A stretch of DNA of 64,000 nucleotides. It comes from Aphrocallistes beatrix (Eukaryota; Porifera; Hexactinellida; Sceptrulophora; Aphrocallistidae). Numbering within the stretch: position 1 is the first letter of the stretch; every line of letters begins with the position of its first letter. Location of the stretch: NCBI GenBank assembly GCA_963281255.1, contig OY725488.1:6855524-6919523 (forward strand), written 5' to 3'. The notes under the pieces are model-generated. The model was not told the DNA's origin, ran no database searches, and saw only the letters and a list, made by a program, of their open reading frames with translations. Position numbers and translations under genes: made by a program. This document shows, in pieces, positions 1-64,000 of the stretch.

Positions 1-366
1 GCTGGCTGCTAGGGGAGTGGTGAGACGGAGCGTAGTATGGGGAGTGATGAGGATGGTTGATTAACATTGTTGCTGAGTTTGCAAATAAAATATAAAAAAG
101 GTAATCAGGAAAATAATTAAAAATTATCATTTCTTAGTGTTGTATATGTTTATAATAGAGTATTGAGCTTAAATTGTGGTGGGACCGTCCTGACTCGGCA
201 ATTTAATGATCGATGAGTACGAGTATTGTATTAATATTGCCATGTGAATAGTTCCTTTCCTAGATAAGATAACTAAATCACTTCATTCCAAGTTGTATTT
301 TATTGTAATTATCCCAGTTAGTTATCCAGCTTCTATAGCTATTTAGCATCGAATTGCTTAGGATTC
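1..366. other. intergenic, nothing recognised
   Basis: AT-rich sequence upstream of the first gene. No coding segment, repeat or RNA gene was seen. Confidence 0.5.
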
Positions 367-1026
367 ATGGCTGAACCCAGCAAATCATCAGAATGTCCGA
401 TATGTATGGAAAAAATAGAAGATAGGGCTATAGTCAAGATCTGCAGACATGAATTCTGTGTGAAATGTTTTATAGACGCAATGAAGGTGTCCAGAAGGTG
501 TCCCTCACTCGATTGCAAAGATGATGAAATACGCTACTGCGAAGTAGACACAAATGCAGAGTCTCAAACAATAATACTAAGCAATCCGAAGTTGATGATC
601 CGGAGAGAATCCTCAGTGTCCTCACCCAAGGACAAAATTGGAATTATTTCTCGTGAGGAAATCTATCGCTACGGCCTGTATGCTGAGCCGATAAGAGAGA
701 AAGCTACAGGCCGCCCGAACCATTTCGTCTTATTCTTAAATCCAAAGATTCTCTCAGAGAATAGGATCCATCTCCTAAAAGTGGAGCCTTTGATCAAGAA
801 GGACCTGAAAGTTTTGCTGGGAAACTATCCCACGCAACATATCTTGAATCGACTTCAGAAGATGATGGTTACGGAAGGAATTCTATCCGCCAAAGTAGTT
901 GAGTACCTGTCTCCTTACCTCCGAGAGCAGACGTTCCACTTCATACACGAGTTAAGCAACTTTCTATCCAGCGTATACTCAGTCAACGAGTATGTACGAC
1001 TTGTCCAATACAACAGACCCATCTAA
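367..1026 (+). CDS. minimal TOPORS-like RING E3 ligase
   Basis: Single-exon 219-residue protein. A C3HC4 RING starts at residue 11: CPIC, then C26, H28, C31, C34, C45 and C50. The C-terminal half (about 95-215) contains a helical segment including LREQTFHFIHELSNFL. This resembles the helical region following the RING in TOPORS-family ubiquitin/SUMO ligases (LxxRTEHFxHELxxF). Human TOPORS exceeds 1,000 residues and carries SUMO-interaction and RS-rich regions that are absent here, so this is only the RING plus helical core. A broken copy of its 5' end lies at 4118-4225, so the gene or its surroundings have been duplicated. Family assignment rests on the RING spacing plus the C-terminal helix; the role (a nuclear E3) is inferred. 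Confidence 0.7.
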   Translation: MAEPSKSSECPICMEKIEDRAIVKICRHEFCVKCFIDAMKVSRRCPSLDCKDDEIRYCEVDTNAESQTIILSNPKLMIRRESSVSSPKDKIGIISREEIYRYGLYAEPIREKATGRPNHFVLFLNPKILSENRIHLLKVEPLIKKDLKVLLGNYPTQHILNRLQKMMVTEGILSAKVVEYLSPYLREQTFHFIHELSNFLSSVYSVNEYVRLVQYNRPI

Positions 1027-1349
1027 AAATAACGAGTTTATTGTTAGGTAAAATGTTGTCGACGTCATAGTACCTATATTCAACATAGTAGGAGTATACA
1101 ATATTGTTTATTTATCCAAACTTGGAACTTGAAATGGAGAAAATCAGACAGACATATACACTGTACAATCAATCAAGACGGGAACTAATAAATGCTATCA
1201 TAATAAAAGTACAATTTACAAACCTTTTTCGAGTCAACAATCAACAATCAGACTCAATAAATTAATTTACTTTGAAAAGGTATGCTACTGTTTTGGTGGA
1301 ATGCTCTGGTGCAGTGTTCCAGAACATTACTATCTACATACATATTACA
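1027..1349. other. convergent intergenic spacer
   Basis: Spacer between the 3' ends of two convergent genes. It is AT-rich and presumably holds both 3' UTRs. Nothing else seen. Confidence 0.5.
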
Positions 1350-3068
1350 TCATGCGTCACTGAGAATTACTATCTTTTGAGTATATTTATAAGGCACAAG
1401 ACGTTTATAACTGACCACTGACAAGATGATCATGAATCCAACGTAACCATCGAGAATTCCGAATGTTATTTGCGGGCCTGTATGCGTGTAAACGTAGCTC
1501 ACGAATACTGGACCGAGAGAACGAGCTAGGCTCCCAGCGGCAGTCAGGAATCCCATCATAGTTCCTTGTGGAAATGGTCCCAGCATTTTGGAGAAGATCG
1601 CGTAGCACATGACTTGTGCATTTGCGAAACCAACTCCCATCAACACAGAGCCAAGGAGGAACTGCCACAATCGCAACTGAGGTACATATTCACACCACTC
1701 CTGCTCAAAGAAGTCACACCCGACCGCTTCTGTGACATTTTGTAAGAAATCAGGCGAAGGAGAAGAGCCGTTAGGGTAGATAGGTTCGTACTTGACGACA
1801 GGAGTGGGGCCAGGGAGGGGAATGAAGAGAAAGAGAGCTATACTGATGATCATGAGTCCAGCTACAAATAAGGTGCGCTCTTGCACGTAACGGTTCAGCA
1901 CCTTGATGATAATAAACACTATGATTGCTGTGATTCCGAGTGCAGCATAGACTATGTTGTTATAGATATTCGCCTCTTTTCGAGTCCATGCGAACTCATC
2001 CATTGAGAGAGGTGTGCCAATTGTCTCAAATACCGTGAACAGAATAAATATAGAGAAAAAAAGAAAAATGCAAATGATAGAACCCAATTTATCGTAGCTG
2101 GGGAACGTATTCTCCTTTTTGGATAGAACAGAGTGGACTGGAGCTGCATGAACAGCGGTAGAATTTATCCCAAATGATTTATTGTTTTTGTCAAAAAGTC
2201 GAATTTCTTTAAAAAAGAAAAGTAGTATGATATTCACAATTCCTAAAAACACGCCCAGGTATCCGGGTCCTGTGTATAAGTTAATTGCGAACTTAATCGC
2301 TGGAATGGACAAACCGGGATAGCCCAGGGGTGCAAAAGCGAGGCCAAAAACTGGACCCAAGATAATCCCCAGGGCCTGAAATGCACTGACGTTAGCCATG
2401 GCACTGGTGCGCTCCTTCTCAGTGGTAGCAGCTGAAATATAAGCGCGGACTACAGACACGTTACCAGCTCCCACTCCCACAAAGAATCGACTTGCCATCA
2501 TAACCCACGCAGCTATGTCCGCAGGGAACGCATCACAGTAAGAGTAGACTAGGCTGGAAACGGTGAAGATGGTGAGTGAGAGGAACATGGGTTCTTTGAG
2601 AGGTCGGTAGTTTGCCCAGAATCCAAAGATCGGAGAGCTGACAAGTTGTCCCAGTGAGAACGAGGCTACAATCCAACCGTAGAAAGATTTAGATGCGTGA
2701 TCATCCATTGTCCGCAGGTAAGGCCAAATGCTGGAGACGATGATGGTGAAACTAGCACTAGAAAGAAACATGGTGAAGTACATTATGCGAATCGACCACC
2801 AGCGTCTCCGATCTTCGGAGCTATCGATCAAGCCCCTGCTCCTACGAACGGTAGCGGGGACCGTCTTTAGAGACCAGCTCCGGAAAATAGAGCTATCAGT
2901 CCCAAAGGACAAGGTTTTATCCGTGCCAGTATTCGGGGTTTGCACAGGTTTGTTGTGACTCTTCTTGAAGTAGGAGAGAAGAGGAGTACTGTCCGAATCA
3001 TCTTGAGAGGATTCATTGTTACCGTTACTCCCCTTCAAAGGGGAAGTGTTGGGACTGTTGATAGCCAT
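1350..3068 (-). CDS. MFSD8: CLN7/MFSD8-like lysosomal major facilitator transporter
   Basis: Single-exon 572-residue membrane protein with about 12 predicted transmembrane helices. Landmarks shared with human CLN7 are: RWWSIRIMYFTMFLSSASF before helix 1; SIWPYL; GWIVASFSLGQLVSSPIFG with the following NYRP-KEP loop (MFS motif A region); GVGAGNVSVVRAY; SAMANVSAFQALGFILGP-like; and a C-terminal LGPFPQGTMMGFLTAAGS segment. The N-terminal cytosolic tail contains DSTPLL, a [DE]xxxL[LI] acidic dileucine motif of the kind that sends CLN7 to lysosomes. A cysteine-bearing lumenal loop near residues 450-480 (GCDFFEQEWCEY) matches the large CLN7 lumenal loop. Human CLN7 is 518 residues; the surplus is a longer serine-rich N-terminus. 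Lysosomal location is inferred from family and motif. Confidence 0.9.
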   Translation of the reverse strand: MAINSPNTSPLKGSNGNNESSQDDSDSTPLLSYFKKSHNKPVQTPNTGTDKTLSFGTDSSIFRSWSLKTVPATVRRSRGLIDSSEDRRRWWSIRIMYFTMFLSSASFTIIVSSIWPYLRTMDDHASKSFYGWIVASFSLGQLVSSPIFGFWANYRPLKEPMFLSLTIFTVSSLVYSYCDAFPADIAAWVMMASRFFVGVGAGNVSVVRAYISAATTEKERTSAMANVSAFQALGIILGPVFGLAFAPLGYPGLSIPAIKFAINLYTGPGYLGVFLGIVNIILLFFFKEIRLFDKNNKSFGINSTAVHAAPVHSVLSKKENTFPSYDKLGSIICIFLFFSIFILFTVFETIGTPLSMDEFAWTRKEANIYNNIVYAALGITAIIVFIIIKVLNRYVQERTLFVAGLMIISIALFLFIPLPGPTPVVKYEPIYPNGSSPSPDFLQNVTEAVGCDFFEQEWCEYVPQLRLWQFLLGSVLMGVGFANAQVMCYAIFSKMLGPFPQGTMMGFLTAAGSLARSLGPVFVSYVYTHTGPQITFGILDGYVGFMIILSVVSYKRLVPYKYTQKIVILSDA

Positions 3069-3646
3069 GAGTCTCTTTTAGATTTAGTTGGAAATCGAAG
3101 TGTCCGATAATGCTGTTAAAATCATGTGGAATGGTTGCTAATAAGTGTCTAAATTGAGATAATGATACATTAAGTTGTACATTCCAATCATTCCTAAAGT
3201 TGCAATCGAACATTATAGTAAAAATGTATGTATTTTGAATTAAAAGTTCATGAGCTACAAAAGAAACTGTCACTCTAGAGCCAGAGTCAATAAAATCATT
3301 GAGGACCGGAATAAAACAGCTAAGTAACACACGTGTTTTATTAGCACATCTTATACATAACAGTTCAAATTCACAGGTTCCTTATCTATAGACAACAACA
3401 AAGCGATTATCAAAGCCTATTCGATTGGTGACAAAGAAGTACATGCAATCTTACAAAGGACATCAATCAAAATTGAGATCCGTTGTCGCTATTCACCAGG
3501 TTTCTATTGTCTACACAACAGTACGGTTTACTTTCTACTCGTTGATATATTCATTTGGTCTCATGGTGAATTACAAAAAACCTATTTCAACAGTTAATTA
3601 AATTTAAAAATAGTAATTAAGGAAAATATATTCCACCAAAGTATGA
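3069..3646. other. intergenic with diverged local duplication
   Basis: Pieces of this stretch (about 3290-3390, 3480-3510 and 3555-3650) recur in diverged form at about 4255-4360 and 4615-4710. No gene seen. Confidence 0.5.
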
Positions 3647-3890
3647 AATTCAATGAATGTGGACACCCAAACATCAGTAAAGAATGCTGCTATCTATCCA
3701 GCTAGCTGGTGTAAGTCTCTTCGCTTAAACTGACTTCGGTTGGTTCTTCTATCAGAGTACCATTCGTCTCTTGACTTAATTGTGTTAAAAGTGAATTGTG
3801 AAATTGTGCCGGTGCTCCGAATTGTGAATTCTAAAAAAATTCATCTGGATAAGAGAGAACATATTAAATAGCTTGCTAGTAATTATGTAA
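3647..3890. repeat. recent local duplication, copy 1 (copy 2 at 5041-5284)
   Basis: This 244-bp segment is repeated almost exactly at 5041-5284, 1,394 bp away, with only a few substitutions (for example A/G at 3666 and C/T in the gtgctcc/gtgttcc pair). Beyond position 3890 the copies continue, but the next ~55 bp are in opposite orientation in the two copies. Collinearity then resumes at the segment starting about 3947. Confidence 0.9.
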
Positions 3891-3946
3891 TATGCCTGTG
3901 TCTCACTCAACACACCAACACTTGACTGCAAAGTTTGGAATCAACT

Positions 3947-4070
3947 GAATGGAATATCATAAGAATGAACTGTCAATCACTAATTCAAACAGTGACGCAA
4001 CAAACTCTAATTGATTGCACTATGGTGACGAACCATTGGAGAAAGAGGGGAGCCGCGTGTCCTTAGTAAA
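3947..4070 (-). pseudogene. copied fragment of the ILRUN 3' terminal exon
   Basis: Matches about 5335-5480, which contains the end of the last ILRUN coding exon plus downstream sequence. The copy has small gaps and a lost stop context and is not attached to upstream exons, so it is a non-functional duplicate. Confidence 0.75.
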
Positions 4071-4117
4071 TATATGAAATTCTAAGAAATGCTGTGATTG
4101 GAACAGGTTATCTGGGG

Positions 4118-4225
4118 ATTCATGGCTAAACCAAACGTATCATCAGAATGTCCGATATGAATGGACAAGATTGAGAAAGAGTTGTAGTCAACAGCTGCAA
4201 ACATGAATTCTGTATCAAATAGTAA
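4118..4225 (+). pseudogene. truncated copy of the TOPORS-like gene 5' end
   Basis: Nucleotides here align with 364-473 of the RING gene, including the start codon context. The second RING cysteine codon TGT has become TGA, small deletions shift the frame, and the match ends after the HEFC segment. It is a dead fragment carried with the surrounding duplications. Confidence 0.85.
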
Positions 4226-5040
4226 ATCAGAAAAAATCTAATATGTACTAGAGCCAGTCAATAAAGTAAAGTAACACAAGTGTTTATTAGCACATCTTAT
4301 ACAAAACAGTTCCAGCTCACAGGTTCCGTTGTCGCTATTCACTAGAGGTTTCTATTGTATGTATAAAATAAACAAGATAGTCTACTCATTACTCTATTTC
4401 ATATACCGTATACACTCGAATGAATATTCGCCAAGCAAAGAGGGTGCTAATTTTCTCGTTACCTCTTAGAATAAAGATTAACATTAAATCTTCCCTTCTA
4501 CTATTTCTTCAATCACTAGTGTGGTTATATTTATTGAAAAGTCTCTTGTATCTGAAATATTATTTTCTTCACAGGCTAAAAATTAATAATCGCCCCGCTA
4601 CTATTCGAAGATATACCGTATTCGTTAGGTCTCATGGTGAATAGAAAAATATTCCAGTAGTTAAATAAAAATGTTAATTAAGGAAAATGTTTCCTAGCAA
4701 AGTATGAAATATTAATGAGTGTAGAAGGAGGATCTAGGGAATATATGCACATCATACTACGTTATAGAGAGTAAAGTTTAGGATATATTAGCAGTATTAG
4801 AGTAAATGGGAATAAAATAGAGGTAATATTAGTATTTTAACCTTTATAATAATAATAATAATAATAATAATTAATTAATTAATTAATGATTTCCCTATTA
4901 GGGATGAACATTGGTACATACAGAGGCTACACAGCTAGTCTCGCTAATCAATTGCTAGATGTACAATACTGTCAGAGGGTTATGGTTAGCACTCCATAGC
5001 TATCAGATGGTGATCGAAAAATAACTTGAAAAACACAGCA
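4226..5040. repeat. intergenic with (TAA)n/(TTAA)n microsatellite
   Basis: Contains diverged copies of the 3290-3670 sequence (see that entry) and an AAT/TTAA microsatellite at about 4846-4887. No gene seen. Confidence 0.55.
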
Positions 5041-5284
5041 AATTCAATGAATGTGGACGCCCAAACATCAGTAAAGAATGCTGCTATCTATCCAGCTAGC
5101 TGGTGTAAGTCTCTTCGCTTAAACTGACTTCGGTTGGTTCTTCTATCAGAGTACCATTCGTCTCTTGACTTAATTGTGTTAAAAGTGAATTGTGAAATTG
5201 TGCCGGTGTTCCGAATTGTGAATTCTAAAAAAATTCATCTGGATAAGAGAGAACATATTAAATAGCTTGCTAGTAATTATGTAA
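5041..5284. repeat. recent local duplication, copy 2
   Basis: Partner of 3647-3890. It lies just downstream of the ILRUN stop codon, so this copy is probably the original location of the ILRUN 3' flank. Confidence 0.9.
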
Positions 5285-5409
5285 GTTGATTCCAAACTTT
5301 GCAGTCAAGTGTGGTTTGTTGAGACACAGACATATGAATGGAATATCATAAAGCAAATGTCATAAGAATGAACTGTCAATCACTAATTCAAACAGTGACG
5401 TAACAAACT

Positions 5410-8400
5410 CTAATTGATTGCACTATGTGTTGGTAATAAAGGTTGACGAACCATTGGAGAAGGAGGGGGAGCCGCGTGTCCAGAGGTAGAGTCCGGCTGC
5501 TTGAGTGGGGAAATAGAATTGGAGCTGACGAGTAACTCTGGCGAATTATTGAAAACTAAAACATAAAAATGAAACGTGACAAAATATAATGAATAAATAC
5601 TGTTCATAAATTAAATAAATTACTTTTCGATTGAACTAACTTGGTTGCGGCAGAGAGGTTGCGAAGGGGTTAATGTGAGAGTTGAGTGCCACTTTCTGCC
5701 CAATAGGAATATCATTCATTTGCTGGGTAACTCCAAGAATCCCATTGACCTCGACAGATAGAATCACCCATATCACATCTAAGAATTACAAAATGTTACA
5801 ATTCCGTGTTTGAAACATTAATAGTACTCCCTAGTATTTGCACAAGAACGAATTCACATACTAAAGAAATTAATTTGTAAGGTTTACTCATCAATTTTGT
5901 AAGTATTGCGTATCAATAAATGATGTAATCTTATTAGGAACCCTTAGCTGAACGAACAATGCATGTAAATCTATCTGGAGCAACACATTCATTGTTACTT
6001 CAATCTTCTACAGTTCGAGATGAATATCAAAGTATTCAGTGGAAGCTCCAACCCCTTCCTGACAGGTGAAATTGTCGAGAACTTGTCGCTGTCTCTAGGG
6101 AAGGTTTCACTCAGCAAGTTCGCCAACCAGGAGACGTGTGTAGAGATCGGTGAGTCAGTACGGGGAGAAGACGTGTACATCGTACAGACGGGGGCTGGAG
6201 ACATCAACGACAATCTTATGGAGCTGTTGATCATGATAAGTGCTTGTAAGATTGCTTCAGCTCAGAGGGTGGTAGCAGTGATCCCTTGCTATCCCTACGC
6301 GCGTCAGGACAAGAAGGATAAAAGCAGAGCCCCGATCACAGCCAAGCTTGTAGCCAACATGCTCTCGGTCGCTGGAGCAGACCACATCATCACGATGGAC
6401 CTGCACGCTTCTCAAATTCAAGGATTCTTTGACATTCCAGTCGATAACCTGTATGCAGAGCCGATGATGATAAAATACATTCGCGATAACGTGACAGATT
6501 GGAAGAACGCAGTCGTAGTGTCGCCAGACGCTGGAGGTGCGAAAAGAGTGACGGCCCTCGCGGACAAATTACTGATAGGATTCGCATTGATACATAAAGA
6601 GAGGCAGAAGGCCAATGAGGTTTCGCGTATGGTTCTGGTAGGAGATGTAAAGGATAGGGTCTCGATATTGGTGGATGACATCGCTGATACGTGTGGCACA
6701 ATGCTGAAAGCTGCCGATAAATTGATAGAAGCTGGAGCCTCGAAAGTATACGCGATAGTAGTCCACGGTATACTTTCTGGAGATGCGATGAAAAATATCG
6801 AAAACTCGGTATTGGAGGAATTTGTAGTAACCAATACAATCGGACAACAAGGAAACATGAATAAATGTGCTAAGCTCAAGATGATTGATATCAGCAAGAT
6901 GCTGGCAGAAGCAATCAGGAGGATTCACAATGGTGAATCAGTTTCACACCTCTTCAACCATGTACCACTGTAACGCTATGCCTTACATAATTACAGTTGA
7001 AACTACGACTTACTAGGAGTAATTTACAATCGTGCTTTTGTTCTTCATGAAAATTATCCGTTTTGGTTAAAATGGTAAACAAGAGAGGATGGTCTAAGGT
7101 CCTACTTTAATATTGAGCAGATCATATCATGTCTGAAACAGGGTTGGTGTCGAATGCTTTCATTGCAGTTATTTTGTCATTCGCTGGATTAGTATATAAT
7201 CTGGGCAGATTTAGCCAGATTATAAAACATATGTCAGCTTCCAGGGGCAAAGCCCTTGAATCCCCTCAACCACAAATCCTGACTACTGAGCCAATATCCA
7301 TAGGCGTCGTAAACTTTATTTCCTACCCTTGGACTGCCCGGCCACAATAATCCAGGGCCGTTCAGTCAGTTAATCGGGCCGTATCTTCAGCTGATCCAGG
7401 GTTACCGTCAGCCAAATGGGCCGTGACCCTTGATCTACATGAGGAATTATTTACAGCCAATTACCAGTACATAATAGCACTAAGCTTTTTACCGGGTAGC
7501 ACCCGGCATTAGACCGGGTAGTACCCGGTCATTTCCCGGGAGATCGGGCACTACCCGGCATTCCCTCTGGGCCGCCCGGCCATTGCCGGGTAACCGGGTG
7601 GGTTACGACGCCTATGCCAATATCTATATAAGGGAATACTTTGTATTTGATCACAATGTTTAGTTACGATCGTTACATCCGGCAGAGTCTGGGTAATTAT
7701 TATTAACTAAGAAATTTTAAATTGTCGTACATAAACAACTTTGAATTTATTCGTAGTCCTTCCATTCTGCAAATAAATCACTGCAGCAAGTAATAGATTT
7801 AGAACAAGATTCATGAATGTCGAGTATGCATGAATACGACTCCATAAAAGTTCTGGTTTTCTCTGAACAAGAAACGTAAAACGCAAAGCCATCGTAAATA
7901 TGGATAAAGAACAGGAGACATGGAAGGAGTATCCCAAAACATAGACCAGGAGACATTGGTGGAGAATGGGAATGAAATCGACTCAGTACCACCAACTGAG
8001 GAGAGAGATATGAGATATTTCGAGAATGACACATCTGAATTGGAAGAAAGGGGAGAGGATCAATCCCCGAGAACAGACCCATCTATTCTCAAGGAAAAAG
8101 TAGAAACGGTGATACTTGCAGTTGAGGAGAGTTCTCGACAAATAATTTCGAAATGGAGCGAGTTCCTGACAGAAGGAGAGGAATTCGAAGACCTGTGTTT
8201 GCAAAGGCTGGACCAGTTGATATGTGAGGCTCAGACTCTCGAAGAAGCGGTCATCGAACAGAAACACAAGCTATTCGAGCGAGCACAGCATCTCGCAGAT
8301 ATGCTTGGGAAGTACAACAGATAGTGACATATCACATATACGGTATTATAATATCCCTGAAATTTAAGGCTAGGCATTTAATATGTGTGATGTATAATAT

Positions 8401-11400
8401 TGCTATTAACGGTATTCTAAATAAATCATAGTCAACAAGGATGTTTAATAATGTCAGTGGATGCAAATACATACTGCAATGCTAGTTTTGTATTTATGGA
8501 AAAGGAACAAACAAAATTGAGTTAGACATGAGCACAAGCCACAGCTGGTGGCCTATCCAGAACACCCTCTACACCCGCAGTTGACACACTCCACTATCTT
8601 TCCTTCCTCCAGCTTACTTTTAGGCACGCGACATATACAAGCAGTTCCGAAATTGGTGTCTCGTGCCTGGATGCATTTCAGACAGCACAGATTCTCATAC
8701 CCAGGTTTCTTCCATTTGGCGATGAGATTCGCGTCAGCATATCCATGGTCCACACAGTAGTCATACAGCTCTCTGGATATGGCTCTGCGGCGGAAGTAGA
8801 GGTCGTAGAGGTAGCGGGATTTCTGATGATGGACTTTGAGTATCGGCCAGAGAGATTCACATTTTCGCTTTCCATCGTGCGGATCCATCTCTGCATCTTG
8901 CATTTTCTTGTCCAGCTCATCCAGAGTGGGCTCTATTAGCTCCCAGCCCTCAGGGGGGCGCTTTTTGGTCCGCCGAATTTTAGGCATAATTCTAATATTT
9001 TATTACAACAATATTATAAAATATTTAGTAATGGGGTTAGTACGATACTATCAGCAATTCAAATACCTAAATAACTGACCCCATTCGGAATCGAGGGAGT
9101 AACTAAACATTATTCATAATGTGGTGGTACGAAATTAATATGTAGTACGTAAACAGAAGAACAATAATGACAATTTCATTTCATTTAGTGTAAGTTCGCC
9201 TATAAAAACGAGTTTCAAGTAAAACGACTTGCGATTAGGCGAATTCTACTGTGTCTACTACCTTAGTTTACTAAATACGTACAGTTATACACACATTGTA
9301 TAAAGTGTCCGTTAATGAGACGCCGGACAAAGGAAGCGTTTCAAGCGAAGGCCATGGATTGATGGCCACCCTCCTGAAAAGTCTATGAAATGTGAGGAAA
9401 CTACAGGAAACAGTACATCCAGTCTGCAGGCCAATACAAACATATATAAATGCATATATACTAAAGTATTCATATATTAGTTAGTTATCGATCGCAGGAT
9501 GCGATTAGGTACTAAAGCACGCTAGAGCAGCAGCGAGTATATAGCTCTCACAGTCACAGATATACTTCTTTCTACAGTCGGCATCACACGCAGTGGTTAC
9601 GCTTCTTGCATTCACATTCGCAAAATATTCCATGAAAAGAGTAGAATTCGTTTTAAATCGTTGGACAAGATCCCACCAAGACTCTGCACTGAGGTCTTTC
9701 AGTTGATAAAGCTCTCTTGCAGAATAATTCAACTCAAACTGAGGAAGTTTTCCTTCCCGCGCGAGAATATTCGCTTTTGTAATGTTCAAGAAATATTGAT
9801 CATAATCTAGCATTTCGAATGTTTCCGAGTCAATAGTGTAAACTCTGAATGAAGGATTCTGTTGAGGGAACGTGGTGACTGACGGGGTGATGAGGACAGG
9901 CCCAAACACTTGATTATTCCGTTGGAGAACTTTGAAATGATCTTGATGAGTGTGTCCGAAAAGCTGTCCAACAATGATATCTGAAAAATGATTGGTTATA
10001 TTGTAGTACCAATCTCCATATTCGTCGGTAGTTGAGCCGATACCGGGCGGGATATGACCGACAATCAGCACTTTCTCTCCATTCCTTCGAGCGGTCTCCA
10101 GCGTCTCCTGTATCCACTGGGTCTGCTTTGTATATGCAGGGTTCTTGTGGTTGAGAAGAGAATAGAAATTGTACAAATAGCCGTAATCTGAGTTGTAGGA
10201 GATCAACCTAAGCTTCGGTTTCAACATCAACGTATAGTAGCCCCCGAGGCTTAAAGTTTCTAACGCACCTTCAGGAAAGGGAGCCCACGATTTCCACAAC
10301 TTGGCAAGAGCCGCAGTTAGATTCATATAGCGAGATTGTATATACTCACTCTCTGGGAAGGACTCGTGGTTGCCTAGGACAGGGTAGATGGGAGTGTTTG
10401 GGAGGTGTTTCTTCATCATGCTAATTACTAGACTATGTGCATTCATTTGGCTCTCCTCTGTTTCTAACCATATGTCGTGTGGTGGATTGTCGCCTCCATA
10501 CACGACAAGATCAATCCCACTTAGCGTCTCCAAATGCTCTAGCAGCAAGTTGGCAGTTTCTAGCGGGAAATCACACCCGTATGCTCCATACATACCAGCT
10601 GGGTTGCTGCCAGTCATGGAGTTCCGACAGCAGAGGAAATAGTCACATGTGGAAGGCGCGTTCTTTTCGAAATCAATGTCAATATGCATATCTGTAATGT
10701 GCAATAGCTTGATAGGCTTTGAGGAGGTTTTCTTATTTTTACTCGGTTTTTTTAAGGATCTACTAATAGAGAGCTGCGACTGATTCCATCTATAAGCTCT
10801 GTCATTCGGGCAAGCGTGCAGGTGCTCACAAATTCTCTCGGCAGAGAGCTCACTGTTCACGATGCTATACCACATTATGGGACCGTACAGCCTTGCTAGA
10901 CTGGGGCACATTGCCGTTGCGTTGTAGCGTGACCTCAGAGCTTCAATGCACAAATAATTGGAAGCGTTATATAACTCGTCATCGAAAAATTTTCTCCTCG
11001 ACGCGTCGGCAATAACCCCGTTTATTAACTTTTTACAAATATCACAATTAATAATCGAGAAAAGAATGTCGTGATTGTCTATTGAGTTAATAGGATTGGA
11101 AGTCGATATTATGCTTATCTTTCCCGCGAGATTAGAGATTAGATCAACAAGAGCTTTACTAGCGTTAATTGCTGAACCTTCGAACTTAGAATCATCAACA
11201 TTCAAATATTTAGCCGTAGGAAAACAGGGAACACACAGGAATAGGAACGAAAAGTTTATAAGGATAGCGGCAAAAAATCGAACCATTGATAATTTCATGA
11301 TTGCCACAGTAATCAATTAGCCTATTTAAATCGATTTGAGCATAGTATCTACAGATCACTGTTAAATATGGATAATCAGGTTTCAGTTGCACATGATAAC

Positions 11401-12707
11401 TGTAAGAGAGAGAAAACGTCAGCAGAGGCAATAGCCTGGTTTGCAAAATGATAAAACTGGTTCTTTCATAGTTGGACAAAGGACACCTATCTTTGTTGAT
11501 TGTCTTGGAATATGTGGAAGGCCTTAAATCGAAATATTATAGATAACATTTCATATTTCAATTTTATATCTCATTACAAACTCTGGCCAGTCCAGTCCCT
11601 TCTATCAATACGTTTGTCACATGTTAACAGTAGGATCAGTATAGCAGTATCCATGCACATGGTGAGAAGACATTGGGTACTAAGTGTATATGCGATTTTG
11701 CATTCTACTATCATCTGCTGGGACTTCATATTCACACATGAGTGTAATTGATTCATAACATTTATATCAGAGTAGGGTAGCCATGTAATAGGAATAAAAC
11801 TGGTAACTAACTGACCTCCACAAATATTTCCCGCTGCAGTCTTCATTCTCCATTGCCCACTAAATATCCCTGAATCCGGAGGAGAGACCATTGACACACA
11901 GACCTCTGTCACTTGGCCTGGAGCGAGCGGAGGGAGTAGGACGTACTCTGTCGCGCAGAACTTATGTCCAATACAGAAGTTGAGACTGCAGCCTGGAGGC
12001 CAAGACTCTGATCCTGAAAATGTTATCATAATACTAAGGTAATTTCATAAATGAGAACATCGATAAATCTTTGATGAAACCAACCTCTGTTCTGTAATCT
12101 CCACACCTTATTGAAAGGAGTGTTGGGTGGGATGGACTCTCCCTCTCCTATAGTGACATCCTCTGCGAGGGACATTTCTGGCAGAGATTGGTTGTGTCCT
12201 TGGAAGTCATAATAAGCGCAAGCTGCAGCCTATAGAATGGACACATATGTTAAACATATGCAATTGTTAATAAGCAGGAAAGTAAGTTCTCTGAAGTGGA
12301 GCTAGTACCACTTTCTCGTAGATAGCAATGAGAACAGCCTGCATCTCGTAATGTGAGGAACAGAACCTGAGAGATAATCTATTCTCGGTACTGATATAAT
12401 CGAGTAGGTAAGTCATTGAGTATCATCCATCATACTAACTCACTTGTAAGTTCCTGTGATGAAATGAGGTGATGAGATGAGATAAGAATAGAAAAGAAAA
12501 AACACATTAAAATATTTGTAGTAAATTAATGATTCTATTTAGTTAAACAACTCACCAATCGGTCATGTCTAAAAAAAATTCACAGCCTTTATCTGTCATT
12601 TGTCCGTCGATCAGTTTTTTAAACTGTGCTATCAGCACGTCCTTGTCGCAAGTACCTAGCGACCTGAACTGAGAGAGAAGCTGCTGCTCTAAATCGTCAA
12701 TCTCCAT
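5410..12707 (-). CDS. ILRUN: ILRUN (C6orf106)-like UBA-like and NBR1-FW domain protein, six exons, host of nested genes
   Basis: I reconstruct six coding exons on the minus strand: 12707-12556, 12453-12444, 12229-12085, 12013-11816, 5778-5641 and 5555-5410. They give 789 nt, 262 residues (human 298). All junctions are GT-AG and in phase. Exon 1 encodes the UBA-like region ([20 protein letters not shown], then [11 protein letters not shown]). Exon 2 is a 10-nt microexon that completes the WNLQ of the motif WNLQAA-AYYDF. Exons 3-5 encode the [13 protein letters not shown] segment and the NBR1-type four-tryptophan domain ([22 protein letters not shown]). Exon 6 is a proline/serine tail. The 6,037-bp intron 4 (11815-5779) contains PRPS and the TEX12-like gene on the opposite strand and BUD31 and SMPD1 on the same strand. 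Human ILRUN dampens IRF3-dependent transcription; here function is by homology only. Confidence 0.88.
6020..6973 (+). CDS. PRPS: ribose-phosphate pyrophosphokinase (PRPP synthetase)
   Basis: Single-exon 317-residue enzyme, the usual PRPS1/2 length (318). It transfers pyrophosphate from ATP to ribose-5-phosphate to make PRPP for nucleotide synthesis. The N-terminus [20 protein letters not shown], the ATP-binding stretch [18 protein letters not shown] (about residues 91-108), [11 protein letters not shown] and the PRPP/ribose-phosphate loop [14 protein letters not shown] (about 214-227) are all conserved. The start is fixed because the second residue onward matches the family N-terminus. It lies inside intron 4 of ILRUN in antisense orientation, 241 bp downstream of where ILRUN exon 5 begins. 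No catalytic residue appears missing. Confidence 0.96.
6974..7298. other. intronic/intergenic spacer with doubtful small reading frame
   Basis: An ATG at 7129 opens a reading frame with one hydrophobic stretch, but it runs straight into the hAT MITE at 7299. I cannot support it as a gene. Nothing else seen. Confidence 0.4.
7299..7616. mobile_element. hAT-type MITE with perfect 8-bp target duplication
   Basis: 318-bp element with terminal inverted repeats CATAGGCGTCGTAA / TTACGACGCCTATG (one extra base on the left before divergence). It is flanked on both sides by the 8-bp duplication CCAATATC (7291-7298 and 7617-7624), the length made by hAT transposases. The interior is unusually GC-rich, with many CCGGGTA-type repeats in both orientations. 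No transposase is encoded. Confidence 0.9.
7920..8324 (+). CDS. small coiled-coil protein resembling TEX12 (synaptonemal complex)
   Basis: 134 residues, acidic and disordered to about residue 55, then one long amphipathic helix. From about residue 95, the pattern [20 protein letters not shown] continuing to LADML aligns without gaps to the C-terminal helix of vertebrate TEX12 ([20 protein letters not shown] and on to IANTL): Asp, Leu, Glu-Ala, Glu, Arg and the hydrophobic heptads coincide. TEX12 binds SYCE2 to build the synaptonemal complex central element; similar length (123 in human). Coiled coils align by chance easily, so this is a moderate call. It lies inside ILRUN intron 4 on the opposite strand. 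Alternative: an unrelated small coiled-coil protein. Confidence 0.5.
   Translation: MEGVSQNIDQETLVENGNEIDSVPPTEERDMRYFENDTSELEERGEDQSPRTDPSILKEKVETVILAVEESSRQIISKWSEFLTEGEEFEDLCLQRLDQLICEAQTLEEAVIEQKHKLFERAQHLADMLGKYNR
8553..8987 (-). CDS. BUD31: BUD31/G10 pre-mRNA splicing factor
   Basis: 144 residues, the standard length of this nearly invariant family. It starts [20 protein letters not shown] and carries the conserved [29 protein letters not shown] and the closing zinc-binding cysteine set [29 protein letters not shown]31 is a core component of the spliceosomal complex associated with the activated spliceosome. Single exon here. It lies within ILRUN intron 4, same strand as ILRUN, so an ILRUN primary transcript would run through it in sense. 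Confidence 0.98.
8988..9504. other. spacer, nothing recognised
   Basis: AT-rich stretch between SMPD1 and BUD31, still within ILRUN intron 4. It would contain the BUD31 promoter and SMPD1 3' UTR. No repeat or RNA gene recognised. Confidence 0.5.
9505..11316 (-). CDS. SMPD1: acid sphingomyelinase (sphingomyelin phosphodiesterase 1-like)
   Basis: Single-exon 603-residue secreted/lysosomal enzyme that cleaves sphingomyelin to ceramide and phosphocholine. An N-terminal hydrophobic signal segment (about residues 11-33; real start possibly M8 or M11) is followed by a saposin-B domain (about 85-172) with paired cysteines including CDICKKL and ICEHLHAC. The calcineurin-type metallophosphoesterase domain follows: D209-x-H211 in HITDMH, D276 in GGDN, GNHE 315-318, H421 in GHIPPG and GHTH 454-457, a complete two-metal ligand set. 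A C-terminal cysteine-rich tail (CDADC, CDC) matches the family. Human SMPD1 is about 630 residues. It lies inside ILRUN intron 4. Confidence 0.95.
   Translation of the reverse strand: MITVAIMKLSMVRFFAAILINFSFLFLCVPCFPTAKYLNVDDSKFEGSAINASKALVDLISNLAGKISIISTSNPINSIDNHDILFSIINCDICKKLINGVIADASRRKFFDDELYNASNYLCIEALRSRYNATAMCPSLARLYGPIMWYSIVNSELSAERICEHLHACPNDRAYRWNQSQLSISRSLKKPSKNKKTSSKPIKLLHITDMHIDIDFEKNAPSTCDYFLCCRNSMTGSNPAGMYGAYGCDFPLETANLLLEHLETLSGIDLVVYGGDNPPHDIWLETEESQMNAHSLVISMMKKHLPNTPIYPVLGNHESFPESEYIQSRYMNLTAALAKLWKSWAPFPEGALETLSLGGYYTLMLKPKLRLISYNSDYGYLYNFYSLLNHKNPAYTKQTQWIQETLETARRNGEKVLIVGHIPPGIGSTTDEYGDWYYNITNHFSDIIVGQLFGHTHQDHFKVLQRNNQVFGPVLITPSVTTFPQQNPSFRVYTIDSETFEMLDYDQYFLNITKANILAREGKLPQFELNYSARELYQLKDLSAESWWDLVQRFKTNSTLFMEYFANVNARSVTTACDADCRKKYICDCESYILAAALACFST
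11317..11815. other. intronic spacer upstream of SMPD1
   Basis: Part of ILRUN intron 4 between the SMPD1 start and ILRUN exon 4. Reading frames here are intron read-through. Nothing else seen. Confidence 0.5.
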
Positions 12708-13441
12708 CAGTTCAACCCTACACACTGCTTAGCTTCGGAAAACAAAATATTTAGAAGCATAACATACACGCACAAGTTGGGAATCTGTCACTAAACGAGA
12801 TTCGAATCCTATCTAGTTTTCAACTCGAATTAGATATCCAGATAATTCCACTAGGGATAGATATACCCGTTGAGAGAATCAGCACTAACTATACTGCAGT
12901 GCCTGGATGACTGCTGTGTACATTCTTAATAACCGAGATCAGTCTTATCTACCACCGGTATCAGCCGTGAGCTAGTAGCCTGTGCCTATACACTGGCAGA
13001 TCAGATGGTTGAATTAGATGTAATCTCATTCTACATAAAGCAATGTTAATTAACTGTGATTACAAAAGTGATACTATTCAGGCAATATCAACAATTCTTC
13101 CGCAGAATCGCTGACATGTTTGGTGCTCGAGAAAATAGGATTAGCAACCTCATCAGGGAAACACACAACTAACATCCCACAGAACTATATTATTGCTTAA
13201 CAATTCAATGCTAACTCGAGTTAGCTGTCTAAAATTATAACATTTATAAGCAAAAAAATTCGGAACTCTTGGTGGCAGAATCTTAATAAAATTAACTATA
13301 AAAACTATCACTAACAAAATATCCCTGAATACATACATACATATTTCAATCGTAATGCCGCTAAAAGATTACTGTCAATCCTACCAGCCAGTAGTGAGGG
13401 CCACCGCATTGCTTGTGAGCTGTTATGAGAGAAGATTCCTC
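12708..13441. other. intergenic between ILRUN start and CUL2 end
   Basis: About 730 bp, presumably the ILRUN promoter/5' UTR plus the CUL2 3' UTR. No repeat, coding or RNA feature recognised. Confidence 0.5.
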
Positions 13442-16219
13442 TTACGCGCAATACCTGTACATTGTTTTGTCGTCTTCAGACCTTTCGAGATATTGTTTTT
13501 CCATCAATAGCTCAATACACTTCTTGATGGTAGGGATATTGGGCTGGAATCGCGTCTTCGACTGTTCCACCACCTCACTGATCAGCTGTGAATGCGTGCA
13601 CATCTTTCTCGCTTTCATAATGCGGACGATGGCAGCCTGAATGAATATCTTCCTATCCTCATTCACTGAATGATGCACGATGTTCCTGTCAGCTGGAGTG
13701 TCTCTCAGCATTACGCTAGTTATCTTAAATTTAAAATGTTTGTTATTATAATTCATATTCAGTTTGAAAGTCCTCTCCTCACTATCGCTGTCACTCGTCT
13801 CTTCCAGGAGAATCTTGGCCTCTGTCAGGGATGAGATGGTCCTGTTCACATCCTCCGGAGGTAGGAAGTAACAGTCCTTCACATCTTCGCAGCTGATCTC
13901 ATCCTGCTTGTTAAACATGAGCAGGATAGAAGCCTGGTAGGTGGTGGCTACCACCACGTGCTTGTTCTTCAGGTAGCTCATCGCCACCTCCATGGTGCTC
14001 CTGTAGTGCAGCCACTGGAGAGTTCTCCCCGTGAACTTGGAGTGATAGAACTTCTCGAATCCGTTCAGGAGAGGGGTCAGCTCCTGTGGGAGTTCGAATG
14101 TAGGCGCAGTGCGCTTCTGGACTGGCCAGGAACCGCTCTGGAGTACCAACACCTATCCGAACACAGGTCAAACTCTATTAATCACAGTTTCCCGGACTAA
14201 GCGGTGTAAACTAACCTTGAGAATGTTCTTCTCACCAGCTGTGAGCTGGAATTTGAGACGGAGGTCATCACTGATGCGAATATCTTGCAGCATCCGCTGT
14301 AGCTTGTTGGTATACGAGTAGCCGCAGCAAGTCTTCAACTTCTGAATCATGTTCTCCTCGGAGTCCTAGGCAGGGGTCCAATAGAGTTCGCGAAAAGGTA
14401 TTTATCATTAATTAAGTTAACTCTACGCACTTGCGAAATGTATGTACTGTTGATCAGTCGGTTTGCAAGGTTTCGCGAATAAAATCGCAAAAATATATCT
14501 TTCCCGTCGACATAGCTGAATATGGTGACCAGTTGACTGAGGCGTTCGTCTATCTCAGCGTCTGACACGATTTTAGAACCTTTCCGCAAGATCGCGTCGC
14601 ATTGCTTAGCTAGTATTTCCGCGGCTTTGGCGCCATCACAAGTGAATTCCGGAGAGTTGACAATCACAATCAAAGCATTGTCCATAGCCTGTTTGGAGTA
14701 GGAATCAGAGGAGAAGAATTTCTCTGTTATCTCGAGGTATTCTGTGTGCAGCTTCAGGAATTTGGAAATAAAATCCTGGAAATTCTTTGAGGTCTTGAGC
14801 TTGTGTATCACATCCATACCTTTCTCTGTATAATACCTTTAGATATAAACACAAATTATAAAACAGCTGTGAGAGTCTCTCAAGATGCAATCCGTCTAAA
14901 ATATGGGATGGCAAACGATGGCACTGCGTTCTGCTTTAATATGAGAATACACGTATTGTATTAGGCCGGGTAATCCTTGCGAGGAATATCGCTACCTTTG
15001 AAGGTGCTCGCTAATACCGATCAGCCCCTCTGGCACATCTTTAAAAAGGCAGTACATGACTGACAGCTCCTCGAAGGCCTCCTTCTTGATGAGGTGGATC
15101 GCCTCATCTGTCAGCCTGTCCAGGTAGTCCACCAGCAGTCTGTCTTCAATCTCCCGACACAGCTTGAACTGCGTGCCAGGGTGCAGGTACTGCCTGCCGA
15201 ACTCTCTAGCTGTCCGCAGCTGTCTCTGTGCCCACTGGATGTACTCCCCGATGGTCGAGTTTGAGATTCGGGCGGTAGCTTCGTACTTATAGTATATCCG
15301 CTCCGCCTGTAGGAGCGGGTTCTCTAGGAAGTGAGTGTAGAAGGACAGCTGGCCTCTCACCTGCCAGCTCTCCACTGCGATGTACGACTTCATCAGGTCC
15401 TACGCAGGCGGAACTCAATTCAAGTACTAACACACATCATAAATGCTCTCCGATGCATCGAACAAGGAATGAAACCTTACTACTACAACATAACCACTCA
15501 CGTGTATATGGCGCCTATAGGTCACCTCTTGGCGCTCTTTCTGCATCTCTAGGATGAGAGCCTCAACCAGTCTGTCATTGAGAGGTCTCACCAGGTTCTC
15601 CAGCCAGCATTTGAGCGCCATACTGCTCACTTCTAGCTTGCTCTCGTCTCCCAGCAGTCCGTACAGGGAGAGCAGCAGTCGGTTTGCTTGTCTGCTGTCG
15701 AACATGCCTTTCTTGGCATTTCTACTGTTCAGAGCACTGAATAGGTTGTTCATGTACCTCACTCCGTCATTAAAAGTATTCCAGTGCTCGCTGTATTTGA
15801 CGAGAAGATCTCTACAAACAAACAAAAGTACATTTCTTTCAAATCCATTGTTGACATCTCCAATTAATAAGCATTCTCTGGCAAAATTTTATCAAATAAC
15901 CTGAACAAGGCAATAGATTAACAAACTTAATTTAATAAGACACTCAGAACAATCACTTCCATTACTCCTACCTTCTCTGACATGAGTCTAGTCTAGAACG
16001 GGTATTCTGTACGTGCTGAATGAAGAAATGCTCCAAGCTTTCATTGAGTTTGTCGGCATAGGAATATGGATACGGCGTACAGAGTGCGTAAACATCTGAA
16101 AAGCTGTCATTCCATTTCTTACGGCCGACTGACTCCAGCTGGACTACTTTGCTAATCGTCTGGCAAATGTCAGACCATTTCTTGTCAAACTTTTCGGGGT
16201 TAGGAATGTTATTCGTCAT
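13442..16219 (-). CDS. CUL2: cullin-2 scaffold of ECV-type ubiquitin ligases, six exons
   Basis: Exons on the minus strand: 16219-15972, 15811-15502, 15399-14996, 14836-14431, 14365-14216 and 14152-13442. All have GT-AG junctions and stay in phase, total 2,229 nt, 742 residues (human CUL2 745). N-terminal WNDSFSDVYALCTPYPYS matches CUL2 helix 2, the elongin C-binding surface. The cullin-homology part has FYSRNLANRLI, CCGYSYTNKLQRM and LQSGSWPV. The C-terminal WHB domain contains the neddylation motif IVRIMKAR with acceptor K686. The closing segment from FKITSV to the end resembles CUL2 rather than CUL1, CUL3 or CUL5. It is the scaffold linking elongin B/C-receptor modules to RBX1. Introns are 66-160 bp. 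A candidate CUL2 receptor lies 3.1 kb upstream on the same strand. Confidence 0.95.
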
Positions 16220-16416
16220 TACCCAATGCTACAGTCTAAACGGCTCAAGTTTAGAAGTTAAGTCGTAAAACTTTGAAAACTGAGAATTGGATAATATTAT
16301 CACATCAGTGAGGAATTAAATCTCGCGAAAGAAGTTAATTAAGAGTATCATTCTAAGTCATCCGTTCCGATGCAATGATCAGATCAAATAGAAAGGTTTC
16401 ATCTTAAAAAACTTAA

Positions 16417-17409
16417 TTACAATTGATTATCTAGTTTGGATTTCTTATGAGTAGAGTTCGCAGATTTAAGTTTCCGCTTCCTAGATGAACTGTCGAAGAA
16501 TTGCTTCTGAATAACTTTGAGGTCTGCTATGAATAGAATTGTGTGTGCCCACCCGGCTTTGGGACCGAATAAATCTCTGAAATATTTCCCATTCTTAGCA
16601 TGGTCAGCTTTACTTATCGACTTACTATTCAGTTTGAGTCCGTAGTCCCTGTTTGCTATCTGGATAGCGTGCGTGTCGAGGGGCACCGCTTCTAGCTTGT
16701 CCAGAGACATGAGACATACGCAATCAGCTACCTTGAGTCCCACCCCGGGGAACTTGATCAGAGACGCGACGGCTTCCGAGTAAGAGCTCTCTCTCAGACT
16801 GCAGAGCCAGTCTCGGGAGTAGAATTCTCTCAACTTGTTCGCGGTCTCCTGGATGTAGCGGGATCTGTATCCAAAGCCTAGCGAGGTTAACTTCCCATGC
16901 ACACTCTTTTCAGAGAGATCTTCGATCCGTGGAAAGGAGTAACAGGGCACATTTCTAAACCGCGCAATCTCTTTCCCGAAGTGCTCTCCCAGCTTCAGGA
17001 CTAGTTGTGCTATCCTCCGAGTCTGGTTAGCAGAAGAACATATGAAGGAAAATAAATTCTCCACAGGATCCTGGCGTAGGATGCGGATGCCGGAGATTTT
17101 CTGATGTGTGTCTCTGAAGACTTTATCTCCCTCACTCCATTTCTTGTAGCAGTCACTCATGTTCTCTCTCAGCCGGAAGTAGTCGTTCAACAGCTCTTCT
17201 GAGTCCGAGTAGCTCCCTGTCTCAGGTAGCACCTTGTAGCGCAGGTCAGAATCCGACTGCTTCAAAAGAAAGACTCGGTCTTTCAAAGTTCCAAACCAGA
17301 TTCCATCTTCACTCTGTCTCCAGGCGAATGCCTGTCCGCACTGCAGCACAATGTCTAGACACAGATCTGTCTGCTTGCACTTGATAGAAGACCAGCTCTC
17401 ACTCTCCAT
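16417..17409 (-). CDS. OGG1: 8-oxoguanine DNA glycosylase/AP lyase
   Basis: Single-exon 330-residue base-excision repair enzyme removing 8-oxoG. The N-terminal OGG domain has CGQAFAWRQ. The helix-hairpin-helix/GPD motif LIKFPGVGLKVADCVCL contains the nucleophilic lysine K226 (K249 in human), and the aspartate D245 sits in VPLDTHAIQIANRDY (human VPVDVHMWHIAQRDY). Family contact residues for the flipped base, such as SSANQTRRIAQLV (human SSNNNIARIT-), are present. The C-terminus is lysine-rich (RKRKLK, HKKSK), a plausible nuclear signal. It starts 198 bp after the CUL2 start codon on the same strand. Confidence 0.95.
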   Translation of the reverse strand: MESESWSSIKCKQTDLCLDIVLQCGQAFAWRQSEDGIWFGTLKDRVFLLKQSDSDLRYKVLPETGSYSDSEELLNDYFRLRENMSDCYKKWSEGDKVFRDTHQKISGIRILRQDPVENLFSFICSSANQTRRIAQLVLKLGEHFGKEIARFRNVPCYSFPRIEDLSEKSVHGKLTSLGFGYRSRYIQETANKLREFYSRDWLCSLRESSYSEAVASLIKFPGVGLKVADCVCLMSLDKLEAVPLDTHAIQIANRDYGLKLNSKSISKADHAKNGKYFRDLFGPKAGWAHTILFIADLKVIQKQFFDSSSRKRKLKSANSTHKKSKLDNQL

Positions 17410-17904
17410 TATACATTCACTGAACCCTGCGCATAATGTTATATATTAAAATTCTCAAAGACACCTAGAATTTGGGAGTTTTACAATTCTACGAATTTTT
17501 ATACAGGGAACAGGATTTTCTTCATGTCATGTCACGTCAAATATTGGAACAGGAAGGACAAGTAGTTGCCTACTATAGTAGAGGGATAAGAAATGCAGAA
17601 AAACTATAGTATGTACCGTCGAATTGGAATGTCTAGCAATTGTGGAATTGGTGAAACTCTATGCTAGGATTGCAATTTGAAATATTCACCGATCATAAGC
17701 CAAGGAATGATTAGCAAAGCAGAAGAGTGTTGGACGTATATGGCGTTGGGGGCTGTCATACTGCAAGAATACGACTTTATAATATGATATCGGCAAGGGA
17801 TCGATAATGATAATGCAGGTGCATTATAATCTCGTTTGACACAGAAGGGTGTGTTTTCTTCAGTAAAAGATGAACATTGAACAAGATTCATTATATGACC
17901 AACA
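17410..17904. other. intergenic, nothing recognised
   Basis: Region upstream of OGG1; no repeat or gene identified. Confidence 0.45.
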
Positions 17905-18700
17905 TTGTGCACTGACAGAACTGATGCAATTACCTACGATGGGCTCATTGACATAGTTTTAGGAAAAGTAATGTATGAACTAAATCAGAAAGATAATTCC
18001 AAGCTCGAGGCGATTTTCTTCAGTTGTGTGGAATCAACCCAACCTGAAGCGGTGCAGTTATTATACGCGAAACCCCGGAGTGTATTTATCGTTCCGGGTA
18101 GTATAAACAGGACTTTCTCTGCCAAGTTCATGATGGCGATCAAGGTATTGAGTCGTTTAAAATCTAGGGTCTTTTGGGTAAATATGGCTTCTGACGTTGA
18201 CGAGGATGTGACATCTTGTGAATATTGTCAAAGAACGAAGCTTCCACAACCAACTAAAGCTCCATTATTAAACTCTCCAATTGGAAGGACTGTGCAAATA
18301 TTGCAGGTAGATGTTCTCGGGTCCCGGTAGCATGAAGGAAACAGATATATCTTAGTACGTCGTACATGTACTAGTTGAAGGTGTATTCACAAAATGGCTT
18401 GAATGCTATCCGATGAAATTCGAGGATTCGTGGAAGGACAATTGGTACAAGCACAGAAACGACAAAAAGACTATTACGACTTACATTCAAACCTGAAGGA
18501 ATCATTAAGATTTAAGGCGGGAGACAGGCTTTCCATTCCTCATGCTGGGGTAGCAAATAAATTTTACAATAGATGGGAAGGGGGATGGAAAGTGTCCGAA
18601 ATCAAAGGCCCTACATGGAGCAACACCGTTCAGTATTCACTCCCAGGACGACAGTGCTTCAAGAGAAGAGGAAACAAGATCTGATGATTCGTTCAGGAAG
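17905..18700 (+). pseudogene. relic of a Ty3/Gypsy retrotransposon integrase
   Basis: Two out-of-phase pieces. 17905-18330 encodes an integrase zinc-finger remnant: VFWVNMASDVDEDVTSCEYCQRTK then PIGR and the VDVLG that normally begins the catalytic core. 18403-18684 encodes a piece of the integrase C-terminus (AQKRQKDYYDLHSN, FKAGDRLSIP, YNRWEGGWKVSE). The catalytic core between them is gone, and no LTR, gag or reverse transcriptase is visible. Dead and truncated. Confidence 0.8.
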
Positions 18701-18996
18701 GAGTTTCTCCCGATATAAGTACCTTAGCGAGTTCTTCACATTATAATGTCTCTTTCAGGGAGTCATTTATGAACGATTCTCAAATGATGACAACTCTGGA
18801 CCAGAATTATAGCCTTTCAAGTTCAACTCCTATCAGGGCGACAAGTCCTACCGATGATTTAGGTACAGATGATAATGACTTGTGGAGAATTATACACGAT
18901 CACAATGTCAGCGTCGCAAACCTCAATATTTAGAGGACTATGATGTTGTGAGTCCAGCAACATTCTGTAAAGTGTGTAGGAATACAGCTTATATCA
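18701..18996. other. continuation of degraded Gypsy flank
   Basis: No usable coding content; probably former retroelement sequence 3' of the integrase. Confidence 0.3.
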
Positions 18997-19168
18997 CAGG
19001 GGTCGACAACCTTTTGAATGAAGTGTGCCAGTTTACCAATAATGTCGACATATTTATGACCTTGAGTGCCAGTGACAGGCCTGCCTAGAGTTGTCGACCC
19101 CTGAATAAATGTGGTATGTCGACCTACATTTATTTTCAACTCCGCGTGCCATAGGTTGCCGACCCCTG
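18997..19168. mobile_element. hAT-like MITE
   Basis: Ends are CAGGGGTCGACAACC and GGTTGCCGACCCCTG (inverted, one mismatch), a terminal motif typical of hAT elements. An internal extra GTTGTCGACCCCTG lies at about 19090-19103. Target duplication is not clean. About 172 bp, non-coding. Confidence 0.7.
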
Positions 19169-19324
19169 GTTTATACATATAACTACCTGAGTTTAGTATC
19201 CAGTATAACTAACCAATTGAGTTACAACTCCACCACTGCCTTCTTGGTTTTACACTATTCACTTTGGGCTACACTTTTATATGAATGTCAAATATAATAA
19301 TAATCTCAGGTAGTTATGCTATAT

Positions 19325-20917
19325 TTAGGACCACTCTACGCAGAGTCCATGGGGCACAGGGGGCGAGGAGTGTTTCAAAGCATCCCGTAGCCCTATCACA
19401 TCACGCTGAATAATATTTAAACAGTATTTCAGGTCTATATGACACAGGTGTCTACAGGTGTGAGCTATCCAGTCTAAGAACTCAATGATTGTTCCATTCA
19501 GTCTGCAGCAGGATTTGAGACTGAGTCGAGTTAGCTGAAATTCTGAGGTGCGGCGCAGCAGATCAAGTAAGTTGTTTGAGTAGATTTCTGTGTAACTGAG
19601 GTCCAACTCTCTTAGCTTTCCGAACGAGCTAAGAAAGGCCACCAACTCGTCTCCCTCCTGGAGAGTGTGTTGGGTGAGGGTAAATGTCGCTCTAACGAGA
19701 GAGAGTTTCCTCAATCCCGGGCAGCTCTGCTCCAATCCCGGAGAGAGTGCTCCATCCGCAATGGTACACTCGTCGAGGTTAAGAAGCTGCAGAGAGGGGA
19801 AGAGCGAGCAGAAGAGAGGAGCACTGAGGGACGTCTCTGTGCTAGGGAGGGATAGCTCTACCAAGTGTTTAGCAAAAGAAAGGTTTGAGAGACGAAAAGA
19901 AGCTCTGTAGAGTGATAATTGAGTGATACCAGTGAGGAGAGGAAGCACTTCCCACAGCCAGTCGTCTTGAATGAAGGCGTTGTGACATGGAACCAACTCG
20001 AGATGTTGCAACTGGGATAGAGCTCCTAGCAGCATGTACAGGTTACCTGGCATTATATCTGTACAGATGAGCAGCAGTGATTTGAGGGAATGATTTTCCA
20101 AGTTTACGATAGGAATAATCAGAGATAGTTGAGACAAGTCCAAGTGATGAAGGAAAGTTAATCTGGATAGAATCAGATGTAGTCCCTGTGATGTGACCTC
20201 TGTGTTTGAAATGTTGAGTGACCTCAGTTCTGGGAGAGGGTTTAATCCTGATGTCAAAATATTAACCGCTTCATCCGAGAGATTCGAATTGCTCAGATCC
20301 AGTGTTGCGAGGTAGAGCATGCCGCCAATGCTGGACATGAACTCATTGACAGGTCTGAAGTTAGAGAGAATGAGTGTTCTGAGGTATGTGTTGCTGGAGA
20401 TCAGCTCACTCACTTCTAGCTTGCCTCCTAATTGCTTGATGGGCATTCCCAGAGTCAGGTGTAACAGCTCTCGACACCTGTAGAAGAGATTTGTTTGTGG
20501 TAAAGTGAGCATAGCAAGCATTGATAGCAGTTACAAGATGTCTGTGTTGCCTAATGGCAGAATGTACCTTGCAGTGATCATGTGGAGTAATCTCGGTTTG
20601 AATATATGCTTTGAATGCTCTTTGATTGAAGTGAAGTCTAAACTAGTCAGGTGCGTGTGAATGAGGATAGAAATGAGATCAAGGTTGAGCTGCTTCTTCT
20701 CAGCCAGGAGGTCGATCAGCTCCTGCACGCACTGAGAGGGGAGAGAATCAAATGGAGATAGAACATACAAGGCATCCTGAAGGGTAGATTTGTCATTTAT
20801 GGGTAAGGCTCGTTGGTATGAGAGGATAATTTCTTTCAACGCGACTATACACAAGGACCTGAGTGGCCTAATCATCTGGTAGGCGAGGGGTTCAATAATA
20901 ATCATAGCTAAAGTCAA
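19325..20917 (-). CDS. leucine-rich-repeat protein with N-terminal VHL-type (BC + Cul2) box; candidate CUL2 substrate receptor
   Basis: Two exons, 20917-20568 and 20477-19325, with a 90-bp GT-AG intron, encode 500 residues. The first ~75 residues hold PLRSLCIVAL (P18-L27), which fits the elongin-C BC-box consensus [TSP]LxxxCxxx[AILV]. About 35 residues later comes SLPSQCVQELIDLL (P60), a Cul2-box-like pattern. The remainder is a solenoid of about 13 LRRs (LRTLILSNF, LATLDLSNSNLSDEA, LRSLNISNTEVTSQGL, LRELDLSYTEIYS, LCHIDLKYCLN). The order (VHL-type box, then LRRs) resembles ZYG11/ZER1 receptors of CUL2, but I see no C-terminal ARM repeats and cannot assign it to that family. Start could be M1 or M5. 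Confidence 0.75.
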
Positions 20918-21240
20918 ATAAAGTCCATAGTAAAAGTGAAATAAATCAATGCAATGGCAGATAATGTCAAAATGGAAGAACTGAGTGGGAAATGGCTTTA
21001 AGACAACTTACCAGTATCTCCGGAGGTTTTGACTAGGCATTTTGCTGAAAAAGCTCTTAGATTTAAAGAAGTTTGGGCTGATTTGTCAATTATGATTTTG
21101 TATTTTTGTATAACTTTTCCTGAGATTCTACCCCCTCCCCTAACAAGGTATCTAGTTCGACTCTCATCAAAAATATCTCGGACACTCAGCGCCCTAAATA
21201 ATTCCCAACATGTCCACCACAGGTAGTTATTTTATCACAA
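20918..21240. other. intergenic, nothing recognised
   Basis: Upstream flank of the LRR gene. No feature identified. Confidence 0.4.
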
Positions 21241-21375
21241 CTATTAACCACCGTTGCCCCTGGAATGTGTGCGTCATTTCCGGTTTAAACAGTTTTGGGT
21301 GGGGAAGCTATATGCGATTGAGGTAGTTTACTATAAATAGAAAAATCCCAGGGACAGCTGTAACGCACATAAAAC
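21241..21375 (+). repeat. dispersed non-coding repeat (copies also near 62230 and, inverted, near 36363)
   Basis: Shared core: GTGYGTCATTTCCGGTTTAA about 70 bp before TTTACTATAAATAGRAA, followed by a CCC-rich end. Copies: this one, about 62228-62342 on the same strand, and about 36358-36452 in reverse orientation. Ends show short inverted CCCC/GGGG blocks. Nature unknown, probably a MITE. Confidence 0.6.
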
Positions 21376-21827
21376 TGATTTTTGGTATGTGGGAGTCTTT
21401 TGGCTATGGCTCCACTAAGTTCTGACCCCAGACGATATGTCGACTCATCATGGAATTATGACGTCATTGTCACCTTTTTTTATAATTAGAAATTTCAGAC
21501 TATAACTCAGCCATTTTAGGTGATAGAAGGCTGAAATTGTAATAGAATGTGTAAATTAATATATCTCACATATGACACAACTATCATAAAAGAATGACTC
21601 ATCACTGTTATGACGTCATCATTACGCATCAAAAATTTAAAAAATTGACAAATTCGGTGATTTTTCGTGTGATATCGATTATAACAGTAGGCAGACATAT
21701 TTAGAGATGTTATCTCCTTTATAATTAATCAATGTGACCCAGCCGCGAAGCGCGCTTGTATCCTATAAATGTACTTATCCCTGATTTATTATCATATATC
21801 TTACCAGGTGCTAATATGACACATATA
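21376..21827. other. repeat-like intergenic sequence
   Basis: Contains two inverted TGACTCATCA/TTATGACGTCAT-like segments (about 21444 and 21595), suggesting another small inverted-repeat element. Not resolved. Confidence 0.35.
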
Positions 21828-22321
21828 CAGTCGACTCTCGTTAACACGTACACCAAGGGACCGTGGAGATTTGTACTCCTTATCCGGAGTACGTATTAAC
21901 CGAAGTACGTACATAGCCACACTTGTCCAAAATACTTAATATACATAGTGATAACTACGTGAGAGTATGAAATTGTACTTGTCAAATAGAGAACTCATTA
22001 TCCATGTTGTATTAACGAGATTCGACTGTATTTTCATTGAGAAATATCTGTCTAGTATCTATCTACGTACATACTACGTACCATATTCAAAGTGCTCGTA
22101 GGCACACACCTGTTCGTATTAACCGATGTATTTAGTATTGAAAACGCACTGAAGGGGATCCACAAATCGTACTTATTATCCGATATTTCGTCTTATCCGT
22201 GTTCGTGTTAACCGGAGTTCGTTTGTATATATTTTGCCATAGATTAGGTTGGGGAATCAAAACTTGTACTTCTTATCCGATTGTACTCCTTATCCGTGTT
22301 CGTATTAACGAGAGTCGACTG
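21828..22321. mobile_element. pogo/Tigger-like MITE
   Basis: 494 bp bounded by CAGTCGACTCTCGTTAA and its exact inverse TTAACGAGAGTCGACTG, the CAGTCGA-type end seen in pogo/Tigger elements. The interior carries many degenerate copies of CTTATCCG / GTATTAACCG in both orientations. Flanks are ...ATA and ATA..., so the target duplication is not certain. Non-coding. Confidence 0.8.
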
Positions 22322-22707
22322 ATATCGGTTCATTAGTTATTTCAGAACGGGTAGTACACGCCGTCCGCTCGTATCTCCTAACATAGGAGCTGCATAGGAA
22401 GTGGTACGGCGCTGAGCCTACCAGCCCCACAGCGTTTACCGCTCCTGTTCCCCTATTATATAGTCGTGTATTGAAATGCCCCAAATATTATTGTGAGCGA
22501 AGTCGCAAAGCGGCCTTTGTGAGTGAGCTTGTGAAATCGGCAAACTATACTATTTATCCATGATCCAAAATATTAAGATTGCAAATCCATTGCATATATA
22601 CATAATATGATCATGCATATTTAATTGCATCATCAATTCCTTCAACAACTATATGTACTCAATTTTCTAACTTAGTTTTAGCGTTTCGATTTAAGTTCCT
22701 TGTTACA
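22322..22707. other. upstream region of the OATP gene
   Basis: Contains a GC-rich stretch (about 22345-22445) that looks repetitive. No gene seen. Confidence 0.4.
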
Positions 22708-24663
22708 ATGTCACAAATTGATTTACTAAATAGAAATCAAGGGAAAGAGATACCGGAAAATATTCCCGAGGAAACTAAAGAAGATTTATCTCCCACTACG
22801 TCAGAAGGTGATATCCAAGGAATATATTACAATGGAAAATGCGGACTATTCTGTTTTAACCCAAAGTGGCTTCAAATTTTCAACCATCCCTTATTCTACC
22901 TTATTTCTCTTTGTTTCTTTGTTATTGTTCAGGGATCTGTCGCTACTGGATTTATCTCAGTCGGGTTGTCAAGCATCGAACGTCGGTACAATCTGCCGAG
23001 CTCCCTCGCTGCATTTGCAGCCATTTCTTATGAAATAGGCGTCATTGTAACTCTCCCTATCAGCACCTACTTCGGTGGAAGAAGTCACAAACCGAGAGTG
23101 TTGGGTATCTCTATCTTTATTATGGGGATAGGCTCGCTCATTTTTGCTTCTCCACATTACTTTAGCGGCAGCTACAACATCGACGCTAATTCTTCAAGTG
23201 AAATATGTACTAATGCTTCGACGTTTCAATCTGATTGCAATCCCCCTGCCATTCTCTTCTACCCTCTCTTCGTCATTGGAAACATCATAATTGGCTGTGG
23301 CGCTAGCACGCTCTACACAGTGGGAGTAGGGTTTTTAGACGAAAGCACCAATCCCAGATACACCCCGATATTCCTCAGCATTTTCTATATCGTTTCTATC
23401 ATAGGTCCCGCAATAGGTTTCGGACTTGGAGGAGTGTTTCTATCCATATTTGTTGACCCATTTTCAACGACAACATTGACCAGTTCTCATCCTCAATGGG
23501 TCGGAGCGTGGTGGATTGGATTCGTGTTCTCGGGTTTAGTATCAATCCTTGGCTCTATACAATTCTTCCTTTACCCAAGACGTCTGAAAAACGCCCAAGA
23601 GTACGATAAGCTTAGGCAATCGCTTCACCCTCTCCAAAGCGAAGGTAGATCCTTTGAGAATGACCACGGCATATCAATCATTACAATGATCAAGGAATAT
23701 CCATTATATATACGCAGACTCGCAAAGAACCCAACCTTTATATTTACCACATTAGCCATAACGGCTGGTGCATTCGTGGTAGCAGGCATTGTCACGTTTC
23801 TGCCAAAATATGTAGAAATTCAATACGGTCTTACACCGAGCGTAGCATCCTATGTGATCGGAGGTATAAGTATTCCTGCTGCTTCTTTAGGAATATTAGG
23901 AGGAGGGTTGACTCTATTCGTATTTAAAAAACTAACTGTCGAACGTTTAGCTCTGCTCGTTTTTATTCTCACCGTGATTGAGGTTGCCATTCCTCCCCTC
24001 TTCTTACTAGGATGCGACTCCATCATTTTTGCTGGCGTTAATTCCGATTACCCTAACTCAACTGCTAGAACCAATTTCGTCCTTCGTAATCTCAACGTTA
24101 GTTGCCTCTCATCTTGTGATTGCAGGGTTAATAGATATCAGCCGATTTGCTCGGAGGGTGTCAATTACTTTTCTCCCTGTTTGGCTGGTTGTCCCAATGA
24201 GCCTACCTCAAACGGAACATACATTGACTGCTCTTGTCTCGGTAGCGATATAGTTGCATCACAAGGGAAGTGCACATCGAATTGTCTCATTCAATTATTT
24301 GTCTCAATTGTACTACTTTTCCTGGCAGTGGTCCTAATCTTCTATAACAATATCCCATTCCTAAAGCTTACCTTAAGATGCGTCGCTGACAAAGACCGTA
24401 CTGTGGCATTGGGAATTCAATCAGTTTTTTTTCGTGTCCTGGGACAGTTACCTGGACCTTTGGTAATCGGAGCAATTTTCGATTTGAATTGTATTCTTTG
24501 GGAAGAGACGGAGTGCGGAGATCGCGGTGCGTGCTTAGAGTACAACACTCCCACTCTCAGGTACTCTCTTGTCGGAGTGATGAGTATTTCACTGTTAGCT
24601 TCAATAAGTTTCTTCTTTCTCGCATGGATCACTTGGAAATACCGGAAGATGGAGGAAAAGTAA
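22708..24663 (+). CDS. SLCO: organic anion transporting polypeptide (SLCO/OATP family)
   Basis: Single-exon 651-residue, 12-helix plasma-membrane transporter for amphipathic organic anions. Landmarks: GFISVGLSSIERRYNLPSSLAAF in helices 1-2; GSLIFASPHYFSG; GIGxGAS-like region with LYTVGVGFLDES; PAIGFGLGG; the WVGAWWIGF signature before helix 6 (OATP consensus WxGxWWxGF); and a large extracellular loop at about residues 455-515 holding a Kazal-like cysteine cluster (CLSSCDCRVNRYQPICSEG, YFSPCLAGC, CSCL). Helix 12 includes FRVLGQLPGPLVIGAIFD. Length is typical (about 640-720). Substrates cannot be inferred. Confidence 0.95.
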   Translation: MSQIDLLNRNQGKEIPENIPEETKEDLSPTTSEGDIQGIYYNGKCGLFCFNPKWLQIFNHPLFYLISLCFFVIVQGSVATGFISVGLSSIERRYNLPSSLAAFAAISYEIGVIVTLPISTYFGGRSHKPRVLGISIFIMGIGSLIFASPHYFSGSYNIDANSSSEICTNASTFQSDCNPPAILFYPLFVIGNIIIGCGASTLYTVGVGFLDESTNPRYTPIFLSIFYIVSIIGPAIGFGLGGVFLSIFVDPFSTTTLTSSHPQWVGAWWIGFVFSGLVSILGSIQFFLYPRRLKNAQEYDKLRQSLHPLQSEGRSFENDHGISIITMIKEYPLYIRRLAKNPTFIFTTLAITAGAFVVAGIVTFLPKYVEIQYGLTPSVASYVIGGISIPAASLGILGGGLTLFVFKKLTVERLALLVFILTVIEVAIPPLFLLGCDSIIFAGVNSDYPNSTARTNFVLRNLNVSCLSSCDCRVNRYQPICSEGVNYFSPCLAGCPNEPTSNGTYIDCSCLGSDIVASQGKCTSNCLIQLFVSIVLLFLAVVLIFYNNIPFLKLTLRCVADKDRTVALGIQSVFFRVLGQLPGPLVIGAIFDLNCILWEETECGDRGACLEYNTPTLRYSLVGVMSISLLASISFFFLAWITWKYRKMEEK

Positions 24664-26116
24664 ATTAAGTTGATAAAAACTTTGAGTACCTATTTGTAGT
24701 GCTTGATTATTTATATTTTGCTTTAACCTTGTATCTTGTTTGCCTATCAATAATTCGTGTGTTTCTTTTAATCACCTTATAACATTAATGGAATGTAGCA
24801 ATTCCTAATAAATATAATTTAGATATTCAAGAACCAAGTATGGATTCGATTTACCGATTAAACAACACTCCAGTGTTGCTTAACTGTTGCGCTTGGATAT
24901 AATGCGTAAATTAAGTCAAAGGGACATACATTTGAAAATTGTCAAATGTTTCCATAAATTTAGATAGTTCGGACTTCAAAATACCATATTTCGCAATAAC
25001 GGTATCGCGATTCTGAACCAGTCATCTAAAAAAAGAGACAATTGACAATATTTTTTAGTTGTGTCAGTTAGAAGATTTTGAGATTCGAAATTAGAAAAAT
25101 TCCACATCTAAGTTATCTAACCCAGTGGCCATTTTGGGTAAAAGAAAGCCTCACAAGGGACATTTTGGTGTTTTTGGTAGAGAACAACATACTTGAACAT
25201 CTTTTTGCTCAGGTTTTTTCGTAATTTTCAAATTTAGGTCCCTTTGCTGTAATTTACCTTTTGAGGGTTTTACAATTAAAACTTATTAACTAACTAATGA
25301 CATATAATTACTACGTATATGGATAATCATGTTATTTTATTTACATGCCGAACATTGAGTCTATTAGTTACTGGTATTCATTAAATTTACCCACGAATGG
25401 CAGTGCAATTTCCTGTATACATCTCATGAGACCATCTAGATTTGCACTAATATTCCATTTATTTTGTATAAATTAGAAGATCTGGGCATATTATTAAACA
25501 AATATTGTCAGGGGGGTTTATAGTGCCCCAAGAACCCCAGCTGGGTGCTGTACCCCCCCCCCCCCCCCCCATCATAGAATCCTGGCTATGCCACTGAATA
25601 TTTGATGCGATTAGATGAGATAACGGTAATCATATACTACGTATCTACCAACACTGCACCAGCTTCACAGATATATTGAGAGGCTGAAACAATTCTTATT
25701 AACTTTTGCCTAAAGATATTCCAAGTAGACTGCGTGATTATTTACTAAAGAAATCCATTTACGAGTTCACCGTTTATCAATACAGACTGCCTCAAGATAG
25801 GATGCAGTGCCTTGAGACGGGGGGGTCATCTAGCAGAGAGCCAGTAGTAGGTAATCACTACCAAGATTTACAATACTGAGTAATAGCATGAAGGGATAAG
25901 ATTGAAATACATACTTGTATAAATGTTATTTAGACAGAAAATAATGTAGATGAGGTTGGCTGATCGAGTCGCGACGTTGAGTTGGATTGCTTCGAACACA
26001 AAAATGAATAGGAATAGCTAGTAAGTGTACAAATTTATCAAGGAATAATCTGGTCAATTCCGAGTTGAAGAAGTTTCGAATTTTCGATTCATCGTTTAGA
26101 GAAGTGGAAATGTGGG
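24664..26116. other. long intergenic stretch with 18-bp poly-C tract
   Basis: No coding feature. At 25553-25570 there is an uninterrupted run of 18 C after a GC-rich piece (about 25510-25552). The following TGGCTATGCCACTG resembles a hAT end whose partner I could not find, so this may be a broken MITE. Confidence 0.45.
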
Positions 26117-26626
26117 CTAAGCGTATCGGTATTTATATACTCGTAAGAACTGTTTGAGTTTGGGAGCGAGAGGCAGTCTATCCAGATCCTCTGCTCTCTT
26201 CAGGTATCTGTGTATGATCTTCCTGCAGGCGTGCTGAAGAGTGAGCACCTGTGTCAGGTAGGGGTGTCTCATCTGAACAGCTAAGGGCTGGGAATCTGAG
26301 TCTGGAATGTGGATGTAGAACTTCCTGTTCTTGCACATGTAGTAGTCAGCTAAGTCACACACCGACTCAAAGGTTGGTGAGGGTGCGTACGAATAATCGA
26401 TCGAGTCCAGACTGAAGCGACCTCGAGAAAAGTGAACTCTCAGGTTGATTACGTCACCGTGACATTTAATCGCAAACGTAAAGAGATGATGGTCGTCTGA
26501 GCTATCTCGTAGAAGGAATGAGCCATTCCGGCTATCCAAGAGCTTATCTATTGCCGTGTCGTAGGATACTTTACCCCAATACCAGCCTCCTTTATTTAGA
26601 GAATTTAGTACAGAATCGAGGTTCAT
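26117..26626 (-). CDS. SOCS2/CIS-like suppressor of cytokine signalling (SH2 + SOCS box)
   Basis: Single-exon 169-residue adaptor. The SH2 domain spans about residues 15-110: WYWGKVSYDTAIDKLLDSRNGSFLLRDS, where R in FLLRDS is the phosphotyrosine-binding arginine, and FTFAIKCHGDVINLRV. The C-terminal SOCS box has a BC box TLQHACRKII, fitting [TSP]LxxxCxxx[AILV], and a Cul5-box-like LPLAPKLKQFL (consensus LPLP). Short N-terminus, length and SOCS box place it near SOCS2/CISH (human SOCS2 198). It would recruit elongin B/C-CUL5 to phosphotyrosine targets; family role, not shown here. Confidence 0.9.
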   Translation of the reverse strand: MNLDSVLNSLNKGGWYWGKVSYDTAIDKLLDSRNGSFLLRDSSDDHHLFTFAIKCHGDVINLRVHFSRGRFSLDSIDYSYAPSPTFESVCDLADYYMCKNRKFYIHIPDSDSQPLAVQMRHPYLTQVLTLQHACRKIIHRYLKRAEDLDRLPLAPKLKQFLRVYKYRYA

Positions 26627-27534
26627 TTCAGCTATGATGGGAAATAGATAGTTGAGTTTAATATAGTGAGAAGTAAATGATTAGTTAAAGATAGAAATAA
26701 AAGTAGTAACTTTAAAATTTAATTACGTGAACATTCTATTTATAGTAGTGGTACAGCAATGGCAGCAAGTTGCCACTCGCTTAAAAAGTTGATGTTATCC
26801 TATAAATCAATAAAGCCACAGTTATTGACTTTTTAATGATTTGGGTGAAAAACTCTGAGTAATTAAATGATTTTATCAAAGTGCTAAGCAACTGTTAACT
26901 CAACTCAGCAGTCAATCACAACTGTCTACTGAATCGATAGCTCCCTTACAAGTATAATTACTTGGATCAGCACAAGGTATCTACTTGAAGGCATCGTAAT
27001 GCTATGTGCGATGAAAATATTACACGATAGTTAAGTACACGTACACGTATAATCGTTTTACAACCTCTGTATTGAAGAACATTATTCAGTGTCACACCCG
27101 AACTGAAATATTTGTACACATTTTGCCTGAACAGCAGTATTTGATATATAAACAAGACTGAAGGTCTTATGGGAACTGAAAAAAGTTTTCAATTAACAAT
27201 GGCCTAATATAAGGTTCACTCACCAAATAGCGGACAGCCTCTAAATAACGGACAACGAATCTGGTCCCAAGGTTTCCGTTATTCGGAGGTTCTAATGTAT
27301 ATAATTGCATCGCACTATATGTCTATTTCTATTATTAAAGAAATTCTAGCAAAACTAGCAAACTCTAAAGTAAATAATATTAAGACCATTCATAAATAGT
27401 AGGGCAGTCAGTTTAATGAATGGAATTAACAAATAATTCTAAAGGACGGAGTAACAAGACGCTACTGTGATAGAGTTACACATAGTAGGTGAGCAGACTA
27501 CACTAGGGGATACGTTGTAGCAGATAGAATGAGC
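26627..27534. other. intergenic with pogo-like fragment
   Basis: About 27225-27295 carries AAATAGCGGACAGCCTC and CCGTTATTCGGAGGTT, an imperfect inverted pair of about 75 bp that looks like the remnant of a small pogo-like MITE. The remainder is featureless. Confidence 0.45.
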
Positions 27535-28248
27535 TCATTTCTTCTTGTCCTCCTTCTTAATGAAGAGAACAATGAGCATGCGTATCACTTGTACCAGGTC
27601 AATGAACAAATCGAGGGAGTGCATGATGTGATCTTGGTCTCCCATCTCAAAGCGCTCTAGGATCATCTGAGTGTCAAAAGGAATAAAAGCGATGAAAACC
27701 ATCAGGGATAGGTAGATCTGAATATTGAATAGAAAACTGGAGCGGATAAACATGTTGAATAGTCCCATCATCAAAAGCAGGCCCAGTCCTGCCATGAGGT
27801 AGCCTCCGAGGTACAGCATAGAGCGGCGTTCTGCCTTCAGAGCTGCGATGGAGAAGCACAGGAAGATGACCACCCCTGAGAAGCAGGCCATGGGGATGAT
27901 TGAGGGGTTGAGAGCGAGAGCCAGGCGTAGGATCGGACCGGAACCGAGACCAGTAAAGAAACCAAAAGCAAGGAGGGCTTCAAAACGGTAAGCGCCCTGT
28001 TTCGGGTTGTGAGGATTACTGGTGAAAAGGAGATACATGAGGCAGCCAAAACTCAGTAGCCCGCCGAACCACTCTAGGCCGTGGAGTCTGCCAGTGGCAG
28101 AGAAATAACCTCCGAGAGTGGCCGAGACGCAGCAGTAGAGCATGCTAGAGTACACCTTACCCAGATGGTCGCGCATCCGAGGAGTCAAGTTGGAAAAACT
28201 TGTCAGCGCTTTAAGCGACATCGGGCGACGGCTGAATAAAGTGTCCAT
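27535..28248 (-). CDS. TMBIM6: Bax inhibitor-1 (TMBIM6)
   Basis: Single-exon 237-residue ER membrane protein, same length as human TMBIM6. About seven hydrophobic segments. The N-terminus SLKALTSFSNLTPRMRDHLGKVYSSM matches the family start ([21 protein letters not shown]), and FDTQMILERFEMGDQDHIMHSLDLFIDLV matches the UPF0005 signature. It ends in a charged KKEDKKK tail as in the family, which takes part in pH-dependent calcium leak. It acts in ER calcium and stress-linked cell-death control. Confidence 0.96.
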   Translation of the reverse strand: MDTLFSRRPMSLKALTSFSNLTPRMRDHLGKVYSSMLYCCVSATLGGYFSATGRLHGLEWFGGLLSFGCLMYLLFTSNPHNPKQGAYRFEALLAFGFFTGLGSGPILRLALALNPSIIPMACFSGVVIFLCFSIAALKAERRSMLYLGGYLMAGLGLLLMMGLFNMFIRSSFLFNIQIYLSLMVFIAFIPFDTQMILERFEMGDQDHIMHSLDLFIDLVQVIRMLIVLFIKKEDKKK

Positions 28249-28907
28249 CCTGAATTCGATAATCTAAATATTAGTTGGTAGATGTAATATTTTCTGAATA
28301 GCTTGAACAAAAATTTAATACTTTACAGGCTAAATTTGTGCCTAACAGTTGGGATTATATTAAAATTATTCCTGATTTAGTTTCAGAATTCGATGAGGTT
28401 TCCCATTGTGCTAGATAATTGTAGCATCGTTTCGCCAGGTAATTATAAAACTATGTAAGCAGCGCCTAGGTCTGATTGCTGAAATATTTAAATGAAATTT
28501 TGGAGTGGTTTATTTACACAATTAGTATAACTCTTCTTTGACACTTTTTACAAGTAGACTAGACACAGTCCAAGTAAGAACTTTATATATAGTGTAGGGG
28601 CCCAACGTCTGAACTACTTTCAAACGTGTAAGATATTTGAACAGCCAATAGAGTTAGTCCACTTGTAAAAGATTCTATATTTATACTCGAAAATAAAAAC
28701 TTAATATTACCTCATATTGTATTTTTAAAATGACATTATATTAATCATTGGAATTAGCATTCCAGAATATTATTGACACACACGTGGTAGATATTAACAG
28801 TTTATGTTATTTATAACAGTCAAAAGCTGGCTATTATCATCCACTCTAAAATGGCACTCGTTTATTATGAAGTCATCCTCTGAATTCAAATCCGCAATAT
28901 ATACATA
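28249..28907. other. intergenic, nothing recognised
   Basis: AT-rich flank upstream of TMBIM6. No feature seen. Confidence 0.45.
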
Positions 28908-29466
28908 CAAGTGTGGGCTGAAAAGTTTTGAGAACAAAATACTTTTATCAATAATAGAACACATACAGCAACATTAATTTTCTATATAAAACCCCTTTTC
29001 TTTGATACATTAAGTCCATCTAGATTTTAACACCTGGGTTCCAGAATAATAAACATTTTCTGACTGGGGCTTTAATTATATGTCAACCTCCGTTCTCAAG
29101 GACTCATCGTCTCAAATCGGGTTCTCTTTAAGCGGTATTTCAATTTTCCAAACAAGTAAAGTCACTTAGAGCCAAATCAGGACTGTGTGAGGAATTGTTG
29201 AGTTCTTCGAAACTGCAATGTTTAATTGCGGCTTATGAAACACGAGATGTGTGTACAGGATCACAGCATGATGCTCAATTTTCAAAAATCCATTTTAGTT
29301 GACCACCAGACAGAGAAAAGTCAAATTTCACTTGTTAAGAGTACTTCAGGATACTTGCGATGTTTTATAATCACTAAATACATATGGGTCGTTGATTTAA
29401 TGCTGTTAAAAGTTGACTAGCTTACAAAAATAGTATTAGTTCTCAAAACTTTTCAGCCCACCCTTG
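28908..29466. mobile_element. internally deleted mariner element
   Basis: 559 bp with terminal inverted repeats CAAGTGTGGGCTGAAAAGTT / AACTTTTCAGCCCACCCTTG continuing into GAGAAC/GTTCTC, and TA on each side (28906-28907, 29467-29468). The reverse strand at about 29190-29140 encodes SHSPDLALSDFTCLEN, the degraded mariner transposase motif around the third catalytic aspartate (PDLAPSDY). So this is a deletion derivative, not autonomous. Confidence 0.88.
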
Positions 29467-29670
29467 TAGGTTTAAAGTACTTCTTCAACTTTCTCTCATA
29501 ACTACATTTAACTTTGTATGCGACAATGTGATATATTAATCAAACAAGCAATGTAATATTAATTAAGTAATTATAACTATAACATTCCAAGGAATAGAAC
29601 AATAAAATCTACACTTTACTCACTGTACAATCTCAGATAAGTTAGTTACAGTGTAAGTTCCCTGGGCAAA

Positions 29671-30324
29671 CTAGATCTGTTTGCAGCAGTTGGTCAACTT
29701 CCTGTCAGGCCCGTCCACCAGCTTATCAATCTCAATCGCCTTATCCAGTGCATCCGGTGAGTCCGATTGCTGCTGCACATGCACCCGATTGAATATTTGC
29801 CTCACAATTGACTGAAAAGATTCTTCAACATTTGTACTGTCAAGGGCAGATGTTTCAATAAAAAATAGCTCATTCTTTTCAGCGAATAATTTCGCCTCCT
29901 CAGTGGGCACAGCACGGAGGTGCCTAAGGTCACACTTGTTCCCCACCAGCATCACTACGATGTTCGCGTCCGCATGGTCTTTCAATTCCTTCAACCATCT
30001 CTCTACGTTCTCATAGGTCAGGTGTTTGGCGATGTCGTAGACGAGAAGTGCGCCTACAGCTCCTCTGTAGTAGGCGTTAGTAATCGCGCGAAACCTCTCC
30101 TGCCCAGCGGTATCCCAGATCTGGGCTTTAATAGTTTTGTTGTCAACTGGGACACTTCTCGTGGCGAATTCCACTCCGATGGTCGTACGAGATTCTAAAT
30201 CAAACTCGTTACGTGTGAATCTTGACAGGAGATTAGATTTTCCCACTCCGCTGTCTCCTATAAGTACGATCTTGAAGAGATAGTCGTACTCATCGTCTTT
30301 GTTGTAAGACATATACGTGCTCAT
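29671..30324 (-). CDS. RAB11: Rab11-like GTPase, paralogue A
   Basis: Single-exon 217-residue small GTPase, the Rab11 length. P-loop GDSGVGKS 23-30, switch I/effector [25 protein letters not shown] with catalytic Gln, [13 protein letters not shown] and ETSALDSTN. The Rab11-typical [36 protein letters not shown] is present. It ends TNCCKQI, a prenylatable CC motif. Rab11 runs recycling-endosome to plasma-membrane traffic. First of three tandem paralogues; 237 nt of its coding sequence are almost identical to paralogue C although the rest has diverged. Confidence 0.95.
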
Positions 30325-31072
30325 TTTAATATTATGTTCTATAACTAGAATACAGAATTATCTGAGCGTTTTTATATGACTGCCTATATATGTATAATTC
30401 AGAGATTACAATTGAACAAACCAAGAACTACGTAGATATTTATTAACATCGATGTATGAATTATACATGTTTTAGCTCCCAATGCAGTGGTTCATGTACG
30501 TCACTACGACTCAATCATCATCTCGATGTAATGGTAATGACGCCATTCAAAATAAAACTACCTTCAGTTGACATCATAATGAGAACAGAATCGATGTCAC
30601 GTGATCGTATTTTAGGAACGTGTGTAGAACGTTTAGGATCTTAATTTATCCTCTTGCCTAGAAAGTGCCGAGTTGTACCTGAAGTAATTATATCATATCA
30701 ATATCAGTTTTATCAAGACATTTTTCTTCTAAAAATGAGAGAAAATAATTGAAATTAGTGTGTTTTGTAATCTATTTGTAACGAATGCTAAAGTCCAGAA
30801 TGATATCAGCACATTACCGTGATGAGTGATAACAGAGTTGATTTCTGAAATAAACGAGTTATTAAACGCGTAAAAGTTAAAACGCATGTAGAATGACGGA
30901 ATAACAATATTACAGCCTCTGAGATCTGACTCTGATACTCGATCAAAACTTAAACAGGCAAACTAAAATAATAAAAATATGAAAGGAAATTCAGAGGCGT
31001 GAGAATTATATTTCAGCTAGCAGTTGTTATATTCACAGTCCACATGCATCATCCGGTTCAGGTGATCCTCCC
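30325..31072. other. spacer between Rab11 paralogues
   Basis: AT-rich; presumably the promoter of copy A and the 3' end of copy B. No repeat recognised. Confidence 0.45.
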
Positions 31073-31726
31073 TTATATGGTCTTCTTGCAACAAGGTAAC
31101 CTGAACTCAGACTCTTCGTCTATCTTGTCCAGCTCTAATGCTTTCTCGATATCATCTATCGGAGACATGGGGATGCACTGATCGTATACCAGATGGTAGA
31201 TATCCTTCACGACTGATCTGAAAGCTTCTTCTACGTTTGTGCTATTAAGTGCTGAAGTCTCGATGAAGGACATCTGATTCGACTCAGCAAACTGCTGAGC
31301 TACGTCCGTGGGAACTGCTCTCAGGTGTTTCAGATCGCATTTATTGCCTACAAGCATCACTATTATGTTACCATCCGCATGATCTTTAAGATCTTTGAGC
31401 CAGGTCAGGACATTGTCATAGGTTTGAGAGTCTGTGATGTCATAGACCAGCAGAGCTCCTACTGCCCGTCTGTAGTAGACATTTGATATAGAACAGAACC
31501 GCTCTTGTCCTGCTGTGTCCCAGATCTGAGCTTTAATATTCTTCGCATCGACAGGAACACTCTTTGTAGCGAACTCAACTCCAATCGTAGAGAGACACTC
31601 AACGGTAAACTCGTTACGCGTAAAACGAGAAAGCAGGTTGGACTTACCGACACCACTATCTCCGATCATAACGATCTTGAAAAGAAAGTCATAGTCGACT
31701 TCTTTGTTATATGCTAAGCCACTCAT
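31073..31726 (-). CDS. RAB11: Rab11-like GTPase, paralogue B (diverged)
   Basis: 217 residues, same layout: [59 protein letters not shown]-terminal LPCCKKTI. It differs from its neighbours where they agree, for example VECLS instead of LES before switch [15 protein letters not shown] instead of [13 protein letters not shown], and [15 protein letters not shown] instead of [15 protein letters not shown]. All nucleotide-binding residues are kept, so it should be a working GTPase, possibly with altered effector contacts. It is not part of the A-C conversion tract. Confidence 0.93.
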
Positions 31727-31868
31727 TCGGAATGCTTTTTTGAATGCTATGAATCGAGTGAGAAAAAAGTTAATAGCAAATAAATGTATAAATATACTTC
31801 AAAACCGCAGACTAAAATATTTTATTTTACTGATGGGATGAAATTCTCTTCGGATTGATATACGAGTC

Positions 31869-32015
31869 CAGGGGCATAACTACCATTGAGGCAGTGGAGG
31901 CAGTTGCCTCCTCGCTATTTCTGAAAGTGGTCTCCAGGCCAAGGCAGAGACCTAACCGTTGAGACATCTGCCTCCTGCTCGCCTCCTCGCTCTGGAGATT
32001 CTAGTTACGCCCCTG
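31869..32015. mobile_element. hAT-like MITE
   Basis: Ends CAGGGGCATAACTA / TAGTTACGCCCCTG, inverted with one mismatch, a hAT-type terminal motif; about 147 bp. The interior is rich in GCCTCC/GGAGGC. Flanks share only GAGTC, so the 8-bp duplication is not evident. Confidence 0.75.
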
Positions 32016-32285
32016 GAGTCTGTCTATGAATTCAGTGTGATCAAAATGTATTACATACATGCCAACCGTCCCGTTTTTGGCGGGACATCCCGATTTTTTC
32101 ACTCTTCTATTGAGCTAATTTTGACCAATGTCCCGTTTTACATGAATCTTCCCCAGTTTGTCCCTCTTTTTTGGATTCCATGCCTCCTTACAGTGGTGCA
32201 ATCAATAACTATTCGGAGAGTTTGACTGATGTAACGACCGCTACCACTACTTGTATTTATAACTAAAAATAAGAGGTATTGAAAA

Positions 32286-32984
32286 GTCGAGAGAGCATGC
32301 TCGTTAAGTCCAGAGAGCATGCTCATTAGGTCGAGAGAGCATGCTCATTAGGTCGAGAGAGCATGCTCCTTACATTTATACCTTCTTTATGTTCAAAAAA
32401 GGTACAAGTATTTACTGATTTGAATCTACTACATGCGCCCTAGATACTGTACTTCCCGTACGGAGTATCACCGATAAAAATCCTGATGTAAAATTGGTTT
32501 AAATTAGTTCGAGAAGTTTCATATACTATGTAATAACTACCTACTATTATAAGTAGGTATGATCAGCGGTGTTTTGCCAAAAATAGAAGTGGGGGGGGGC
32601 GCTTCCTCGAGCACTGGTTGAAAACCCCCCAAGCGAAAAAAGTGGGGGGGGCACAGCCCCCCCCCTAAAAACACCACTGGGTATGATGCTGGTAACCAAT
32701 GGAGGAATGGAGGAATGGCGGAACTTTCGTCCCCTGAAATGCCCTTTTCGCACCTAATGATTTCTCAATCAAAATGCCTCATTTTCACCCTTTTTTTCAA
32801 ACATACTCCACTCCAAAAGCCTCAATTTCCGTTCCTTACATATTAGGGCCCGTATATTTTGGTCTCTAATGAGACAAAAATTCCAGGGACGAAAGTTCTG
32901 CTTACCCCAATGGAGTATATAACGAGCATGCTCTCTCGACCTAACGAGCATGCTCTCTCGACTTAACGAGCATGCTCTCTCGAC
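32286..32984. mobile_element. inverted-repeat element with terminal arrays of a 22-bp unit
   Basis: The left end has four contiguous 22-bp units (32286-32373, consensus GTCGAGAGAGCATGCTCATT + two bases). The right end has three units in reverse complement (32919-32984). Outside lie AAAA and TTTT. A second inner inverted pair, CGGAACTTTCGTCCC (32719) and its partner near 32888-32902, continues the symmetry. No coding region. Foldback-type architecture. A hAT MITE is inserted inside it. Confidence 0.75.
32564..32679. mobile_element. hAT-type MITE with 8-bp target duplication
   Basis: 116 bp, ends CAGCGGTGTTTT / AAAACACCACTG, flanked by GGTATGAT at 32556-32563 and 32680-32687. The interior has several runs of 6-9 G or C (GGGGGGGG CACAG CCCCCCCC), which can fold as a hairpin or G-quadruplex. 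Nested inside the 22-bp-unit element. Confidence 0.9.
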
Positions 32985-33166
32985 TTTTTATTATAAGAAA
33001 AATAAACACATGTTACATTCACTTTAAATATCAATCAAACACGCTCTAGTCTGAAGGTATTAGTCTATGATTGACAATCAATTAATTATCTCGTTACCTT
33101 TGACGTGGCAGACAAGTCTATACAGACAAATGAGACAAGACTTGGCTCTGCTCTGCAAACTGAAGT

Positions 33167-33847
33167 CTAAACGCTCCGTTTACAGCAGTTAGGCAGCTTG
33201 ATCTCTGTCTTGTCTAGTTTGTCTATCTCAATCGTCTTATCCCCCCCGTCTACTGGTGAGTCTGCGATCCGCTGCTCGTACACCAGCTGGTATATGTCCT
33301 GTACAATCGATTCAAATGCCTCCTCGACATTAGTGCTGTCAAGGGCAGATGTTTCTAAGAATGATAGGCGGTTCTTTTCGGCGAATTGTTTCGCCTCCTC
33401 AGTGGGCACAGCACGGAGGTGCCTAAGGTCACACTTGTTCCCCACCAGCATCACTACGATGTTCGCGTCCGCATGGTTCTTCAATTCCTTCAACCATCTC
33501 TCTACGTTCTCATAGGTCAGGTGTTTGGCGATGTCGTAGACGAGAAGCGCGCCTACAGCTCCTCTGTAGTAGGCGTTAGTAATCGCGCGGTACCTCTCCT
33601 GCCCAGCGGTATCCCAGATCTGGGCCTTTATGGTTTTAGACTCCACCTGAATGCTCCGCGTGGCAAATTCCACACCAATCGTAGTCTTCGATTCAAGATC
33701 AAACTCATTTCGAGTAAACCGTGAGAGGATATTCGACTTACCTACTCCACTGTCTCCAATCAGAACGATCTTGAATAGGAAATCGTACTCGTCTTCTTTT
33801 CCCAGATTAGAAATTCCCGTAGTCATTGTTAGTGCAATAGTATTCAA
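33167..33847 (-). CDS. RAB11: Rab11-like GTPase, paralogue C
   Basis: 226 residues with [69 protein letters not shown] and C-terminal LPNCCKRSV. The annotated start may be M1 or M8 ([10 protein letters not shown]), the latter giving the usual length. 33389-33625 is 98% identical (5 differences in 237 nt) to 29890-30126 of paralogue A, while flanking coding sequence differs at many synonymous sites, indicating gene conversion. Confidence 0.94.
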
Positions 33848-35477
33848 GCTGGATATTATTCAAATGATAAATATGGAGCTTATTATTCGTTTGACAGAAG
33901 GTATTAATGCACAACTAAATATAATATTATATTAGAGGAAAATTAACAGTGAACTAGAGTGTGATGTATGCTATACTAATACTACATATTACTCTAGTCA
34001 TAATTATATAATTGGTTCATATTATAGCATCACAGCAACGTATTGCCACATGCTTCCTCATACAACATTCCACCACAATGTAATAGAGGCAGTCTCTGAA
34101 ATGTTTTGAGATTTCCTACTCGCAACTCTAGATTCCAAGTAATTACTAGTACGTATATTCTACGTACATTATAGTAGTCATTTAAACTAGTACTATGGCA
34201 AAACTAAGCATTCAATTTTAAATTTACATGACTATAACATCTTGTCTATCCAGCAAGAATCATTGGTGCAAATATTTTAAAGCGCAACTCGCCTAGCAAC
34301 CAAAGATGCCAGTTAGGTCTTGGTCCTACCGCACCGCACCGCACAGCTCCTAAGCCCATGAAATGTAAACAAAAGTATTCGTATATTTCAAATACTACAG
34401 TGAATTCGTAGTAATACAAAATTTAAGAGATGCCTTGTAGAAGTGTACTAGAACCGTCTATCTTCACCACGCAATATCCTGCGAAATCTAACAGTTATAC
34501 TGATTTATCATCTACTATTTCTATACATGTATGGTATAGATTAGGGCCGGAAGCTCATGAAAAGTGCGGACACAGAACTTCATGTTCTAGTGATCATATA
34601 ATGTACTAGGTAGACAGTTTATTCGACTCCCGACGATGCATCAATAACATACATCCACCATGCGATGGTTATTACCAGGCGAATTATATTTAGAGTATTA
34701 AAAAATGGTTTCAAATGGCTCCGAATATAGTAATTACAGATATAATTGCATTATTTATACCACATTATTGTCCAAATTAGGCAAATTGGGTTTGCATAAC
34801 AAGCTTGGGAGATCCACACATCAGAAAATATACGTGCATACAAGAGGTAACTTAGTTGATTCTAGCGTATCAAGCTACCGTATATCAAAATACTGCTATT
34901 TCAGCATAATCTATAATTATTATATCTAATTCTGCTCATTAATTAATTAATAACCCCTAATTTGACGTGGGGTCAAAGGTATAAATAGGAATGACCCCAC
35001 TTTCATTTTCAATTTCAATTGAAAATGAATTAACTTTCAATTTCAATTCAACATTCCTCGGCAAAGTAGGGTTAAGAAAAGGACAAATGTAAAACTTTAT
35101 GGCCCCTTAAAATTGGACGTGATAAACGCAGCACTGAACTCCGAAAGTTTCCGCTCCCTGTTCTAAATAGTATACCATGTTCTCTCTATTGTTGAACAAG
35201 TTACAATACTGCTGGTATAAGTCAAAATACTATTATTTACTATGCCATCGAGTATTTTTTGGGACCAGTGATCAAATCGAATGTTTTTCCATTCCCGTTA
35301 GCTCCAATTCCAAATGGTCTAGTTAATCAAGAACAGTTGACTATCTAATAATTATCACACATTACAAACTAACACCTAATATTAGGTAATGTTATCTAAT
35401 TCCATAATGAAATACTACTAAAGCACTATATTAGTCTAACTCTGAAGGAATAAATAAACAGAGGGAAAGGAGAACAT
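33848..35477. other. long intergenic stretch, partly repeat-like
   Basis: No gene seen. About 34965-35015 has GACGTGGGGTCAAAGGTATAAATAGG...GACCCCAC, similar in style to the dispersed repeat with the TATAAATAG core. About 35005-35055 is a run of inverted TTTCAATTTCAATT/AATTGAAAATG blocks. Confidence 0.4.
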
Positions 35478-35768
35478 TCATTTGAGCTTTAGAAATTTTT
35501 CAAGTTCTTCGCATTCAATGGCTTCTTCAAATTGGTCAAAGTTTCCGCAATATTGGTCGCCATTCGCCAGCTGAGGAGGTAGAGCTTTCTCATCACCCAC
35601 GATTTTCCTCATTTTAGCTTTGTCTTCCTCACTTGCGGCGACGTCAATCTTAGTGTAGGCGATCTTTTTGCTGTCGAGCACGTTCCGGATTCGATCTTGA
35701 TTCTTCTTGATTTCAAGATCACCTGAAACACTCGAGTAGTAGTAATCAATCTTCGCTGCTTCTGCCAT
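35478..35768 (-). CDS. SH3BGRL: SH3BGRL-family thioredoxin-fold protein
   Basis: 96 residues, close to human SH3BGRL/SH3BGRL3 (114/93). It has the family opening of a beta strand with YYYSSVSGDLEIKKNQDRIRNVLDSKKI, then the conserved ID-AASEEDKAKMR, ALPPQLANGDQYCGNFDQFEEAIE and a Leu-rich final helix. Like SH3BGRL it has a glutaredoxin fold but no CxxC active site. ALPPQ corresponds to the family's PLPPQIF SH3/EVH1-binding segment. Cytosolic; precise role unknown. Single exon. Confidence 0.92.
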   Translation of the reverse strand: MAEAAKIDYYYSSVSGDLEIKKNQDRIRNVLDSKKIAYTKIDVAASEEDKAKMRKIVGDEKALPPQLANGDQYCGNFDQFEEAIECEELEKFLKLK

Positions 35769-37030
35769 GATATAATGAATTATCGAATCTATGAAATATT
35801 ACCTGCAACTACAAGTCGGAATTTATAGTAATCGCTAATGCCTATAATGGATGGTAACTTTTATGGTTCTCATCAGTCGTCGATTCGAATATTCAACATA
35901 TCTTGAATACTTAGAAGAAAAGTCATCGCGGAATTTATCTGCTTGCTATCGTGATCAGTCCAATTCATCATGTATGTAACGTCATAGAGGCGCCAACTAA
36001 CTAGCTAATCGTTGGTGGGCATATAATATTATAATTATAAATGCTTAAGTTAGTTAGCAGAGTGGGAGCACCCTATACTTATGTATCAAGCTGAACAATT
36101 CTGGCTGTGTACGTGCCCCTAGTTGCGTGCAACGCCATTAGGTCATGCATAAATATTATTATGCAAAATATTTATTCAATATTAATAAGAAATTCTAAAA
36201 TCTTAGTCAACATATTGAACATTCACCCACGCGTATGCTTAGTATTAGAGGTCAGCTAGAATGAGAAAAGCCATCTATTAGCATTGAAATGAACTTTAGT
36301 AAACTGAAGAAACGTTAGAACTTAGTAGTAACTAGTAAGTATAATTAATTAAGTTAGATTACCTGGGGTCATTTCTATTTATAGCAAAGACCCCACACTT
36401 CTAAGGCTTCCCACCCAAAATGACTTAACCGGAAATGAGTTAGCAAAAATCTAGGTCCATTTAAATTAATAAACAAAAATATGCAATTGCACAATATGGA
36501 CCACGCAATACCCAAGTGACTAGGTGATTGTTTCATGTAAAATTATGTTCTCCAAATGCGCAAGACATTACTTGGATAAATCTAAAAATGAAATAGGGTA
36601 AACCAAGCACTGTAATTGGAAAAATATCAAACTCGATAACATGGTGTACCGCATATCCATACTCATCAGGTCGCTACCGAAATGTACCACAGTGGTACAA
36701 CTTTATGACTTCTTCCCCATTGAAAATGGCTGGAGACATCCGCGATATCGCGACTTTTCGGTAATCTAGGGTGAAAAGAAGTATTTTCTACTATAGAAGT
36801 ATTTTCTACTATTCAACATTGAAAAGTCGGTTATTATACGCTGACGAGCATCAAAATAAGGACTTTCCTCTACAAAGATCATTCAAACAGGATAAATCAA
36901 ATAAAACTTTTACTCTCTAAGCAATATCAAAGGTTCAAACCTACTCATATGACATTTAAAGTAAAATTCTACAAATCCTAGGTATCGGGGAGTACATATA
37001 CACACGCACTAAAATAGAATCTGGTCGTAT
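35769..37030. other. intergenic with reverse copy of the dispersed TATAAATAG repeat
   Basis: About 36358-36452 is a reverse-oriented copy of the repeat at 21241-21375 (CTATTTATAGC... and TTAACCGGAAATGA). The remainder is AT-rich without gene or RNA features. Confidence 0.5.
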
Positions 37031-38062
37031 TCAGTCAAAGGTCTTGTTACAGAACTCCTTCACAAGTCCATTGACCTCTTCAGCACAATCCTGTTGCAAC
37101 CAGTGACCACCATTCAAAATCTTTGCCTCCCAATATTGAACATACTTATCATGTCCCTGAGCAAGTCGTGGGGAGAGAAATGGATCATTCTGCCCGAACA
37201 AAATCAGTGTTGGCACTTGTATGATGTCATACTTGGTCTCGTCTTTTAGCATAGGATCTCGAGCTACATTACGGTAGATGTTTAAAGCTGGGGTTAATGC
37301 ACCGGGTTGTGAGAAGGTATAAAGAAACGCCTGCATATCTTCTTGACTAAGTTGATTGCGATTTGTAAAACCTGTTCGACGACTTTTAAAAACCTTTTGA
37401 AAGAAAGCGAAGTTATCCATGCTCATCAATTTTTCAGGAATCCATGGTATACAGTGAAGAAATATGTACCACTGGCGAAGCAATGTATCGTTTTCAGCAT
37501 TGGCCAATTCATTATAGCGTCCAGGGTGTGGGGAACACATGACGATAAGCTTATCGACTAAATCCGGGCGTCGTAGAACAACTCCCCACGCGAAAATGCC
37601 GCCCCAATCATGTGCTAGCATTGTACATTTTCCACAATCTAATAACTCGATTAGACCGATGATGTCATCCACGAATTTATAAATAGCATACTCAGCTGTC
37701 TTGGCGGGTTTATCACTTTCACCATAGCCACGCAAATCTACAGCAATCACACGATAATCTTTGTTGAACTCACGGATCTGATATCGCCACGAGTACCAGA
37801 ACTCAGGATAACCGTGCAGCATTAGCATTGGTGGTGCATTTTCAGGTCCGCTAATGACACAATGCAGCTTGATGCCATTCACGGTAACTGACTGGTGAAG
37901 ACCTAAAGAGTCATCTTGTAAGATAGGAGGACGTGTAAAAGTTTTGCGCTTTTGGAAAAGTTTAGAAGGGTGAAAAATGTAGTTGAGAAAAACTGCAATA
38001 GAAAGTTGAATAATCTTCCAACAAGCGTAGGCGAATAGGAGAATAAATCGACTTGTCCTCAT
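37031..38062 (-). CDS. epoxide hydrolase (EPHX4-like alpha/beta hydrolase)
   Basis: Single-exon 343-residue protein with an N-terminal membrane anchor (about residues 6-30). The alpha/beta-hydrolase fold has the oxyanion motif HGYPEFWYSW (83-92), nucleophile D152 in LAHDWGG, acid D293 in FGQNDPFLS and base H320 in NGGHWLQQD, a complete catalytic triad. Lid tyrosines are available (for example Y248 region, FLYTFSQPGALTPALNIYR). Anchor, length and sequence style match animal EPHX3/EPHX4 and C. elegans CEEH-type enzymes, which hydrolyse lipid epoxides. The native substrate cannot be read from sequence. Confidence 0.92.
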   Translation of the reverse strand: MRTSRFILLFAYACWKIIQLSIAVFLNYIFHPSKLFQKRKTFTRPPILQDDSLGLHQSVTVNGIKLHCVISGPENAPPMLMLHGYPEFWYSWRYQIREFNKDYRVIAVDLRGYGESDKPAKTAEYAIYKFVDDIIGLIELLDCGKCTMLAHDWGGIFAWGVVLRRPDLVDKLIVMCSPHPGRYNELANAENDTLLRQWYIFLHCIPWIPEKLMSMDNFAFFQKVFKSRRTGFTNRNQLSQEDMQAFLYTFSQPGALTPALNIYRNVARDPMLKDETKYDIIQVPTLILFGQNDPFLSPRLAQGHDKYVQYWEAKILNGGHWLQQDCAEEVNGLVKEFCNKTFD

Positions 38063-38236
38063 GCTGCGATAATTAAGGAGGGTTATACAAAAAGTTCATT
38101 GTAAATAGTTGATTTTAGTAAATAAATTAAATTACAGGACGGATATTATATAAGGTTATAAATAATCGGAATTGGAAAAAAAGTGATCAGGCCATGGCCT
38201 TAACAGCCGCACCGCCTCCTACGGCCATGTAAAGAC

Positions 38237-39157
38237 CAGGAGCCTTATTCTCAGATCGACTTAAACTTAAACTTAACTTAAACTAAGTAAAAACTAAGTA
38301 TTTACTTAGTTTTATTTGGTATACTTAGTATTTACTTAGTTTTTTGTTAAAAACTAAGTAAAAACTAAGTAAAACTAAGTTGGTATTCACAGAACAAAAC
38401 TAAGTAAAAACTTAGTTTTGATGAATACTTAGTATTTACTTAGTTTATTACTTAGTTTTTAACTTAAATTAATATATTTTTAAGTCGACTTCGAAGGTGA
38501 CTTAACTCCCAATTTTATTAAGAAAATATTATTTTACATCTTTGCAAAGGGAAAGATGTGAAAATAAATGTAATATTATTATTGGGAACAACAATACGAT
38601 CCAATTTTATCGCAATTAGAACTCTATTTATTTGTTGTAGTCACCATTAGCTGTAGTATGGTTTTACGTCATTGATTTGATTTACAGTAATTACCACAAA
38701 AATGTCTTCATCACTCAATATCTTACGTAAACGTGAAGCTGCTGAAAATCATTGCATGGTACGAGTAAGATTATAATTATTATGAATTCAATATCGTTGA
38801 ATGAGTCCATGGGATTTGAATCATTTGACTTATCTCTAAATACCCTTTGATTGGCAAAACTATTAAATACAGTGTACTTAGTTTCTATGTCAAAATGAAA
38901 CAAAAACTTAGTATGTGATTATTAAACTAAGTAAAGGAATAAGTAATAAATTAAGTTAAAATTAAATACTTATCCAAACTAAGTAAAAACTAAGTAGTTC
39001 TTAAGTTCGACGCATAAACTAAGTATTTACTTAGTTTCAAGCAAAAAACTAAGTATGGATTTAAGTATAAGTATAGCTAAGAAAACTTAATCAAAACTAA
39101 CTATTTACTTAGTTTAAGTTAAGTTTAAGTTAAGTCAATCTGAGAATAGGGCTCCTG
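38237..39157. mobile_element. large inverted-repeat element built on ACTAAGTA subterminal repeats
   Basis: Ends are CAGGAGCCTTATTCTCAGAT and, inverted, ATCTGAGAATAGGGCTCCTG (two differences over about 22 bp), continuing as GACTTAA blocks. Both subterminal zones (about 38260-38475 and 38930-39130) are dense in ACTAAGTA/TACTTAGT in both orientations. The ~450-bp centre is unique AT-rich DNA with no transposase. Target duplication not identified. Superfamily unknown. Confidence 0.75.
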
Positions 39158-39512
39158 ATTAGCAAAACGAAACAACATTATTTAAAGGTATGACTAAACA
39201 CTACAAAATAGACAAAGGAAAGAGAGAACGGGTATATGTAGTCAACTTCATGTGATTACTAGACCACTTATATGCTGGATTGTTTGAAAGGTGCGAAAAC
39301 AGAGTATTACATACATATTAAATAAATAATTCTCAACATAAGCATGCTTGTATAGAGCAAGTAGATTATACAAAATAAGCACTGGTAGGGAACATCTAGT
39401 TTGGAATTCTAAAGTAAAAATTATAAGTATGAAATAAAAACTAAGTTTGAAATATTATCTTGAAATATCTCACAGAGTTTCTGAAACTATTTCCAAGTTC
39501 GTTTGAATTTGT

Positions 39513-42500
39513 TCAAACAAACTTAGAAATGGCTTCAGAGACTCTGTAAGATATTTCAAAGGCATCTTTAGCGATACGCCGGATCTCTCCGCCTCCGTAG
39601 ACGAGCTCCAGAGCTTCTCTTAACTCCTCCTGGCTGTGACAGAGAGTCAACTCGCAGTATCTCCGAGATATCGCTACATTCTCCCCGCTGTACTCTGTAC
39701 CTGAGCTAACCTTAGCGACGACATTGTTACACTGATAGAATTGCAAATCTGTATTGTGTTTTATAATCTTAAGACCTCTATTAAGGTACTCGCAAGGTAC
39801 AGGCAGTCCGTCTGCTCCTAGCGTCAGCAAGTCAGGATTCCTTAGATTGGGCGCTATTCGCTGAAAGAATGGAGTTGTCCTGTCGATGGGTTTCCAACTC
39901 TCAACTCGAAGTCTTATATCATGCGTCTTTTTTAGGAGTTGTCGATCTCCTACGATAGTAGCTAAAACCCAGATATAAGGACTTTCACTAAAACTTATAA
40001 GTTTAAACTCATCGTTGAAATCCAATCTGATATCACGTGTGACTGTAACTCTCGAGTCTATCCTCCACGTGTACTGAGGCAGATTGTCTATGGTTTTGAA
40101 ACCACAGCTTTCAAGTGCGCGTTTGTAGACTAACTGTGCCTTACTGAGCTGACTGGGGTCATCAATCAGCTGGATGCCAGGGCAGAACGCACTACTGATA
40201 GACTTGATGACTTCCTTCTTTGGCTTTTCTTTCTTTGCAATGAATTTCTTTCCCGATGAAGAACCAGATAAATGCAAGCGCTCCATTTCACCTGTAAAGA
40301 ATGGGTTAGTTTCTTTTGAAGGAGAGGTTCTACTCTCTGTGAATTTATCAATAAAATCTTTACCAAACCTTTTAGATTTGACCAAACACTGCTCGAATTC
40401 TTCAAGAGAAAGGGAATCTCCAATACTCTGAAAAGTATCGACCCCATCGAGAATATAGTAAAATCCGTACCTTGTCTTAAACTCGAGGTTGTTCAAGAGT
40501 CGCGAGGTATTCACTGGGAAGCGAGACAATTGCTGCCACATTAGAGTTTGTATTCGAGCAATGGCATGTGTCTTCCAGTCGACACCTGACTCTTCATCCG
40601 ATTCAGAATCATCATTCGCACCAGAGACATCACTCGCTAGGAGAATGTCACTCTTTATATTATGGTAGTGATGCAATTTGAAACAGTTGTGCTGACAATT
40701 GCGGATTTTAACTCGCGGCGAACAAGATTGGTTCGTTATGATGAGTGCAAAGCTCCCCTCCAGCATGTAGGGATTAGACACTGATTTGTATTTATATGTG
40801 AGAGCAGTGCTGTTCTCAAGCGAAGATATTTCTGAGGAAAGTTTATGAATCGCACTCGCGGAACCTCTCCCCGATATCAATACATGGCGCCCAATTTGAT
40901 CGAATGCAATGAGAGCGCCGGTCTTATTCGCGAGTTGTGTCTTGTAGAAGTTGGTTGATTGGCGCAGTTTATCGCTCATACTAAGTGAAAATCTCTTCCT
41001 TAGCGATACTTGCGAAATTTGACTCTCAAATAACTTGGATATATCACGAGAAAAGACTAAACAATGCCAACCTTGGAATAATAACGGAGAAATCTCATTC
41101 AAAGCTCTCTTTGGGATTGTATGGGTTGGCCTATTAAGTATTGGCCATTCATAAACAATCTCCGTGGGCTCTTGCGAGGTAATTTTTGCACCGAGCCAGA
41201 AGAACTCTTCTAACATGAGACCTAAATCTTGGTCAAAATAACTGTCCATCAAATTGTTGAGAATCGTTTTGAGGTCTTCATAGCCTTCATAATATTTAGG
41301 CTTAGATTTCATTCTATCATATATGTACAGCACCAACGCCTCAAACTCTGCCGTTAAGATTATGCCCATGTTGCCTGGGGCGTTGTGTGACTTCAAGATG
41401 CCAACATGCCTCGCCCAGTGAACTAGTAGCCATAGCCAACCGAAGAAGAGGCCTCCAGTTACTCTGTAGAGATCCGTGATGTACTCAGATTTCGCTACGC
41501 CGTCGCTAGAAGCAGCAATATCAATGTTGATTTCTTCTGTGCTTCTCTTTTGAGGGGAATCGATGGAAATGGAAATAATTGGTACTTCTGAACCGGTTTT
41601 ATCCTCAATAGTATTCTGGATGCTCTGGACTGCTGGTATCGCACAAACTTTAAGGATATGTTTCTGCTTTTCCTTAGGTGTGCATCTTTCTAATTCTTTC
41701 GAATTGAAAATACATTTCTCCCCGTATGGCGTTAGCGCAATGGATATATCCAAATCTGACAAGGGTTCACACAGATACATGGACACAGATCCAAATATAG
41801 ACACGTGCAAAATTGGCGAAGGAGTTGGATAGCGCTGAGACATGAATTTCAGAATAGAATTTTTCACTTTAGGAAATGCGCTCCTCTTACTCTCAACTAC
41901 TGTGTCAATGTATTCCTTGCTTTGCCATATGTACTCTCTAGCGGTTTGACCTAATGACTTGTGCAGGTTTATACTATACCTTAGTTCAGGGAACCGCGAG
42001 GCTATTTGACAGAGATACTTTCCAACAATCCAGGAGAATGAGTAAAATATTCTTTGATTATTTTCTTGACGGTTATATACGGCCAAGTACCATGCAGAGG
42101 CCTTCGAAATGGATTCGTTCGGTGAAATATCTTGATGGAATTTTTCCCAGAATTCTTGAATAAGATATCCGATTCCTGCTCTAAGCGATTTGGTGACATT
42201 GGCCTTATCCGCTAATAAAAGTGGATGGCAGTCAATGACCAGAGCCAACATAGCTTCAGCCTCCGTTTCAATCCCAAACGAGAGCAAAATTCTCTCAAAA
42301 GCATTGGAGTAATCATGGTATTTCATTCTGGCGTCCTCCATAAATTTTGTATATCCTTTAACTTTAAAAAAATTTTTTATTGGAAAGTTGCCTGGCAATT
42401 TTTGAGTGAAATTATGCTCACCAAAATAGTTTATTAAAGTTTTCCATTCAGAGGTGTTGTAGCAGGCAGATTTGGCCAAGTGATAGAACTCTCCCAGCAG

Positions 42501-45500
42501 TTTGGTAGATGGATAAGAATTCGAGTCTTTCTTTTCCATGAAATCGGGATATCCGTTCTCAAGGATTAGGTCCTTAGCTTGCTTCGGTATAATCGGCATT
42601 ATTCCGGTTTTAGGATAGTCCACAGCTAAAGATGCTGCCTTGGCCAGCTCAATCGCTATCTTGTCTCGAGCTCCAAGGGGCATTTGGTCACAAATAGACA
42701 CGTGGTAATGCGATATTATTCCGAGCAAGTCGTTGCTGATCACTTTTCGATAAGCATCAGCTAGTGTGTCAGCACTGAATTCAGGTGCTCCACTTGAATC
42801 TACTTCACTTGGATCGACTCCAGTTAAAGATATCATTAGTTCTGATAGTTCTGATAACTTATCTGCTTCTGAATCTTCGCTATATTTTGGTCTGTTCCGA
42901 GCTTCCTCCAAAACTTCGTCATAATTCAAAGGCGGTACAGTGGCGTTTGGAGGTGGAATCAAGCTCGGATCCCAAATAATCGCAAACATATCTCCGTCTA
43001 AGTCCCCCCCACTGGTAGAAGCCGGGAGTGAAGTTGTTCCCCGAATTGGGAACACGATTACATTCCTAAGGTGTGCAAGTTCAGGTATATACACCCCTGT
43101 AGGTGTTAACAAGTCCCCAGGATGTAGGCATGGGTTTTTATAGACCAACATTCGTCCATCTAAATAAAAAAGTTCTGATTCAGCTGTTTCTTGTATCTGG
43201 ACGAATATCTCGCCATCTCGCAGCACGCCCACAGGATCTGGGATACCCATTAGCAAGCAGCCGCCCTTCACCGGGAGACGAGCTCTATTTATAAGAACTC
43301 GGATGTTGAAAGTGTAAATGCACCTGAGTAGTGATAAGTAATAAGGTTCACTGAGGATATCAAAGTGTCTGCTCGTTTCCCTGAAGTAATTAGGTAGGTG
43401 GTGGATTAACTCTGTCTGAGCTATCTCATATTGAGTAAATATCTTCGCTATATTTTCTAAATAAAGCTTATACAGCTCTCGTAATCTTGGTTTGGGATCC
43501 CAATTCCCGTCTGGATCCTCTAAAGAAGTGAGCAATGTTAGCATTTGCATGTTCAGGAACAGCTCGTTGTATTCTGAGAATTTCACAACACACAAATTAT
43601 CTTCAGTCCAGTCGATCTTCTTCATCGAATCTCTGTAAACTATGTCGCAATCTCGACGAGCATGAATAAAATCTGGGTCATAAGCATCGTCAACAATGGT
43701 CAACACTCCTTTCAGGCCGGCAAGTCTAATTTGAAGAGCTGATGGTTCCACAGCATAATGCGGATATATCGGTTTAACTTTCTTTATGACCTCCTCAGCT
43801 AAACGCCGTCTTATCTTACCAGCACCATCAGTTAATTTCGTGCCGTCCTCAGCAGAAATATCCCGTAAAGATAGTGTATTTTGCTCTGAAATGGGGTAAC
43901 TTGGATAATCGGAGGTAGAGAATAGCCCTAACCTTGAAAGATACTTGATTTCATTATTAATTTGTGTCTGGCCTAGTAATTGAGAGCGAATCCATTTGAT
44001 CTTTCTTGAGGCAGACGACGGCGTGTCTTGTATGTGAATGAAAATCGCGCGCTTGCTTCTAAGCTGACTGCCACTGCAAGTGAGGAAATAAAATGTATTT
44101 CCATCAATTGTTAATCCTTCTTCCATTATATCTCGAACGCGATCTAAAACACGTTCATCTTGTGGAAGAGGTCCTCCCTTTTCTTCTCGAAATGCTAAGT
44201 TGAGAAAGCGTTCATCTGGAAACTTTCTGTACAACCTATTCTCTTGCGTGAGAATTTGCTGCAGACAGATGACGCGAGATGGAGTCACGATGGCAGATTC
44301 GATGTAGCGGTAATTGGGCGGGGTGATTGGGGAGTACGACCTGATATTCTCACGTACGTATCTTAGCTGCTCAGTGAAGAATAGTGTAAGATCAAAAAAG
44401 TAATGAGTCTTGGCATCGTATATTTTAGAAACAATTCTTGATAGCGTATTTGTTACAATCTGAATCCCTAGTTCATTAAAGTAAGCTTCCAGCGTATTCA
44501 GAATTATGTCAATCGAGTGCTCAAGAATGTACACATTTCTGCAGCATTTCAGAACAGACAATGTCCATAAGCAATCTTGTACAGTTTTTTCATAATAAGA
44601 AGGTTGAGAGGTCAGTGAATTTGGCGCAAAGGAATTTAGAGCGGATATTGTGACTCGGGTATCGAAAAGAGGGACCGGAAATTCAGTAGAAGAATGCAGG
44701 AGCGTCCACAAGCGATACCATTCCGAATTTGTATATGTAATGGTAATAGCAACCACAGGGAATTCGCTGAAGTTCTGTAGTAAATCACAATTGTCAGATG
44801 TTCGCCTTTCTGATTTTCCTTTTTCACCCAGAAACGCATACCGCACAAAGGGAGAACATTTCAACGGGATAAACATAGTAACTTCGCTCTCCTTCCAATC
44901 TAGTAGGATGAACCGGTGAATCGAAGGTAGAAATATCTCAATTGTCAATTGGGGACCGATTTGAATACAAAATGACTCTTTAGTTTGAAAATTTAAAACA
45001 ACGTTTCCGACTTGTTTCAAATTGTCATTAAATTGAAAAGTGTTTTTGGAAAGGAATTTCCCCCACAGGATAGCTCTAACCGGAAGCGAAAGAATTTCTT
45101 CTGATTCCTCTTTCACATTCACTTCCAATCGGCTCCATAAGTTTGTAGATTCGTTATTCAAAGCGAAATTCCATTCGATCGAGAGCTGGTTGTACCGTTG
45201 GTATATGTTGTGTGATTGGGACTGTATGCCGACGATTAGGAAAGTGTCCCCTGGCGGGAAGATACCTTTCGATTTCCACTGGGAGTCACGGTTAGCTTGG
45301 TCGATGTGCTTCATCTTTAGGAAGTACTTCTCACGGAGAATATCAGCTAAAGTGTCTTGTATATCGATCAGCTCACAGCTGCCAGACAGATACACTTCTA
45401 TGGCACACTCGGAGGGTTGTATGGAGTTATAAACTGGAGACTCAGACTTTTCCGATTCAATCTTTTGTTGAATGTCTTTGGTTAATTTAGAAGGTATATC

Positions 45501-47423
45501 AGCGTTCGTCTTGATTACCTCGAGTATACTTCTGAGCATTATATCGCTCGCCTGGATATCATCAAATATCTTCTCCTCGCTCTGAGAGAGAATTAGGATG
45601 AACTTGCTGCTCTCCAATTTCCTAGCCCGTCCTTTGCTCTGTTTATAAGACAGCAGTGACTTGATGCCATCAAACCGTATAACTATGTCACATTCCGAGA
45701 CGTCTAGCCCTTCCTCTATCACCGAGGTACTAACGAGAAGATTGCAATTGCCACAACGGAACCCGTCAATTATTTCTTTCTGTTCGTACTCCCACTCCAT
45801 TCCCAATTGACCATGCTGCCCGACTATTTTTTGAGGAGAAAACTTTTTTTCTACTAATGGAAACTGTTTTAAGACTGTTGTCAGAATTTGAGCAATTTGT
45901 CGTGTTTGTACAAAAATGATAACTTTAGAGTCTTCAGACAAGTCTTCAAGGATTCGGAGCAGTATCGATAACCTGGGAGACGGGGTAGTACTACGGTGCA
46001 GCCTGGAATACACGGGCAGATTTTCCAGGGTCTGATTTGCATAGGTTATCCCCAACAAATCGGTAATATCCAGAGCAGTGCACATTGTCTTCATGGACTT
46101 TATATATTCGTCAAGAGCGAAAAACTTACTCAAATGTTCAAGCACTCTCATTAGATTAATTCGATTCTTGGGATCTTTCCAGTCTTCAAGGGTGTTGATT
46201 TGATAATTCGGGTTCCCAAGCAACAAATTGACGTAATTCGCGAATTTGCGTAATTCATCTACTAGTATTCTAATCTGATCCCCGAATATTTCATTGGTGT
46301 TAGCTGGGACAATAACCTTCTCCGTGGAATCATTGCTGATATAAGCGAAAGATTCATTATAATAGACGGAGGCGCCTAAAAACAGGGAAATAAACTCGAC
46401 TAAGGTAAGAATGGCACCCTGAATGTCTCCCTTCATAGAGCCAGAAGGAGGAGACGCGGTGAGGCCAACAACTCGCGGTTGGTTCTCTTTTCGGCAGTCC
46501 CTAACCAAGTTTAATATTCTGACATAGCCATGATCTCCAGTGGCGTGATGGCACTCATCCAAAATGACACAGCAAAATTTAGTGATGCGGACTTCTCTCT
46601 CCAAGTTGAGGTAGGCACCAGCAGTAGAGACCAAAATGTCGAACTCTCCACTTTTCAACTGACTGCGGTATTTGTTCGTATTCGTCTCACTGCAGTAGCA
46701 ACACACGCTGAGACGGGTATTGCAATTAATCGCTTCTCCTTGCTGAAAAACCAACGGAACACGCTCTACAATGAAAAGTACCATGTGGTTGGGGTTTAAT
46801 TGTATCATTTTGGCAGCGATGATTGTCGCGATCAATGTCTTACCTGATCCAGTCGGAAGGACGATTATCAAATTCCTTTGTAGAGCTTCTATGTAAGCTG
46901 CGGTTTGATAATCCCTGGGTACGATGGGCGAAGTGAGGATATCGTTGTAGCGGAAGTGAGACAAATCATTGATGTCAGGAAAATTGATCGGCTCAATTGG
47001 TTCAAGTTGTTGTGGGAGTTGACACATAGTTTCTTCAGTTTTACTGTGCTCAGATGGTATGATGCTGCCGAAAAAGGATTCGTAATTACGGACTTCAATC
47101 CGATTGAAAGGTGCCTGCTCATGCACAGAACGCCAGTTTTTAGATTTCATTTTCAGCTTACTCTTCAGCAAAATTACTTTTTCATTTCCAAAGGCGCAGA
47201 TAATTGTTCCACTTGGTCCCAAAGGATGCTTACTCCCAAGCGGACTCGTGCATTTAGGACACGTAATAATCGGCTTTCTGGTTGTTTCATTTATAACATG
47301 GAAATTCTTCTCCACAAAAACTAGCCTCTCGTGTTTGACAATTAGATTAATCGATTCATTTTTTAGAAAAAAACAGATATCTTCAAATTTCAAAATGTTT
47401 TCTCCACACTGCATACAATCCAT
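39513..47423 (-). CDS. helicase-RdRP-nucleotidyltransferase fusion protein (single-polypeptide RNA-directed RNA polymerase complex)
   Basis: One intronless frame of 2,636 residues. Residues 1-90: two CxxC pairs (C3/C6, C55/C58), possible zinc-binding domain. 165-620: Dicer/RIG-I-type superfamily 2 helicase with PTGSGKT 190-196, DECH 289-292, LTAS 311-314, STSVIEEGLDV 565-575 and QSKGRAR 595-601. About 1040-1650: cellular RdRP of the QDE-1/EGO-1/RDR class, with NPCLHPGD 1430-1437 and the catalytic DLDGD 1474-1478. About 1850-2080: Pol-beta/TRF4-Cid1-type nucleotidyltransferase with G1878-S1879, the metal-binding D1890-x-D1892 and third aspartate D1968, then a PAP-like central domain (LLVHWARHVGIL, TAEFEALVLYIY). 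2100-2636: no domain recognised. All catalytic residues are present. Helicase-RdRP fusion is known in Dictyostelium Rrp proteins; helicase, RdRP and NTase are separate subunits (Hrr1, Rdp1, Cid12) in fission yeast. Role in small-RNA amplification is inferred. Confidence 0.93.
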   Translation of the reverse strand: MDCMQCGENILKFEDICFFLKNESINLIVKHERLVFVEKNFHVINETTRKPIITCPKCTSPLGSKHPLGPSGTIICAFGNEKVILLKSKLKMKSKNWRSVHEQAPFNRIEVRNYESFFGSIIPSEHSKTEETMCQLPQQLEPIEPINFPDINDLSHFRYNDILTSPIVPRDYQTAAYIEALQRNLIIVLPTGSGKTLIATIIAAKMIQLNPNHMVLFIVERVPLVFQQGEAINCNTRLSVCCYCSETNTNKYRSQLKSGEFDILVSTAGAYLNLEREVRITKFCCVILDECHHATGDHGYVRILNLVRDCRKENQPRVVGLTASPPSGSMKGDIQGAILTLVEFISLFLGASVYYNESFAYISNDSTEKVIVPANTNEIFGDQIRILVDELRKFANYVNLLLGNPNYQINTLEDWKDPKNRINLMRVLEHLSKFFALDEYIKSMKTMCTALDITDLLGITYANQTLENLPVYSRLHRSTTPSPRLSILLRILEDLSEDSKVIIFVQTRQIAQILTTVLKQFPLVEKKFSPQKIVGQHGQLGMEWEYEQKEIIDGFRCGNCNLLVSTSVIEEGLDVSECDIVIRFDGIKSLLSYKQSKGRARKLESSKFILILSQSEEKIFDDIQASDIMLRSILEVIKTNADIPSKLTKDIQQKIESEKSESPVYNSIQPSECAIEVYLSGSCELIDIQDTLADILREKYFLKMKHIDQANRDSQWKSKGIFPPGDTFLIVGIQSQSHNIYQRYNQLSIEWNFALNNESTNLWSRLEVNVKEESEEILSLPVRAILWGKFLSKNTFQFNDNLKQVGNVVLNFQTKESFCIQIGPQLTIEIFLPSIHRFILLDWKESEVTMFIPLKCSPFVRYAFLGEKGKSERRTSDNCDLLQNFSEFPVVAITITYTNSEWYRLWTLLHSSTEFPVPLFDTRVTISALNSFAPNSLTSQPSYYEKTVQDCLWTLSVLKCCRNVYILEHSIDIILNTLEAYFNELGIQIVTNTLSRIVSKIYDAKTHYFFDLTLFFTEQLRYVRENIRSYSPITPPNYRYIESAIVTPSRVICLQQILTQENRLYRKFPDERFLNLAFREEKGGPLPQDERVLDRVRDIMEEGLTIDGNTFYFLTCSGSQLRSKRAIFIHIQDTPSSASRKIKWIRSQLLGQTQINNEIKYLSRLGLFSTSDYPSYPISEQNTLSLRDISAEDGTKLTDGAGKIRRRLAEEVIKKVKPIYPHYAVEPSALQIRLAGLKGVLTIVDDAYDPDFIHARRDCDIVYRDSMKKIDWTEDNLCVVKFSEYNELFLNMQMLTLLTSLEDPDGNWDPKPRLRELYKLYLENIAKIFTQYEIAQTELIHHLPNYFRETSRHFDILSEPYYLSLLRCIYTFNIRVLINRARLPVKGGCLLMGIPDPVGVLRDGEIFVQIQETAESELFYLDGRMLVYKNPCLHPGDLLTPTGVYIPELAHLRNVIVFPIRGTTSLPASTSGGDLDGDMFAIIWDPSLIPPPNATVPPLNYDEVLEEARNRPKYSEDSEADKLSELSELMISLTGVDPSEVDSSGAPEFSADTLADAYRKVISNDLLGIISHYHVSICDQMPLGARDKIAIELAKAASLAVDYPKTGIMPIIPKQAKDLILENGYPDFMEKKDSNSYPSTKLLGEFYHLAKSACYNTSEWKTLINYFGEHNFTQKLPGNFPIKNFFKVKGYTKFMEDARMKYHDYSNAFERILLSFGIETEAEAMLALVIDCHPLLLADKANVTKSLRAGIGYLIQEFWEKFHQDISPNESISKASAWYLAVYNRQENNQRIFYSFSWIVGKYLCQIASRFPELRYSINLHKSLGQTAREYIWQSKEYIDTVVESKRSAFPKVKNSILKFMSQRYPTPSPILHVSIFGSVSMYLCEPLSDLDISIALTPYGEKCIFNSKELERCTPKEKQKHILKVCAIPAVQSIQNTIEDKTGSEVPIISISIDSPQKRSTEEINIDIAASSDGVAKSEYITDLYRVTGGLFFGWLWLLVHWARHVGILKSHNAPGNMGIILTAEFEALVLYIYDRMKSKPKYYEGYEDLKTILNNLMDSYFDQDLGLMLEEFFWLGAKITSQEPTEIVYEWPILNRPTHTIPKRALNEISPLLFQGWHCLVFSRDISKLFESQISQVSLRKRFSLSMSDKLRQSTNFYKTQLANKTGALIAFDQIGRHVLISGRGSASAIHKLSSEISSLENSTALTYKYKSVSNPYMLEGSFALIITNQSCSPRVKIRNCQHNCFKLHHYHNIKSDILLASDVSGANDDSESDEESGVDWKTHAIARIQTLMWQQLSRFPVNTSRLLNNLEFKTRYGFYYILDGVDTFQSIGDSLSLEEFEQCLVKSKRFGKDFIDKFTESRTSPSKETNPFFTGEMERLHLSGSSSGKKFIAKKEKPKKEVIKSISSAFCPGIQLIDDPSQLSKAQLVYKRALESCGFKTIDNLPQYTWRIDSRVTVTRDIRLDFNDEFKLISFSESPYIWVLATIVGDRQLLKKTHDIRLRVESWKPIDRTTPFFQRIAPNLRNPDLLTLGADGLPVPCEYLNRGLKIIKHNTDLQFYQCNNVVAKVSSGTEYSGENVAISRRYCELTLCHSQEELREALELVYGGGEIRRIAKDAFEISYRVSEAISKFV

Positions 47424-48339
47424 GAGGAATAGCTAAATATGAAGATATAATATTAGATACTCTGATACTGGAGATACGTAGTTAATGAACGGTCCCGTTC
47501 TAGCTGGACGCCCGCTTATTTGGATTCAATACTTTTCTATTTGTCCTAGGATGTTAGTTCTAATAACATGACAACAAAATTCTCACAGCTATTCTATGCA
47601 TCATTGATGATTAACACTGAATATAAAAATGGCATTAAATTTAAGCGAAAAGTTGAACGAAAAATAGAAAAAATGTCGAAAAATGGACGAATGTCTTCTT
47701 CGTACCTTTTCACATTTAAAAAAGTCTTGGCGCATATACTACTAGTTCCTTGTAAATAATTGTAAAATATCTTAAAAATAATTTTTAAATATTTGAAAAA
47801 TACTTGAGTTATTAAAAAATTTGGTAACAAGTATGAAATAAGGGGTTATAAAACTCACAATAATATATCAAAACTTTACAAAATGTTCAAAGTAACCTTT
47901 CTTGTAATTATTTTAACCGCTCTCCCTACAGATAAAAAATTCTTTTTGTACTCATCTTCCGGGATGCTTCCAAGACACCGCTGAATGGTCCTCCCAAGTG
48001 GCACCCAATGGTCAAAAGTCTTCCCTGCGAGGTATTTTTTAGGATGGTCTAATTCGGCAAGGCCCATGGAATCTAATTTCTACTTTACCTTCCTCGATTT
48101 ATTTGGTCTGACTTATCGTACAATTATTTGATTTCTCTGAATCCGCATCCTGGGCCGTCCCCAAGTTTCATCTCCTATACAGGTCCCAAATAATCGCCTT
48201 TTATTACAATGGCTACTACATAGGAACTTTTAGGAGAGACTTTCGAGCATTATTTTGACTCAGAAAGCAAATGTGGTCAGTAATTGTAAAATAAGATGTA
48301 TCTAATGTAAACGAAAGTATACAAATAATTTATCATATT
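47424..48339. other. upstream region of the RdRP fusion gene
   Basis: Presumed promoter side. A short reverse frame near 47876-48067 (with RTIQRCLGSIPEDEYKKN) is coding-like but isolated, and I do not recognise it. Possibly a transposon-gene remnant. Confidence 0.4.
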
Positions 48340-48770
48340 GATCTTAAAATATAATATTCGAACTCTACACCCCTGAAACACCCATGTCATCAACCGTTGG
48401 AAGCCAGTCTCTAGCCAATTTTTGTGATTTCTTTACTTTATAAAACAATTGTAAACAAAAGTAAACAAATAATTTATCATATAGATTCGAAATATAATAC
48501 AGTCAGGGTCGCTTATTGTGAACCACCAGGGGACCAAAAAATATGTTCATAATAGAGATACTTCATATTAAGCGAACTTGATTCAATAAAAATCCTATCT
48601 AAAAAATGAAATTGGGACCAGGAGGTTAGTTCATATTAAACGAATGTTCATATTAAGCGGGTTCATAATAAACTACCCTGACTGTATTCGAACTCTACAC
48701 CACTGAAAACCCCATGTCAACCGTTGGAAGCTAGTCTCTAGCGAATTTTTAAAATTCATCAAATGGTGTT
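48340..48770 (-). repeat. satellite-like dispersed repeat, reverse orientation (related units at 63215-63500)
   Basis: Two units share ATTCGAACTCTACACCMCTG, a CCCATGTCA-ACCGTTGGAAG segment and AGTCTCTAGCSAATTTT. They occur at about 48358-48425 and, split by a MITE, 48485-48499 plus 48687-48755. The same family lies in forward orientation in tandem at 63215-63500. Confidence 0.8.
48500..48684. mobile_element. pogo/Tc1-like MITE with TA target duplication
   Basis: 185 bp, ends CAGTCAGGGT / ACCCTGACTG with further inverted symmetry, flanked by TA (48498-48499, 48685-48686). Removing it restores the continuous satellite unit ATATAATATTCGAACTC, which proves the insertion. Confidence 0.9.
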
Positions 48771-49010
48771 ATAATATGTATATCAAGGTGTGAAAATATA
48801 CACAAAACCCTGTAACATAATTGAGACATCTATATAAGTTATTGCTTTGAAGTATTAATAATAAATTAATAATAATTACAATTATTATATAATTATTATA
48901 CAATTATTATATAATAATTATATAATAATTATACAATTATTATATAATTATTATATTATAATTGTAATTATTATTAATTTATTATTAATATTTCAAAGCA
49001 AACTTATATA
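48751..49010. repeat. large near-perfect palindrome (continues at 50359-50438 beyond the Tc1 insertion)
   Basis: Left arm from AAAATTCATCAAATGG through GAGACATCTATATAAG. An inner palindrome runs to 49010. The remaining right arm (GATGTCTCAATTATG through CCATTTGATGAATTTT) lies at 50359-50438. Before the Tc1 insertion this was about 340 bp of inverted repeat centred near 48920, able to form a long hairpin. Confidence 0.85.
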
Positions 49011-50356
49011 CAGGGTGTCTCAAAAGTTTTTTCCGGTTGTACTAATACCCATAACTTGTAAACTATAGTATAGAAATCTTAAATTATTTGCCAATATAAT
49101 CTCCTTTAAGTTGGATACAAGAATTAATTCGAGCAGGCATCCCTGAGATTAAATTCTCCAAAATCGACGGTGTGAGTCCATTCCAGATATTTTTCAGGTG
49201 ATTAGCGAGCTCTGACAAGTTGGTGGCTGGTCTCTTCTTGTCAAGCTCTGCTTGAATAATCGCCCAAAGATTTTCAATGGGATTTAAATCTGGTGAATTG
49301 CTAGGCCAAATTCCTTTAGCCCAGTACCCTGGAATATGATTGGAAAGCCAGGTTTGCGTCTTTTTGGCGGTGTGGGCAGGAGCCGCATCCTGCATAAAAA
49401 TGGCCTCGGACATCAAGCGACACATTTTCCGTTCTGTCACTGGGCCTGTAGTTTTCCTTCTCCTCAAGGTAGGAAGGCAGGACTTCTCCAAAATTTCTTT
49501 TATATAGTATTCTGCATTTACAGATTGTTTGGGAGGAAGAAAATGGAGTTCCGAGATCCCAGTGCCACTCATCATCCCCCAGACCATGATTTTAGGCGGG
49601 AATTTAACTGTCTGAATAGGCTCAATGTTTCGCGCATTCTGACTCCAAACCCGATCGTTCTGCCGATTTGTTGGATGGAAAAGTTCAAAAGAACTCTCGT
49701 CACTAAAAAGAACCCTTTTCCAATCCTGTTCATCCCAAAATTTATGACTAAGGAAGAATTGTAGCCGCTGTTCCTTCTGTTTTTCCGACAATTTTGGTTG
49801 CGAAGGTCTTTTGTATGGCTTTGCTCCGATGGTATTCCTTAAATAACGATGTATCGTGTCTTTACTAACTCTCTGTGAATTTTTCGAAACGATACAAGCA
49901 AGTTTTCGCGTAGACTGCCAACGTTTGCCAAGAGATTTTCTAATATTGATTTTAGGAACGCGAGAAAGCCGTGTTGGACGCCCAGACCGAGGTTTGACCG
50001 CCATAGATTTGCCTGATAGAATCTTCGTTTTCCAATTCCAAACAGTCTTAACTGTAACCCCTAAGGTCTGAGCAATCTGCTTCTGGATAATACCAGATTC
50101 TAACATACCGATTGCACGTAATCTCTTACCAATTCTGGAATTTTGGACATCCATAATATAAACTATATATTGATGATGAAGTGAGGTCAAGAAAATCACA
50201 AGATGTTAACAAATACAATTGATTTGTATTTCATTCAAACATTATGACCGTTCAAGTTAAATATTATCAAAAAAGGGCGAGTTTAAATGCAAGCACTGAT
50301 GTAAAAGGAATATTTTGATAAATTATAAAACCGGAAAAAACTTTTGAGACACCCTG
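49011..50356 (-). mobile_element. complete Tc1/mariner (DD37E) transposon
   Basis: 1,346 bp with perfect 28-bp terminal inverted repeats beginning CAGGGTGTCTCAAAAGTTTT, and TA duplications at 49009-49010 and 50357-50358. It carries one uninterrupted transposase gene. Perfect ends and an open frame imply a recent insertion. Confidence 0.95.
49084..50199 (-). CDS. Tc1-like DD37E transposase
   Basis: 371 residues as opened; the true start is probably M16 (MDVQNSRIGKRLRAIGM). The N-terminal paired helix-turn-helix (QKQIAQTLGVTVKTVWNWK) is followed by a GRPTRLSR AT-hook-like linker and a second HTH. Catalytic residues are D167 (FSDESS), D271 (MQDAAPAHTA) and E309 (SPDLNPIENLW), with 37 residues between the last two, hence DD37E. 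No frameshift or stop. It lies within the element 49011-50356 and probably is, or recently was, functional. Confidence 0.93.
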   Translation of the reverse strand: MIFLTSLHHQYIVYIMDVQNSRIGKRLRAIGMLESGIIQKQIAQTLGVTVKTVWNWKTKILSGKSMAVKPRSGRPTRLSRVPKINIRKSLGKRWQSTRKLACIVSKNSQRVSKDTIHRYLRNTIGAKPYKRPSQPKLSEKQKEQRLQFFLSHKFWDEQDWKRVLFSDESSFELFHPTNRQNDRVWSQNARNIEPIQTVKFPPKIMVWGMMSGTGISELHFLPPKQSVNAEYYIKEILEKSCLPTLRRRKTTGPVTERKMCRLMSEAIFMQDAAPAHTAKKTQTWLSNHIPGYWAKGIWPSNSPDLNPIENLWAIIQAELDKKRPATNLSELANHLKNIWNGLTPSILENLISGMPARINSCIQLKGDYIGK

Positions 50357-50438
50357 TAGATGTCTCAATTATGTTACAGGGTTTTGTGTATATTTTCACA
50401 CCTTGATATACATATTATAACACCATTTGATGAATTTT

Positions 50439-51128
50439 ATACAATAAATATATAATAATTATATAATAATTATATAATAATTATATAATTATTATATAAT
50501 AATTATATAATAATAAATAATCCAGGATTCAAAAGTAACAAATAATTTATTTTACAATTATTTTATAATAATTATATAATAATTATATAATAATTATATA
50601 ATAATTATATAATTATTATAATTATTATATAATTATTATATAATAATTATATAATAATAAATAATCCAGGATTCAAAAGTAACAAATAATTTATTTTACA
50701 ATTATTTTATAATAATTATATAATAATTATATAATAATTGTATAATAATTATATAATAATTATATAATAATTATAATTATTATATAATAATTATATAATA
50801 ATTGTATAATAATTATATAATTATTATATAATTATTATATAATAACTATATAATAATTATATAATAATTATATAATTATTATATAATAATTATATAATTA
50901 TTATATAATAATTATATAATAATTATATAATAATTATAATTATTATATAATTATTATATAATAATAAATAATCCAGGATTCAAAAGTAACAAATAATTTA
51001 TTTTACAATTATTTTATAATAATTATATAATAATTATATAATAATTATTTAATTATTATATAATAATTATTATATAATTATTATAAAATAATTGTAAAAT
51101 AAATTATTTGTTACTTTTGAATCCTGGA
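50439..51128. repeat. AT-rich satellite of ATAATTAT repeats with hairpin potential
   Basis: Long arrays of ATATAATAATT in both orientations. They are punctuated by a 50-bp block starting AATAATCCAGGATTCAAAAG at about 50515, 50660 and 50965 in direct orientation, and by its inverse at 51085-51127 (CTTTTGAATCCTGG). The whole region is self-complementary. Confidence 0.85.
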
Positions 51129-51323
51129 GTTTTCGTCGATGGAATTTTGGTCGAAAACTTTCGTACAGGCCTGTTACCTATTTGAAATTCGTGTTATTTC
51201 AGCTTATATATGCGTTTAATACTCTATTAGAAGTTTAATAAATGAGTAATTAACAGCAATAGAAAACGAAAACATAGTATACGTGTAGTTTACTACTGTG
51301 CGAACTAAACAAAAACATCAACA
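51129..51323. other. spacer
   Basis: No feature seen between the AT satellite and the MULE relic. Confidence 0.4.
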
Positions 51324-51962
51324 TCAAAAATCTAAATTATATGCTATCCCCCTTAAGTATAGCAAAGTATCACGATTGTTATAATTTGCGACTAGTGTTT
51401 GGATCCTTTCGTTGTGCTCTTGGATTTTCCTTGGTACCATCTTCATCTCCCTCGCCTCCCATTTAGCCACTGTCAATTCCTGCAATGTCTGTTCTCTTTG
51501 TAGCATAGTCAATAGTTTACCTGTGTTGGATGGGAACCAGATACAGACGTTTGGAAGGCATTATGCCAGCCTTCGACATTGTTGTTGGTACGGGCTTGAT
51601 GATTACCAACTCTGGTAAACATATTCCATAGTCTGGAGTTCTTCTATTTCCATTTGGCAGTTTTCTACCTAAGTGTTTTCGAAATAGTTAGCAACACTTA
51701 ACGCATTTTCAGGAAAGTTTTGCATCAATATGTTAAAATAGTCTATCACGTCAATTTCAGGGACGAAAGCAAGACTGACGTAACATTTTAATTTAACCCA
51801 GAATATACGTTCTTGAGATGGTGCATGAGTATGATCATTTGCTAATTTAATGATATCCGTTGGTTTAATAATGATATAATTCCGTGTGTTTATCCGGGCA
51901 TTACATTCACCACGTTTTTCGCACACCCAAACTTCACCGTTTATGCGATTTAAATTATACAA
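51324..51962 (-). pseudogene. relic of a FLYWCH/MULE transposase
   Basis: 51962-51669 encodes a FLYWCH-like zinc finger (GEVWVCEKRGECNARINTRN, then NDHTHAP) followed after a break by ALSVANYFENT, a MULE transposase C-terminal phrase. 51512-51324 encodes LQREQTLQELTVAKWEARE, the downstream MULE tail. The DDE core between zinc finger and tail is missing. Non-functional. Confidence 0.7.
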
Positions 51963-52110
51963 TGCCTAATTTACGGAATATTCCCTAAATTAGGCATTTA
52001 AAATTCCGGAACCGCTCCTTCAAGTTCCGTAAATTAGGTACTCAGATTTCCCGGAATGGTTCCGTTCCTTAAATTAGGTATGTCCAATGAATATGCGTAT
52101 CAGATTTTAT
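51963..52110. repeat. inverted CTAATTTACGGAA-type repeats
   Basis: TGCCTAATTTACGGAATATTCC and CTAAATTAGGCA form a short inverted pair; related CCGTAAATTAGGTA pieces follow. Probably a remnant of a small inverted-repeat element. Confidence 0.55.
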
Positions 52111-53608
52111 AATGAAGAGGCACTATCCATCTGGGTTCAAAAAAACGGGAGAAAAATAAACGAAAATCCAGAACGAACTTATCAACTTACTTGGTAACGA
52201 AACAAGAGGAAGTCTGATCAAGAAATGGAAAAGGCACCATATTATTCAATCATCGTCAAATAAACTAGCGACATCACGTGTTGACCAGTTTCCTGGTAAA
52301 GCTAGATGGGTGGAAATATCCGATAATTGTGTCTTGCAGATAGCCCGAAGGTGCGAGAAACTTTCCTTGAATTTATCCCAACTATTGATGCAGCCGCTAA
52401 TGGAACAGGGACATTTGTTAGTCATCTCGCAAACATGGGAATTGACTTGAAGAAATTTCGCGGACAGGGCTACGTGGCTTCTGAGTGGCGAAAAGGGAGG
52501 AGTGCAAGTAAAGTTTAGAGAACTTGACCATGAGAAAGGAGCAAAGTTGCTAATACCTTACGTCTACTGTGCTATCCACAACTAAGCTTGGTAATCACTG
52601 ATGCGGTTCAGGGAAGCGTTGAAAGTGTAACATTCTTCAGTTCATTAGCAGAGCTCTCCAACTTCTTCGGTCGTAGTCTTAAACGTTGGAGAGATCTAGA
52701 ATTATCCAAGACGGAAGTTGTGCACAATAAGATGGAGTTCGCGCATCGATACCGTCAGAGCTGTGAAGAACAGGTTCATTGATGTTCTAAAAATGTAACC
52801 AGAATCAACCTAGAGTCAAAGACCCAAGAGAGAGAGCAGAGGCAGCCGTACTTAATGCCCAATTGAACAGGTTCTAGTTTATCCTGATCGTAACCATATG
52901 GGAAAGGATCCTAACATCAATTAACCTTGCATCCAAAGAGCTACATAATGTTGAGTCCGACTTGAGTTTTGTTATACTTTTGTCTATGGCTCTTGGAGAG
53001 TTGAAGCACGTAAGGGAAAACTGGAATGATGCACTTGAAGAAGCTTGTGCAATTGCCCAACGTTGGGGAATTTCGGTGTGTTTTAAATCGAAAAGGATCA
53101 GGAAAACGAAACGGTTCTTTGATGAAGTTGCAACTGATTCGAGATTGACTGATCCCGAAATTGCGTTCAAAGTCGATGTTTTCTACAAAGTTGTTGACAT
53201 AGCTATTTCACAACTAACACAGCGGTTCGATGGGTAGAGGTCTGCCAATTTGTTCAGTTTCTTGATGCCCAATAATCTTGCCAAAGCATGTTACACAGAG
53301 GTAAAGACGTCGGTAATGCGATGCGTGAATAATTACTTACCCATCGGACATCGCAGTCATACCCAATCAGACTTGCTGGCCCAGATTCGGTCATTCGTGC
53401 CTTCCGTGAGGAAACCACGGGGATTATGCATATCTTCACACTTACAAGTATATATATTATTGTGTTATTGTATAGTAAAACAATTAATGGATTTCATACC
53501 TCTGCGTTTCCAGCCGTTTTACGATACCGCATTCCCTGGAGAATTTCTGGTGCAGCCACTTGAACGAACGAAGTGCCGCTCACCTCTTTTTATGAAAATA
53601 GCATTCTA
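52111..53608 (+). pseudogene. decayed hAT transposase (ZMYM1/DUF4371 type)
   Basis: Coding fragments in shifting frames resemble the hAT transposase class found in ZMYM1-like proteins. 52327-52518 has VRETFLEFIPTIDAAANGTG and IDLKKFRGQGY (normally GQGYDGAS). 52588-52782 has VTFFSSLAELSNFFGRSLKR. 52962-53237 has AQRWGISV, RIRKTKRFFDEV and IAFKVDVFYKVVDIAISQLT. Frameshifts and stops throughout; no clear terminal repeats. Confidence 0.75.
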
Positions 53609-53708
53609 AATTTATAATTTCTACCCTTGCGTATCATTCCTTATCTTCGTGAATTATAATAATAATTTAGCTCAACTTCTGTATACAACTGGTTTTGGAA
53701 TTGGTTAG

Positions 53709-56700
53709 TTGGTGATGGAGGAAAAACGTCTCGATTTATTCCTAAACCATTTGAACTATTCTCAGTCTAACGACCACCCAATAGTCGACGCTATTTTGGA
53801 AAAATACCTAGACGAGATCCGTGTATTCAAACAACATTTTCATGAAGCGCTCCATGACGACTCTGTTGGTGCACACGCAATGCTCCCCACGACTCCTGGA
53901 GCTAGGAGTCGCAGGGGAGGCAAAAAGGCGACGGAGAATATAAGCGCTCGCCCTCCTCCCGCAGGGACCAGAGGGAAGAAACGCCTTGCAGTTGGCAGCA
54001 AGATGGAGTCGCGACGGAAGAGAGTGAGCATGGTGTCTGCCACTTGGGAAGAGAGCTCTTTGATGAGTGACATCTCTCTTGGGTCGCAAGCTTTCGACAT
54101 GTCCACCCTCACTTCCCAGCTGGGTGACGTGGAAGACAGCAGCATCTCCCAAACGAGGCCGTCCCGATCTATCCGTCCCAGGAGGAAGAAGCCCCCGAGT
54201 GGTCCAGACGCTGATACTCAGAATGACACAGATACGCAGCTTCCAGAGGAGACCGCTAGGCAGCGTTCTCGCCGCATCAAAAAGATGCAGCAGCTCACCG
54301 ATGGGGTGCGGGACATCTCCCAGTCTGCTACTCCTAGGCAACAACTGGAGGAGGGACTGGTAATCGAGGATTTGGAAATTAACACTCCAGACGTGTTACC
54401 TCACCCGCACCCCTGTAGTTCCATATTTACTATCTCTCCTCCCGAGAGGCCAGCCCCTCCCTCCTCAACCTTCCTGGAATCTACTTTACAGAGCACCCCT
54501 CCTGCCAAGCCGAGCCCGCCCTTGATCATAAGCAGTCAGACTGAGCCAATCCCTGGAGCTCCTGTGACCACTCGGTTCTCCTCCTCCCCTGCTCTTCCCG
54601 GATTGTCTACAACCACCGAACAAGGAGTGTCAGAGTCTGCTGCACTCGGATCTAACTCAGAGGCTAGAACTTCCCCGGCAGTAATCCGTCAGGACTCATT
54701 GGACCAGAGCCACCAGACAGTGGCTGCTCATCCGGGTGACCACTCGCTCCCTGAAAAATCGATCGTACAAAAAGAAAGATTAATCACTCGTTCCTCTTCC
54801 CCATGCTCTGTTAAATCCATCGCCCGTTTCTCTTCTCCATGCTCTGTTAAATCTATCGCCAATTCCTCCACATGCTCTGTTAAATCCATCGCCAATTCCT
54901 CCCCATGCTCTGTTAACTCCATCGCCCGTTCAAGCACCTCCTCAGGCCTTCAATCTAGACCACTTAGCAGTCCATTGGATATCCAGGGTTCTCCGAGCCT
55001 CTCTAGCAGCATTATCACTCGGTTAAGTACCCACCCAGATATCCAGACAACTAAACCTATCGATGCTCCGATCTCTGATAAGAGCATAGGCTCAGATTTC
55101 CAGGGTTCTCCTCAACCCTCTGGTAACACGATCACTCATCTAACCACTTCTTCACACCCCGATACAGCTCCCAAACCTCCTAGCAATCCAATCTCTGACA
55201 TCACAATTTTCACAGATGTCCAGAGTTCCCCTCAACCCTCTGCTAATATCACTCATTTAAACACTCCGTCAGACAATAAGTCCACTATCAATCCTTCCAC
55301 CGACTTCTACACGCCAACTCACCTCTCAGAAGAAGTGTTTCCACCAGGAAAAAACACAGCAGATACCACACAGACTGCACGCGAGATCTGTGAGACCCCA
55401 AACATTATGCCCACGATTCCTCTCCCCACTCCTTACAAGACCTTCTCGATACAGAAGCATTACGACGCCGGTCTCTACATATCACCCCCTAGTGACCATG
55501 TGAACAAGACGCGCAAATCGTCTTCTCGCCCCGTGGTGGAGTCCCCTCTCCTGGAGCAGTATCCAGGCCCGTCCATGCTCCAGTCACAGTACGACCACGC
55601 CCGTAACGAGAACACAGGCACCCCATTCAACCCGAGACCCGCCTATCTCCCAAAAGGAGCCACGCACTTGATCCAGAAAATCGCGCAAGTACCAACACGG
55701 ATCAACTCTCCGTCTAAATTCCATTCAAAGTGTTCTCCCCAGCCTAGAGCCCCTAAATCCACTAACACCCCTCACATGTGGACAACCAAGTACTCTCCCA
55801 ATAGGAATTGTAAAATCCATCTTTCCAAAAACCTCTATTCTTCCCAAGCAAGCATTAGCCCGAATTTTTTGGTTCCGTCCAAACCTATTGAAAACGCCAC
55901 TCGCACCAACGCAAGCACGAATCAATCCTTGTTCCTTTCTCCCTCCCATTCAATCACGCAGCCCACCAATTCCTCTCTACAGAATATTCCCAGGGGTCTC
56001 GTCTCTAACTTAGCTGGGAGATTTCAAATTAACCCTCATGACAATCAACCAGGGAAGCTTGCCCTCTCTGTCACTAGCTTTCTTAAGAAAAAGCCGGCGA
56101 ATCGCCCTGTGAATACTCAAGAAGAGAATAGAGCTAGAATCGAAAATAAGCACCAGGAGGACGGGCGGCGAGTAGGAGGGCTGATAGAGATGAAGCAGAA
56201 AATGCTGGATAAGAAAAAGCAAGAGAATACGAAGCGTCAGCAAGAGGCGGCCGACCGACGAGCCGAAATTACTCGGAAACAACAGGAAAAAGTTTATCAG
56301 AAGTTAGATCACAAGGTGGAGAAAATGAAGCAGTGGGAGAAACAGTCAATGAGGAAGAAGAAAGCTGAGGAAGAGAGGAACCGGAGAGAAGAAAACGACA
56401 GGCGAAGAGCAGAAGACAAACGCAAATTGGAAAAGTCTCAAACCAAATCAGCCACCAGTGAGCCCGCGAGCACCACTTTCAACACTAGCAGCTTCATGAG
56501 CACCACCCAATCTCACAATGACGTCACCAGCTATCAGATAGATGATCTGGACTCCGAGAACACGGATGACGAAGACAACCCTCGCCACCTGGTCCCGTCC
56601 TGGGCCACAGAGCCCTTCCTGCTACAAAGGCTGCGCTTCCAGTTTACAGGGTCTGCCAACCCTGACATCATATTCCCTTCATCACACCTGCTTCAACCGA

Positions 56701-56810
56701 TGGAGCTCACGCTCGTATTCGAGTACAATCGCTACCGCAGATGCAAGCGTCCCTATCACTACAGGACCAGTTCTGCCCACTGGACCTCTCCCATGGGGAA
56801 AACGAGCTAA
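53709..56810 (+). CDS. INCENP: INCENP, chromosomal passenger complex scaffold
   Basis: Single-exon 1,033-residue protein. N-terminus (residues 4-40, LDLFLNHLNYSQSNDHPIVDAILEKYLDEI) fits the helical CEN region that bundles with survivin and borealin. A long Ser/Pro/Thr-rich disordered middle follows, with a tandem microrepeat (about residues 360-408, unit SSPCSVKSIA). About residues 805-915 is a highly charged single alpha helix (KKKAEEERNRREENDRRRAEDKR) as in the SAH domain. The C-terminal IN box (VPSWA, near 955, to the end) ends YRTSSAHWTSP, with the T1020-S1021-S1022 site that Aurora B phosphorylates (human YHKRTSSAVWNSP). So it should bind and activate Aurora B. Human INCENP is 918 residues. 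Confidence 0.95.
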   Translation: MVMEEKRLDLFLNHLNYSQSNDHPIVDAILEKYLDEIRVFKQHFHEALHDDSVGAHAMLPTTPGARSRRGGKKATENISARPPPAGTRGKKRLAVGSKMESRRKRVSMVSATWEESSLMSDISLGSQAFDMSTLTSQLGDVEDSSISQTRPSRSIRPRRKKPPSGPDADTQNDTDTQLPEETARQRSRRIKKMQQLTDGVRDISQSATPRQQLEEGLVIEDLEINTPDVLPHPHPCSSIFTISPPERPAPPSSTFLESTLQSTPPAKPSPPLIISSQTEPIPGAPVTTRFSSSPALPGLSTTTEQGVSESAALGSNSEARTSPAVIRQDSLDQSHQTVAAHPGDHSLPEKSIVQKERLITRSSSPCSVKSIARFSSPCSVKSIANSSTCSVKSIANSSPCSVNSIARSSTSSGLQSRPLSSPLDIQGSPSLSSSIITRLSTHPDIQTTKPIDAPISDKSIGSDFQGSPQPSGNTITHLTTSSHPDTAPKPPSNPISDITIFTDVQSSPQPSANITHLNTPSDNKSTINPSTDFYTPTHLSEEVFPPGKNTADTTQTAREICETPNIMPTIPLPTPYKTFSIQKHYDAGLYISPPSDHVNKTRKSSSRPVVESPLLEQYPGPSMLQSQYDHARNENTGTPFNPRPAYLPKGATHLIQKIAQVPTRINSPSKFHSKCSPQPRAPKSTNTPHMWTTKYSPNRNCKIHLSKNLYSSQASISPNFLVPSKPIENATRTNASTNQSLFLSPSHSITQPTNSSLQNIPRGLVSNLAGRFQINPHDNQPGKLALSVTSFLKKKPANRPVNTQEENRARIENKHQEDGRRVGGLIEMKQKMLDKKKQENTKRQQEAADRRAEITRKQQEKVYQKLDHKVEKMKQWEKQSMRKKKAEEERNRREENDRRRAEDKRKLEKSQTKSATSEPASTTFNTSSFMSTTQSHNDVTSYQIDDLDSENTDDEDNPRHLVPSWATEPFLLQRLRFQFTGSANPDIIFPSSHLLQPMELTLVFEYNRYRRCKRPYHYRTSSAHWTSPMGKTS

Positions 56811-57341
56811 CGTTTTATTCTTATCTCCCAATTCGTACATTAGTTAATCAGTTCAGACACTTGCCCGGCGCCAAATATCGAATTAATAGATTCATTTGTG
56901 AGTTCTTTCTCTTACTGTGTAGCTAATGTGAACATACGCTATTATACACGAACAGATAACTTGACAAACTAATTTGATTGATGGGAAGCAAAGTTAAATG
57001 TACAATTGGGGACGGTGACCACCACGTTTGCAAACTTCACAAATTTGCTGAGCTAAGCTTCATATTCAACAATTTAGCAGTCCTAGTTTTTATTATTCAA
57101 CTAGAAGAAAAGTTATGCAATAAATGTTAAATATGATTTAAAGTGCAGTTTATTGTCCTAGATCTTAGTTACAATTATTTTCTGTTTTACACACTTGATA
57201 TAATATAATTTTAGATCGGAAAGGACGGGGCGAGGTGACATAGAGATTGATGTGTAAATCTAAAGCTATGCATAGTGTCGCACTCTACCGAACAAAAAAA
57301 CTAGTAATATTTTTATTTTTTTGAATCAGTGATCTCCCCAA
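56811..57341. other. intergenic, nothing recognised
   Basis: Spacer between INCENP and the Ariadne gene, same orientation. No repeat or RNA feature seen. Confidence 0.45.
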
Positions 57342-59182
57342 ATGATTAGAATGTCTGACTCTGGAGGCTTCGATGACGACGACGAGTACATCGACAAGGA
57401 TGATAATGGAGGAGACTATGAAGACGATCAGTTCGACTATCTTAGCGATCCAGATGATGACTGTGTGGAAAAACCGATTCTCAAGCAGTCCGTTGGCCAG
57501 ACTAGCAATATGCCTACAACTGTAAGTGCTGGGGGGTATGTAGACTTCAAATACACCTGTATCGGACCTGACGAGCTCATGAGCAGAATGGAAGATCTTG
57601 TGAGACAGGTGAACGAAGCTGTGGAACAGTCTGAGTATACATTTAGTTTAATGCTAATTGTCTATCTTTATTTCTTTTACTTAGTATTTTATCTTTGCAC
57701 ACAGGTGAACGACATCTTCCAGCTGCCTGCCTGCAGCACACGTATCCTCCTCTCTCACTTCAAATGGGACAAAGAGCGACTCTTGGAGCGATTCTACGAT
57801 GGAGATCAGGACAAACTTTTCAAGGAGGCTCACATCGTGAATCCATTCAGACAGACGAGGAAGAAAGACATTCCATCTCAGTTTAATGCCGCAGGGATAG
57901 CCCCTGGTATGTCAGGGGAGCTAATCTGTGATATCTGCCTGCTAGAAACTCTGACACAAGACCTGGAAGGCCTGGAGTGTCAGCACCTGTTCTGCATTGA
58001 TTGTTGGAGGCTGTACCTGCGGACCCGGATAGAAGACAGCGGGAACGCACTCGCCATCCCCTGTCCTGAGAGCAAGTGCGACATCCTCGTCAATGAGGAC
58101 ATCGTCTACCGAGTTATGAAGCCATATCCCCAAGTATGCACTTCTTAGCCATCAATACGATTACATACTCCATTCGCATTATGCTAACTATCAGTCTGCT
58201 CTGCCAGGTAATCCGGCGCTTCCAGTACCTCTCCGCTCAGACGTTCGTACAGCAGCACAAGCTGATGAAGTGGTGTCCTTCCCCGGGCTGCACCTTCGCG
58301 GTCGAGGCTAACAGCACTCGGGGGGTACCGGTCGCCTGTCAGTGCGGTCACAGATTCTGTTTCGGCTGCTCTGCTCCTGCTCACGAGCCTGTCCGCTGTT
58401 ACTACCTCAGCATGTGGTCCAAGAAGTGTGAAGATGACTCTGAGACTGCACACTGGATTCACGCCAACACCAAGCAGTGTCCCAAGTGTAAAGCCACCAT
58501 TGAGAAGAGTGGAGGCTGTAATCACATGGTGAGTCGTGCTACTCTGCATCACCACCGAGCTATGCCATTACGCCCTATACTTCATTAGGTTTGTAGGAAT
58601 GTTAACTGCAAAGCAGATTTCTGCTGGGTGTGTCTGGGTCCATGGGAGCCACACGGTTCCTCCTGGTACAACTGCAACCGCTTCAACGAGTCCTCTGCCA
58701 AATCCGCGCGGGATGGACAGGCGGAGCACAGACAGGCGTTGGAGCGATACCTCTTCTACTACAACCGCTACGTGAACCACATGAAGAGTCTGCGGTTCGA
58801 GGATAAGCTCTACTCGCAGATTGAGGCGAAGATGCGAGACATGCAGCACTTGGGGCTGGCCTGGATAGAGACGCAGTTTCTGAAGAACGCAGTGGATAGC
58901 CTCTGTCACTGTCGGAACACCCTCATGTACACCTACGTGTTCGCCTTCTTCCTCTCCAGGAACAACCACTCCATCCTGTTCGAGGACAACCAGCGGGACC
59001 TGGAGATGGCAACTGAGGTCCTGTCCGAATACTTGGAGCGAGAAATCACCACCGACTCCATCAACGATATCAAAGTGAAAGTACAGGACAAGTCCACCTA
59101 CTGCGAGAGAAGGAGACAAGTTCTTCTGGACTATGTCTTCGAAGGATACGAGTCAGATGTCTGGGAATTCAAAATACCCTAG
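57342..59182 (+). CDS. ARIH1: Ariadne-1 RBR E3 ubiquitin ligase, four exons
   Basis: Exons 57342-57608, 57705-58133, 58208-58528 and 58589-59182 give 1,611 nt, 536 residues (human ARIH1 557). Start may be M1 or M4 ([13 protein letters not shown]). Order: acidic N-terminus; UBA-like domain ([30 protein letters not shown] across exon 1/2); RING1 (CDICLL...[10 protein letters not shown]); IBR ([19 protein letters not shown]); RING2 with the catalytic cysteine C336 in GGCNHM; and the Ariadne autoinhibitory helices ([32 protein letters not shown]). ARIH1 partners neddylated cullin-RING ligases, mainly CUL1 and CUL2/3 classes. Introns are 96, 74 and 60 bp. Intron 1 has 3n length, lacks stops and shares CAGGTGAACGA at both boundaries. 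Confidence 0.95.
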
Positions 59183-59386
59183 TGAGAAGCGGCGATGTTT
59201 AATTCCAGCCAGCACATGACATTTGACATTTCAGTTAGGTCCTTCATCAGGTGGTGCATTAGTTTAGTGTTGTGTATATCCTTTGGGTATTTGTTCGCCC
59301 TTCTGATGACCTACTCACTGTTCTGTAGTTCAAATACACTTTAAGACAAGTACATATATCATAATTGTGTTGCGCCTCTTTTCAAT

Positions 59387-60268
59387 GGAACACCGACAAT
59401 TCGCACCGCGACAATTCACACCCGACAGTTCGCACCAACGACAATTCGCACCACTTTTGATTGGTCAATTTAATTTATTATACGAGTACATACAAGTATA
59501 ATGTTCTACTATTTTAAAATTAAATACTTTAATTCGCTCCCAAACAGAAATGATGAGCCACACTCAAAGAATTCCATCTTAGTATGATCTTCGTCAAAAT
59601 AGTGCAAGACTAAATCAATCAGGGCTTGTTCACTTGCTTGAGACCGCTTTCTCTTTGTCGGGGCGTTTCCAGCAAGGAACCTAGCCTGCCTCACTTCCAC
59701 TAACCCCTGCTCACGCTTGAGGGCGGCAATAAATTTCCATATTGTGGGATGGTGACACCCAACAGTGGCGTTGAAGCTACGGTGCCATGCTTCCACGGCG
59801 TTAGTAGTCCGGGGCATCCCGAAGGGCGTGTCCAAGTGGTAGTTCCACAGGGCGATAGGGAATGTCGGCTCACTGTGTATCCGCTTAAGAGTGTGCGTCC
59901 GACATAGGTCCTCTGAAAGTAGTCGAGTAGTTCGGCTGCTTCGGCAGTGGGTGGAAGCAAGAGTGCAACGCGGTCAGCTCGTATACATCAAAGGGATGTA
60001 CGAATGCGAGAGCGGGTATCTGCCGGATACGTATGGCCACGTCTTCATCATTGATATAGTTTGCCTGTAGACCCACAGCCTGTACCTTGCGCCAGATATT
60101 CTGCGTAAGGTGGAAGAAGCAGCACTTCACCACTGTGTGAGGCCAGAACTGCTGAAAGCTGTTAATCGCAGCCTTCTCGAAGTCCAGGAGCATGCTCTGG
60201 GGCTGAGCATAGGGACAGAGTATGCGAATCTGCATAACAACAATTGTGGTGCGAATTGTCGGTATTCC
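59387..60268 (-). mobile_element. truncated MULE transposon with perfect 9-bp target duplication
   Basis: 882 bp, terminal repeats GGAACACCGACAATTCGCAC / GTGCGAATTGTCGGTATTCC (two mismatches), flanked by CTTTTCAAT at 59378-59386 and 60269-60277; 9 bp is the MULE hallmark. The left end also has three extra tandem CGACARTTCGCACC blocks. The reverse strand keeps fragments of a MULE transposase in different frames (DFEKAAINSFQQFWPHTVVK, CCFFHLTQNIWRK, TTNAVEAWHRSFNATVG). Not autonomous. Confidence 0.92.
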
Positions 60269-60433
60269 CTTTTCAATCCAGTAGACCGATCATTTACACA
60301 TTTGCCCGTATAGCAATATCTGAAATCCGTCCTCGTATCAGCGACAACTTCTGTGATTTGCATAGAGCAATGTTCGTTGTAATTTTGAACATTTTAGTAT
60401 AATTTAGTGTCATCATAAATAAAATAAAATAAA

Positions 60434-61534
60434 ATGCCGAAAGTAAAGAATAGCAAACGCAGTCAAGCAAGAAAGATCCCGTATGCTCGAGGATTCAGGA
60501 AACCTCAGCTCAGAACCTCAATAGCAGCTATCGGAGATCTCAAACCAAATCCGACTAATCCGAACTTCGAAGTTAAACACTATTCTCATGAAGGCTTCTC
60601 TCTCATTCCAGAACCCGTGTCCATTGACGACTGGCTGGCTCAGTATAACGAGACGGGAGACACCTTTGAGGATTTCCTGAAGGGTTGTCCTTGGTTCTCT
60701 AAGCGGAGGCGGCCTTACTTGAAGCAAATATTTGAACCAAATGGTGGCACAATTCTAGCTAAGTATCCTGAAGGTAAAATTTATCTTGTACCCCTCGGAA
60801 ATTTCCCGAAGGGAAAGTCTCCGGAAATTTCTTCCCTAGTAGATTTCACGAGTCGATTCTTCTCTTGCCCTGTTAAGATAATGGATCTGATTCAACTAGA
60901 GATTACTGAGAGTCATCGTGTCCATCTTTTAAGCCCCGATTCCATTAAGAGAGAGATCAGCTGCAGGTTCCACAAAGAGAGCGGGGGTTTTCAGCTTAAA
61001 GTGGATAGCGTTCTGAAAATACTGAAGGAACTGATTCCGGACGACGCTCTCTGTCTTATAGGGTTCACCATGGCAGATCTCTACGATACAGAGCCTGATC
61101 TGTTTGTTGCTGGAATGGCAGGTGGGAGAAGTCGAGTCGGTGTATTCAGTTTCTGTCGTTACAATCCACGAATCTCCTTTTCTTCCGAGCACTGGTATCA
61201 GGTATTTGAAGACGAAAAGAAATCTACAATGAAAGATGACGAATTGAGTCGAATGATGTTACTGAGATCTTGTCGGCTCATTGTGCACGAACTCTCACAT
61301 CTGTTTGGATTGGACCATTGCATCTGGTTCAGTTGCATTATGAACGGAGCTGGCCATCTTGAAGAGGATTTCAGACAGCCAATGTTCTTATGTCCAGTTG
61401 ATTTGAGGAAATTACAAGCATTGTTCGGATTCGACGTAATAGCTAGATATCACAAGCTCGAAGAGTTCTTTAGATCCAACGACATGTCTGATGAACAAAC
61501 TTGGATTGCTACTAGAATTTCAAGTATATCTTAG
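60434..61534 (+). CDS. AMZ: archaemetzincin metalloprotease (AMZ family)
   Basis: 366-residue single-exon zinc peptidase. The metzincin-type motif H285-E-L-S-H289-LFGLD-H295 supplies three zinc ligands and the catalytic Glu. Next comes the archaemetzincin cysteine cluster C296-x4-C301-x-M, with the family's GAGHLEEDFRQP and C320. The final cysteine of the usual CPxC is Asp here (CPVD, D323), so the second, structural zinc site is altered. The N-terminal half has the AMZ style (NPGMLAYYP-like region replaced by AKYPEGKIYLVPLG). Human AMZ1/AMZ2 are 498/360 residues; length fits AMZ2. It starts 166 bp downstream of the MULE insertion, whose end lies in the likely promoter. Confidence 0.9.
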   Translation: MPKVKNSKRSQARKIPYARGFRKPQLRTSIAAIGDLKPNPTNPNFEVKHYSHEGFSLIPEPVSIDDWLAQYNETGDTFEDFLKGCPWFSKRRRPYLKQIFEPNGGTILAKYPEGKIYLVPLGNFPKGKSPEISSLVDFTSRFFSCPVKIMDLIQLEITESHRVHLLSPDSIKREISCRFHKESGGFQLKVDSVLKILKELIPDDALCLIGFTMADLYDTEPDLFVAGMAGGRSRVGVFSFCRYNPRISFSSEHWYQVFEDEKKSTMKDDELSRMMLLRSCRLIVHELSHLFGLDHCIWFSCIMNGAGHLEEDFRQPMFLCPVDLRKLQALFGFDVIARYHKLEEFFRSNDMSDEQTWIATRISSIS

Positions 61535-62149
61535 CAAAAACTTTAATTTAAGTAAATTTCTTGTACTTCTGATTCCTGACTATTTTAAAACCTTTATCTC
61601 TCCAAACCTTGTTACATTTTTAATCGTCCCTATTTCCCTGAGCTTTACCGACAGGTACAATATTTGCTATTCTCCTTTTTGAATTGACACGGGAGCTGTC
61701 ACCTTCATTCTACCTTTATTTTACTTTTTACCTATGTAGGATCAGATATGACACAAAGTTATGATTAAATAAGTTTTTTCAAGAATCTCGCAATATTTTT
61801 GTAGAAAATTGCATCTTGTGATTTGTTAGGATCGTAACACTTCGCTCGTGCTTGTCAATCTGGAACAAATTAGATGGATCCACACTATCAAAGGGCCATC
61901 ACTGTACTTTTACTTGATAATCCTTGAAGCCTGGTATAGTAAATGTAATGACATGTCATCATCAAAATTTATAGGATTACAAAAACGCACTTCTCTTAAG
62001 GAAACTGGATTCTGCTTTTTAGTCAGCTCCTATAACAAGACGCATTTATGGCATCGACAGCGTAGTACGTACGTATGTATATACTACTACTTCCGTTTAT
62101 CCACGAAATCCAACGAAATCCCATCTAATTTCTACTAAATTTGGCATGC
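61535..62149. other. intergenic, nothing recognised
   Basis: 3' flank of the archaemetzincin gene. No coding or repeat feature identified. Confidence 0.4.
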
Positions 62150-62362
62150 AGGATTCCTTTATTGTTTGATGTGCTTTAAACACGTTTAAACACATTTTAA
62201 AAAACATGTTTAAACGTGTTTAATTAACCCTCGCTTGCCACAGGAATGTGTTGCGTCATTTCCGGTTTAAGCCATTTTCAATGGCGAAGCCATAAAAATT
62301 TGGGGTATTTACTATAAATAGGAAATACCCCAAGCCGTCCGAGGGTTTAAACATGTTTAAAC
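62150..62362. repeat. GTTTAAAC palindromic repeat block plus TATAAATAG repeat copy
   Basis: Blocks of ACATGTTTAAACGTGTTTAA flank a copy (about 62228-62342) of the dispersed repeat also found at 21241-21375. The block resumes at 63040 on the other side of the hAT MITE. Confidence 0.75.
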
Positions 62363-63039
62363 TAGAGGTGTACCGGATTAGAGATTTTCTACTCCGGCCG
62401 GATCCGGATATCCGGTTATCCGGCTAAATATTTATTTGATAGATGATACCATAATATCACATCAAGACCGAGTTCTGCTTACGTATTTTTAATTGATTTG
62501 CACAACATATATATATAGTAAGATATGATCTGTTAATAAAGTAACATATTTAGTTTTCAATTCTAATAATTCTTATTTAATTTTGTGATCGCTTTTCCTA
62601 TTAGCTTGAAAGATACTTGTATATCGATCCTAGCATGAGTGAAATTTGGGCATTTTTCTCAATATCTAAGAACGATTCTTCGATTCAGACCACTCTGTAG
62701 TGAATGTGAAGCCAACATATCACGTGGTAAGAATCCGAAAACATATAGCACATCACCACTGTGGAACCATATTAAACATTCACATCCCAGAAATTTACAA
62801 AAAAAACAATAAAGCAAAATCCTCTTGTATAAATTCCCAACTATTACAAGAAGATCAAGAGCATTGTAAATTGCTTCTGTTTCTATCCTTTTTGTAGTTA
62901 ATGTTTAATTCATACACAATCACAATTGGAACCACTATCCGGCCGGATAGTGGTTCATATCCGGTTCCGGCCGGATATCCGGTAAATGGCCGGATATAGC
63001 CGGATACCGGATTAGAACCGGATATCCGGTACACCCCTA
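62363..63039. mobile_element. hAT MITE rich in CCGGATAT palindromes, 8-bp target duplication
   Basis: 677 bp, ends TAGAGGTGTACCGGAT / ATCCGGTACACCCCTA, flanked by GTTTAAAC at 62355-62362 and 63040-63047. Subterminal zones on both sides are built from CCGGATATCCGG-type repeats. No transposase. It landed inside the GTTTAAAC repeat block. Confidence 0.92.
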
Positions 63040-63199
63040 GTTTAAACATGTTTAAACACATTTAAAAACATGTTTAAACGTGTTTAAACATGTTTAAACA
63101 CGTTTAAACACATTTAAAAAACATGTTTAAACGTGTTTAAACATGTTTAAACACATTTAAAAACATGTTTAAACATGTTTAAACATGTTTTTTAAACAC
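63040..63199. repeat. GTTTAAACATGTTTAAACAC tandem palindromes
   Basis: About ten alternations of ACATGTTTAAAC and ACACGTTTAAAC, each self-complementary. Same block as 62150-62362. Confidence 0.85.
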
Positions 63200-63500
63200 A
63201 ATATGGTAGAAAATGACTTTCAACGGTAGATATGGGGTTTTCAGGGGTGTAGATTTGGAATATCGTATTTTCGAGTAAATTTACAATAGATACATAAAGT
63301 AAACAAATTACAAAAATAGGCCAGAGACTAGCTTCCAACGGTAGACATGGGCTTTTTAGTGGTGTAGATTTCGAATATCGTATTTTCAGGTCATTATTAT
63401 AAATTATTTGTTTACTTTTGTTTACATTAGATCCATAATGTAAACAAATTATAAAAATAGGCTAGAGGCTGGTTTTCAACGGTAGACATGAGGTTTTCAG
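63200..63500 (+). repeat. satellite-like tandem repeat, about 115-140 bp units
   Basis: Three successive units start near 63218, 63333 and 63474 with CAACGGTAGAYATGRG, followed by GGTGTAGATTTSGAATATCG and TAAACAAATTAYAAAAATAG. This is the forward-strand version of the repeat at 48340-48770. Confidence 0.85.
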
Positions 63501-64000
63501 GCAGGGTTGGCAGGTTTTGTCCATGTGGTAAAAAACATAGTGGTAAAAACCTCCTGACTGGACAAATCAATGAATTGTAGACCCTAAAAAGTCGATGATT
63601 TGCATGCCTCCCGTCTGTAAAAAGTAGTACATAGTAATTATACGCAATTGAAAACTAATAATCGAGTTCGCCAATGAAGATACGTATATTATAATATCTC
63701 ACTGATGTTACAATAATTCAAATCATTTCAATCAGATAATACAAAAATATTTTAATTTAGAATGCTATTAATCATACGTCAGAAGTCTAATACCCCAGAG
63801 TATTTCTACGTGTTTTTGTAGTTTCTTACTTTGCAGTGCTCGACAAAATTAGGAAAAATGTGGCGACTAAGAACCACTGTTTTATTATACTTGGCAAAAA
63901 TTGGTGGCTTAGTTAAGCTCAGCATACATGGTGCAACCTTGTTGCAGGCTTGCAGTAACTGTATTCAACGAACTTTCATCGTGTATGGTGAAATTTCCGT
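63501..64000. other. window end, nothing recognised
   Basis: AT-rich sequence after the satellite. No complete feature seen; a gene could begin beyond the window. Confidence 0.4.

Follow-up and report, generated by a model that had tools for sequence, protein, structure and literature searches.

Does one gene encode a helicase, an RNA-dependent RNA polymerase (RdRP) and a nucleotidyltransferase (NTase) in a single polypeptide? The question is raised by a long open frame in the 64-kb stretch of DNA analyzed here, which we call the window. The original prediction had joined the three enzymes in one uninterrupted frame of 2,636 residues. That frame is confirmed at 39513..47423 and lies on the minus strand, which the prediction did not state; it opens with ATG, its terminal stop is its sole stop, and in-frame stops lie upstream. 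At its own base composition, the probability that a frame of this length stays open by chance is about 5e-73. The predicted motif positions (PTGSGKT, DECH, QSKGRAR, NPCLHPGD, DLDGD, GS, D1890/D1892 and D1968) are all correct. The union of three enzymes holds well for the helicase and RdRP, both far above their Pfam cut-offs, and is less firm for the NTase, which falls below its own. The single frame, the domain order and the intact catalytic motifs are established here, and the features of the gene, in window coordinates, are these:

39513..47423, minus strand: fused helicase-RdRP-NTase, single open frame (ORF call, 2,636 aa)
47094..47423, minus strand: candidate RIG-I C-terminal-domain-like zinc domain, tentative, residues 1-110 (PF11648, E 0.044)
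45444..46928, minus strand: SF2 helicase of Dicer/RIG-I type with intact motifs, residues 166-660 (Pfam DEAD, ResIII and Helicase_C; PDB; motifs)
44289..45443, minus strand: interval between helicase and RdRP core, residues 661-1045 (one sub-threshold Pfam match, E 0.12)
42483..44288, minus strand: cellular RdRP core, PF05183, residues 1046-1647 (Pfam, 390 bits; RDR2 chains, E 1.6e-49)
42990..43004, minus strand: DLDGD catalytic motif, residues 1474-1478 (motif search)
41979..42482, minus strand: C-terminal part of the RdRP, residues 1648-1815, matching the end of RDR2 (second stretch aligned with RDR2, ending at about 1810)
41094..41936, minus strand: probable NTase of the non-canonical poly(A)/terminal uridylyl transferase type, residues 1830-2110, boundaries approximate and set by eye (Pfam, hhalign, TENT HMM)
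41748..41792, minus strand: GS...DLD, residues 1878-1892, with G1878, S1879, D1890 and D1892 (alignment, motif search)
41520..41522, minus strand: third catalytic Asp, D1968 (alignment, motif search)
39516..41093, minus strand: C-terminal region without a named Pfam domain, residues 2111-2636

An assembly chimera or a contaminant could produce such a frame, and the ORF is intronless while some neighbors (the cullin, by eye) are split into short frames. We consider this origin most improbable, as animal-type genes flank the frame on both sides, the window holds no N, and the codon usage of the gene correlates with that of its neighbors at r 0.88, the highest value among 13 genes (0.64-0.85 for the other 12), in a comparison that favors it as the longest of them. 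The codon fit is a weak argument against recent acquisition from outside. G+C content by 2-kb block ranges from 24 to 52%, with 29 of 32 blocks within 32-46%. Gene density had suggested a compact sponge such as Oopsacas minuta as host, but with a published G+C of 36 +/- 2.1% for that species (PMC10280926) and many blocks here above 36%, the match is poor. In a six-frame test with a codon table built from 11 neighboring frames, the true frame ranked first in six of the eight modules of the protein, the NTase included, and second in residues 1648-1815 and 2461-2636. The ten neighbor frames scanned include an OATP transporter, an SH2/SOCS-box protein, cullin, OGG1, acid sphingomyelinase, BUD31, an INCENP-like protein and a DDE_3/Tc3-type transposase. 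The animal host of the original prediction gains support from the OATP and SOCS-box neighbors, which we take to be animal-type by taxonomic spread and which therefore point to an animal genome. Elsewhere in the window, three similar small-GTPase frames, Rab-like by eye, stand in tandem at 29671-33847 on the minus strand.

The helicase assignment is borne out by Pfam, by similarity to solved structures and by its motifs. On the whole protein, DEAD and Helicase_C score 70 and 61 bits, both well above cut-off, and the motifs comprise PTGSGKT (190-196), DECH (289-292), LTASP, STSVIEEGLDV and QSKGRAR (595-601). A sequence search of the PDB placed AncD1D2 first among helicase chains (E 7.8e-41, residues 167-646), and the nearest PDB helicases are Dicer and RIG-I-like receptors (among the 60 of 105 matches listed), while NCBIfam returned nothing but helicase families for the whole protein among the 25 of 38 matches listed. 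The helicase is thus of the same type as in Dicer and RIG-I-like receptors. The protein does not have the makeup of a Dicer, since no RNase III, PAZ or CARD family was listed for it in Pfam at E up to 1, nor that of a RIG-I-like receptor, since Pfam listed no RIG-I C-terminal domain (CTD) after the helicase; any such domain here precedes the helicase instead.

The cellular RdRP is equally secure, with PF05183 matching at 390.4 bits against a curated cut-off of 23.8 over essentially its full length (profile positions 1-579 of 582). The DxDGD catalytic motif of eukaryotic RdRPs is present in the form DLDGD, and NPCLHPGD occupies residues 1430-1437. The nearest solved RdRPs are chains of RNA-dependent RNA polymerase 2, presumably plant RDR2, which align in two stretches from residue 1087 to about 1810 (E 1.6e-49), ahead of QDE-1 (E 3.4e-15). 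Because this alignment continues to about 1810, the RdRP module includes its C-terminal head, and the start of the NTase lies beyond it. The RDR2 chains are themselves 1,131-1,172 residues long and, unlike the fusion protein, plant RDR2 is not known to carry a helicase or an NTase.

Behind the RdRP, residues 1830-2110 very probably hold a real NTase, a judgement drawn from the sum of profile and motif results and from the position after the RdRP. The complete GS...DxD...D catalytic set of terminal nucleotidyltransferases (TENTs) is present at 1878-1892 and 1968. Profile searches place MTPAP-like_central (PF22600) on the catalytic site, at residues 1852-1970 with 20.5 bits (E 5.5e-4) when the whole protein is scanned and 22.4 bits (E 1.4e-4) when the NTase region is scanned alone, in both cases under the curated cut-off of 27. 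Polbeta (PF18765) coincides with it (E 0.047), so that two Pfam NTase families meet at one place. Moreover, an HMM built from stretches of four solved tail-adding enzymes in the PDB (Trf4, URT1, CutA and TUT7) scored the fused frame at 10.7 bits (E 0.006), first of the 246 frames of the window (stop to stop, at least 60 aa), with the runner-up at 5.0 bits; none of 2,000 shuffles reached 10.7 bits, the best of the 754 with a listed score attaining 5.9.

Similarly, hhalign matched the NTase region to the four solved TENTs at P 1.4e-4, with a probability of only 53%, and two control segments of equal length from the fusion protein gave P 0.19 and 0.87, with probabilities below 1%. When the whole protein was the query, hhalign aligned residues 1874-1913 (P 0.0027, probability 11%). 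Both the HMM and hhalign matches are confined to the first catalytic block of about 40-45 residues, which leaves the downstream part of the NTase less secure; a joint alignment with the TENTs places the VPI segment before the third Asp, and D1968 itself, at 17-24% identity. No NTase was found among the four PDB matches of phmmer for residues 1742-2258 (E up to 10), no PAP-associated domain was listed for the region by Pfam at E up to 5, where filters drop weak matches, and NCBIfam had no match for the NTase region. A single-sequence AlphaFold model of residues 1790-2130 was unusable (mean pLDDT 36.1). The Pol-beta-type NTase originally proposed therefore stands as regards its intact GS/D/D/D residues and the first rank of the frame in the TENT profile, and falls short in its Pfam score (20.5-22.4 against 27) and hhalign probability (53%).

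The fold and the GS/D/D/D signature are common to NTases, OAS and cGAS among them. The domain might accordingly be dead, structural, or an OAS/cGAS-like signal maker, which would turn the protein into a sensor; the signature shared with OAS and cGAS, the RIG-I-type helicase context and the weak Pfam score would suit such a protein. Its catalytic residues are present, however, its VPI segment aligns with those of TENTs, the sole Pfam NTase matches are to the MTPAP-like and Polbeta models, and no OAS or Mab-21 family was listed by Pfam, whose filters hide weak matches. We regard a sensor as unlikely and prefer a tail-adding enzyme.

The N-terminus resembles RIG-I, MDA5 and LGP2 in the spacing of its Cys pairs, with CxxC at 3-6 and 55-58, and we give an even chance to its being a RIG-I-CTD-like domain. 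PF11648 matches residues 2-104 over profile positions 4-109 of 117, at E 0.044 and 14.4 bits against a cut-off of 25.6, and the rival models DUF4931_N (E 0.075) and Zn_ribbon_8 (E 0.12) score nearly as well. A phmmer search of the PDB with the N-terminus returned one match (E 0.27) and no chain of RIG-I-CTD type, and the single-sequence AlphaFold model of residues 1-127 was unusable (mean pLDDT 35.8). Two long stretches of the protein are free of assigned domains. A phmmer search of the PDB with residues 642-1045 found nothing at E up to 5; toward the C-terminus, Pfam found no family in 39516-40520 and no named domain beyond the NTase in 40464-42500, where only DUF5470 appeared (E 0.89). Such domain-free stretches (661-1045 and 2111-2636) are what one would expect if the one gene gave rise to separate working products through alternative transcripts or proteolysis, a notion that the lack of any in-frame stop speaks against and that we find quite improbable.

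The end of the gene falls within an inverted repeat:

39460..39559, minus strand: inverted repeat with 48-nt arms and a 4-nt loop, predicted to form a hairpin in the mRNA (repeat scan, RNA folding)

The arms lie at 39512-39559 and 39460-39507, and the 5' arm contains the last 44 coding bases of the fused gene and its stop codon. The arms differ at six positions, all transitions, four of which leave G-U pairs on the mRNA. Folding of 161 nt around the hairpin gave -70.9 kcal/mol (z -10.75), and none of 200 shuffles did as well. A scan for ungapped hairpins (40-nt arms at 85%, loops up to 12) found eight separate places in the window, and the hairpin at the stop codon is the least A+T-rich among them (G+C 0.32, against 0.00-0.23 for the others). 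It could have arisen by inverted duplication, give rise to small RNAs or act as a feedback element. At 63067-63157, AACATGTTTAAAC-like units with G+C 0.23 make up another repeat able to form a hairpin. Upstream of the fused gene lies a transposase frame (49084-50199, minus strand) with DDE_3 and a Tc3-type HTH; the interval that separates it from the fused gene holds direct repeats at 48306-48750. Very A+T-rich palindromic arrays occupy 48842-49001 and 50433-51077, their listed hairpins having 0-4% G+C, and copies stand 11 bases apart at 48866-48975.

Our main reading, to which we assign a probability of about 0.6, is that the locus is an intact animal gene for a helicase-RdRP fusion with a C-terminal TENT-like NTase, acting as a one-chain amplification enzyme of RNA silencing. 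The gene would yield one mRNA and one protein with all three activities. The Dicer/RIG-I-type helicase would engage double-stranded or structured template RNA and translocate along it, the RdRP would copy the template into complementary RNA, and the NTase would extend the 3' end of template or product with untemplated nucleotides, in the manner of the template-marking MUT-2/RDE-3 of C. elegans. Unwinding, synthesis and tailing could thereby be physically coupled, in this order of steps, and the protein could serve siRNA amplification or the silencing of viruses or transposons. A broader version seems to us rather improbable: a four-module RNA amplifier, in which a RIG-I-CTD-type zinc domain would sense RNA ends ahead of the helicase, the RdRP and the writer of 3' tails, with the hairpin at the stop codon of its own mRNA as a feedback substrate for silencing. 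If the main reading is true, the helicase, RdRP and NTase that are partners in yeast and worm form a unit tight enough for fusion, with 1:1:1 stoichiometry, and a one-protein system joining template choice, copying and tailing would be available for study.

We think it unlikely that the protein serves RNA repair, RNA quality control or another process outside RNAi. A study that screened 538 animal proteomes for RdRPs proposes, according to the available text, that those of Branchiostoma take no part in RNAi; the same text gives RNAi amplification as the sole known function of eukaryotic RdRPs, and the words helicase and nucleotidyltransferase are absent from its main text (PMC6396948). The attached helicase of Dicer/RIG-I type likewise argues against a role outside RNAi. 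The Branchiostoma proposal nevertheless counts against our main reading, since animal RdRPs need not act in RNAi, and so does a study of Nematostella in which no secondary siRNAs were detected, as far as its available text goes (PMC12768352).

How much of this architecture is new depends on relatives of the gene. The helicase-helicase C-RdRP order is known, from Pfam-predicted domains, in Dictyostelium, peronosporomycete oomycetes, Hydra and Nematostella, as reported in the available text of PMC4791657; the double fusion is hence already known in animals, and novelty rests on the NTase. The fused gene has the same arrangement, helicase before RdRP in one frame, by Pfam. The new elements would be the NTase and possibly the N-terminal RIG-I-CTD-like domain (E 0.044). 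No triple fusion appeared among the titles and abstract openings listed by literature searches on RNAi or the fusion, a result that does not prove novelty. The original prediction knew of no described triple fusion, and that part agrees with the literature searched; it had omitted the helicase-RdRP half known in Hydra and Nematostella.

Since the NTase here lies below the Pfam gathering cut-off, known relatives may carry one unnoticed. The protein could then be a plain orthologue of the Hydra, Nematostella and Dictyostelium proteins, which share its DEAD-Helicase_C-RdRP order in the available text of PMC4791657; the triple architecture would be ancient and common, its annotation alone being new. 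We hold this to be a real possibility, a little short of even. The lone eukaryotic RdRP gene that we found outside the window supplies no evidence against it. A search of viral contigs with the whole fusion protein gave no relative, and one with an RdRP alignment gave 31 pattern matches and no relatives among them; in genome contigs there were 228 pattern matches and two relatives, the contigs L001 and L002, which belong to a MAG labelled Deltaproteobacteria and agree in their ORF coordinates along the length they share. Domains were scanned on L001 alone. At L001:7651-10792, and at the same coordinates in L002, lie a HET-domain gene and an RdRP gene of fungal type (PH_fung_RdRP). Judged from sequence, the two contigs are fungal contamination within a bacterial genome collection, and their RdRP gene is of a different branch from the fusion protein: the whole fusion protein, searched by tblastn against L001, gave a significant match solely at residues 1024-1608, and no helicase or NTase family was found in the 7 of the 12 L001 ORFs (at least 150 aa) that were scanned. 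For relatives, the fusion would predict an overlooked NTase in the cnidarian helicase-RdRP proteins.

Among known systems, the RDRC of fission yeast comprises Rdp1 (RdRP), Hrr1 (helicase) and Cid12 (NTase), and so likewise brings helicase, RdRP and NTase together, in three proteins there and in one chain here. In Tetrahymena, Rdr1 forms complexes with NTases, and in C. elegans DRH-3 works alongside the RdRP RRF-1. According to the available text of PMC11347159, the C. elegans NTase MUT-2/RDE-3 appends poly(UG) tails, which are believed to flag templates for RRF-1. An RdRP is thereby paired with a tail-adding NTase, a pairing that our gene would share; the worm proteins are separate and gathered in Mutator foci, whereas ours would form one chain. 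Amphimedon is stated to lack an RdRP in the available text of PMC6211395, a contrast with the fused gene if its host is a sponge. The helicase-RdRP proteins of Hydra, Nematostella, Dictyostelium and oomycetes are identical to the fusion protein in the order DEAD, Helicase_C, RdRP. As described, they differ from it in the NTase, the word nucleotidyltransferase having no occurrence in the main text of PMC4791657, and in the candidate N-terminal zinc domain, which the available part of that text does not describe for them.
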